39,571 bases of DNA from contig CAKSNZ010000019.1 of assembly GCA_934476515.1 (NCBI GenBank), positions 1 through 39,571 on the forward strand, in the 5' to 3' direction. The position numbers and the translations under genes are program-made. How positions within the stretch are numbered: the stretch's first letter is position 1; the number at the start of each line of letters is the position of its first letter. Below are positions 1-39,571 of the stretch, in pieces. The notes beneath the pieces are model-generated. The model was given only the letters and a program-made list of their open reading frames with translations. It was not told the DNA's origin and searched no databases. The stretch comes from an uncultured Ruminococcus sp. (GTDB taxonomy: Bacteria; Bacillota; Clostridia; Oscillospirales; Acutalibacteraceae).

Positions 1-85
1 ATGTTGAGAATTTCTTCTGTGCTTCTCTAACCTGTGCTAGTTTTGCTTCTAGTGCTTCTACTGAATCTACAATATTGTTAGCCAT
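1..85 (-). CDS. adhE: Aldehyde-alcohol dehydrogenase AdhE, N-terminal fragment (cut by window edge)
   Basis: Only the first 28 codons lie in the window. The peptide begins MANNIVDSVEALEAKL and continues with VREAQKKFST, which resembles the N-terminus of the acetaldehyde-CoA dehydrogenase half of bifunctional AdhE proteins (acetyl-CoA to acetaldehyde to ethanol, regenerating NAD+). The ATG at 85 follows AAGGAG with eight bases between. The identification rests on a short peptide, but it is supported independently by a near-consensus Rex operator over the promoter, since adhE is a classic target of the NADH sensor Rex in Clostridia. A stand-alone acylating aldehyde dehydrogenase is the alternative. 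Confidence 0.6.
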   Translation of the reverse strand, partial: MANNIVDSVEALEAKLAQVREAQKKFST

Positions 86-109
86 AGATTATAACTCCTT
101 TTTTAAGTT

Positions 110-146
110 CTGTTAAAATTTTAACAAATATTTTGTCGGTTGTAAA
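110..146 (-). promoter_or_regulatory. adhE promoter with Rex operator
   Basis: On the minus strand TTTACA (146-141) and TAAAAT (123-118) are separated by 17 bases. The -10 lies inside the perfect 16-bp palindrome TGTTAAAATTTTAACA (111-126). With its flanks, read on the plus strand, this is CTGTTAAAATTTTAACAA, one base from the Rex consensus TTGTTAANNNNTTAACAA. Binding here would block RNA polymerase, so repression at low NADH/NAD+ is inferred. Confidence 0.7.
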
Positions 147-480
147 TACTATATTTTATTTTCCCTATTTTACACAATAGAAATTGTTTTTAAAAGTCTA
201 AAGTTAGATATTATGCTCCCTATTTTTCCTATTATTTTACATACTGTTTCTTTTAATTTTACATAAGAGAATTATGGGCATTTTTGCAGTTTATTTTGTA
301 AAGTATTATATCTATATAAACGACAATTACAACACATATTAAAATAATTATTTTACAAATTTATAAACAAAACAAAATCTCATAGATATCACACTTTTTA
401 ACGGGCGAACACTGTTCGCCCCTACGACTGTGAGCCATAAAATTATATAGAATTTTGTAATCAATATATTTCCGCAAAAG
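147..480. other. AT-rich intergenic region with one short palindromic repeat
   Basis: No open frame with a ribosome binding site was found. The only structured element is the GGGCGAACA-C-TGTTCGCCC palindrome at 403-421, listed separately. The rest is AT-rich spacer between the adhE promoter and the mntP terminator. Confidence 0.6.
403..421. repeat. Palindromic repeat, GGGCGAACA/TGTTCGCCC
   Basis: A perfect 9-bp inverted repeat with a one-base loop, followed by CCTAC. The same outer sequences recur at 7629-7652 and 7953-8040, so this appears to be a minimal copy of a dispersed hairpin repeat family. It is not followed by a U-run on either strand and does not look like a terminator. Confidence 0.6.
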
Positions 481-511
481 AAAAATAAGCCCTATGAAAG
501 GCTTATTTTAA
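481..511 (-). terminator. Rho-independent terminator after mntP
   Basis: A 10-bp stem AAAATAAGCC/GGCTTATTTT with an 8-base loop lies just past the mntP stop codon, with a T-rich tail on the minus strand. Confidence 0.75.
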
Positions 512-516
512 TTCTT

Positions 517-1107
517 TTAAATAATATTAAAATGTTCTAGTAAAATCTTGATACCAAGACAAATAAGGATAATACCACCGGCGAGTTCTGCTTTGTTCTT
601 ATACTTTAGACCGAAGATATTGCCAATCTTCACGCCAATACATGAAATTATAAATGTTGTAATACCAATAATAATTGATGCTATAGTTGTATTTAAGAAA
701 TCTCCAAGCATTGAAGAAATATTAACATCAACGCAAGCAAAGGTAACTCCTACTGCTAAAGCATCAATGCTGGTAGCAATAGCCATTGTAAACATAATCT
801 TTACACCTAAGCTATCGTTAGCCTTTTCTTCTTCCTTAGAAAGTGACTCCTTAATCATATTACCACCGATTAAAGAAAGCAAAACAAACGCTATCCAAGG
901 TGTGATACTTGTAATGTAGCCTGTAAAACCGGCACCTAAAAGGTAACCAATCATAGGCATCAAAAACTGAAAGCCCCCAAACCACAGACCACATACTGCC
1001 ATTGTCTTAAAATTAATCTTAGGAATTGCCAAGCCCTTACATACAGAAACTGCAAATGCGTCCATTGAAAGCCCTACTGCCAATAAGATAACTTCAACTA
1101 AACTCAT
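517..1107 (-). CDS. mntP: Manganese efflux pump MntP
   Basis: This is a 196-residue, highly hydrophobic protein of the MntP (DUF204) family, which exports Mn2+ across the cytoplasmic membrane. About six membrane helices are visible. The family's internal duplication shows as GLSMDAFAVSVCKGL near residues 13-27 and ATSIDALAVGVTF near 111-123, each with the conserved membrane aspartate. Length matches the family. The gene is separated from the upstream operon by a hairpin at 1150-1191 and ends at its own terminator. In many Firmicutes mntP is preceded by a yybP-ykoY Mn riboswitch; the 120-bp leader here is too short and shows no such fold. Confidence 0.93.
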   Translation of the reverse strand: MSLVEVILLAVGLSMDAFAVSVCKGLAIPKINFKTMAVCGLWFGGFQFLMPMIGYLLGAGFTGYITSITPWIAFVLLSLIGGNMIKESLSKEEEKANDSLGVKIMFTMAIATSIDALAVGVTFACVDVNISSMLGDFLNTTIASIIIGITTFIISCIGVKIGNIFGLKYKNKAELAGGIILICLGIKILLEHFNII

Positions 1108-1149
1108 AATAATTCTCTTTTCTTTGAACTCTGCTCTCTATAATACAAT

Positions 1150-1191
1150 AAAGGAAGATATTTGTAAACACTTTAGTAAATATCTTCCTTT
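1150..1191 (-). terminator. Terminator of the fabF-ligase-thioesterase operon
   Basis: A 14-bp perfect stem AAAGGAAGATATTT/AAATATCTTCCTTT with a 14-base loop sits 40 bp past the thioesterase stop. The T-run on the minus strand is short, so some readthrough into mntP is possible. Confidence 0.7.
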
Positions 1192-1230
1192 TATATATTC
1201 ATATGAAATTTTATTTAAAGAAATGAATTA

Positions 1231-1650
1231 TTATTCTTCAACTGCACTCATAAATTTGTTATAAATTTCCGGGCTAATTCTCTTAATAGAAATCGGTTTA
1301 TGATTTTCATTTACAACACAATGGGTTGAGTGACCTGTACAAGCCAATGAATTGTCTGAAGTAAAACGAATTTCATAATCAAACTTCTGCTTTACACCAT
1401 TAAAATAAGTCATCTTAATATAAACTGCAAATTCATCTGAACAACCCAGTGACTTATGGTACTTAGCATAAACATCAACAACAGGAATAATCATATTTTG
1501 TCGTTCCATTTCAATTAAGTCACAACCGAGTTGCTCCATTGCATATATTCTGGCTTCTTCAAAATAGCGAATATAATTAGAATGATGGACAATAGACATT
1601 CTGTCAGTTTCATAATAATTAACTTTGCGAATATATGGTTTAAATTTCAC
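1231..1650 (-). CDS. Hotdog-fold acyl-CoA thioesterase (4HBT/YbgC-like)
   Basis: This 139-residue protein fits the 4-hydroxybenzoyl-CoA thioesterase family. The N-terminal stretch YETDRMSIVHHSNYIRYFEEAR matches the family active-site segment (D-x-M-x-x-V-x-x-x-x-Y, with the helix that follows). It would hydrolyse an acyl-CoA or acyl-ACP in the cytoplasm. Its Shine-Dalgarno AAGGAAG lies inside the last codons of the acyl-CoA ligase gene, four bases separate the two frames, and translational coupling is likely. As last gene of the cassette it probably releases a product or rescues stalled CoA intermediates; the substrate is unknown. Confidence 0.85.
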   Translation of the reverse strand: MKFKPYIRKVNYYETDRMSIVHHSNYIRYFEEARIYAMEQLGCDLIEMERQNMIIPVVDVYAKYHKSLGCSDEFAVYIKMTYFNGVKQKFDYEIRFTSDNSLACTGHSTHCVVNENHKPISIKRISPEIYNKFMSAVEE

Positions 1651-1654
1651 AAAA

Positions 1655-3316
1655 TCACTTCCTTAATAATAATCCTGCTTCAAAGTCTTTCTTAGCTTGT
1701 TCTTTAACCTTATAATGTTGTTTCTTACCTGTAGCAGTATGTGGTAGTTCATCAACAAAGCGATAATATCTTGGACATTTGTACTTTGATAGATTTGGGT
1801 GTTTATCACAATAATCAATCATTTCCTTGACTGTAATTGACTTATCCTCAGGGATAATATAAGCAACAAGCACTTCGCCTCTTGTTTTGTCAGGTACAGA
1901 AGTAACAATACTTTCCTGAACCTTAGGGTGCATATTTAGTACTTCTTCAATCTGTGGTGGATAAATATTTTCACCACTACAGATAATCATATCATCCTTA
2001 CGACCTGCAATAGTTACAAATTCTTTGTCATCCCAAGTAGCAAGGTCACCTGTATATAGATATCCCTTATAGTACTTTTCTTTTGTAACTTTAGGGTTAT
2101 CAAAGTAGCACATAGTTGACTTTGATGGTGACTTGATGATAACTTCACCAACCTCTTTACCGTCTTTAGCTACAAAGTCATTAGGTTCAGCTTTTTTGTC
2201 TTCATAAGCCTTAACAACTCTAACATCATCATCAGTACATGAACGACCTGCTGAACCTGACATTTCAGGTAAATCATATGGTCTAAGGAATGTATTCCAG
2301 AATGTTTCTGTTGTACCGTAACCGTTGAAAATATTTGGTGTTAAAGTTTCTTGGAAACGGATACACTGAGCCTTTTCAAGTGGTGAGCCCATTGTAACAA
2401 TACCCTTGATTTTTGATAAATCTACAGGGTGCTTTTCTTGACGAGTTGCAAGAGAAGTTAGAACTGCCGGTACACCAATAAGGAAAGTTACACCATACTT
2501 TTCAGCATAAGTTAGACAAACTCTAGGGTTATAATTACGCAAAATTACAACTGAACCACCGGCATAAAATGTTGGTGTAAGTCCACCTGAATGTAATCCA
2601 CCTCTATGGAACCAAGGTGTCATATTCATAGTAACATCTGTTGGATTTAGTGGGAAATGCATAATAACATCATGAGCAGAAAGTACTTCGTTAATGTTAT
2701 TTAGTGGTACACCCTTTGGCAGTGAAGTTGTACCGGAAGTAAACAGTCTTGTAACTTCATCATAAATATGAGGCTGAAAGTCAACTTCAGGGTCAGTATC
2801 AGGTGCATCCTTCATAAAGTCTTCAAAACGGATATGTCCCTTTGGTAAAGTTTCGCACTTATTATCATAGTCAACCATTAGCACAATTTCAGGCTTTTCA
2901 ACGCAAAGTGCCAATGCTTGTTTCATTTCGTGCATATACTCATAATCATAAATAAACACCTTAGGCTTATTGTGATTAATAAGCAATGAAGTTTCACCTG
3001 CTGCTAAGTTAAAGTTAGCAGGACAGTTAATAGCACCAATCTTCTGTGGTGCAATATATGAAAGTGCAAACTGTGGTGAATTTGGAAGTAGATAAAGTAT
3101 AGTATCGTTCTTCTTCACACCACTTGCTTTTAGTGCATTTGCAAAACGGTTTGCATCTTTGTTAAGTTCTTCATAAGACCAGGTTTGTTCCTTTTGAGGA
3201 TCTACCATTGCAGTTTTGTAACCAAATCGGCGAACATTTCGCATAAAGCCATTTAGCCATGTAAATTCATGTTCAAATGTGTCCTTAAACATTGTAATAT
3301 CATAAGTATAACTCAT
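1655..3316 (-). CDS. AMP-forming acyl-CoA ligase (ANL superfamily)
   Basis: This is a 553-residue acyl/aryl-CoA synthetase that adenylates a carboxylate and transfers it to CoA. The phosphate-binding motif is TSGTTSLPKG near residue 193 (usual form SGTTGLPKG). The hinge and C-terminal motifs are YTGDLATWD, GRKDDMIICSGENIYP and HTATGKKQHYK, where the last lysine should catalyse adenylation. It lies 52 bp after the ketosynthase gene and is coupled to the thioesterase. The motifs favour a medium- or long-chain fatty acid or aryl acid; the sequence does not fix the substrate. Confidence 0.9.
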   Translation of the reverse strand: MSYTYDITMFKDTFEHEFTWLNGFMRNVRRFGYKTAMVDPQKEQTWSYEELNKDANRFANALKASGVKKNDTILYLLPNSPQFALSYIAPQKIGAINCPANFNLAAGETSLLINHNKPKVFIYDYEYMHEMKQALALCVEKPEIVLMVDYDNKCETLPKGHIRFEDFMKDAPDTDPEVDFQPHIYDEVTRLFTSGTTSLPKGVPLNNINEVLSAHDVIMHFPLNPTDVTMNMTPWFHRGGLHSGGLTPTFYAGGSVVILRNYNPRVCLTYAEKYGVTFLIGVPAVLTSLATRQEKHPVDLSKIKGIVTMGSPLEKAQCIRFQETLTPNIFNGYGTTETFWNTFLRPYDLPEMSGSAGRSCTDDDVRVVKAYEDKKAEPNDFVAKDGKEVGEVIIKSPSKSTMCYFDNPKVTKEKYYKGYLYTGDLATWDDKEFVTIAGRKDDMIICSGENIYPPQIEEVLNMHPKVQESIVTSVPDKTRGEVLVAYIIPEDKSITVKEMIDYCDKHPNLSKYKCPRYYRFVDELPHTATGKKQHYKVKEQAKKDFEAGLLLRK

Positions 3317-3368
3317 AAAATAACCTCTATCTTTTTATTATGGAACAAACCTTTAGGGTTAGTCCACT

Positions 3369-4592
3369 TTATTTATTATATTTACCAACAATTACACTAC
3401 TATTCTGACCACCAAAACCAAGAGAGTTGCTCATTGCAAAATCAATATCTTTCTTTAGTGGTTCATCCTTAACAAGGTTAAGGTCGATTTCTTCATCAAC
3501 TTCATGTAGGTTAAGAGTATGAGGAATAACACCATCAGTCACTGCCTTGATACAAGTGATACATTCAGTAATACCACCTGCACCCATCATATGACCTGTT
3601 GCACCCTTTGTTGAAGAAACATAAGGCTTATAGTCACCGAATACTGAGTTGATTGCTATACCTTCAACAACATCACCTTTGTGTGTTGCAGTACCATGAG
3701 CGTTAATGTAACCAATTTGGTCAGAATTAATACCGGCTTCTTCAATAGCCAGTTTCATTGCTCTAATTGCACCGTCACCTTCCGGATGAGGAGCAGTAAT
3801 ATGATAAGCGTCACTTGTGTTGCCACAGCCTTTTAGTTCGCAGATAATATTTGCACCACGAGCAAGAGCATGTTCTTCTGTTTCCAGCACAAGTGCACCA
3901 CCACCTTCGCCAATTACGAAACCATCTCTGGTAACATCAAATGGACGAGAAGCAGTTTGTGGATTTTCGTTATTCTTAGAAAGTGCCTTTGCGTTAGCTA
4001 ATGAGTAGATAACGATTGGACATAGTGCACTTTCTGCACCTACTGCTATCATTGTATCAGCCTTACCGGCTTGCATTAACATTGCAGCAGTATAAATTGC
4101 ATCACCGCCTGATGAACAAGCAGTATTAATAGTAAATGATGGGCCTTGAATATTGTGCATAATTGCAATATGTGTAGCAGCAACATTACCTAGAATTTTC
4201 GGAATAAATCTAGGACCGACCTTTTTATGAGAAGCACCTGTCAGTGCTTCTTGAGTATAAGCAGTTGTTGCAATACCGTTTAGAGCAGTACCCATAACGA
4301 TACCTGTTCTTGTTGGGTCAATCTTTACTTCACTCATTTTTAGAGCTTCTTCTGCTGCAATATAAGCATACTGCATAAATGGGTCTGTTTGTCTTAGAAT
4401 TTGCTTAGGAATATAATCTGCTGGATTAAGATTCTTGATTTCTCCGGCAAACTGAACTGCTAGTTCTGATGGGTCAAAAGAAGTGATTCTATCAATACCA
4501 CTTTTGCCATCTAGCAGATTTTTCCAATATTCATCTACACCAATGCCTATTGGTGTAACTGCACCCATACCTGTAATTACAATTTTCTTCAT
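3369..4592 (-). CDS. Beta-ketoacyl-ACP synthase II-like (FabF family), divergent
   Basis: A 407-residue condensing enzyme. The KAS II Cys-His-His triad is present: C159 in NTACSSGGDA, H299 in NAHGTATHKGD and H334 in STKGATGHMMGAGG. Around both histidines the sequence departs from housekeeping FabF (usually HGTSTPYND and TKSMTGHLLGA), and no fabD, fabG, acpP or accB is adjacent. It instead heads a cassette with an acyl-CoA ligase and a thioesterase, opposite a LysR regulator. It should catalyse decarboxylative condensation of malonyl-ACP with an acyl chain. A role in a specialised acyl or polyketide-like product is inference; it may also be the genome's only FabF. Confidence 0.85.
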   Translation of the reverse strand: MKKIVITGMGAVTPIGIGVDEYWKNLLDGKSGIDRITSFDPSELAVQFAGEIKNLNPADYIPKQILRQTDPFMQYAYIAAEEALKMSEVKIDPTRTGIVMGTALNGIATTAYTQEALTGASHKKVGPRFIPKILGNVAATHIAIMHNIQGPSFTINTACSSGGDAIYTAAMLMQAGKADTMIAVGAESALCPIVIYSLANAKALSKNNENPQTASRPFDVTRDGFVIGEGGGALVLETEEHALARGANIICELKGCGNTSDAYHITAPHPEGDGAIRAMKLAIEEAGINSDQIGYINAHGTATHKGDVVEGIAINSVFGDYKPYVSSTKGATGHMMGAGGITECITCIKAVTDGVIPHTLNLHEVDEEIDLNLVKDEPLKKDIDFAMSNSLGFGGQNSSVIVGKYNK

Positions 4593-4760
4593 TTTGTGAA
4601 AGTCCTTTCAATACGCGTATATATTTTAGTGTGCGTCCACACTAAAGCAAGAATAAATAAAACCATTAATGTTCTTTTAACTTACAATAAGAATTATATC
4701 AAAGTAAGAAAAATTTAGCAATAAGCTATATAATGCTGAATATCTATAATCAACATTAGT

Positions 4761-4779
4761 TTATGCATATATTGCATAA
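4761..4779. promoter_or_regulatory. Putative LysR operator
   Basis: TTATGCA-TATAT-TGCATAA is a perfect 7-bp inverted repeat with a 5-bp spacer and contains the T-N11-A pattern of LysR-type regulators. It lies between the divergent fabF-like and lysR-like genes, where such proteins normally bind to control both directions. Confidence 0.65.
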
Positions 4780-4859
4780 AAAATAATTATATTTCTTATT
4801 AAGAATTATAATATACTTTTCTAATGATATTCTTTAATAAATAATAGGTGGTGAGCTTT

Positions 4860-5750
4860 ATGGATATAAATTTAATTAAATATTTTGTTTCTGTTGCACA
4901 GAATTTAAATTTCTCAGAGACTGCAAGGCAGAACTTTGTTTCTCAAAGTACAGTTTCAAGAGGTATCAAAGAAATGGAAAAGGAACTTGGTGCATCTCTA
5001 TTTTCTCGAACAAAGAGAAATGTTGTACTGACTCCTGAGGGAAAAGCACTTCTCCCCTATGCAATGGAAATTATTGAAAACCTTAACTCTGCAACATTTA
5101 TAATAGATAAGCTACAGAAGGGTATTGACGGTAAACTTACTGTAGGTTATGACGAAACAAGTGGACCTTATATTAGTAAATACCTACAAGGTTTTGTTTC
5201 TAAGTATCCTGACATTACAGTTGACATTAAGAAAATTCAGGTTAGTGAGGAAATTTTGGCACTTGATAACAATGAATATGACATTGTATTTATGCTTAGA
5301 GATATGATGCCTGATTCTCCGGATATTGACCATCTTGATGCTTATGATGACACACTTTCTGTTATTAGCAAAAAAGGATTACTAGCCGGTGGTGGAATTG
5401 ACTTTGACCAACTTCATCAACAAAATATTGTTTTGCTTTCCGAGGTCATCAGTCCTATTCTTTATATGGAAATTTTGGACTTATTCAGAACCTACAACAT
5501 TATTCCTAACATAGTAAACAGATATGATGATGCTCGTTCAGTAGTTACTGCAGTATCAGCCGGAATCGGTATTTCTATTTTGCCTACTTCACTATGTAGA
5601 GCAATGTTCAACAGTCAATTTGAAATTCATAGAATTAAGGGTATTGACACTTCAATTTCCTACATTATGACTTGGAATAAAGCTATGCGTAATCCCGGTA
5701 TTAAGTTGTTTCTTAAAGAGGCAAATAAGGTTAATGTTGAGGATGTTTAA
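4860..5750 (+). CDS. LysR-family transcriptional regulator
   Basis: This is a 296-residue protein with the LysR N-terminal winged helix: MDINLIKYFVSVAQNLNFSE, then ARQNFVSQSTVSRGIKEMEK and LGASLFSR, followed by a periplasmic-binding-like effector domain from about residue 90. The ATG at 4860 is chosen because AGGTGG at 4846-4851 is a good Shine-Dalgarno for it; the upstream in-frame GTG at 4848 overlaps that sequence. The gene diverges from the ketosynthase cassette and is its likely regulator through the palindrome at 4761-4779. The effector is unknown; an acyl-CoA or malonyl-CoA signal would fit the neighbours. Confidence 0.9.
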   Translation: MDINLIKYFVSVAQNLNFSETARQNFVSQSTVSRGIKEMEKELGASLFSRTKRNVVLTPEGKALLPYAMEIIENLNSATFIIDKLQKGIDGKLTVGYDETSGPYISKYLQGFVSKYPDITVDIKKIQVSEEILALDNNEYDIVFMLRDMMPDSPDIDHLDAYDDTLSVISKKGLLAGGGIDFDQLHQQNIVLLSEVISPILYMEILDLFRTYNIIPNIVNRYDDARSVVTAVSAGIGISILPTSLCRAMFNSQFEIHRIKGIDTSISYIMTWNKAMRNPGIKLFLKEANKVNVEDV

Positions 5751-5805
5751 ATTTTGATTGTTATTACCTATTCATAAATCAAAGTTTATTATATTTATCA
5801 CAGTA

Positions 5806-5847
5806 AAAAAGCTCTGTACTAACTATTAAAGTTAGACAGAGCTTTTT
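5806..5847. terminator. Bidirectional terminator between lysR and the TrpXYZ-like operon
   Basis: GCTCTGT(A)CTAAC pairs with GTTAGACAGAGC around a 7-base loop, flanked by A5/T5 runs on both sides, so it can end transcription from either strand. Confidence 0.85.
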
Positions 5848-5870
5848 GTTATTTTATTAAAAATTAAAAA

Positions 5871-6665
5871 TTATGAGAATAGAATTCTATCATTATCAAG
5901 GGCTTCTCTTTTCTTCATACTATACATTTGAAGAAGGTCATCCCTATTCATATTCTTTCTTTCGTTATATGGAATATCAAGAATAATCTCACCACTGTCC
6001 ATCATAATTGTACGATTACCTGTGGTAAGTGCTTGATTTAGGTTATGGGTAATCATCATTGTAGTAATATTATTTTCTGCAACAATTTGCTTAGTGATTT
6101 CCATAACTTTCTCAGCAGTTGCCGGATCTAAGGCAGCAGTATGTTCATCAAGTAACAGAAGTTTTGGAACTGCAAGTGTACACATTAGTAGTGTTACAAC
6201 TTGTCTTTGACCACCTGAAAGAAGTCCTACTTTATTCTTTAGTCTATCTTCAAGACCCATATTGTATCTTGCAAGTTGTTCTTTAAAGAATTTTCTCATT
6301 TTGTCATTTACTGCTGACTGAAAAATTCTTCTTCTGCCTTTGCTATATGCAAGAGCTAGGTTTTCTTCAATAGTCATATCAGGTGCAGTACCCTTCATAG
6401 TATCCTGAAACACTCTGCCGATTACTCTTGCTCTCTTATGTTCTTTCTTATAAGTAATATCTTCATTGTCAAGAATAATCTTGCCACTGTCACATAGGAA
6501 AGAACCACAAACAGCATTAAAAAGTGTACTTTTACCTGCACCGTTACTACCTACGATTGTAACAAAGTCACCCTTATCTAAATGAAGTGAAAGGTTGTTA
6601 AGGGCAGTATGTTCATTTACTGTACCCTTAGAAAAAACTTTAGTAACATTATTTACATCAAGCAT
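5871..6665 (-). CDS. ABC transporter ATPase (TrpZ-like)
   Basis: A 264-residue nucleotide-binding protein: Walker A GSNGAGKST, ABC signature LLSGGQRQ, Walker B LLLLDEHTAALD, H-loop MMITHN. The ATG at 6665 is chosen because GGAGGTGG stands just upstream; a longer in-frame extension to 6701 lies inside the permease gene and has no binding site. It overlaps the permease stop by 8 bp. With the LivH-like permease and the PF04392-type binding lipoprotein it matches the three-gene layout known as TrpXYZ, predicted from T-box regulons to import tryptophan. The Trp-specifier T-box upstream supports that assignment here. Confidence 0.85.
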   Translation of the reverse strand: MLDVNNVTKVFSKGTVNEHTALNNLSLHLDKGDFVTIVGSNGAGKSTLFNAVCGSFLCDSGKIILDNEDITYKKEHKRARVIGRVFQDTMKGTAPDMTIEENLALAYSKGRRRIFQSAVNDKMRKFFKEQLARYNMGLEDRLKNKVGLLSGGQRQVVTLLMCTLAVPKLLLLDEHTAALDPATAEKVMEITKQIVAENNITTMMITHNLNQALTTGNRTIMMDSGEIILDIPYNERKNMNRDDLLQMYSMKKREALDNDRILFS

Positions 6666-7581
6666 TTCTTCCACCTCCGTGTTTAATCTTAAATCTGGCA
6701 ATATAATACTTAAATGCCGGAATAGAAAGTGCTACTGCAACAATAATAGCAGTAATTAGTCTGATAACCTGGGCAGTAAAGATACCGGAATTAATTACCC
6801 AAGTAATGATAAATCTGTAGATAACTGAACCTACAATTGCAGAGATAAGACCAAGAGTAACGCCACGCTTACCCATAATAGCTTCACCGATAATTACTGA
6901 TGCCAAACCAACAACAAGGATACCGTTACCGGAAGAAATATCTGCATAACCTTGATACTGAGCAATAAAACTACCACTAAGTGCGATTAGTCCGTTAGCT
7001 AACATTAGTGCAACAATCTTGCTAACATCAACATTAATAGAAGATGCTCTAACCATATCTTCATTATTACCTGTTGCTCTTAGGCATAGACCAAAGTGTG
7101 TTCTAAAGAACCAAATCATAACAAGTACACAAACAACTACTGCAACAAATGAAAGAATCATCTTTGCATTATGTCTGCCAAAAATATCAAGACCAATATT
7201 ATCAAATAAATTATCAACTGATGTGAATACTCTTGAGTCCTTTGGAATATTTACATTTGGTGAACCAAGTATCATAAGGTTTACGCTATATAGTCCACAC
7301 ATTGAAATAATACCGGCTAAGATAGGGTGTATTCTCATCTTTGTCTGTAAAAATCCTGTTACAAAACCTGCACAACAACCGGCTAAGAAAGCAAGTAAAA
7401 TGCCTAGCCAAGAGTGGTTCTCATTTGCTACAACTGCTGATACTGCTAAACCTAAGGTAAAGCTACCCTCTGTTGTAAGGTCAGGAACATTCATTATTCT
7501 AAATGATATGTAAAGTCCAAGAGCCATAATTCCGTAAATGAAACCCAGCTCAAGTCCTCCCAAAATAACATTAAGGCTCAT
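6658..7581 (-). CDS. ABC transporter permease (TrpY-like, BPD_transp_2 family)
   Basis: This 307-residue protein with about 8-9 hydrophobic segments belongs to the LivH/RbsC-type permease family. The start LGGLELGFIYGIMALGLYIS and the EAIMGKRG segment, which resembles the coupling region, are typical of the family. It forms the membrane channel for the ATPase encoded downstream and for the lipoprotein at 8155-9147. Its Shine-Dalgarno AAGGGG is modest. It is separated from the binding-protein gene by 573 bp of hairpin repeats rather than the usual few bases, so it may depend on readthrough or on an internal promoter. Confidence 0.85.
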   Translation of the reverse strand: MSLNVILGGLELGFIYGIMALGLYISFRIMNVPDLTTEGSFTLGLAVSAVVANENHSWLGILLAFLAGCCAGFVTGFLQTKMRIHPILAGIISMCGLYSVNLMILGSPNVNIPKDSRVFTSVDNLFDNIGLDIFGRHNAKMILSFVAVVVCVLVMIWFFRTHFGLCLRATGNNEDMVRASSINVDVSKIVALMLANGLIALSGSFIAQYQGYADISSGNGILVVGLASVIIGEAIMGKRGVTLGLISAIVGSVIYRFIITWVINSGIFTAQVIRLITAIIVAVALSIPAFKYYIARFKIKHGGGRNA

Positions 7582-8154
7582 AAATAACCCCTTGTACTTC
7601 TAAATTTCTTTTGTGTTTTTATTTTTAGGACGAATATAAATTTCGCCCCTACATTGTTTTATCTATCGGATTAATCTTAGATAAACTAAAGATTGTACCA
7701 AAACAATCCCTCCGTCACCTTTGGTGACACCTCCCTTTACACAAGGGAGACTGGTAAGTTTGTTCTAATCTTAGGAATCCACATAGGAAAAAGTTTAAAT
7801 TTATCCTATTTTCCCTCCTTCCGACAAATTAGTTTCATTTAGATGGAACTAATTTCCCACCTCCCTCGTCTGAGGGAGGCTTTGTTAGTTTGTACTTAAT
7901 TTAAGTTTCGCTAACAAATGAAAGATTGTAATAAATTAATAGTCTGTTTTCTTACGGGCGAACAATTAAGTGAACATCAAAGAAAACGAGCCATAGGCGA
8001 AGTTTGATTTGCTAATGTGAACTTTTGTAGTTGCCCCTACATTGTTTTATCTATCGGATTAATCTTAGATAAACTAAAGATTGTACCAAGACAATCCCTC
8101 CGTCACCTTTGGTGACACCTCCCTTTACACAAGGGAGGCTATAAAATTTAAAAA
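7582..8154. repeat. Block of hairpin (MITE/REP-like) repeats interrupting the operon
   Basis: This intergenic block has no gene. It contains two 105-bp direct copies differing at one base (7645-7749 and 8033-8137), each with inner inverted repeats GTCACC-TTT-GGTGAC and CTCCCTT/AAGGGAG. Between them lie AATTAGTT/AACTAATT (7827-7854), CCTCCCTC-GTCT-GAGGGAGG (7860-7879) and a GGGCGAACA-type element (7953-8040). The design resembles nonautonomous hairpin repeats that are common in gut Clostridia; no transposase is present. Confidence 0.8.
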
Positions 8155-9147
8155 TTAGTTCTTTGCGTCATTAACCTGCTTAACTGTATCTTTACCAAAG
8201 TCGATACTATCTAGGTTAATACCGATAACCTTTGCGTCATCCTTATTAACTGTAATGTAGTCATAAGGTACAACGATTGATGGAATATTTTCTACCTTTT
8301 CACCTTCAAAATACTTTGCTGCTAAATCGGCAGTCTTTTCACCGATACCAATATCGTCAATAGCCTTTGTACCTAGACAACCTGAATCAACCATTGTTGC
8401 TGATGAACCGTAAACTGCAACTTTGTTTTCTCTGGCAATTTCTGTAATTGTACTCATAGCACCTTGCATAACTGCATCATTAGGAATAAAGATTGCGTCA
8501 CACTTTTTACATAGGCTTTCAACTGTTGTAGCGATTTCGCTATCTTCTACAACTGAACCTTCTGTATATTTAATATTCTTACTTTCTAGGTAATTCTTTG
8601 CCTGTTCAACTGTGTTAACGGCTGCATCTGTTTTTGAAGAATATAGTAATCCAAAGTTCTTTGCTTTTGGTGTCATCTGTTTTGCAAGGCCAAAGATTTC
8701 ATCAACAGGAATTGCATTTGATGTACCTGTTGCATTCATATCAGGCTTATCCATATCCTTAATAACACCGGCTGCTACAGGAGCAGAAACTGCACAGAAA
8801 AATACAGGAATGTCGGATTCTTGGTTTACCATACTCTGAGTTGCAGGTGTTGCAACAGTAAATACTGCATCATAGTCACCGTTAGCTACTGACTGAGTAA
8901 TTGTGTTTAGGTTTGTTTCGTCACCATCGGCACATTGATAATCAACATCCTTGTCACTAGAGATATATCCCTTAGCCTTTAGACCTTTAATGATACCTGC
9001 ACGCATATCATTAAAAGCACCGTTTTCTACTTGCTGAATAATAGCAACTTTCTTTGTTTTGCTTGATGAACCGTCACTACCGTTACAACCAACAAATAGT
9101 GTAGCCATCATTACTACAGTTAAGATTACTGCAAAAATTTTTTTCAT
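8155..9147 (-). CDS. ABC transporter substrate-binding lipoprotein (TrpX-like)
   Basis: This 330-residue secreted lipoprotein has an N-terminal MKKIFAV signal and the lipobox LFVGC at residues 17-21, so it should be anchored to the outer face of the membrane. The mature part has the two-lobed fold pattern of the PF04392 family (KKVAIIQQVENGAFNDMRAG, then VDYQCADGDETNL). Its start lies 3 bp after the dehydrogenase stop and its Shine-Dalgarno GGAGGG overlaps the end of that gene, so the two are coupled. Tryptophan, another aromatic amino acid or a derivative is the likely ligand, inferred from the Trp-type T-box and the TrpXYZ layout. Confidence 0.88.
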   Translation of the reverse strand: MKKIFAVILTVVMMATLFVGCNGSDGSSSKTKKVAIIQQVENGAFNDMRAGIIKGLKAKGYISSDKDVDYQCADGDETNLNTITQSVANGDYDAVFTVATPATQSMVNQESDIPVFFCAVSAPVAAGVIKDMDKPDMNATGTSNAIPVDEIFGLAKQMTPKAKNFGLLYSSKTDAAVNTVEQAKNYLESKNIKYTEGSVVEDSEIATTVESLCKKCDAIFIPNDAVMQGAMSTITEIARENKVAVYGSSATMVDSGCLGTKAIDDIGIGEKTADLAAKYFEGEKVENIPSIVVPYDYITVNKDDAKVIGINLDSIDFGKDTVKQVNDAKN

Positions 9148-9150
9148 TGT

Positions 9151-10260
9151 TTAACCCTCCAATAAAGTTTTTGTTTTATTATAATTTGACAACTTGTCAA
9201 AAGCATCAACTAACATTTCTTCTGTTACTGCATATGGATTGTGGTCAGCATCAGGCATTTCAAGAGTTTTCTTGATTACTGCCGGTAAATCTTTTTCTTC
9301 AATTTCTACATCAGCAATAGAAGTTGGAAGTCCCACACTCTCATTAAAATCATACATTTTCTTAAACATATCATACTGTTTATCTACTAATAAAAGAATC
9401 AGTACACCAAAACCGACAACTTCACCGTGAATATGATTTTCTTCAATATGTGGAAATGAAGTCAGTCCATAGAAAATACCATGTGCAAGACCTGTATTGT
9501 AATCTATAATATGTTCTGCTGTTAAGAGAATTGATGCAATACCTGTTGTAATAGCTATTGAAAGTACAGTTTGTTCAAACTCATAGGAATTAACCTTATT
9601 CTTATTATCTTCCAAAGCCTTCTTACCATACTTCAAAATTGGTTCAAGGCACATTTGACTGATTACAACACCAAGTCTGTGATAATGAACTAAAGTATCT
9701 TCTCCTCTTGAAGAAACAGAACTTTCAAAATACTTTGCATATGTGTCGCCCATACCTGCCCATAAATATTTTGATGGTGACTTACACAACAAGCTTGTAT
9801 TTATAAATGCATGTTTAGGTGGCTTTTCAAAGAAGAATGGTTGTTTGAAAACACCTTCCTTAGTATACATAATTGAAACACAAGTTACCGGTGAACAGTT
9901 ACTTGCTATTGTAGGAAAAGTAAAAACAGGCTTATTTATCTTTACTGCAAGACACTTTGTAGTATCAAGTGCTTTACCACCACCAACTGCAAAAAGATAA
10001 TCGGCTTTCTTTACACTTTCATTATTAGCAAGTGCATCTACATTTTCAAAACAAGACTCTCCACCATACCACACAAAGTCAATGATACTTACTTTAGTAT
10101 CTTTTGTGGCTGAGATTAATAATTCTTTTGCAGAATTAATTGCTTTGTGTCCACCGATAACAACTGCTTTGCTACCATATGGACTACAGATTTTTTCAAT
10201 TTTTTCATAAACATTATCTCCAACAGAATATGAAGGCAAGTTTATACTATAATTTTCCAT
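9151..10260 (-). CDS. Iron-containing alcohol dehydrogenase, glycerol dehydrogenase/HcxA-like
   Basis: A 369-residue group III metal-dependent dehydrogenase. The NAD(P)-binding motif is GGGKALDTTK at 93-102, then FPTIASNCSPVTCVS; the three metal ligands are D172 (GMGDTYAKYFE), H260 (GLAHGIFYGL) and H278 (HIHGEVVGFG). The ATG at 10260 follows TAGGTGAT; an upstream in-frame TTG lies in the terminator tail. The gene is the first behind a Trp-type T-box and is coupled to the transporter binding protein. It may be a glycerol dehydrogenase, but members of this family such as E. coli HcxA (YbdH) reduce 2-oxo acids. An aromatic 2-oxo acid such as indolepyruvate is an attractive inferred substrate. 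Confidence 0.85.
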   Translation of the reverse strand: MENYSINLPSYSVGDNVYEKIEKICSPYGSKAVVIGGHKAINSAKELLISATKDTKVSIIDFVWYGGESCFENVDALANNESVKKADYLFAVGGGKALDTTKCLAVKINKPVFTFPTIASNCSPVTCVSIMYTKEGVFKQPFFFEKPPKHAFINTSLLCKSPSKYLWAGMGDTYAKYFESSVSSRGEDTLVHYHRLGVVISQMCLEPILKYGKKALEDNKNKVNSYEFEQTVLSIAITTGIASILLTAEHIIDYNTGLAHGIFYGLTSFPHIEENHIHGEVVGFGVLILLLVDKQYDMFKKMYDFNESVGLPTSIADVEIEEKDLPAVIKKTLEMPDADHNPYAVTEEMLVDAFDKLSNYNKTKTLLEG

Positions 10261-10270
10261 AATATCACCT

Positions 10271-10510
10271 AACAAAAAATCCCATACGCATAAAGCGTAT
10301 GGGACGAATTATCGTGGTACCACCCAAGTTCTGATAATTCCATAAAAGAACTATCACTCTAATCTTTAACGCAGACTTACGTATTGGCTACTAAAATTTC
10401 ACCTTTCCCTCTGTGGCCCATTTGTCAGCATAGTTTCCGTAGAACTTTCACCATCTTCTACTCGCTAAAGGTCTTTTGCCGTTTTACTCCCACATCATCG
10501 GTTTGAATGG
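10271..10510 (-). promoter_or_regulatory. T-box riboswitch leader, Trp (UGG) specifier
   Basis: Read on the minus strand, the T-box core GGGTGGTACCACG lies at 10325-10313 and is followed by a terminator CCCATACGC-TTTAT-GCGTATGGG-ATTTTTTG (10303-10273). In Stem I, TGTGG (10494-10490) pairs with CCACA (10416-10412), and CGGCA (10481-10477) with TGCTG (10430-10426). They enclose a specifier loop whose 3' side is ACAAATGGG. Aligned on the known GAAA-codon-purine layout the specifier is UGG (10420-10418), Trp. Uncharged tRNA-Trp would stabilise the antiterminator and switch on the dehydrogenase-transporter operon. The UGGN variable base is U, which pairs with a G discriminator only by wobble. Confidence 0.85.
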
Positions 10511-10572
10511 TATTTATTTTTCTTTTACTGAATAATTATTTAAAATAACTATCAATATATATTATTATAACA

Positions 10573-11514
10573 CTATTTTAATTGTTCTTCAACTATAAAT
10601 CTTGGTCTGTGCTTACTTTCCATATAAATTTTTCCTATGTACTCACCAACAACACCGATTGCAAGTAGCTGAAGACCACCCAATGCCCAAATTGAAACAA
10701 TAAGTGATGACCAACCTGAAACAGTATTGCCGATAATCCACATAATAAAACTATAGATTAACATAATTAAGCTAATGCAAAATACAATAGCACCTAAAGA
10801 AGTAATCATTCTGATAGGTTTCATTGATAGACTGGTAACACCATCCCATGCAAGACCTAACATTTTCTTAAGTGGGTACTTACTTTCACCGGCAAGTCTT
10901 TCACTTCTCTCATACTCAACAACACTTGACTTAAAGCCAACAAGTGGTACAAGACCTCTTAGAAATAGGTTAACTTCCTTAAATTCTGCTAAAGCATTTA
11001 ATGCTCTCTTGCTCATTAATCTAAAGTCAGCATGGTTATAAACTACTTCAGCACCTAGCATTGAAAGAACTTTATAGAAACCTTGTGCAGTCATTCTCTT
11101 GAAAGCTGTGTCTGTTGCTCTCTTGCTACGAACACCATAAACAATTTCAGAACCGTTTTCATAGTCCTTAATCATTTCATCAAATGTGTTAATATCGTCC
11201 TGTAAGTCAGCATCAATAGAAATTACACAGTCACAATCATCTTTAATTGTCATAAGACCACCTAAAAGTGCATTTTGATGACCTCTGTTTCTGCTCATTT
11301 TAATACCGTTTACATATTTATTCTTGTTATGTAATTCATCAATAATAGTCCAAGTCTTGTCCTTACTACCATCATCAATGTAATAAATCTTACTGTCACT
11401 TGTAATAAGACCATCATTAATCATCTGGTCATATTTCTTAGTTAATTTTTCTGTTGTATCATAAAGTACTTCTTCTTCATTATAGCAAGGAACTGCTAAA
11501 TATAATTTTACCAT
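10573..11514 (-). CDS. Family 2 glycosyltransferase, bactoprenol-sugar type (GtrB-like)
   Basis: This is a 313-residue membrane-associated GT-A enzyme. The nucleotide-sugar fold shows as LAVPCYNEEEVL (residues 6-17), YIDDGSKDKT (45-54) and the metal-binding DADLQDD (101-107). The ERLAGESKYPLKKM segment is typical of polyprenyl-phosphate glycosyltransferases, and two hydrophobic helices at the C-terminus anchor the protein. It probably transfers glucose or a related sugar from a nucleotide donor to undecaprenyl phosphate for cell-surface glycosylation. No flippase or acceptor-specific transferase is adjacent. Overlap with the T-box operon is excluded by its stop at 10573. Confidence 0.88.
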   Translation of the reverse strand: MVKLYLAVPCYNEEEVLYDTTEKLTKKYDQMINDGLITSDSKIYYIDDGSKDKTWTIIDELHNKNKYVNGIKMSRNRGHQNALLGGLMTIKDDCDCVISIDADLQDDINTFDEMIKDYENGSEIVYGVRSKRATDTAFKRMTAQGFYKVLSMLGAEVVYNHADFRLMSKRALNALAEFKEVNLFLRGLVPLVGFKSSVVEYERSERLAGESKYPLKKMLGLAWDGVTSLSMKPIRMITSLGAIVFCISLIMLIYSFIMWIIGNTVSGWSSLIVSIWALGGLQLLAIGVVGEYIGKIYMESKHRPRFIVEEQLK

Positions 11515-11704
11515 AACTTTCTCCTAAAAAATAGTTAAACTAAAAACATTTGCCCAAATAAACTTTACTAAAATAGATTTTAAGTAAAATTCACCCCATC
11601 TTCACAATTATATCACCTTAAATACTTAAAATCAATGACAGAATAATGAAAGAGCAGAATTTGGAAATAAATTACTAAAATCTATTTATTTTGGAATATG
11701 TATA

Positions 11705-11713
11705 TGGTATAAT
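11705..11713 (+). promoter_or_regulatory. Extended -10 promoter of the CBS-domain gene
   Basis: TGG-TATAAT (TATAAT at 11708-11713) is an extended -10 element. No good -35 lies 17 bases upstream. The start codon at 11737 follows closely. Confidence 0.5.
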
Positions 11714-11736
11714 ATGTACGAATGAAGGAGGTTGCT

Positions 11737-12150
11737 ATGAACATTCCATCACTGTTAATACCAAAAGCTAACGTTGAATATCTTAGAACAAAAGACTCTA
11801 TTGAATTTGCACTAGATATATTTAGAAGAAACTCCTACTCTGCTGTACCTGTTATCAATTCTGATGGCATTTACCGAGGTACAATTACAGAAGGTGACTT
11901 CTTATATTACATAATGGACAATCCGGATGCAGACCTAAAGAAAGTTAAGGTTAGAAATATACTTAGAGAGGATTTTTATGAGGCAGTAAAAATCACTGCC
12001 AGTATAGATAAACTCCTTATTAAATGTCTTGACCAAAACTTTGTTCCTGTTACTGACGATAGAGATGTTTTTGTTGGTATTGTAACAAGAAAAGTAATTT
12101 TCAAAAACATTTACGAAGAACAACTAAAAATTAAATACGGTTCAGAATAA
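11737..12150 (+). CDS. Small protein of two CBS domains
   Basis: A 137-residue cytoplasmic protein made almost entirely of a CBS pair: residues about 15-55 (SIEFALDIFRRNSYSAVPVI, DGIYRGTITEGDFL) and about 75-130 (DKLLIKCLDQNFVPVTDDRD, VFVGIVTRKVI). CBS pairs bind adenine nucleotides or S-adenosylmethionine and usually regulate a partner. No catalytic domain is attached. The ATG at 11737 follows AAGGAGG at 11725-11731, better than the in-frame ATG at 11722 which overlaps that site. The gene is monocistronic between a glycosyltransferase and an amylase. Its partner is unknown. Confidence 0.85.
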   Translation: MNIPSLLIPKANVEYLRTKDSIEFALDIFRRNSYSAVPVINSDGIYRGTITEGDFLYYIMDNPDADLKKVKVRNILREDFYEAVKITASIDKLLIKCLDQNFVPVTDDRDVFVGIVTRKVIFKNIYEEQLKIKYGSE

Positions 12151-12192
12151 TATATATTATATAATGTATATTAAATCAAACTAACAAATGAC

Positions 12193-12228
12193 AAAACTCC
12201 CTAACCAAACGGTTAAGGAGTTTTCTTT
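12193..12228. terminator. Bidirectional terminator between CBS gene and amylase
   Basis: AAAACTCC(C)TAACC pairs with GGTTA(A)GGAGTTTT around an AAAC loop, with T-runs readable from both strands. It serves the plus-strand CBS gene and the minus-strand amylase. Confidence 0.85.
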
Positions 12229-12244
12229 ATATTGTTTTCAATTA

Positions 12245-14134
12245 TTATTTTGAAAGTGGAACAGTATCTGTAGTATATTTAACAATCATTGAAGACAATG
12301 ATTTTAGAGTTACTGTATCCCCTGCCTTATAACTATCACCGGAAATTTCATCTGTAAAGTCGCAAGTTGCTGTATAAGTAACATCGTTATTTAAGTTATT
12401 ATGTACAACAAACATTGAGTAATCTCTATTTTCATCTTTTACAGTATAGCTATAAACACCATCTTTAATAATTGATGTAGCATAAGTGCCTGTATAGAAA
12501 ATCTTATACTTATTTCTAATGCTAATTAGCTTTTTATAATGTTCTAGTAGGCTACCGTCAACATTTTCTTGTTCTTCAACAGAGATACCGTCATTAGCCT
12601 TAGTAAACTTTTCTGATGTGCCCCAAGAACGAACTGCGTTCATCTTTGTTGCACCTACGCCATCACGAGCGGTGTACCAATCCATTGCTTCTCTTCTGTT
12701 AGGGTCGGATGAACCACTTGTGCCACCACCGGATTGACCGATTTCGTCACCGTAGTAAACCCAAGGCATACCCTTCATTGTCATTTCAATATTAACTGCT
12801 AACTTTAATTTTGCTAAAGCAACTTGATTATCGGAATTTTTATCATAAATTTCATAACCGATTCTGTTAACATCGTGATTACTTAGCATTACAGAGTTAA
12901 TAGTAGTTTTTGATATATCAGAAGTTTTATTTGAAGCATTCTGAATTTCAGTATCATACTGAGAAATAATCCTACCTAGATTTGTCTTTGTACCGTTAAG
13001 CATCTTCTTAACTTCGCTCATATTATAAAAGTCAAAGTCAGAATCAAGGTCAGAGAAAAATCTTTCCTGTGTTTCTTGCATTGAATCCTCAGTCCATATT
13101 TCACCAACGCAGAAAGCATTTGGGTTCTTTTCTTTTACATGGCTTTCAAAATGTTGCCACCATTCATGTGTAACTGTACCTTCTTTTTCATCAACATGAA
13201 TACCATGTGAATTGATGGTATCATCAATATGTAAAGCAGCATCTAATCTAAAGCCATCAATGCCCTTACCTAACCAAAAGTCTGCAATAGAGTCAACATC
13301 ACTCCATACATCTTTATTATGATAGTTTAGGTCAGGCATACCTGCATTAAAGCAAGAATAATATCTATTTTTTCTGCTGAATGAATACTGCCATATACCG
13401 GATAATGGAGAAACACCATCATACCAAATATAGTAATCTTTATACTTATCTTTCTGTTGTTCTGAATTCTTAAACCACTGATGATTCTTTGAAGTATGGT
13501 TTACAACAAGATCCATAAGAACCTTGATACCGTTGTTGTGAAGAGTTTCCAACATATAATTAAAATCATCCATTGTACCGTAATCTTCACAAACATCGTT
13601 ATAATCTTTAATATCATAACCATGATATGAATCTGTCTTGTTAAATGGCATTAGCCAAACAACATTTACACCAAGTGACTTTAGGTAATCAACCTTTTCT
13701 GCTACGCCTCTAAAGTCACCACAACCGTCACCGTTGCTATCATAAAATGAACGAATGAAAATTTCGTAACCAACAGAAGAAGTTCTCCAGTCATTGTCTG
13801 ACTTTGCAGGGAAAGTGCTAATCTTCTTAGTTATGTACTTTTGAATGATAGTTGCATCTTTAATGTCAACTGTACCATCACCGTTAACATCGGCATAAGT
13901 TTGGTCAATAGTATCAATACTCTTGTTAAGATACTTTTGAATAGCAGTTGTATCCTTAACATTAATTTTACTGTTACCATCAGCATCACCGAATTTGTTT
14001 ACATCTAAAGTAGATGTTTCCTGTGTTTTTGGATTGGTTGCAGTGTCATTTTCATCTGCACTAACAGAAATAGTAGCAGAAGCACCGGCCACCATAGCTA
14101 AAGAAAGTAAAATTGAAATTAATTTTTTGCTCAT
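12245..14134 (-). CDS. Secreted GH13 alpha-amylase with N-terminal dockerin
   Basis: A 629-residue protein. A signal peptide (1-26) is followed by a type I-like dockerin at about 49-108: two Ca2+-binding segments, GDADGNSKINVKD and ADVNGDGTVDIKD, each followed by xIQKYL/I. The GH13 barrel begins near 120, with DLVVNH (208-213), nucleophile D298 (GFRLDAA), acid/base E345 (GEIW) and D421 (LSNHDVNR). The DSNGDGCGD loop (132-140) is the calcium-type loop of GH13_36-like and oligo-1,6-glucosidase-like enzymes. It should cleave alpha-1,4 (possibly alpha-1,6) links in starch. A dockerin in front of the catalytic domain implies attachment to a cohesin scaffold; no cohesin gene is in the window. Start: TAGGAGGTAACGCT then ATG. 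Confidence 0.93.
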   Translation of the reverse strand: MSKKLISILLSLAMVAGASATISVSADENDTATNPKTQETSTLDVNKFGDADGNSKINVKDTTAIQKYLNKSIDTIDQTYADVNGDGTVDIKDATIIQKYITKKISTFPAKSDNDWRTSSVGYEIFIRSFYDSNGDGCGDFRGVAEKVDYLKSLGVNVVWLMPFNKTDSYHGYDIKDYNDVCEDYGTMDDFNYMLETLHNNGIKVLMDLVVNHTSKNHQWFKNSEQQKDKYKDYYIWYDGVSPLSGIWQYSFSRKNRYYSCFNAGMPDLNYHNKDVWSDVDSIADFWLGKGIDGFRLDAALHIDDTINSHGIHVDEKEGTVTHEWWQHFESHVKEKNPNAFCVGEIWTEDSMQETQERFFSDLDSDFDFYNMSEVKKMLNGTKTNLGRIISQYDTEIQNASNKTSDISKTTINSVMLSNHDVNRIGYEIYDKNSDNQVALAKLKLAVNIEMTMKGMPWVYYGDEIGQSGGGTSGSSDPNRREAMDWYTARDGVGATKMNAVRSWGTSEKFTKANDGISVEEQENVDGSLLEHYKKLISIRNKYKIFYTGTYATSIIKDGVYSYTVKDENRDYSMFVVHNNLNNDVTYTATCDFTDEISGDSYKAGDTVTLKSLSSMIVKYTTDTVPLSK

Positions 14135-14161
14135 AGCGTTACCTCCTATATATTACAACTC

Positions 14162-14191
14162 ATTATATCATTTTTTCTTATTTATATGCAA
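14162..14191 (-). promoter_or_regulatory. Candidate promoter of the N-dockerin amylase
   Basis: On the minus strand TTGCAT (14191-14186) and TATAAT (14167-14162) are separated by 18 bases, shortly before the ribosome binding site. A second TATAAT (14233-14228) lies further up, just after the half-site ACCTAGA (14247-14241). Confidence 0.45.
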
Positions 14192-14288
14192 TAATATTAC
14201 GAGAAAAATAAAAAAATTTACAATTAGATTATACTTCCAAATCTAGGTAATTAAATTTGTATATATTTACCATAAATTTTATAAATGC

Positions 14289-14317
14289 TTGAAATTTATT
14301 ATTATGTATGCTAAACT
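14289..14317 (+). promoter_or_regulatory. Promoter of the membrane pyrophosphatase gene
   Basis: TTGAAA (14289-14294) and TAAACT (14312-14317) are spaced by exactly 17 bases, 32 bp before the start codon at 14349 and its AAGGAGG. Confidence 0.55.
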
Positions 14318-14348
14318 ATATGAATAAAATATTAATAAGGAGGTTATT

Positions 14349-16397
14349 ATGAATACTCTAACTATTTTAACCTATTTATCAGCTATTGGGGGCATAGTTG
14401 CACTTATATATGCAATTATACTGGCTGTAAGAATCAACAAAATGGACTCCGGAACTAAGAGAATGAAGGAAATTGCACAATCTATCAATGAAGGTGCAAA
14501 GGCATTCTTATTTTCTGAATACAAAATTCTAGTAATTTTCGTAGCAACAGTATTTGTTGTTATATCTGTTTGTGGAATTATTACAAAAAGTGATGTTCTA
14601 AATTACAGAACTGCTCTTGCATTCTTAATCGGTGCAATACTTTCAACTTTAGCCGGCTACTGTGGTATGAGTGTTGCCACTAAAGCAAATGTCAGAACTG
14701 CTAATGCTGCCAAAGAAAAAGGTATGAACAAAGCCTTATCTGTTGCTTTTAGTGGTGGTGCAGTTATGGGTATGTGCGTTAGTGGTCTTGGACTACTTGG
14801 TGTTTGCCTAATTTATGCAATTACAGGGGACGACAACATTCTATTTGGCTTTTCACTAGGTGCATCATCTATTGCTTTATTTGCAAGAGTTGGTGGTGGT
14901 ATCTATACTAAAGCTGCCGATGTTGGTGCTGACCTTGTAGGTAAGGTTGAAGCCGGTATTCCGGAAGATGACCCAAGAAATCCGGCAACTATTGCTGATA
15001 ATGTTGGTGACAATGTTGGTGATGTTGCAGGTATGGGTGCTGACTTATTTGAAAGTTATGCCGGTTCTCTTATCTCTGCCATTTCACTTGGTGTACTTGC
15101 ATTTAGTGGTAGTTTATCTTGGAAATATGCAGTTTTTCCTTGCTTGCTTTCTGCTATCGGACTTATTTCTTCTATTATCGGTACACTGTTTGTACGAGGT
15201 AAAGACGGCAAAAATCCTCAAAAGGCTCTTAACACCGGTACTTATGTGGCATCTGCTTTAGTAGTAATTTCTTCAGTTTTACTAAGCTACTTTATGCTAG
15301 GCACATTTAGATTTGCTATTGCAATTATTGCCGGTTTATTGGTTGGACTGCTAATCGGCACAATTACAGAAATGTACACCTCTGATAAATTCCCATTTGT
15401 TAAGAAAATTGCAAAGCAAAGTGAAACAGGTTCTGCTACAACAATTATCAGTGGTATTGCAGTAGGTATGCAAAGTACACTTATCCCTATTATTCTTATT
15501 GGTGTTGGCATTTTTGTTGCTTACTTTGTAACTAACGGTACAGGTGCTGAGGGTACTTCCGGTATTTATGGTATAGCACTTGCTGCTGTAGGTATGCTTT
15601 CTACAACAGGTATTACAGTTGCAGTTGATGCTTATGGTCCTATTGCCGACAATGCCGGTGGCATTGCAGAAATGAGCGACCTACCAAATGAAGTTCGAGA
15701 AATTACTGATTCTCTTGACTCTGTAGGTAACACAACTGCTGCTATCGGTAAAGGCTTTGCTATCGGTTCTGCTGCTTTAACTGCACTTGCACTATTCTTT
15801 ACATTTGCACAAAAGGTTAACCTAGCTACTATTGACATTATGAACTACAAGGTAGTTATCGGTTTATTGGTTGGTGGTATGCTACCTTTCCTATTTTCTT
15901 CACTTACAATGGACAGTGTAAGTAAAGCTGCACAAAGTATGATTGAAGAAGTCAGAAGACAGTTTAGAACAATTCCGGGTATTCTTGAAGGTAAAGGAAA
16001 ACCTGACTACAAAAACTGTGTTGCTATCTCTACTCACGCAGCACTAAGACAGATGATTCTACCTGGTATTTTGGCTATTGTATCCCCTATTATCATAGGT
16101 GTATTACTTGGTGCTGAGGCTCTTGGTGGTATGCTTGGTGGTTCTTTAACAACCGGTGTATTACTAGCAATCTTTATGAGTAACTCCGGTGGTGCTTGGG
16201 ATAATGCTAAGAAATACATTGAGGGTGGTCATCATGGTGGCAAAGGTTCACCTAGCCACAAGGCTGCTGTAGTCGGTGATACTGTTGGTGACCCATTTAA
16301 GGATACATCAGGTCCATCAATTAATATTCTTATTAAACTTATGACAATTGTTAGCCTTGTATTTGCTCCATTATTTGGTAACGGAATTATCGGCTAA
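14349..16397 (+). CDS. hppA: Membrane ion-pumping pyrophosphatase, K+-dependent type
   Basis: A 682-residue polytopic protein (about 15-16 helices) that couples PPi hydrolysis to export of H+ or Na+. The cytoplasmic PPi/Mg site is clear: [21 protein letters not shown] and [21 protein letters not shown], then [24 protein letters not shown] and [15 protein letters not shown]. The [10 protein letters not shown] segment has Ala and Gly at the two positions that distinguish K+-dependent enzymes (K+-independent ones have Lys there). I cannot tell H+ from Na+ pumping by eye. Start follows AAGGAGGTTATT. It is monocistronic, between two amylases; PPi from glycogen or polymer synthesis could feed it, but that link is inference. 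Confidence 0.95.
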
Positions 16398-16425
16398 TAT
16401 TCTTCAAAATGCATAATTTTTATAA

Positions 16426-16466
16426 AAGTCTTGTTGCTAAATAGAAGTAACAAGGCTTTTTTCTTT
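16426..16466 (+). terminator. Terminator of hppA
   Basis: AAGTCTTGTT pairs with AACAAGGCTT (one G-U pair) around a 13-base loop and runs straight into TTTTTTCTTTT. Confidence 0.85.
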
Positions 16467-16588
16467 TAAAAAAATATAATACAAATTATTAAAAATTGTT
16501 AATATTATATTCACATATATTGTGTTTATTAACTATAAACTTGCACTATAAATTGTTAAAAATGATAATAGTAAAATGACTTGATTTT

Positions 16589-16641
16589 TGATATAATATA
16601 GACGTATATTAATGTAAGGAAATATGTAGTGATTTCCTTAC
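16589..16641 (+). promoter_or_regulatory. Amylase promoter and 5'UTR stem-loop
   Basis: TGA-TATAAT (16589-16597) is an extended -10. Downstream, GTAAGGAAAT (16614-16623) pairs perfectly with ATTTCCTTAC (16632-16641) around an 8-base loop. The hairpin lacks a U-run, so it is not a terminator; it falls at or near the 5' end of the mRNA, where it could protect the transcript or serve as an RNA or DNA control site. Confidence 0.5.
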
Positions 16642-16670
16642 AAATATAAAATACAGAAAGGTAAGAAATT

Positions 16671-19600
16671 ATGAAAAAACAGATCTTATCTGTTGTTCTA
16701 TGCTTATCAATGTTATTGTCTATCTTTGCAATTAACCTAACAGTTAACGCAGCTACAGTCAATAAGAATGAAACAAAAGCAAGTACAACAGACAAAAAAA
16801 CTGGCGTTTCAAAAATCACAAGTGCAAATGACTTCACTTGGGACAATGCAAATGTCTATTTTCTACTAACTGACCGTTTTAAAAACGGTAACACAAGTAA
16901 TGACCACTCATATGGTCGTGCAACAGACAAAGATGGCTCTCCACTATCAGGCTGGGATACAGCTCCTGGTACATTCCATGGTGGTGACTTTGCCGGTGTT
17001 ACACAGGAAATCGAAGATGGTTACTTTGATAACTTAGGTGTAAACGCAATTTGGATTTCTGCTCCTTACGAACAGATTCACGGCTATGTCGATTCAGGTA
17101 AGGGTTTTGCCCACTATTCATACCACGGTTACTATGTTCTTGACTACACAGAAACAGATGCTAACTTTGGTACAAAAGAAGAATTCCAAACACTTGTTGA
17201 TACAGCTCATAAGCATGGTATCCGTGTTGTACTTGATATTGTTATGAACCACTCAGGCTACAATTCAGTTGCCGATATGGAAGAATATCATTTTGGTACA
17301 CTTCTTCCAGGTGCATCTGATTTCAAGTATAAACTAAACGATGTTAGTGATGTAAACAGTAACATTGACTACGAAACATCTGCTTCTGACTGGGGCAAAT
17401 GGTGGGGCAATGACTGGATTCGTTCAGGTCTTCCTGGTTATACCGGTGGTCAAGGCGGTAGCGACCTAACAAGAAGCCTAGAAGGTCTTCCTGACTTCAG
17501 AACAGAACAGACAAAGACAGTATCTATCCCTCCTATTTTAAAAACAAAATGGACTAATGAAGGTACATATGACCAGAAGGTTGCTAAATACGGCGACAAC
17601 TCAGGTAGCGTTAGTGATTACCTAACAACATGGCTTTCTGAATGGGTTTCTAAGTATGGTGTTGACGGTTTCCGTTGCGATACTGCTAAGCACGTTGAAA
17701 TGGCTTCATGGAAAAAGCTAAAAGATAAATGTGTATCTGCTCTTAAGACTTGGAGAGAGAACAACCCAACTAAGGCCGGTGCTGATTGGGATGAAGACTT
17801 CTGGATGACAGGTGAATGTTGGGATCACAACATCGGTTCTGGATATGATTCATACTTCACAGAAGGTGGATTTGACTCAATGATTAACTTTGATACATCA
17901 GGTAGTCCACTTCCTGCAGCAAGTTCAATCAATGGTAAGTTCCAACACTATGCAGATTCTATCAACTCAAACGATAAGTTTAATCAGTTAACATATATCT
18001 CTTCTCATGACTCAAATCTTGCTCGTACATCAGACATGGCATATCAGGGTTCTGCTCTAATGCTACTTCCTGGTGCTGTACAAGTTTTCTATGGTGATGA
18101 AACAAACCGTAAGACTGTTCCAGGTATGAGCTTTGACGGTCACGGTGGCAGTGGTCACTCACTAAGAAGTGATATGAACTGGGATTCAATAGATCAGGAC
18201 GAACTAGCTCACTGGCAGAAGGTTGGTACTTTCCGTAAAAACCACGTAGCAGTCGGTGCCGGTCAACATCAGCAAATTACTGCTTACAATGGTTCAACAG
18301 GTTATACATTTGCTAGAACATATGACGATGGCACTGTATCAGATAATATTATTGCAACAATCGGTGCTCCTAATAACAAGGACATTGCAGTAGATGTATC
18401 TTCACTATGGTCAGACGGTACAGAAGTAACAAATGCTTATGATGGTACAAAGGCTATGGTTACAGATGGTACTGCTACATTTAACTCAGGTGAGCATGGT
18501 ACAATTCTAATTGAAGGTCCTACATCTACAATCAATATGTCACTAAAGGGTGCTTCATCATTCTATGGTTCAGAAGAAGTTACAGTATCTCTAAAGGGTG
18601 CTGACTACGCTATGGTTTCAATTAACGGTGGTGAAGAATTCAAGGTTGTTGACGGTCAGAAGTTCACAATTGGTGAAGATATTCCGGTTGGCACAACATT
18701 TAAAGTTAAAATGACAGCTACAAATTCAGAAGAAACAGCATCTAAGTCATTCTCATTTAAGAAGAAAGACCCAGATGCAATTACAAGAGTATACTTTGAC
18801 CCATCACTAAATTGGGGTTCAACAATCTACGCTTACATTTATAATGAAAGTGGTTCATCAGTAGTTGAAAATGAAAAATGGCCTGGTCAGAAGATGACAC
18901 TTGATCCTTCAACCGGTCTATATTTAATTGAAGTTTCTGAAGAATTAAGAGATGGACAGGTTATCTTCACTGGTGGTTCAAACAGATATCCAGATGCAAG
19001 TCAGCCTGGTCTAAAGATTAATTCAACTGATATGATCTTTACTACAGGTAACCAGTGGAAAGCATATACAGGTCAAAAGCCATCTGCTACTATTCCAACA
19101 ACTCCGGACCCATCAAGTAATGTTACAGTATATTATGAAAACACAAATAATTATGCTACACCTTACGTTTACTACTGGAACAATTCAAGTGACTCTTCTT
19201 CAGTTCAGTGGCCTGGCGTTGCAATGACAAAGTATAAGGATAACATTTGGTGTGCTTCATTCCCTAAGGATAACGATATGTGTATCTTTAACAACAATGG
19301 TGGTTCACAGACAGGTAACCTAAGCATTCCTGGTGACGGTTATCTATATTCAAACGGTAAGTGGTCAAGCAGCCCATATGTAGTTCCTACAACAGCTACT
19401 ACAACTACAAAGCCAACAACAGCTACAACAGCAACAACAGCTACAAAGCCAACAACAGCTACTACTGCTACTACACCAACAGAACTTCTTGGTGATGCAA
19501 ACGGTGATGGTGTTGTTGATGTTAAGGATGCTACTTTAATTCAGAAGTATGTATCTAAGATGGCAGTAACAATCAACACAAAAGTTGCTGATGTTAATAA

Positions 19601-19676
19601 AGACGGTATGATTAATATTAAGGATACAACAATGATCCAAAAATATGCTGCTCATACTATTAACAAACTTGGCTAA
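16671..19676 (+). CDS. Secreted GH13 alpha-amylase, CBM26 x2, C-terminal dockerin
   Basis: A 1001-residue protein. Order: signal peptide (1-28, VNA-A); GH13 barrel from about 55 (VYFLLTDRFKNGN, MalS/GH13_19-like) with DIVMNH (189-194), nucleophile D337 (GFRCDTAKH), E382 (TGECWDH) and D447 (SSHDSN); an Ig-like beta module (625-700); two CBM26-like starch-binding modules (704-800 and 817-905, each with a WPG motif); a Thr/Pro linker (906-938); and a dockerin (940-1000) with GDANGDGVVDVKD and ADVNKDGMINIKD. It is probably a major raw-starch endo-amylase docked to an extracellular cohesin scaffold. The dockerin resembles that of the 12245-14134 enzyme, so the two may share a cohesin. Start follows AAAGGTAAG. 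Confidence 0.95.
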   Translation: MKKQILSVVLCLSMLLSIFAINLTVNAATVNKNETKASTTDKKTGVSKITSANDFTWDNANVYFLLTDRFKNGNTSNDHSYGRATDKDGSPLSGWDTAPGTFHGGDFAGVTQEIEDGYFDNLGVNAIWISAPYEQIHGYVDSGKGFAHYSYHGYYVLDYTETDANFGTKEEFQTLVDTAHKHGIRVVLDIVMNHSGYNSVADMEEYHFGTLLPGASDFKYKLNDVSDVNSNIDYETSASDWGKWWGNDWIRSGLPGYTGGQGGSDLTRSLEGLPDFRTEQTKTVSIPPILKTKWTNEGTYDQKVAKYGDNSGSVSDYLTTWLSEWVSKYGVDGFRCDTAKHVEMASWKKLKDKCVSALKTWRENNPTKAGADWDEDFWMTGECWDHNIGSGYDSYFTEGGFDSMINFDTSGSPLPAASSINGKFQHYADSINSNDKFNQLTYISSHDSNLARTSDMAYQGSALMLLPGAVQVFYGDETNRKTVPGMSFDGHGGSGHSLRSDMNWDSIDQDELAHWQKVGTFRKNHVAVGAGQHQQITAYNGSTGYTFARTYDDGTVSDNIIATIGAPNNKDIAVDVSSLWSDGTEVTNAYDGTKAMVTDGTATFNSGEHGTILIEGPTSTINMSLKGASSFYGSEEVTVSLKGADYAMVSINGGEEFKVVDGQKFTIGEDIPVGTTFKVKMTATNSEETASKSFSFKKKDPDAITRVYFDPSLNWGSTIYAYIYNESGSSVVENEKWPGQKMTLDPSTGLYLIEVSEELRDGQVIFTGGSNRYPDASQPGLKINSTDMIFTTGNQWKAYTGQKPSATIPTTPDPSSNVTVYYENTNNYATPYVYYWNNSSDSSSVQWPGVAMTKYKDNIWCASFPKDNDMCIFNNNGGSQTGNLSIPGDGYLYSNGKWSSSPYVVPTTATTTTKPTTATTATTATKPTTATTATTPTELLGDANGDGVVDVKDATLIQKYVSKMAVTINTKVADVNKDGMINIKDTTMIQKYAAHTINKLG

Positions 19677-19694
19677 TCTATAGCACTTACAATT

Positions 19695-19728
19695 ACAGCT
19701 ACTCATTAATTTGGGTAGCTGTTTTTTA
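19695..19728 (+). terminator. Terminator of the large amylase
   Basis: ACAGCTAC pairs with GTAGCTGT, followed by TTTTTATAT, 18 bp past the stop codon. Confidence 0.85.
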
Positions 19729-19806
19729 TATAATAAAATATATATTTACTCACTATCATTAATAATAAAATATTCTCACCACATATAAAATAATGAATTA
19801 AAACAA

Positions 19807-19845
19807 AAAGTCGCATCTCTTACCGGAAATGCGACTTTCTTTTTA
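19807..19845 (-). terminator. Terminator of the MATE gene (bidirectional-looking)
   Basis: AAAGTCGCAT pairs with ATGCGACTTT around a 12-base loop, with A/T-runs on both sides, next to the stop of the minus-strand MATE gene. Confidence 0.8.
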
Positions 19846-19856
19846 TTATCTCTTTA

Positions 19857-21215
19857 TTATAAAGTTCCTGTTCTTTTTAGTTTTCTGAACTTATGGAAAT
19901 ACACAATAATCATAAGTATTGCACTGGCACTCCAAGCAGCAGGACCTGCAAATGAAACTGATGCAAAACCTAATGTTGTACTGAAAATTAATGGTGAAAG
20001 AACTCTCATCATAACTTCAAGTACTGAACCTATCATAGGCACAACACCGTCCTTTAGTCCTTGAATTACACCACGATAAATAAATAGCATACCAAGTGAC
20101 CATTCAAAAATACAGTTCCATCTGATAAATTCAATAGAATACTTCATTGTAATAGGGTCGGAATTTGATAGGAAAATTGATGTTAAAAATTCAGCAAATA
20201 TAAAGGCTAATACACCGATAACTACTGAATATGCAAGGCAAAGTAAAAGACCTTTCTTTGTACCTGACTTTATTCTGTCATATCTTTTAGCACCGGCATT
20301 TTGTCCGGCAAAAGTAGCCATTACAATGCTCATTGAACTTAGTGGATTTTGTAGGAATAGTTGAACTCTGTTGCCTATTGTATAAGCTGCAACTGCACTT
20401 GAACCAAAACCATTTACAAAGAACTGTAGTACCATCATACCAATTGAAATTACAGAATACTGGAAACCCATAGGGAAACCAATCTTAAATTCATCGCCAA
20501 TCATTGACTTTATCCCTTTGAAACTTTCTTTGTTAGGAATAATGAAAGGCACTTTAAACTTAATATAAACAACACAAAGCAAAGCTGAGATACCTTGTGA
20601 AATTACTGTTGCAATTGCAGCACCTGCAACATCCCAACCAAATACTAAAATAAATAACAGGTCAAGACCAATGTTTAGTACTGATGAAAGCAAAAGTAAC
20701 ATTAAAGGTGTTTTGCTATCCCCTACTGACCTTAAAAGTGCTGATGTCACATTGTAAAGCATTGTAGCAGGAAGTCCACCGTATATAATTGTTAGGTAGG
20801 TTTTTGAATAGGCAAAGGTATCACTTGTTGTATTTAGCAAAATTAAAAGTGGTTTTGCTAAAAGTACAAATCCCACTGTTAAAACTACAGTTGAAATTAA
20901 AGCGATAACAATATGTGATGCTACTGACTTTTTCATTCTGTTATCATCACCGGCACCAAAGAATTGAGAAGTAAGAACTGCACAACCACTTGTTATACCG
21001 ATAATAAAACCTGTAGCCAAAAATACCAGTGAACTTGTAGCTCCAACTGCTGCCAACTTTATATCACCTAAAGTTTGACCAACAATAAGCGTATCAAAAA
21101 TATAGTATAGTTCTTGTAGTAAGTTACCTATTATAATAGGTACTGCAAAAATAAACATTTTCTTTAAAATATTGCCTTCAGTTAATTTGACTGCAACTGT
21201 TTTTGTACCACTCAT
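19857..21215 (-). CDS. MATE-family multidrug/organic cation exporter
   Basis: A 452-residue membrane protein with about 12 helices arranged in two similar halves, as in DinF/NorM-like MATE transporters. Typical family segments are FAVPIIIGNLLQELYYIFDTLIVG, near the N-terminus, and FAGQNAGAKRYDRIKSG in the second half. It exports cationic compounds in exchange for Na+ or H+. The ATG at 21215 is preferred because AAGGAG stands 8 bases upstream; the in-frame ATG at 21221 is only two bases from it. Monocistronic. Substrate not predictable. Confidence 0.9.
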   Translation of the reverse strand: MSGTKTVAVKLTEGNILKKMFIFAVPIIIGNLLQELYYIFDTLIVGQTLGDIKLAAVGATSSLVFLATGFIIGITSGCAVLTSQFFGAGDDNRMKKSVASHIVIALISTVVLTVGFVLLAKPLLILLNTTSDTFAYSKTYLTIIYGGLPATMLYNVTSALLRSVGDSKTPLMLLLLSSVLNIGLDLLFILVFGWDVAGAAIATVISQGISALLCVVYIKFKVPFIIPNKESFKGIKSMIGDEFKIGFPMGFQYSVISIGMMVLQFFVNGFGSSAVAAYTIGNRVQLFLQNPLSSMSIVMATFAGQNAGAKRYDRIKSGTKKGLLLCLAYSVVIGVLAFIFAEFLTSIFLSNSDPITMKYSIEFIRWNCIFEWSLGMLFIYRGVIQGLKDGVVPMIGSVLEVMMRVLSPLIFSTTLGFASVSFAGPAAWSASAILMIIVYFHKFRKLKRTGTL

Positions 21216-21346
21216 AAACATCTCTCCTTAAACATTATTTGCTTAATATTGAAAGAATTTTATAATTTTTGATTTTTCCAAGCACAATTATATATTATGA
21301 TATGTAAATAGTCAAACCTATTTTTCTACAAAAAACATATAAAAAT

Positions 21347-21379
21347 ACACCTACAAAATTAGTTATATTTTATAGGTGT
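21347..21379 (-). terminator. Terminator after azlCD and the GNAT remnant
   Basis: ACACCTA pairs with TAGGTGT around a 19-base loop, with A/T runs on both sides (TTTTT on the minus strand). The long loop lowers confidence. Confidence 0.6.
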
Positions 21380-21393
21380 TTTTCTTTGTAATT

Positions 21394-21542
21394 TTAATAT
21401 TTATTATTCTCATTTACAATATTCATTGCAGTACCATCTTCCATAACATTGAACCCTTGTTTTATTTAGAATGGCACATTCTTTTTTGGGTCAGGCATTA
21501 CATCTAAATACAAATAATTCTTATACTTATCTTTTACAATGC
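21394..21542 (-). pseudogene. Decayed C-terminus of a GNAT acetyltransferase
   Basis: Directly after the azlD stop, the minus strand reads VKDKYKNYLYLDVMPDPKKN, VPF, a stop codon, then IKQGFNVMEDGTAMNIVN and a final stop, all in one frame. The pattern YLDVMPDPKKNxPFYEKxGF is the end of the GNAT fold (last beta strands and acetyl-CoA-binding helix), and the in-frame TAA replaces the expected Tyr. No start codon or N-terminal half is present. It is a deletion relic with a nonsense mutation. Confidence 0.7.
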
Positions 21543-21851
21543 TCAACAGAAAAATAATTCTAATATAAATACAACACTGCAACAGATTACAGAAACTTTA
21601 AAAAGCCCTGCATTAAACCATGCTGCAATTATACCGATTATGAAAGCTATTATACCTACAATAGGACTTTGTGTTGCTTGGAAAATTGCCGGAAAAGTCA
21701 TTACTGAAAGTGTTACATATGGCACATAATATAGGAATGACTTTACGAACTGACTTTTGAACTGCTTTTGCACTAGTGTTAGTGGCAAAATTCTTATTGC
21801 TAAGGTAACTGTAGCCATTATGATAAGGTAAATATAAACATTATGACTCAT
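21543..21851 (-). CDS. azlD: Branched-chain amino acid exporter small subunit AzlD
   Basis: This 102-residue protein with about four hydrophobic segments matches AzlD (YIYLIIMATVTLAIRILPLTLV, LYYVPYVTLSVMTFP). It pairs with AzlC to export branched-chain amino acids or analogues. The start follows AAGGAGG with nine bases between and overlaps the azlC stop by 11 bp, so the pair is coupled. The frame ends abruptly at LFFC where the GNAT relic begins, so the last residues might be altered by the same deletion, although the length is close to normal. Confidence 0.88.
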   Translation of the reverse strand: MSHNVYIYLIIMATVTLAIRILPLTLVQKQFKSQFVKSFLYYVPYVTLSVMTFPAIFQATQSPIVGIIAFIIGIIAAWFNAGLFKVSVICCSVVFILELFFC

Positions 21852-22584
21852 CCTCTGCTACCTCCTTATCCTTTACTGGGAAAAGAATTGCTGCTACTGT
21901 TGAGATAACAACAGTAAGAATGATAATTCTTGTACCCTCAGTTAAAGTTGAAACAAGTGGCAAATAAGCACAAGCTAGGCTTAGAACAAAGCTACACACC
22001 ACAATGCCAAGTAGTTTTTTATTCTGTCTTGATGGTGGTACAACAATTGCAAGGAACATTCCATAAAGTGCAACACTTAATGCACTGACTATCCTTAAAG
22101 GCAACAGATTACCGGCTATTGTACCAAGAGCAGTACCTACTGCCCAACATGGCCCTGCAAATAAAATTGCACCATAAGTATAATATGGGTCAACAAACCC
22201 TTTTCTGGAAATTGTTATACCAAAAAGTTCATCTGTAATATAGAACCCTAAAACAATTCTATGTATCAGCTTTGTACCCTCAGCCATTCTCTGACTTAAA
22301 GCACAACTCATTAACAGATACCTTGCATTTGCTACCAAGGTAACTATGAACATTTCAACATATGTTGCATTGGCTGCAATAACTGTAAAGCCGGAATACT
22401 CACCGGCTGAAGCATTGCAAAATAAACTTGCTAAGAAACTTTGAAAAGCAGTAAGTCCGGCATTCTTAGCAGCTATACCTAAGGAAAAAGAAACTGCCAA
22501 GTAACCTAAACCAATAGGAATACCGTCACGAAAGCCCTCGGCAAGAACCTTTCTCTTTGACTTTAAAAATTTTAACCTACCCAT
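21841..22584 (-). CDS. azlC: Branched-chain amino acid exporter large subunit AzlC
   Basis: A 247-residue membrane protein of the AzlC family, with FRDGIPIGLGYLAVSFSLGI near the N-terminus and SLFCNASAGEYSGF. AzlC-AzlD acts as a two-part exporter for leucine, isoleucine, valine or related compounds. The ATG at 22584 is preferred over an in-frame GTG at 22593, because the AGGGTG ribosome binding site overlaps that GTG. The leader holds no recognisable T-box or riboswitch. Confidence 0.9.
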   Translation of the reverse strand: MGRLKFLKSKRKVLAEGFRDGIPIGLGYLAVSFSLGIAAKNAGLTAFQSFLASLFCNASAGEYSGFTVIAANATYVEMFIVTLVANARYLLMSCALSQRMAEGTKLIHRIVLGFYITDELFGITISRKGFVDPYYTYGAILFAGPCWAVGTALGTIAGNLLPLRIVSALSVALYGMFLAIVVPPSRQNKKLLGIVVCSFVLSLACAYLPLVSTLTEGTRIIILTVVISTVAAILFPVKDKEVAEDES

Positions 22585-22774
22585 TTTTAACACCCTATTT
22601 TAAAAATAAGAATCTTTATATATTTTCTAATTCTAAATTATTACATTAAAATTTGCGTACCATATTATAATAACAAAAATAGGGTGATTATTCAACAGAA
22701 ATAAATATAATTCTCAGTTATTTTACAAGTTCTGAAATTTAATGAGGTAAATTTCATTTATACATTATACATAG

Positions 22775-22809
22775 TAAAAGCACTAAACCATCAAGGCTTA
22801 GTGCTTTTA
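22775..22809 (-). terminator. Terminator-like hairpin after the OB-fold remnant
   Basis: TAAAAGCACTAA pairs with TTAGTGCTTTTA around an 11-base loop, with A/T-rich flanks. It survives behind a gene remnant that no longer has a start. Confidence 0.75.
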
Positions 22810-22824
22810 TTATGTAAAATTACA

Positions 22825-23082
22825 TTACTTTTCAATGTTATAATACTCAATATTAATCACAGGATAAACATAAGAATGATGCAATTCATTTTCCTCATAT
22901 TGACCATCACACTCACCCCATATGGTCACAATATCGCCTTCAAGTATTTTATCATCACTATCATCTAATTCAATGTTAGCACATACCACATCATCCCAAA
23001 AGCCGTATTCATCTTTAGTCACATCAATTCTCATATTATAAGCATTAACATTCTTTTTATTAGTCTTAAATTTTAATACAGA
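22825..23082 (-). pseudogene. C-terminal remnant of an OB-fold (tRNA_anti-like) secreted protein
   Basis: The frame reads MRIDVTKDEYGFWDDVVCAN, then DKILEGDIVTIWGECDGQYE and ends YPVINIEYYNIEK. This resembles the last part of small lipoproteins with a tRNA_anti-like OB-fold (pattern ILEGDIVTxYGExxG). The in-frame ATG at 23034 has no ribosome binding site, and the frame continues upstream without an ATG to a stop at 23083-23085. The signal peptide and lipobox region are missing. I read it as a 5'-truncated relic; a 69-residue expressed protein is the less likely alternative. Confidence 0.6.
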
Positions 23083-23124
23083 TTATAACTACAAGTGTTA
23101 TTAATTTTTCTATAAAAAGAAAAA

Positions 23125-23146
23125 GACCTAAGCTATTGCCTAGGTC
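23125..23146 (-). terminator. Terminator of the minus-strand tRNA cluster
   Basis: GACCTAAGC and GCCTAGGTC pair with one mismatch around TATT; on the minus strand the hairpin is followed by TTTTTCTTTTT. Confidence 0.8.
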
Positions 23147-23151
23147 AATTT

Positions 23152-23227
23152 TGGCTGAGCTGGCGGGATTCGAACCCACGGGATGACGGAGTCAAAGTCC
23201 GTTGCCTTACCGCTTGGCTACAGCTCA
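23152..23227 (-). tRNA. tRNA-Gln (UUG)
   Basis: The acceptor stem TGAGCTG/CAGCTCA, discriminator G and encoded CCA are visible. Anticodon loop CTTTGAC gives anticodon TTG (23193-23195 as CAA on plus). Last gene of the cluster. Confidence 0.95.
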
Positions 23228-23239
23228 TTATAAAAAATA

Positions 23240-23271
23240 AAAACCGTATTTAGTAATTCAAATACGGTTTT
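23240..23271 (-). terminator. Hairpin between tRNA-Lys and tRNA-Gln
   Basis: AAAACCGTATTT pairs perfectly with AAATACGGTTTT around an 8-base loop and is flanked by T-rich sequence on the minus strand. It has the form of an intrinsic terminator in the middle of the cluster. Confidence 0.6.
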
Positions 23272-23275
23272 TATA

Positions 23276-23351
23276 TGGTGACCCATCGGAGATTCGAACT
23301 CCGGACACCTTGATTAAAAGTCAAGTGCTCTGCCAACTGAGCTAATGGATC
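23276..23351 (-). tRNA. tRNA-Lys (UUU)
   Basis: Acceptor GATCCAT/ATGGGTC, discriminator A and encoded CCA. The anticodon stem TTGA/TCAA encloses CTTTTAA, anticodon TTT. Confidence 0.95.
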
Positions 23352-23354
23352 AAA

Positions 23355-23432
23355 TGGGGTGGATAGTCGGATTCGAACCGACGGTCTCCAGTGCCACAAA
23401 CTGGCGCTTTAACCAACTAAGCTATACCCACC
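23355..23432 (-). tRNA. tRNA-His (GUG)
   Basis: Acceptor GTGGGTA/TATCCAC with the extra G at -1 opposite discriminator C, the histidine identity element, and encoded CCA. Anticodon stem CCAGT/ACTGG encloses TTGTGGC, anticodon GTG. Confidence 0.95.
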
Positions 23433-23441
23433 ATAAATGAA

Positions 23442-23518
23442 TGGCGCGCCAGAAGGGACTCGAACCCCTGACCTACTGCTTAGAAGGCAGTTGCTCTATC
23501 CAGCTGAGCTACTGGCGC
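23442..23518 (-). tRNA. tRNA-Arg (UCU)
   Basis: Acceptor GCGCCAG/CTGGCGC, discriminator G and encoded CCA. Anticodon loop CTTCTAA gives TCT. First gene of the four-tRNA cluster. Confidence 0.95.
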
Positions 23519-23572
23519 ATATCATTTAGAATGAACTATCTTAAGTTTTTACCTCGTTCATTCAGCCTCTAT

Positions 23573-23601
23573 ATTATATCCAATCATTATAGATTTGTCA
23601 A
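23573..23601 (-). promoter_or_regulatory. Consensus promoter of the tRNA cluster
   Basis: On the minus strand TTGACA (23601-23596), 17 bases, TATAAT (23578-23573): a perfect sigma-A promoter, 55 bp before tRNA-Arg. Confidence 0.85.
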
Positions 23602-23712
23602 CACTTTTTTTCAATTTTTTTCAAGTTTTTTTATTTTATTTTTTATATTCTAATATAGAATAATTATTCACTTTTAGTAGTATAATTATTATAGTTGTTA
23701 ATAAATTTATCA

Positions 23713-23741
23713 TTGACAAATTTTCTTCCCTATGATATAAT
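23713..23741 (+). promoter_or_regulatory. Consensus promoter of tRNA-Gly
   Basis: TTGACA (23713-23718), 17-base spacer, TATAAT (23736-23741), ending 20 bp before the tRNA. Confidence 0.85.
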
Positions 23742-23761
23742 ATTACTTGCAATAAAGATTT

Positions 23762-23835
23762 GCGGATGTAGTTTAGTGGTAGAACTTCAGCCTTCCAAGC
23801 TGATCGTGTGGGTTCGATTCCCATCATCCGCTCCA
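23762..23835 (+). tRNA. tRNA-Gly (UCC)
   Basis: Acceptor GCGGATG/CATCCGC, discriminator T and encoded CCA. Anticodon stem CAGC/GCTG encloses CTTCCAA, anticodon TCC. Single-gene unit with its own promoter and terminator. Confidence 0.95.
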
Positions 23836-23839
23836 TTAA

Positions 23840-23868
23840 GACAGTAACTTCGGTTACTGTCTTTTTTC
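23840..23868 (+). terminator. Terminator of tRNA-Gly
   Basis: GACAGTAAC-TTCG-GTTACTGTC with a UUCG tetraloop followed by TTTTTT. Confidence 0.92.
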
Positions 23869-24123
23869 TTTTGTTTTCAATTTTTAATTATATTATTCAA
23901 TCGGCTTACACTACAAATTTGGGTTGTCTTTTTAATTTTGATTGTGGTAAAGGCTAATTTAATTGAGTATAGAAAAACCCTAATTTATAGAACTATCTTT
24001 CCCACAATAAAAATTTATAATAATAAATCAATAATCACAACAATAATAAAATAATTTAAGGCAGAATAGCAAATGCAAAATATAATTTAACAAAGAAAAT
24101 TTGTAAATTTAATAATTTATATG
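23869..24123. other. Intergenic region without recognised features
   Basis: AT-rich sequence between the tRNA-Gly terminator and the promoter of the CBM21-like gene. I see no open frame with a ribosome binding site and no convincing hairpin. Confidence 0.5.
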
Positions 24124-24152
24124 TTGACATATGTTATAAATTGGTATATAAT
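24124..24152 (+). promoter_or_regulatory. Consensus promoter of the tandem CBM21-like gene
   Basis: TTGACA (24124-24129), 17-base spacer, TATAAT (24147-24152). A perfect sigma-A promoter is unusual for a secreted accessory protein and suggests strong expression held in check by the operator just downstream. Confidence 0.8.
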
Positions 24153-24159
24153 ACAATTA

Positions 24160-24175
24160 ACCTAGACGTTTAGGT
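24160..24175. promoter_or_regulatory. Palindromic operator, LacI-type symmetry
   Basis: ACCTAGACGTTTAGGT is a 16-bp near-perfect palindrome (one mismatched position per half) centred on CG, placed at the expected transcription start. Even-centred palindromes with a central CG are typical of LacI/GalR repressors. The half-site ACCTAGA also occurs on the minus strand at 14247-14241, upstream of an amylase. Confidence 0.55.
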
Positions 24176-24267
24176 AAACATTTAACATTTTTATTTGATT
24201 AACCAATTGTATTTTCTTGAGTGAAATAATAGTACTATTTTATAATTGGTTTGGAAAGGAGTCAATT

Positions 24268-25023
24268 ATGACTAAAAAAAGACTAATTCCTTTTGCAGTT
24301 GTTTTAGTAATGTTGTTCTCTATTTTCTCTGCTATTCCATCTGCTGGGGCTACATCAACAACACCGGTAAAACTGATTTATGCAACACCTAACGGAGTAG
24401 ATGGTATTGGTGCATCAGGTTACATTGAGGTTGAGAACATTGCTTATGAAAAGAATGTTACTGTTCATTACTCATATAACGGTATTGACTGGTATGACTG
24501 TTCAGCACAGTACTACAAGCCTACTCACGGTAACTATGAGGCTTGGTCATTTACAACACCGGGTATTTCAAGACCGGGTGGTGACTTACCTGTAACTGTT
24601 CAGTTTGCTATTAAGTATGAAGTAAACGGCAACACATATTGGGACAACAACAACGGTAATAACTACAAAGTATATTCCGGTTATCACGCACCATCTTTCT
24701 ATGATTTTGGTTGTGGTGGAGTTAAAAACTACTATTCTTTTATAGATTTAAGCAATAATTTTACAGGTGCAGTTCAGCTAAAAAATCTTGGCTATGAAAA
24801 AGATGTAAAGGTAGTTTACTCTACTGACAACTGGAAAACAACAAAAAACGTAAATGCTTCTTTTGAATGTACATCTAGCCCATATGTAGAAAACTCAATA
24901 GAGGTATGGTACTATTCTGTTCCTGTTAACGATAATTCACTACAGTACAGAATTGAATACACAGTAAATGGCACAACTTATGTTGACGACAACTTTGGTG
25001 CTAATTATACTGTCACAAAATAA
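24268..25023 (+). CDS. Secreted tandem CBM21-like starch-binding protein
   Basis: A 251-residue protein with a signal peptide (1-28, PSAGA) and two similar modules. Module 1 (about 35-135) runs from YIEVENIAYEKNVTVHYSYN to TYWDNNNGNNYKV. Module 2 (about 155-250) runs from GAVQLKNLGYEKDVKVVYST to YVDDNFGANYTV. The pattern of N-x-x-Y/F-E-K-x-V-x-V near the start and W-D-N-N-x-G-x-N-Y at the end is that of CBM21, a starch/glycogen-binding family. Module 2 has V instead of W before DDN. No catalytic domain, dockerin, LPXTG or lipobox is seen, so it is probably free or loosely surface-bound. The ATG at 24268 follows AAAGGAG; an upstream in-frame start at 24217 would lose the signal peptide. Confidence 0.8.
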   Translation: MTKKRLIPFAVVLVMLFSIFSAIPSAGATSTTPVKLIYATPNGVDGIGASGYIEVENIAYEKNVTVHYSYNGIDWYDCSAQYYKPTHGNYEAWSFTTPGISRPGGDLPVTVQFAIKYEVNGNTYWDNNNGNNYKVYSGYHAPSFYDFGCGGVKNYYSFIDLSNNFTGAVQLKNLGYEKDVKVVYSTDNWKTTKNVNASFECTSSPYVENSIEVWYYSVPVNDNSLQYRIEYTVNGTTYVDDNFGANYTVTK

Positions 25024-25065
25024 AGTACAAGTTTTAGTTTTTATTCATATACCTACTTCCTATGG

Positions 25066-25098
25066 AATGCTGAGGCATTATGCCTCAGCATTTCTCTT
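25066..25098. terminator. Terminator after the CBM21-like gene
   Basis: AATGCTGAGGCA-TTA-TGCCTCAGCATT is a perfect 12-bp stem followed by TCTCTTTTG on the plus strand; it also faces the end of the minus-strand gene at 25153. Confidence 0.8.
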
Positions 25099-25152
25099 TT
25101 GTGGATTTTTATTATTTTAAAATAAAATACATTTATACATATATAAAGAAAT

Positions 25153-25536
25153 TCAAGACTCTGCAACTTTTCTGATTTTATTTGCAATAAAGTTAATTGG
25201 AATACAGAGAAACCCCCACAATGTGCTATAAAGAATACAAATCTGACCTGACAGATTAAGTGGCATTCTGCTGTAATTCCACACATTCATATGGAAAACT
25301 AGGTTAACTATACAACCAACTATAAATTCTAATGCAGTTATTACAATTGCACCTAGGGCGCATTTTTCTATTAAAGAATAATTACTCATATATCCAAAAA
25401 GTTTATATAAGGTTAAGAAACACAATCCACCAAGTAGTACCATTGTCCAATGGGTGTTACCTCTCCACATTATTTCAATCATTGCATAGGTAACTCCACC
25501 TATCAGAAACACCACCATATCCCATTTTATACTCAT
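25153..25536 (-). CDS. Small membrane protein, putative ABC-transporter type IV (CmpB-like) family
   Basis: A 127-residue protein with four hydrophobic segments. The stretch IEKCALGAIVITALEFIVG, followed by VWNYSRMPLNLSGQICILYS, matches the PF06541 family (pattern WDYSxxPxNxxGQICL), which is common in Clostridia and whose function is not established. Its upstream sequence is unusual: the only Shine-Dalgarno-like bases (GGTGAT) lie within the 3' arm of the hairpin that terminates the upstream rnmV gene, so expression may be low or conditional. Confidence 0.75.
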   Translation of the reverse strand: MSIKWDMVVFLIGGVTYAMIEIMWRGNTHWTMVLLGGLCFLTLYKLFGYMSNYSLIEKCALGAIVITALEFIVGCIVNLVFHMNVWNYSRMPLNLSGQICILYSTLWGFLCIPINFIANKIRKVAES

Positions 25537-25538
25537 AA

Positions 25539-25577
25539 AAAATCACCACTTTTAGTATTAGTTAAAGTGGTGATTTT
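25539..25577 (-). terminator. Terminator of the der-rnmV operon, overlapping the next gene's leader
   Basis: AAAATCACCACTTT pairs with AAAGTGGTGATTTT around an 11-base loop, with TTTTTT on the minus strand running into the ATG at 25536. Confidence 0.8.
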
Positions 25578-25587
25578 ATTTATCATA

Positions 25588-26172
25588 TTAATTTTTCTCT
25601 AATATTTCTTTTATCTCATCTTTTGTAACAAGTACATTCAAAGCAGAAATCATTGCATTAGTTGTTAGGTATGTAGGTAGGTTAAGATACTTTAGCACCT
25701 TTTCCCTATTTGACTTTGAGTTATCTCTACCTGTTAAGCCAAGTTCAAAAAAATCATTTTTTGTAATTTCTTCTGTTTTCTTAACATTTTCCCCTTCAAT
25801 AGTGGCACTTGACCTTTTGATTGCATTTATAATTTCTTCATCGCTTATTCCCTCAACACCTAAGTAACCCTCTTTTGATGGTTTTTCTTTTCTCTTTTCC
25901 TTACCCTTTAGCTGAGGAATATAGCACTGTTTAATTGTGCTGTCCTTTACAATTCCTTTTAAAAAATTTCTAATTACAAAACCTGCTGAGTCACTGTCTG
26001 TAATTATCAATAGTCCTCTTTTATTTGCCAGTTGTCTAATTAAATTTTGCTTTTCTTTATCCTTAAAAACTCTAAAGCCGTTAGTTTCAATAATAGGTGC
26101 ATCAATAATGCCCTTTAGCTTTATTTTATCATACTTACCCTCTACAACAACAGCCTCTTTAATTCTTAGCAT
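25588..26172 (-). CDS. rnmV: Ribonuclease M5 (5S rRNA maturation)
   Basis: A 194-residue Toprim nuclease that trims 5S rRNA precursor on the ribosome. The Toprim motifs are VVVEGKYDKIKL (8-19, catalytic E11) and IITDSDSAG (57-64, D59 and D61), followed by the Ser/Lys-rich region and the small C-terminal domain ending KDEIKEILEKN. The ATG at 26172 follows AAAGGAG; a longer in-frame start at 26190 lies inside holA without a ribosome binding site. It overlaps holA by 14 bp. RnmV is usually paired with ksgA, so its place behind holA is a less common neighbourhood. Confidence 0.92.
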   Translation of the reverse strand: MLRIKEAVVVEGKYDKIKLKGIIDAPIIETNGFRVFKDKEKQNLIRQLANKRGLLIITDSDSAGFVIRNFLKGIVKDSTIKQCYIPQLKGKEKRKEKPSKEGYLGVEGISDEEIINAIKRSSATIEGENVKKTEEITKNDFFELGLTGRDNSKSNREKVLKYLNLPTYLTTNAMISALNVLVTKDEIKEILEKN

Positions 26173-27229
26173 AGCTAATCTCCTTTGCAATTAAAGAAAG
26201 TTTTGCAATTAGCTTTTCCACCAACACTCTACCGTTAGCTGATGTACTTTTTAACTTTAAGTCTGTATTAATAATTTCATCAATACTTTTCCTTATTGCC
26301 GGTGTTGAAATATACCTACCATCTCTAGCTGAGTTAGTCAGCACAAAACTTCTTTTGCCATAGTTAAATTCATTTGCTACAACAGTAATTGGTATTCCAC
26401 TTTCACCGGCTACTCTTGCTCTATACAAATCCATATATGCATTTGCAATATTTGCAACAATAACAATAGGCTCTGTCTTTTGATAAAAGAGAATATCAAG
26501 TTCTTTATATGCTCTTTGCAAATCATTTTTGATAATATAGTTTGAAATATAATAAACCTTAGTTTCTAGGTTAATATGAACTAAATCATTTATCATATCA
26601 ATGGTAATTTCTTTACCGTCAGCATAGGCACACAGTTTATCAATTTCATTTTGTAAAGCAGTTAAATCTGTACCAACATAGTCAACAATTTTACCTGCAT
26701 TAGCTAGGGTTAATGGGCAACCTCTCTTGGATGCTGCTCTGACTAACTCTTTTGATGTAGCATGAGAATCATACTTAGGATACTCAACTACCACACCGTT
26801 TTTATCAACCAATTTAACAATGGACTTAAACTGAGCTTTCCTTGTATCTCTTCTACCTTCCATACCACCTGTAGAAAGTGTAGGAAAAGTAAAAACCAGT
26901 TTTGTTGACGGTGAAAGGTTCTTGATAATAGTCTTTAGCTTTTCCATATCCGACTTAATAAGTGAGTCTATATTAAAGTCAGTAACCACAACACAGTTGT
27001 ATTCACTCATAAATGGCATAACATCACAGGCTACTGCAATATCATTTAGCTCACTATTATTGTCAAAATTATGAAAGTTAAATTCAGGTGGTTCTTCTCC
27101 CATAATTGCTTTTACAAGTTGTTTTGTATATGTCTTTACTAAAAACTTTTCTTCTCCATAGATTAAATAAACATTGCTAAATTCTTTTTTCTTAACTTGT
27201 CGTTTAAATTCCGATTCATTTAGTATCAT
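26159..27229 (-). CDS. holA: DNA polymerase III delta subunit
   Basis: A 356-residue clamp-loader subunit. The N-terminal FSNVYLIYGEEKFLVKTYTK, the VVVTDFNIDSL segment and the C-terminal collar-type helical region (KLCAYADGKEITIDMINDLV) fit HolA, which opens the sliding clamp. Length is near the family norm (about 340). It starts immediately after the comEC stop (TAA then ATG with GAGGTGTGGT upstream), the usual comEC-holA arrangement of Firmicutes. Confidence 0.93.
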   Translation of the reverse strand: MILNESEFKRQVKKKEFSNVYLIYGEEKFLVKTYTKQLVKAIMGEEPPEFNFHNFDNNSELNDIAVACDVMPFMSEYNCVVVTDFNIDSLIKSDMEKLKTIIKNLSPSTKLVFTFPTLSTGGMEGRRDTRKAQFKSIVKLVDKNGVVVEYPKYDSHATSKELVRAASKRGCPLTLANAGKIVDYVGTDLTALQNEIDKLCAYADGKEITIDMINDLVHINLETKVYYISNYIIKNDLQRAYKELDILFYQKTEPIVIVANIANAYMDLYRARVAGESGIPITVVANEFNYGKRSFVLTNSARDGRYISTPAIRKSIDEIINTDLKLKSTSANGRVLVEKLIAKLSLIAKEISYAKN

Positions 27230-29377
27230 TTACCACACCTCTATATTTGAAGAAAAGTCACCGTTATATGTAGTATAAAGTTCATTTGACTTTATTTCTG
27301 TACTTTCCATTGATTTTCTATAATTATCCTCTGTACAACATAGTACAAGAAGGTTTGTATTTATTAAACTGCTATTAGCTATGTATGATTTATCTGTAAC
27401 CGTAATATTAGGGTTACGATATTGTTTGTCTAAGTCCTTACAATCTCCATATGATGGCATTATCAAAATTGACTTATCATTAACTTTAGCATAAATAAAA
27501 ACATTATTTTTCCTTACAATATAAGTTATCTTAATATCCCCTAAATCTACAGTTGTATCTTTCTTAAATTTTGAAATATTATCATAGCCATCTGTATCTA
27601 TATCCACTTTATCATATAGTAAAACTTTGTCTAAGTCAAATTCATTTAATATATCCTCACTAAAAAGTGACCTTCTACTATATTTATCGGTAATGCTGTA
27701 AAAATCATAACTATTGCTACTATCCCCTAAACTTGTAACAGGGTCATAGGTAATAGCACCACCACTACTGAGAATTGCTGATTTTCCTTTGTAGTGAACA
27801 CTTAAGGTAACACCATCACCGGTATCATATACATTAAGTTTAGGTGTTAAATAACTTACAATATAACTTGAAACTGAACCAACTACAAGAACTATAACCA
27901 TCATAAATATTGCAATAGGTACATTCTTTTTATAATTCTTTAAAAGAACTACAATACAAATCATCATAAGACACATAACAAGAAATACATATACAAACAT
28001 TCTATTTGTACTAATATAACTGAAAGGTAATTTTGATGTAAATGTTGCTACTAAACTAATATATGATGCTAACTTATCAGCAAAAAACAACAATGGTGAA
28101 TACAATACTGCAACACCTGTTAAGCCTAAAATTCCACCTAAAATAACTACAATTAACAACAATTCAAAAATAGGTGATATTAATAAATTGGATAGTATCT
28201 GCACTATAGAAATTCTTTTAAAGAATAATATTAATATTGGTGTAGAAAAAGCACAGGCAGACAATGTTAGTGAAATTAAATCCAAAACATAAATTATAAT
28301 TCTATTAGAGAATTTTATTTTACTAACTAGATAATTTTTAATAGGCTTTGACAATAGAATAATTCCCATTGTTGAACCGAAAGAAAGTAAAAGTCCTACA
28401 TCTCCTGCTGAATAAGGATTAAAAAGCAAAATTACAAGGGCAGAAATGCCAAGGCTATTTAAGGAATCTGACTGCCTACTAATCATTATCCCAAGTAACA
28501 TTATAATAACCATTATGCTACTTCTCAACACAGAAAAGGAAAGTCCCGTAAGTATCATATAAAACAAAACTAAAAGTATTGTAAGTGGACAGTAGATAAA
28601 CTTTTTCTTAAATAGCTTTCTGAATATGAATAGAAATATCATAGATACAACACTCATATGCATACCGGATACCACTAACAAATGTGACATACCGGCCTTT
28701 TTAAAGTGATTTTTCACATTGTCTGTAAGGTAATTTCTTTCACCAAAACCTATTGCACTACATATTCCACTATTGTCACTATCCATATAACTATCTATAA
28801 CAGTTACTAACTTTTCTCTTAATTTATATGGATAATATTTTACAGAATGGGAAGTTGCTTTTGTCACTTTACAATTCTTATTGTCAGTTACTTTTATCCT
28901 TAAATAATAACCTTTAGTTTTGTAATAGTCAGTTGAATTAACATTTAATGTACCAACAAAATTAACTGTATCGTCCAAATCAGCTTTTAAATCAAATTTA
29001 GAAATTAAAACCACTTTGGCTGAATTTTCTTCATTATCAATAGTTGTAGTTTTTACTAGGTAATAATACTGACCATAGTTTTCATAAGGTGACTCAATTA
29101 CAGTGGCAGTAGCTTTTACTTCTTTTGCAGAATTATTATATACAATGGGTTTGTAATAGAAATTCGTAAAAACAGCAAAAAACAACGCTGAAAATATTAC
29201 AGAAAATAAAAACAACTTTATATAGTAATTCTTCCTATATTTCTTAATAACAAAAGAAAGTATAAAAAATACAAATGCAATAGCAGAAAGAATTAGTGAA
29301 AACTTTACACCAACAAAATAAGCGAATGAAAGCACTACTAAAGAAGTTATTCCAAGTAATGCACCCATTCGCTTCAT
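27230..29377 (-). CDS. comEC: ComEC/Rec2-like DNA uptake channel with degenerate C-terminal domain
   Basis: A 715-residue polytopic protein. Order: two or three N-terminal helices, an OB-like DUF4131 region (about 80-170), and the ComEC competence core with GFGERNYLTDNVKNHFKKAG, SHLLVVSGMHMS (231-242) and many helices to about 510. After that comes a C-terminal domain starting LNVYDTGDGVTLSVHYKGK. In canonical ComEC that region is a metallo-beta-lactamase-like domain with DVGQGDxxLI and HxDxDHxGG; here neither the histidine cluster nor DVGQGD is intact. DNA passage could remain, with nuclease or processing function lost or supplied elsewhere. GAGGTAAAACT precedes ATG 29377. Confidence 0.88.
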   Translation of the reverse strand: MKRMGALLGITSLVVLSFAYFVGVKFSLILSAIAFVFFILSFVIKKYRKNYYIKLFLFSVIFSALFFAVFTNFYYKPIVYNNSAKEVKATATVIESPYENYGQYYYLVKTTTIDNEENSAKVVLISKFDLKADLDDTVNFVGTLNVNSTDYYKTKGYYLRIKVTDNKNCKVTKATSHSVKYYPYKLREKLVTVIDSYMDSDNSGICSAIGFGERNYLTDNVKNHFKKAGMSHLLVVSGMHMSVVSMIFLFIFRKLFKKKFIYCPLTILLVLFYMILTGLSFSVLRSSIMVIIMLLGIMISRQSDSLNSLGISALVILLFNPYSAGDVGLLLSFGSTMGIILLSKPIKNYLVSKIKFSNRIIIYVLDLISLTLSACAFSTPILILFFKRISIVQILSNLLISPIFELLLIVVILGGILGLTGVAVLYSPLLFFADKLASYISLVATFTSKLPFSYISTNRMFVYVFLVMCLMMICIVVLLKNYKKNVPIAIFMMVIVLVVGSVSSYIVSYLTPKLNVYDTGDGVTLSVHYKGKSAILSSGGAITYDPVTSLGDSSNSYDFYSITDKYSRRSLFSEDILNEFDLDKVLLYDKVDIDTDGYDNISKFKKDTTVDLGDIKITYIVRKNNVFIYAKVNDKSILIMPSYGDCKDLDKQYRNPNITVTDKSYIANSSLINTNLLVLCCTEDNYRKSMESTEIKSNELYTTYNGDFSSNIEVW

Positions 29378-29391
29378 AGTTTTACCTCATA

Positions 29392-29925
29392 TTATGTAAA
29401 TAGTGGTAGTTTCTCTAGGAATACAATGTCATCTCTTTCAGCAGCATCACCCTCAGCAAGAACTGATGCACAACAAGCAGTATGACCACCGGCTGACTTA
29501 CAAAGAGCCTTTAGTGCTTCTAGGCTTTCGCCTGTACTGATAACATCATCAACAATAAGAACATTTTTGTCCTTAAGTAATTTTGCCTTTGCACCGTCAA
29601 GATATAGCTTTTGTACTTTTTGTGTTGTGATAGACTTTACATTAACAGACACAATATCGTTCATATAAAGTTTAACTGACTTTCTTGCAACAACATAAGG
29701 CTTGTTACTTTGTCTTGATATTTCATAAGCTAAAGGAATACCCTTTGCCTCAGCAGTCAAGATAACATCAAAGTCACTGACTTTCTTTAGTAGTCCTGTA
29801 GCTGACTTAACAGTAATTTCTGTATCACCAAACATAATAAATGCTGCGATAGTTAGGTTGTCATCAACTTTACATAGTGGAAGTTCTCTCTCACAACCGG
29901 CAATAGTCATTTTATATGATTTCAT
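29392..29925 (-). CDS. Apt-like purine phosphoribosyltransferase
   Basis: A 177-residue type I phosphoribosyltransferase. The PRPP-binding loop VLIVDDVISTGESLEAL is at about 124-140, with the DFDVILTAEAKGIPLAYEIS segment before it, as in adenine and xanthine phosphoribosyltransferases. It would salvage a purine base to its nucleotide; the base cannot be settled by eye, and NCBI-type names for such proteins are often just phosphoribosyltransferase. It lies 14 bp upstream of comEC and 10 bp after the HIT gene, in the der operon. Start follows AAGGAGTAAATT. Confidence 0.82.
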   Translation of the reverse strand: MKSYKMTIAGCERELPLCKVDDNLTIAAFIMFGDTEITVKSATGLLKKVSDFDVILTAEAKGIPLAYEISRQSNKPYVVARKSVKLYMNDIVSVNVKSITTQKVQKLYLDGAKAKLLKDKNVLIVDDVISTGESLEALKALCKSAGGHTACCASVLAEGDAAERDDIVFLEKLPLFT

Positions 29926-29935
29926 AATTTACTCC

Positions 29936-30277
29936 TTATGCCATTTCTGTGTTAAGTTTCTTACCACCAAGTAGATGGAAATGTAGGTGAAAAACTGTCT
30001 GACCTGCTTCTTCTTTGCAGTTAGTTACTACTCTGTAGCCATTTTCAAGTCCAAGTTCCTTTGCAACCTTAGGAATAACTTCAAAAATGTGAGCAACTAC
30101 TGAAGAATTTTCACTAGTAATTTCATCAGCACAACAGATATGTTCCTTTGGAATAAATAAAACATGAACCGGAGCCATAGGGTTTAGGTCCTTGAAACAA
30201 AGAATCTGGTCGTCTTCATAAACCTTTGTTGATGGAATTTCACCTGAGGCAATTTTACAAAAAATACAATCACTCAT
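29936..30277 (-). CDS. HIT-family nucleotide-binding hydrolase (HinT-like)
   Basis: A 113-residue HinT-type protein. The histidine triad HLHFHLLGG has H97, H99 and H101; the N-terminal CIFCKIASGEIPS with two cysteines is typical of the branch. Such enzymes hydrolyse nucleoside phosphoramidates and acyl-adenylates such as aminoacyl-AMP. Spacing to its operon neighbours is 10 and 12 bp. Start follows AAGGAGTATTTGTT. Confidence 0.93.
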   Translation of the reverse strand: MSDCIFCKIASGEIPSTKVYEDDQILCFKDLNPMAPVHVLFIPKEHICCADEITSENSSVVAHIFEVIPKVAKELGLENGYRVVTNCKEEAGQTVFHLHFHLLGGKKLNTEMA

Positions 30278-30289
30278 AACAAATACTCC

Positions 30290-31036
30290 TTACTTTTTTG
30301 CTTTTATTTTTTTCTCTTCCCCACGAATCAGTCTGCCGATATTCTCGTGGTGCTTGATTATAACAACAACACCTGTTAGCAACGCAATGGCAGAAACTAT
30401 AAATACATAGGTTAGAGATAGAATTTGTGTAGTCTGGTTTCTATATTCAAAGAAATATGTAACTAAGAAAGTAATTGGTCCGTAAAGTCCTGCACAAATC
30501 AGTGAACCTAGGGAAATAATCTTGCTACATAGGAAGATTATTAGGAAGATACCTAGGATAATTAGGAATGTTCTCCAATCCAATACAAAAATCATACCGA
30601 TTGCAGCAACAACACCCTTACCACCTTTAAAGTGAAAATAAATTGGGAACATATGACCAAGGATACAACAGAAACCTGCAACATAGTTACATATTGAAGT
30701 ACCTTCTACAAGTAAGTTTTGGTTAGTAGCCAAGAACACCTGTGCATCATTACTGTGGAAAACAGATGTAAATACTGCAACACCTACCCACATAAACACA
30801 TTGGATAAAAGTACTGCCACAACTGCCTTTAAGAAGTCACACACAATGGTGATGATAGCCGGAACTTTACCAACACAACGAAGTACATTGGTAAAACCGG
30901 CATTGCCACTACCCATTTCTTTAATATTGCCACCTTTTGTTACAATCTTAGTAACAATGATGGCTGTGTTAATTGAACCAAGCAAATAAGCTAATATTGC
31001 CGGAATAATGCAAGATAAAGCAATTATCAAATACAT
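30290..31036 (-). CDS. plsY: Acyl-phosphate:glycerol-3-phosphate acyltransferase PlsY
   Basis: A 248-residue membrane enzyme that acylates glycerol-3-phosphate in the first step of phospholipid synthesis. The family motifs are MGSGNAGFTNVLR (near 41-53), HFKGGKGVVAAIG (about 133-145) and the final hydrophobic helices ending in ENIGRLIRGEEKK. It is about 40 residues longer than typical PlsY (near 200), mainly through an extra loop (FTSVFHSNDAQVFLATNQN). It overlaps the der stop by one base (TAATG), the standard der-plsY pairing. Confidence 0.93.
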   Translation of the reverse strand: MYLIIALSCIIPAILAYLLGSINTAIIVTKIVTKGGNIKEMGSGNAGFTNVLRCVGKVPAIITIVCDFLKAVVAVLLSNVFMWVGVAVFTSVFHSNDAQVFLATNQNLLVEGTSICNYVAGFCCILGHMFPIYFHFKGGKGVVAAIGMIFVLDWRTFLIILGIFLIIFLCSKIISLGSLICAGLYGPITFLVTYFFEYRNQTTQILSLTYVFIVSAIALLTGVVVIIKHHENIGRLIRGEEKKIKAKK

Positions 31037-32361
31037 TAGTACTTTTCTCCTCTCTCTCTAACAATAATACGGATTGGAGTACCCTCTAGTCCAAATGACT
31101 CACGAATACGATTTTCCAAATATCTTTGATATGAGAAGTGGAAAAGCTCCTTATTATTACAGAAGAATACAAATGTAGGAGGCTTAGTCGATGCCTGAGT
31201 ACAATAATAAATTTTAAGTCTTTTACCCTTATCTGTAGGTGGCTGAACTCTTGTAGTTGCAACATTTAATAAATCATTTAGCATACCTGTACGAATACGC
31301 ATTGCGTTATTGTTTGCAACAGTTGTGATAAGTTCAAATAGGTTGTTAACTCTCTGACCTGTTTTTGCAGAAATGAAAATATATGGTGTATAGCTCATAA
31401 ATGCAAATTCTCTGTCAAGAGTCTTTCTAAAGTCACCCATTGTGTGAGTATCTTTATCAATAGCATCCCACTTATTAACTGCAATAATGCAACCTTTACC
31501 GGCTTCAAGTGCCATACCGGCAACCTTACTGTCCTGTTCAGTATAGCCAACTTCAGCATCAATCATAATTACACAAACATCACATCTGTCAATAGCCATT
31601 CTGGCTCTGATAATACTGTACTTTTCAATGTTGTCATAAACTCTGGCTTTTCTACGCATACCGGCTGTATCAATAAAATTGAATTTACCATATTCGTTTT
31701 CAACAATAGTATCAATCGAATCTCTTGTTGTACCGGCAATATCGGAAACAATACAACGGTTCTCACCTGTAATATAGTTAATAAGTGATGACTTACCAAC
31801 ATTAGGTTTACCGATAACTGCAACAGAAATTACATCTTCATCAAGTTCATCTTCATCTTCAGGTGGTAAAAATTTACAAACTTCTTCAAGCAAGTCACCT
31901 GTACCTGTACCATGAACAGAAGAAACCTGAATTGGCTCACCTAAACCTAGGTTATAAAATTCATAAAACTGTGCCGGTGGTTCACCGATTTGGTCACATT
32001 TATTTACACAAAGCACAACCGGCTTACCACTCTTTTGTAGCATTTGAGCAACTTCTTCATCAGTTGCAACAACACCGTCACGAACATCAGTTACAAGAAC
32101 AGTAACATCAGCAGTATCAATAGCAAGTTCTGCTTGTCGTCTCATTTGTTTTAGGATAACATCATCGGAATATGGTTCAATACCACCTGTATCAATAATA
32201 CGGATTTTGCGATTATTCCACTCACATTCACCATAAATTCTATCACGAGTAACACCGGGAGTATCATCTACAATAGAAAGACGCTCACCTATAAGTTTAT
32301 TAAACAATGTTGATTTACCAACATTCGGTCTGCCTACAATAGCTACGATTGGTGTGGACAT
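31036..32361 (-). CDS. der: Ribosome-assembly GTPase Der (EngA)
   Basis: A 441-residue protein with two GTPase domains in tandem: G1 motifs GRPNVGKST (10-18) and GKPNVGKSS (about 185), each with a DTGG or DTAG G3 and an NKCD or NKWD G4, plus a C-terminal KH-like domain (KRLKIYYCTQASTKPPTFVF). Der is required for 50S assembly. It is the first gene of the seven-gene operon ending with rnmV; the ATG follows AGGAGGGGTTTT. Confidence 0.97.
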   Translation of the reverse strand: MSTPIVAIVGRPNVGKSTLFNKLIGERLSIVDDTPGVTRDRIYGECEWNNRKIRIIDTGGIEPYSDDVILKQMRRQAELAIDTADVTVLVTDVRDGVVATDEEVAQMLQKSGKPVVLCVNKCDQIGEPPAQFYEFYNLGLGEPIQVSSVHGTGTGDLLEEVCKFLPPEDEDELDEDVISVAVIGKPNVGKSSLINYITGENRCIVSDIAGTTRDSIDTIVENEYGKFNFIDTAGMRRKARVYDNIEKYSIIRARMAIDRCDVCVIMIDAEVGYTEQDSKVAGMALEAGKGCIIAVNKWDAIDKDTHTMGDFRKTLDREFAFMSYTPYIFISAKTGQRVNNLFELITTVANNNAMRIRTGMLNDLLNVATTRVQPPTDKGKRLKIYYCTQASTKPPTFVFFCNNKELFHFSYQRYLENRIRESFGLEGTPIRIIVRERGEKY

Positions 32362-32546
32362 AAAACCCCTCCTATCTATAAATCAAAATTTTTAATTTTT
32401 CAATTCTTTTAACTTTTTAGCAATAAAATAATTTATCTCAAATACTAAACACAATAATCCATTATATTTTAAGCTAAACATACTCTTATTATACCCTATT
32501 TTACGGCAAAATAAAAGATAATATAAGAAATATTTGACATAAAAAA

Positions 32547-32575
32547 AGACGGATATAAAATCCGTCTGTTTTTTA
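32547..32575 (-). terminator. Terminator of yceD-rpmF
   Basis: AGACGGAT-ATAAA-ATCCGTCT with A/T runs on both sides, directly after rpmF on the minus strand. Confidence 0.9.
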
Positions 32576-32585
32576 TAAATTAAAA

Positions 32586-32771
32586 TTATTCAGCTTCTAC
32601 TGCAATAACCTGTCTGCCATTGTACTGACCACAGTTCTTGCAAACCTTATGTGGAGCTTTGTATTCGCCACATGTTGGACAAACTGCAAGTGCAGGAGTG
32701 TTTAACTTCCAAACATTGGATCTTCTCTTCATTTTTCTTGCGTGTGAATGTTTTCTCTTTGGTACTGCCAT
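32586..32771 (-). CDS. rpmF: 50S ribosomal protein L32, zinc-ribbon form
   Basis: A 61-residue L32. It starts MAVPKRKHSHARKMKRRSN and has four zinc-type cysteines (C31, C34, C44, C47 in CPTCGEYKAPHKVCKNCG), so this is the Zn-containing form. It follows yceD by 24 bp. The usual downstream plsX-acpP group is absent; the transcript stops at the hairpin at 32547. Confidence 0.97.
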   Translation of the reverse strand: MAVPKRKHSHARKMKRRSNVWKLNTPALAVCPTCGEYKAPHKVCKNCGQYNGRQVIAVEAE

Positions 32772-32795
32772 TTTTATTTCCTCCTGTAATATATG

Positions 32796-33290
32796 TTATT
32801 TTAATAATTCCTTTAGTACCTCTAAACGAGGGTCAATTTCTTCTGCCTGACAATCACATTCTCCATCATTCAAGTCCTTACCACACTTAGGGCAAATACC
32901 CTTGCAGTCCTCTTTACACAGGAACTTAACAGGTAAGTTAAGAATAATATCTGTCTGAACACAATTATCAACATCAAGAGTGTAATCCGGAACTTCAATG
33001 TAGTCATCATTGTCATCACCCTGAAGTGAAACCACAAGACGATGATTAAACTGGTAATTTAATTCTCTACTAACATCCTTAAAACATCTGTCACAAGGAC
33101 GGTTGTAGGTAAATGATACATCAAAATTAACATCAACAAGACCAGCACGGTTTAAAGCCTCACCCTTTACCATTATAGGTGAAACGAATGGATAAACACC
33201 ACTAATGTCTATGTCTGACATTGAAAAGGAATACTCAAAAGCCTTCTTACTGCCTTCCTGTAGGAAAACTTCTTTAAGGTTTAATATCAT
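32796..33290 (-). CDS. yceD: YceD family (DUF177) protein
   Basis: A 164-residue member of DUF177, the standard upstream partner of L32, implicated in 23S rRNA or L32 metabolism. The middle CDRCFKD and the C-terminal CKEDCKGICPKCGKDLNDG and CDC give a cysteine-rich putative zinc-binding set. The ATG at 33290 follows GAAGGTG; an upstream in-frame start at 33308 overlaps that site. Confidence 0.9.
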   Translation of the reverse strand: MILNLKEVFLQEGSKKAFEYSFSMSDIDISGVYPFVSPIMVKGEALNRAGLVDVNFDVSFTYNRPCDRCFKDVSRELNYQFNHRLVVSLQGDDNDDYIEVPDYTLDVDNCVQTDIILNLPVKFLCKEDCKGICPKCGKDLNDGECDCQAEEIDPRLEVLKELLK

Positions 33291-33498
33291 AAATACACCT
33301 TCTCCCAATAAACACGACTAATATTATACTCATCAAATAGCATTTTGTCAATAGAAAAAAGCCATTTTATTAGATTTTTTCTGAATTTTTTGTAATTTTC
33401 TTTGGTAGAATTAAGTACAATAATTTATTAATAATTATAGTATATTCATTAAGAAAAATCGGACAATTAATATGGTAACTTTAAAGGTTAAACCGTCA

Positions 33499-33530
33499 AA
33501 AAAGGACTGTTAAGTAACAGCCCTTTTAAG
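33499..33530 (-). terminator. Terminator of pgi and the P-loop gene
   Basis: AAAGG(A)CTGTTA pairs with TAACAG(C)CCTTT around AG, with one mismatch, and is followed by T-rich sequence on the minus strand. Confidence 0.65.
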
Positions 33531-33564
33531 AGTTTTTAATTTAATTTTGAAAACTAATCTAAAA

Positions 33565-33981
33565 TTAAACCTTTTCGCAAACTGCGTTAATACCTACCGG
33601 TAGGTCTTCTTCAGCAGCAGAAATTAGGAAAGTAATCTTTGTTTCTGATGCGTCAGCTAGGTTAGATGCTTTCTTAACGAATGCTTCTAAACCGTCAATA
33701 CCTTCTGGGCAAATCTTGAATGTGCTATCAACAAGAATGTCTGTAACATCATAGTTACCTGCACAGATACCACTTAGGAAACCGAATAGTGCATCATAGC
33801 CCTGAATTTCGTAATGGTCAGTGTCAACAAGTCTAGCCTTATGAGTTACATCATATGTAAGCTTTTGACCTTTCTCAACTACAACAACATTGCCACTTGA
33901 TGAAGCAACAGCTTCATTAGCAAGTTGGATTAATTTCTTAGTTTTGCCTGAACCTTTCTTACCTGTTAGTAAAGTTACCAT
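33565..33981 (-). CDS. Small P-loop protein, function unknown
   Basis: A 138-residue protein with a clear Walker A motif, TGKKGSGKT (6-14), and a possible Walker B-like strand, DILVDSTF (near 81-88). I do not recognise a named family. It lies 40 bp after pgi with an AAAGGAGG ribosome binding site and shares the terminator at 33499, so co-transcription with glucose-6-phosphate isomerase is likely. The length is too short for a kinase with a separate substrate domain; ATP binding is expected, function unknown. Confidence 0.75.
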   Translation of the reverse strand: MVTLLTGKKGSGKTKKLIQLANEAVASSSGNVVVVEKGQKLTYDVTHKARLVDTDHYEIQGYDALFGFLSGICAGNYDVTDILVDSTFKICPEGIDGLEAFVKKASNLADASETKITFLISAAEEDLPVGINAVCEKV

Positions 33982-34021
33982 TTAGTCGTCCTCCTTTTAG
34001 GATAAATTTTTAATATTTTTT

Positions 34022-35359
34022 TTAGTTAAGTCTTGCTTCTAGTTCAGCTTTCTGATCTTCATAACCAGGTTTGCCTAGTAGAGCAAACATATTCTTCTTG
34101 TATGATTCTACACCAGGCTGGTTGAATGGGTTAACACCTAGTAGGTAACCACTGATTGCACAAGCCTTTTCAAAGAAGTAGATTAGGTAGCCTAGTTCTG
34201 TTTCTGTCATTTCTTCAACATCAAGAACCATATTAGGAACGCCACCGTCATTATGAGCAAGAACTGTACCCTGGAAAGCCTTCTTGTTAACAAAGTCCAT
34301 AGTCTTGCCTGATAGGAAGTTTAGACCATCAACATTTTCTGGGTCTGTATCAAGAGTAATTTCTCTTGCAACCTTACCAAACTGTACAACAGTTTCAAAT
34401 AATGTTCTTCTGCCTTCCTGAATGTACTGACCCATTGAGTGTAGGTCTGTTGAGAATACAACAGATGCTGGGAAGATACCCTTGTTGTCCTTACCTTCAC
34501 TTTCACCAAACAACTGCTTGAACCATTCGTTCATCATTGTAAATGCTGGTTCATAAGCAACAAGTAGTTCTGTCTGGTAACCCTTTCTGTAAAGAATGTT
34601 ACGAAGAGCAGCATACTTATAACAGTCATTTGTAAATAGGTCATCGTTATCAAAGTCGTTCTGAGCCTTTCTAGCACCTGCCATAAGAGCATCAATGTCA
34701 CAACCTGCAACTGCAATTGGAAGTAGGCCGACAGCTGTTAGTACTGAGAATCTACCACCTACATCATCAGGTACTACGAATGTTTCGTAGCCTTCCTTAG
34801 TAGCAAGTTCCTTTAGAGTACCCTTTGCCTTATCAGTAGTACAGAAGATTCTTTCCTTAGCACCTTCCTTGCCGTACTTCTTTTCCAGCATTTCACGAAG
34901 AACTCTGAAAGCGATAGCAGGTTCTGTTGTTGTACCTGACTTTGAAATCATATTAATAGAAACATCTTTACCCTCACAGATTTCTACAAGTTCAGAAAGA
35001 GCATTACTGCTGATTGAGTTACCTGTAAAGAAAATTTGTGGAGTATCTTTGCATAGTAGATTATAGTTAGGGGATTTTAAAAATTCAATAGCTGCTCTTG
35101 CACCAAGGTAAGAACCACCAATACCGATAACGATAAATACATCAGTATTCTTCTTAACTTTTTCAGCAGCTGCCTTAATACGAGCAAATTCTTCCTTATC
35201 ATAATCTGTTGGAAGTGTTAACCAACCGATAAAGTCATTGCCTAGGCAATCACCTGTATGAAGTGCATTATGAGCAAGTTTCACCTGTGGTGCCATTGCT
35301 TCATATTCATGTTCACTTACAAATCCCTTTAAATATTTGTCACTTAACTTAGTAGCCAT
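34022..35359 (-). CDS. pgi: Glucose-6-phosphate isomerase
   Basis: A 445-residue cytoplasmic isomerase (glucose-6-P to fructose-6-P). Family landmarks are [18 protein letters not shown] near 84-101, [34 protein letters not shown], the [12 protein letters not shown] histidine-containing segment, and [14 protein letters not shown] near the end. The ATG at 35359 ([12 protein letters not shown]) follows AAGGAGG; an in-frame extension to 35404 has no binding site. It feeds glucose released from starch into glycolysis and leads the P-loop gene. Confidence 0.95.
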
Positions 35360-35492
35360 TTCTTTTTGTGCCTCCTTATCATTCCATAAAAGAATTATAC
35401 ACATATTATTTTATGGATTGGCACTATTATACTATATTTTGTACATTTTTGCAACAGAAAAGTAACACTTTCACTAAATAAAATTTAATTTT

Positions 35493-36632
35493 TTATAAAG
35501 ACACTAAAAAAGCCCACAAGTATCGGAAAGAATTAGCAAATGAACATTCCTCTACTTCTTCTTTTGACTTAACTTTAACTTTTTCTACTAATTTTCCATT
35601 TAAATTATATTCAATTTCACCAATCACCCGGTCTTGCTTTACCGGTGCATCTATTGAGTCAGGAATGTTTACTTTTGTATCTATTTTATCATTGTTGCCT
35701 TTTGAAATTAAAATTGACTTAGGTTCATTTGCAATGAGTGAAAGTTCTTCTTTCATTCCTTTATTTACTTTAATTTTATCAATCTTTACTTTTTCAGGTA
35801 CTTTTATTCCGAAATTATTGAAACCATAGTCAAGCATTGTTGATGCACTTTTGAATCTTTCATTGGTACTGTTACAACCTAAGGACACTGCAATTAAATT
35901 CATTCCATCTCTTCTGGCTGTTGCAGAAATACAACTCCCTGCCTCTGATGTTGTGCCTGTTTTTAGTCCTGTAATGCCGTTATAAGACTTTAAAAGTTTA
36001 TTAGTATTAACAATTTGAGTTTTGCCATCTCGCAAGAAATCAAGCCATATAGAAGTATAATCAAAAACTTTAGTATGTTTTATAAGTTCTGCTGACATTA
36101 AAGCCACATCATATGCACTTGAATAATGACCTTCCTCATCAAGACCGTTGCAGTTCTTGAAAACAGTATCTTTCATACCAAGTTCCTTTGCCTTTAAGTT
36201 CATTCGCTTTACAAAGGCATCTTCACTGCCTTCGGTATATTCTGCCAAAGCAACTGCTGCATCATTAGCTGAAGCAACTAATGTTGCCTTTAGCATATCG
36301 TCAAGGGACATTTGTTCTCCCTCTTCAAGCCAAATATCCGAACCACCCATTGAGGATGCGTGTTTACTTGCAGTTACAGTATCTTTCAGGCTGATTTTTC
36401 CACTTTCAATATCCTCCATAACAAGCAAAACGGTCATTACTTTTGTAATAGAGGCTACTGACCTTTTTTCGTGACTGTTTTTCTCATAAAGAATATTAAA
36501 ATTGTCAGCCTCAACCAATATTGCTGAAGGTGCTGACACATCCTCATCGGTAAGCGCCTTTGCCCCTATCGGCAAGGAAAACAATATCATTAAAACACCA
36601 AGTAAAATAGAAAAACTCCTTTTCACATACAT
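35493..36632 (-). CDS. D-alanyl-D-alanine carboxypeptidase (PBP5/DacF type)
   Basis: A 379-residue serine peptidase that trims the terminal D-Ala from peptidoglycan stem peptides outside the cell. Signal peptide 1-26 (GAKA-L). The active-site motifs are SITK (S61-K64), SAN (121-123) and KTG (224-226), followed by the PBP5 C-terminal beta domain. The end, FANSFRYLWAFLVSL, is a short hydrophobic segment that could be a membrane anchor. Whether it is the vegetative DacA or the sporulation-linked DacF cannot be decided here. Start follows GAGGTG. Confidence 0.92.
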   Translation of the reverse strand: MYVKRSFSILLGVLMILFSLPIGAKALTDEDVSAPSAILVEADNFNILYEKNSHEKRSVASITKVMTVLLVMEDIESGKISLKDTVTASKHASSMGGSDIWLEEGEQMSLDDMLKATLVASANDAAVALAEYTEGSEDAFVKRMNLKAKELGMKDTVFKNCNGLDEEGHYSSAYDVALMSAELIKHTKVFDYTSIWLDFLRDGKTQIVNTNKLLKSYNGITGLKTGTTSEAGSCISATARRDGMNLIAVSLGCNSTNERFKSASTMLDYGFNNFGIKVPEKVKIDKIKVNKGMKEELSLIANEPKSILISKGNNDKIDTKVNIPDSIDAPVKQDRVIGEIEYNLNGKLVEKVKVKSKEEVEECSFANSFRYLWAFLVSL

Positions 36633-36728
36633 TTTAACACCTCTTTCAAATAGTAAAATGTATGTTGATAAGGAGTATATTATGAATTGTTATTCTTAAA
36701 TTTCTGCTAATAAAATACAAATGTAAAA

Positions 36729-36754
36729 TCGCCTACCAAACTAATGATAGGCGA
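36729..36754 (-). terminator. Terminator of the amino-acid ABC operon
   Basis: TCGCCTA pairs with TAGGCGA around a 12-base loop, with GATTTTACATTT following on the minus strand, 42 bp after the ATPase stop. Confidence 0.7.
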
Positions 36755-36795
36755 ATAATTTTACTTTTTGATTTTAATATAATAAGAAATAATAA

Positions 36796-37554
36796 TTAAA
36801 TACCCTCAAGGGATTTATTAAGGAATGCTTTAGTTTTCTCTGATTTAGGATTATCGAATACTTCTTCAGGTGTACCGAATTCCTCAATAACGCCATCAGC
36901 CATAAAGATAACCTTATCGGAAATATTCTTTGCAAAACTCATTTCATGAGTGACAACAATCATTGTGTTGTCTGTACTCTTAAGGCCTTGAATAACCTTT
37001 AGCACTTCACCGGTAAGTTCAGGGTCTAGTGCTGATGTTGGTTCATCAAAGCAAAGAATATCAGGATTCATTGCCAATGCTCTGGCAATTGCAACTCTCT
37101 GTTGTTGTCCACCTGAGAGCTGACAAGGATAATGCTCAATTCTATCTGTTAGTCCAACTGTTTCAATTAATTCTCTACCACGCTTTTCAATGTTTTCCGG
37201 AGTGTCAATCTTCATTAAAGTTGGTGCAAGAGTAACATTCTTTAGAACATTGTACTGTGGAAATAGGTTAAAGTTTTGGAATACAAGACCAAAGTGCAGT
37301 CTGTTCTTTCTGATTTCATCTTCCTTATACTTCTTATTTTTTGAACCGTCAAAAATTTCTTTACCATTTACAGAAATTGTGCCATTCTCAGCAGTTTCAA
37401 GGAAGTTAAGGCATCTTAATAAAGTTGTCTTACCACTTCCGGATGAACCGATAATAGAGAGAACCTCACCCTTTTCAAGTGAAAAATCAATACCTTTTAG
37501 AACTTCTGTTTTACCAAAACTTTTTCTTAAATTTTTTACTTCTAATATAGCCAT
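36796..37554 (-). CDS. Polar amino-acid ABC transporter ATPase (GlnQ-like)
   Basis: A 252-residue ATPase: Walker [10 protein letters not shown] (35-43), signature LSGGQQQRV, Walker [18 protein letters not shown]-loop VVTHEM. The [13 protein letters not shown] segment is characteristic of the GlnQ/HisP/ArtP branch. It follows the permease by 6 bp with AGGAGT as ribosome binding site. It powers uptake through the permease at 37561-38211 with the binding protein at 38233-39000. Substrate is likely a polar amino acid (glutamine, arginine, cystine); not resolved. Confidence 0.93.
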
Positions 37555-37560
37555 AGTTAA

Positions 37561-38211
37561 TTAACTCCTGAAGTAACTTAGTTTTTTCTCAATAAAGTTA
37601 AAGAGAATTGTAAGTAGTCCTGAGAAAATCAAGTAGAAAGCACCTGTATAGAATAGTGGCCAAATTAGACCATCAGTCTTGATATATACCTGTGCAGTCC
37701 AAATAATTTCATATACTGCAATAATTCTTGCAAGAGAAGTATCCTTTACAAGAGTAATGATTTCGTTACTCATTGGTGGCACAATTCTCTTGATAACTTG
37801 TAACAACACAATCTTGAAGAAAATTTGTGTTTTTGTCATACCAAGAACTTGACCTGCCTCATACTGACCCTTTGAAATTGACTCAATACCACCTCTGTAA
37901 ATTTCTGAGAAGTAGCAAGAATAGTTAATTACAAATGCAAGTAATGCTGCTGAAAATCTTGGTAGCAGTCCCATATTAAAGATAAGTCCCGGACCGTAAT
38001 ATACAATTATTAATTGAAGTAGTAGTGGTGTACCTCTAATAATCCATACAAAGGTACGAACCAACCATCTTAGTGGTTTAAACTTACTCATTGAACCAAA
38101 ACAAATTACTAAGCCAAGTGGTAGTGAAAATAAAAGTGTCAAACCAAATAGCTGTAATGTTGATAAAAATCCGTTTAATAGGTCAAGAGTGATAGATAGA
38201 AAATCGCTCAT
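37561..38211 (-). CDS. Polar amino-acid ABC transporter permease
   Basis: A 216-residue HisM/GlnP-type permease with five hydrophobic segments. The family features are WIIRGTPLLLQLIIVYYGPG, SCYFSEIYRGGIESISKGQYEAG (the coupling-helix region) and MSNEIITLVKDTSLARII. It forms a homodimeric channel because only one permease gene is present. It starts 21 bp after the binding-protein gene. Confidence 0.93.
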   Translation of the reverse strand: MSDFLSITLDLLNGFLSTLQLFGLTLLFSLPLGLVICFGSMSKFKPLRWLVRTFVWIIRGTPLLLQLIIVYYGPGLIFNMGLLPRFSAALLAFVINYSCYFSEIYRGGIESISKGQYEAGQVLGMTKTQIFFKIVLLQVIKRIVPPMSNEIITLVKDTSLARIIAVYEIIWTAQVYIKTDGLIWPLFYTGAFYLIFSGLLTILFNFIEKKLSYFRS

Positions 38212-38232
38212 TTACTTATCATTCCTTATGTA

Positions 38233-39000
38233 TTACTTACAAAGTGCAACATTGTATTTCTTAGATAGCTTTTCTAGTGTGCCATCCTTTGTTAAATCCT
38301 TAATGTACTGATTGAACTTTTCTGTCATATCAGATTTTTTACGGAAACCAACGCCATATTCTTCCTTAGTTAGTGATAGGCTATGACCTAGTGTTTCATA
38401 GCTAGTACCCTTACCTGTCATAGCGTCAGCCATTGTGCTGTCAATAATACAAGCATCAACAGAACCGGACTTAACTTCTAGAAGTGTATCACTCTGTGCT
38501 GATACAGGAGTATATTTTAGGTTGTTATCCTTAGCAGCAGCTTCACCGGCAGAACCTGATTCAACTGCAAACTTTAGCTTTGATAGTGACTTAACATCCT
38601 TATACTTATCAAGGTCAGCTTTCTTCATAACAACAACCTGTTCATTCTTAGCATAAGCATCAGTAACACTTGTGTTCTTCTTAACTTCATTTGTAATTGT
38701 CATACCGTTCCAAGCACAGTCGATTGACTTTGTGTTAAGTTCCATAAACTTATTATCCCAGTCAATTTCAATGAACTTAACCTTAACGCCCATTTTCTTA
38801 CCAACAGCCTGAGCAAATTCTGTATCAAAACCTGTCCAGTTACCCTTATCATCCTTATAGTTCATTGGTGCATAGTCTGTAATACCTACAACCAATTCGC
38901 CCTTATCCTTGATGTATTCATAGTCAGAGCTTGAACTGCCACAAGCAGTAACAAGCACAGCCATAACTGCACATAATACTAATGCTAATACTTTTTTCAT
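38233..39000 (-). CDS. Polar amino-acid-binding lipoprotein (SBP_bac_3)
   Basis: A 255-residue lipoprotein: signal peptide with lipobox LVTAC (C20), then a family 3 solute-binding domain with ELVVGITDYAPMNYKDDKGNW, GFDTEFAQAVGKKMGVK and SIDCAWNGMTIT. These segments bind an alpha-amino acid between two lobes. It is the first large gene of the operon and is preceded by a 32-codon micro-ORF. Confidence 0.93.
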   Translation of the reverse strand: MKKVLALVLCAVMAVLVTACGSSSSDYEYIKDKGELVVGITDYAPMNYKDDKGNWTGFDTEFAQAVGKKMGVKVKFIEIDWDNKFMELNTKSIDCAWNGMTITNEVKKNTSVTDAYAKNEQVVVMKKADLDKYKDVKSLSKLKFAVESGSAGEAAAKDNNLKYTPVSAQSDTLLEVKSGSVDACIIDSTMADAMTGKGTSYETLGHSLSLTKEEYGVGFRKKSDMTEKFNQYIKDLTKDGTLEKLSKKYNVALCK

Positions 39001-39022
39001 TGTTGTACCCTCTTTTACTTTT

Positions 39023-39121
39023 TTATTTTTTCTTGTTGGAAACCATTTTCTTATATCTTCTATTATTAATTACCAACAAAGTACCTAAGCCTAAAACTAA
39101 AAATGCAAATAACTTTTTCAT
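39023..39121 (-). CDS. 32-residue single-helix membrane micro-protein
   Basis: A short frame reading MKKLFAFLVLGLGTLLVINN, then RRYKKMVSNKKK. One hydrophobic helix (residues 4-19) is followed by a strongly basic tail. It has a proper ribosome binding site (AAGGAAG, seven bases before ATG 39121) and ends 22 bp before the start of the binding-protein gene, so it is the first cistron of the amino-acid transporter operon. No family is recognised. It might be a small transporter subunit or regulator, or a leader peptide. Confidence 0.55.
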   Translation of the reverse strand: MKKLFAFLVLGLGTLLVINNRRYKKMVSNKKK

Positions 39122-39571
39122 AATAATACTTCCTTTACAAATTCATTTCAAACTTACCTACCTATTTTACTTTATTTCGCTAAACTTGTAAAGTGGTAAT
39201 TTAGCAAAATTTAAAGAATTAGGTCACTTCTTTTTTACATCACATACAAAAATTATGGAAATTCCTTTCATTTTCTTAATGTTGTTTTAATTGTAAAATA
39301 GTATTGTGTTCTTAATATATTGTAGTAATAAAAAAACTGTCATATTAATATTCGTTTTTGCTTATTCAATTTGATTGTTGGTTAAGATAAATCAGTTTTT
39401 TAATTTTATTTGTACTAACCTATAAATCACTTCTACAAATTAGGGTTTGTGGGGATGATTATGTAATGTAGATAAATTAGATAATAACCGATTAATTCAT
39501 CTAATTTATAGTTTTTCCCTCCTTCAGTCGATTTATAAAAGGTAAATTGCCGTTCCGTCAATTTACAATCG
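39122..39571. other. Intergenic leader of the amino-acid ABC operon, repeat at the right edge
   Basis: No gene of usable length was found. Most of the stretch is AT-rich. I could not identify a T-box, riboswitch or attenuator. From about 39517 the sequence (CCCTCCTTC, then GTAAATTG at 39542-39549 paired with CAATTTAC at 39559-39566) resembles the hairpin repeats seen at 7811-7854 and is cut by the window end. Confidence 0.5.

Follow-up and report, generated by a model that had tools for sequence, protein, structure and literature searches.

A tryptophan-specifier T-box, an iron-containing dehydrogenase and a TrpXYZ-like importer form a recurrent unit in Clostridia, with a possible role in tryptophan salvage

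T-box leaders switch genes on when the cognate tRNA is uncharged, i.e., when the amino acid is short. Among described systems, the trpXYZ operon of S. suis is close to the locus reported here. As in our window (the whole analysed stretch of DNA, 39,571 nucleotides), a Trp-specifier T-box there precedes a TrpX-type binding protein, a permease, and an ATPase (PMC9382623). According to the same source, S. suis trpX mRNA was induced by Trp limitation and the mutant grew poorly at low Trp. The main text of that paper mentions no dehydrogenase, whereas in the window a dehydrogenase gene stands directly behind the T-box.

The dehydrogenase resembles two known enzymes. With GldA it has in common the fold family, the metal ligands Asp, His, and His, and the GGGK motif, but identity is 25%, the Asp121/Thr175 pair of GldA is missing, and an insertion precedes the second metal ligand. 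E. coli HcxA (ybdH) is likewise GldA-like, carries Cys/Lys in place of Asp/Thr, and is regulated by how much of a single amino acid is available. It is 28% identical to the window enzyme and answers to the repressor MetJ and methionine, whereas the window enzyme stands under a T-box and tryptophan. HcxA (YbdH) is annotated as hydroxycarboxylate dehydrogenase A. In E. coli, ybdH adjoins the transaminase gene ybdL and belongs to the MetJ regulon, and in some other enterobacteria it lies with methylthioribose transporter genes (PMC3228920). No TrpXYZ-like importer was found in the 7 kb around E. coli hcxA. For the binding protein, the best-scoring solved relative was CD0873 of C. difficile (6hni), a Tyr-binding lipoprotein; its Glu263/Tyr279 pair is replaced in the window by Ser/Asp, and its Asp and Asn ligand contacts by Asn and by Ser or Ala (PMC6816091).

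All operon genes of the window are on the minus strand. The dehydrogenase gene (9151..10260, start codon ATG at 10260) encodes 369 aa of the Cys122/Lys176 type with D172, H260, and H278 kept, as read from PF00465, NF006941, the residues, and a structure model. A TrpX-like substrate-binding lipoprotein (8155..9147) with an altered pocket (N144, A225, S249, D265) matched PF04392 at 186 bits and NF041285 at 243 bits and has 6hni, 3lft, and 3lkv as relatives. A TrpY-like permease (6658..7581; PF02653, 107 bits) and a TrpZ-like ABC ATPase (5871..6701; PF00005, 104 bits) follow in an order kept by relatives; the ATPase ORF overlaps the permease gene and its start is uncertain. Between the dehydrogenase stop and the ATG of the binding protein lie 3 nt, and GGAGG is found within the last codons of the dehydrogenase. 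The preliminary description of this DNA had called the two genes translationally coupled; the spacing and the GGAGG fit this, which makes coupling plausible. The binding-protein and permease genes are separated by a 573-nt gap (7582-8154), shorter in the nearest genome, which holds two 117-nt direct repeats (7645-7761 and 8033-8149, 95% alike) of an element that contains a CCTCCCT...AGGGAGG palindrome. At the end of the operon, a LysR-type regulator is encoded on the plus strand (4848-5750). Its best curated relative is AlsR, below cut-off, and it was also found in L022 (79% identity) and in the nearest genome, and was not found in the other loci compared for gene order. Elsewhere in the window, two alpha-amylases with dockerin domains (12245-14134 on the minus strand and 16671-19676 on the plus strand), one of them with CBM26 modules, suggest an amylosome-bearing starch degrader such as, presumably, Ruminococcus bromii.

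The leader matched RF00230 over its full length at 10507-10297 of the minus strand with 96.7 bits (gathering score 93, E 3.4e-20), and the equivalent element in the nearest genome, G001, whose dehydrogenase is 99% identical to that of the window, scored 96.8 bits. The T-box (10297..10507) ends 36 nt upstream of the dehydrogenase gene. The covariance-model alignment places the antiterminator bulge that pairs with the tRNA 3' end at 10319..10322 (UGGU). The tRNA-Trp of G001 ends in GCCA, so that the last pair with the UGGU of the window is G-U. The 3' half overlaps an intrinsic terminator (10273..10305) made of a hairpin followed by a U run. The hairpin showed −19.4 kcal/mol and a z of −5.6, with 0 of 200 shuffles equally stable, while the short antiterminator alone was no more stable than its shuffles (z −0.2). 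The overlap of the T-box 3' half with a strong terminator, i.e., a mutually exclusive terminator, indicates the transcription-attenuation type. The arrangement of T-box, dehydrogenase, and TrpXYZ-like genes proposed in the preliminary description, whose segment 9151-10510 covers the T-box and the dehydrogenase gene, is thus real, and its full T-box leader was borne out.

The specifier codon was read as UGG (Trp) at 10418..10420 from the specifier columns of the Rfam alignment, in agreement with the codon named earlier for this leader. The columns were calibrated on G001, which has nine T-box matches. Eight of these reach the gathering score, namely the operon's own and the seven others used for calibration; the ninth, at thrS, stays below it and outside the calibration set. 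With the downstream genes named by NCBIfam matches, the position rule gave the cognate codon in six of the seven (ilvA AUC, ilvB GUA, cysE UGC, trpE UGG, leuA CUC, and pheS UUC). At alaS it was one base off, the cognate GCC lying one base further up. Because of this slack, AUG (Met), which sits one base upstream of UGG, needed a separate exclusion. A T-box sensing methionine would also suit the UGGU of the window, which matches the A73 carried by tRNA-Met, whereas its pair with G73 is no more than G-U; this counts mildly against the Trp assignment. Three observations speak for UGG. The 4-bp helix beside the specifier is preserved by compensatory changes, with a matching partner at the expected position in 22 of 25 T-boxes, in a count for which the rule picked the wrong spot in L090; when the 3' tetramers were swapped among sequences, the mean was 9.0 and the maximum 15, and none of 500 swaps reached 22. 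The antiterminator reads UGGC in 14 of 24 relatives, which pairs with the G73 read in the tRNA-Trp of G001 and not with A73. The T-box of trpE in G001 shares the GAAUGGA core with that of the window. As the helix register is kept, UGGC suits G73, and the trpE core is identical, a Met specifier is very unlikely by sequence comparison, and we rejected it. The operon genes of L075 come after trpE/trpG-like genes, which also argues against a methionine-sensing T-box, and we regard that alternative as scarcely credible.

The dehydrogenase matched PF00465 with 68.2 bits against a cut-off of 31.3, has the metal ligands Asp, His, and His, and gave an AlphaFold model of mean pLDDT 91. Its sequence places it in the iron-containing alcohol dehydrogenase superfamily. 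None of the 13 NCBIfam models listed was matched above its curated cut-off. The glycerol dehydrogenase model NF006941 (GldA) was the best curated match, at 190.8 bits against a cut-off of 336, and 1kq3 was the best solved relative. The HcxA/YbdH model NF007880 gave 140.4 bits against 429, and the enzyme was therefore not filed as HcxA, although its Cys122/Lys176 corresponds to the Cys123/Lys177 pair of HcxA. In all 78 rows compared (the window and 77 of 80 related loci, the genes of L047, L064, and L084 having been missed in gene calling), the GldA Asp121/Thr175 pair is replaced by Cys/Lys and the ligands D172, H260, and H278 are kept. A comparison of 33 proteins gave 21 with Asp and Thr, 12 with Cys and Lys, and none in a mixed state; the 12 include the near-copy of the window enzyme from G001, and L159 was excluded for an inner stop. 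A wider search gave 15 matches, and the thirteen rows read from it (all but L182 and L183, and with one already counted) showed Cys with Lys throughout.

That the enzyme is a true glycerol dehydrogenase, standing in a Trp operon by chance, would agree with its best curated model and its best solved relative. The score far below the NF006941 cut-off and the loss of Asp121 in every row speak against this, as do the proteins of the class that do pass this cut-off, which keep Asp/Thr in all 20 read of the 21 listed. We consider this alternative highly improbable; from the sequence comparison, ordinary glycerol dehydrogenase appears ruled out as a label, and the earlier proposal of an enzyme of tryptophan physiology unlikely to act on glycerol gains from the same residues. 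An evolved glycerol dehydrogenase described in PNAS in 2011 reportedly has mutations that include D121N and F245S. A mutated glycerol dehydrogenase acts as a D-lactate dehydrogenase on pyruvate, as stated in PMC4222570. Our best guess for the substrate of the window enzyme would be a 2-oxo or 2-hydroxy acid.

The binding protein scored 243.3 bits with NF041285 (TrpX), under the curated cut-off of 390, which no match in the 118 genomes of the class exceeded. In this family, PMC6816091 gives the selectivity pairs Glu263/Tyr279 for Tyr (CD0873), Ala/Tyr for Phe (VC_1101), and Ala268/Gln284 for Trp (SP1069), and PMC9382623 names five ligand contacts as shared. In all 51 rows of binding proteins linked to the dehydrogenase (the window and 50 loci, without L047 and L080, where TrpX was found by tblastn), the selectivity pair is Ser/Asp, so that the Ala268/Gln284 pair of SP1069 is absent from all of them. 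Asp152 is replaced by Asn and Asn233 by Ser or Ala in the same 51 rows. In streptococcal TrpX, by contrast, the selectivity position is Gln and Asn233 is present, where the linked proteins have Asp and Ser or Ala. Of seven ligand positions in the pocket, four differ from those of the binders characterised for Trp, Tyr, and Phe.

As a control, TrpX-like proteins were collected from the 118 class genomes (44 matches, of which 37 genes were read, that of G001 twice), with flanks of mostly 1.5 kb and four loci at contig ends. In the 35 proteins without a dehydrogenase in these flanks, Tyr at the second selectivity position and Asn233 were present throughout, and the first position was Glu (Tyr type) in 30 and Ala (Phe type) in five. 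Asp152 was kept in 34 of the 35, L117 being the exception with Asn. The two control proteins adjoining a dehydrogenase showed Asn, Ser or Ala, Ser, and Asp. This contrast indicates that the pocket changes together with the dehydrogenase. We infer for Asp and Asn a contact with the ligand's amino group; S. pyogenes TrpX also has Asp replaced by Asn at the presumed amino-group contact, as given in PMC9382623. An interaction of the tryptophan indole NH with the Asp that stands at the Gln284 position would still be possible. The ligand may be tryptophan or an indolic acid itself, and the loss of the usual contacts leans toward a different ligand. The preliminary description had taken the TrpXYZ-like transporter as a tryptophan carrier, which these pocket differences leave unproven.

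To follow the operon among relatives, a species-genome collection was scanned with a 21-sequence alignment, which gave 212 relatives. The best 80 were kept, so the counts refer to close relatives. These 80 loci are mostly metagenome bins, and some genomes appear twice (L060/L178 at zero tree distance, L065/L179 with an identical leader, and G001 under several loci). Among the 74 loci whose downstream flank spans 1 kb or more, 49 have TrpX directly behind the dehydrogenase, and in two further loci TrpXYZ lies directly upstream. A T-box was found upstream of the related dehydrogenases in 27 of the 80 loci, and its specifier was UGG in all 27. A specifier-free pattern search for the antiterminator core with a matching 3' half found 26 of these, in two of which stem I and the antiterminator are set apart by a long insert, and Rfam added L059 (69 bits). 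Eight of the 26 reached the Rfam gathering score. Of the other 18, the 14 rescanned at a laxer threshold (all but L049, L084, L095, and L101) gave full-length RF00230 matches of 49.5 to 89.8 bits with E at most 7.3e-8. An earlier scan required AAUGG by construction and is therefore no test of the specifier; its control gave 9 matches in 2145 random windows of the same loci.

In 53 of the 80 loci a T-box was not found, by the pattern search together with Rfam in 19 (17 at the gathering score, six at E 0.01, four at both) and by the pattern search in the other 34, several of which have less than 700 nt upstream. The idea that every relative has a T-box was accordingly rejected. In several loci without a T-box, inspection by eye showed a plain promoter near the start codon. 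The genes immediately preceding the dehydrogenase of L075 are trpE- and trpG-like. The same arrangement, with UGG and an identical binding-protein signature, occurs in more distant Bacillota (L170, L179, and L185). The gene is rare in the genus of the window, with 2 of 36 genomes searched carrying it, one copy being only 47% identical. The T-box, dehydrogenase, and TrpXYZ-like importer make up one unit, which many Clostridia share, some of them lacking the T-box.

Eight loci (L023, L026-L028, L030, L031, L035, and L041) have a conserved divergent operon upstream with a radical SAM/SPASM protein (the L023 member was scanned), and only L026 among them has a T-box. Around 1501-1530 of L017 and L018 (G001), two 3' halves of tRNA-Trp were seen where ARAGORN called no gene; they are likely integration scars of mobile elements.

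A different membrane protein of about 380-400 aa adjoins the dehydrogenase in 17 of the 80 loci (L074, L076, L081, L082, L084, L086-L093, L095, L098, L100, and L101), never together with TrpXYZ. The one member scanned gave no Pfam or NCBIfam match. It may resemble YkvI and could be a transporter of tryptophan or of acids derived from it. In L164, ilvE is preceded by a fragment of a relative of this protein. In a tree of 56 rows, which takes in only 11 of the 80 loci, all Trp-linked enzymes fell into one clade of 17 rows (support 100/95), nested in a larger Cys/Lys clade; the position of HcxA is unsure owing to its long branch. One member of the 17-row clade, L077, lacks both TrpX and a T-box within the stretch examined. 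Among the Cys/Lys relatives without TrpX whose flanks were listed, 2 of 19 loci have a transaminase neighbour, the branched-chain transaminase ilvE in L164 and a PLP aminotransferase in L180. This is suggestive but makes no rule, and the neighbour in L038 is a PatB-type C-S lyase. In L180 (99-3814), the aminotransferase, the Cys/Lys dehydrogenase, and a protein without an NCBIfam match (membrane by eye) stand in one row, possibly the same logic for another amino acid.

The gene trpA was present in 21 of 33 carrier genomes searched. The 12 in which it was not found are 10 metagenome bins of unstated completeness and two isolates (L037 and L049). Trp auxotrophy as the reason for the operon is therefore unsupported; most carriers can make Trp, and the route would be a supplement in most of them.

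As the T-box raises expression at Trp shortage, the operon should supply Trp and not drain it. We tentatively favour, at a chance somewhat below even, a tryptophan-starvation operon in which an importer of an indolic acid (or of Trp) works with a dehydrogenase that turns indolelactate into indolepyruvate by oxidation, ready for transamination. Uncharged tRNA-Trp would let transcription pass through the leader. The importer would take up indole-3-lactate or indolepyruvate, or tryptophan itself, and the metal- and NAD(P)-dependent dehydrogenase, of the hydroxycarboxylate kind, would convert the 2-hydroxy acid to indolepyruvate, from which a general aminotransferase with its gene elsewhere would then form tryptophan. 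Such a salvage route would be built like that of HcxA with YbdL in the E. coli Met regulon. This reading is favoured by UGG in 27 of 27 T-boxes, TrpX downstream in 49 of 74 loci, the trpE/trpG neighbours of L075, and the single clade. It gains as well from the Cys/Lys pair as in HcxA without a mixed state among 33 proteins, from the transaminase neighbours of the Cys/Lys relatives L164 and L180, from the mutated glycerol dehydrogenase reported to work on pyruvate (PMC4222570), and from the pocket that changes with the dehydrogenase. It is weakened by an operon that lacks an aromatic transaminase, a transaminase neighbour in only 2 of 19 loci, the C-S lyase of L038, the lack of T-box matches in 53 of 80 loci (of which some have a plain promoter), trpA in 21 of 33 genomes, and L077, which sits in the clade without TrpX or T-box. 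The Asp to Asn change also occurs in S. pyogenes TrpX, as reported in PMC9382623, and in the unlinked L117. The Asp might still hold the Trp indole NH, the placement of HcxA is unsure, and the reaction is reversible. A narrower proposal, possible but doubtful in our view, is that the importer has switched from the amino acid to the hydroxy or oxo acid, so that gut and rumen Clostridia short of Trp would make it from indole-3-lactate (or indolepyruvate) under T-box control with a dedicated Cys/Lys dehydrogenase.

Two other functions fit part of the data. TrpXYZ may import Trp while the dehydrogenase acts on something else that is needed at Trp shortage, such as a small 2-oxo acid or an aldehyde, serving redox balance or the provision of precursors. 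The TrpX-like nature of the binding protein agrees with this, as does the separability of enzyme and importer, seen where the other membrane protein replaces TrpXYZ in 17 of 80 loci, and related enzymes without any Trp link exist. On the other hand, the Trp-linked enzymes group in a single clade and do not vary in their active-site residues, pointing to a single specific substrate, and the binding-protein pocket changes with the enzyme; we rate this function as rather unlikely. The preliminary description had proposed that indolepyruvate, or another 2-oxo acid, is reduced to its hydroxy acid (indolelactate in the case of indolepyruvate), with TrpXYZ importing Trp, and had called such a function undescribed for the family. 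The enzyme class and residues are equally compatible with reduction to the hydroxy acid, the reaction being reversible, but induction through the T-box comes with uncharged tRNA-Trp, at a time when the loss of Trp carbon would hurt; the response to Trp shortage was tested for S. suis trpX in PMC9382623. The reverse direction fits better, and the reductive one appears unlikely. The claim of a function undescribed for the family is likewise unsupported, as E. coli HcxA is already annotated as hydroxycarboxylate dehydrogenase A.

The listings of open-licence literature showed no report of an operon joining a T-box, this dehydrogenase, and trpXYZ, which does not establish its absence from print. 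The recurrent operon suggests an unrecognised way of making Trp from scavenged indole acids in many gut and rumen bacteria. If the salvage reading holds, it would explain a large gene group to which the name glycerol dehydrogenase is often given at present. A protein search with E up to 1e-30 as the limit retrieved 1956 proteins; beyond the best 120, which were listed, ordinary relatives may be among them. The residue signatures, Cys/Lys in the enzyme and Asn, Ser or Ala, Ser, and Asp in the binding protein, would be usable for finding other amino-acid salvage operons. Indolelactate and related indoles from gut bacteria act on the host. Carrier bacteria would then consume host-active indole made by other gut bacteria, and such a regulated bacterial sink leading back to Trp would change the understanding of indole levels.
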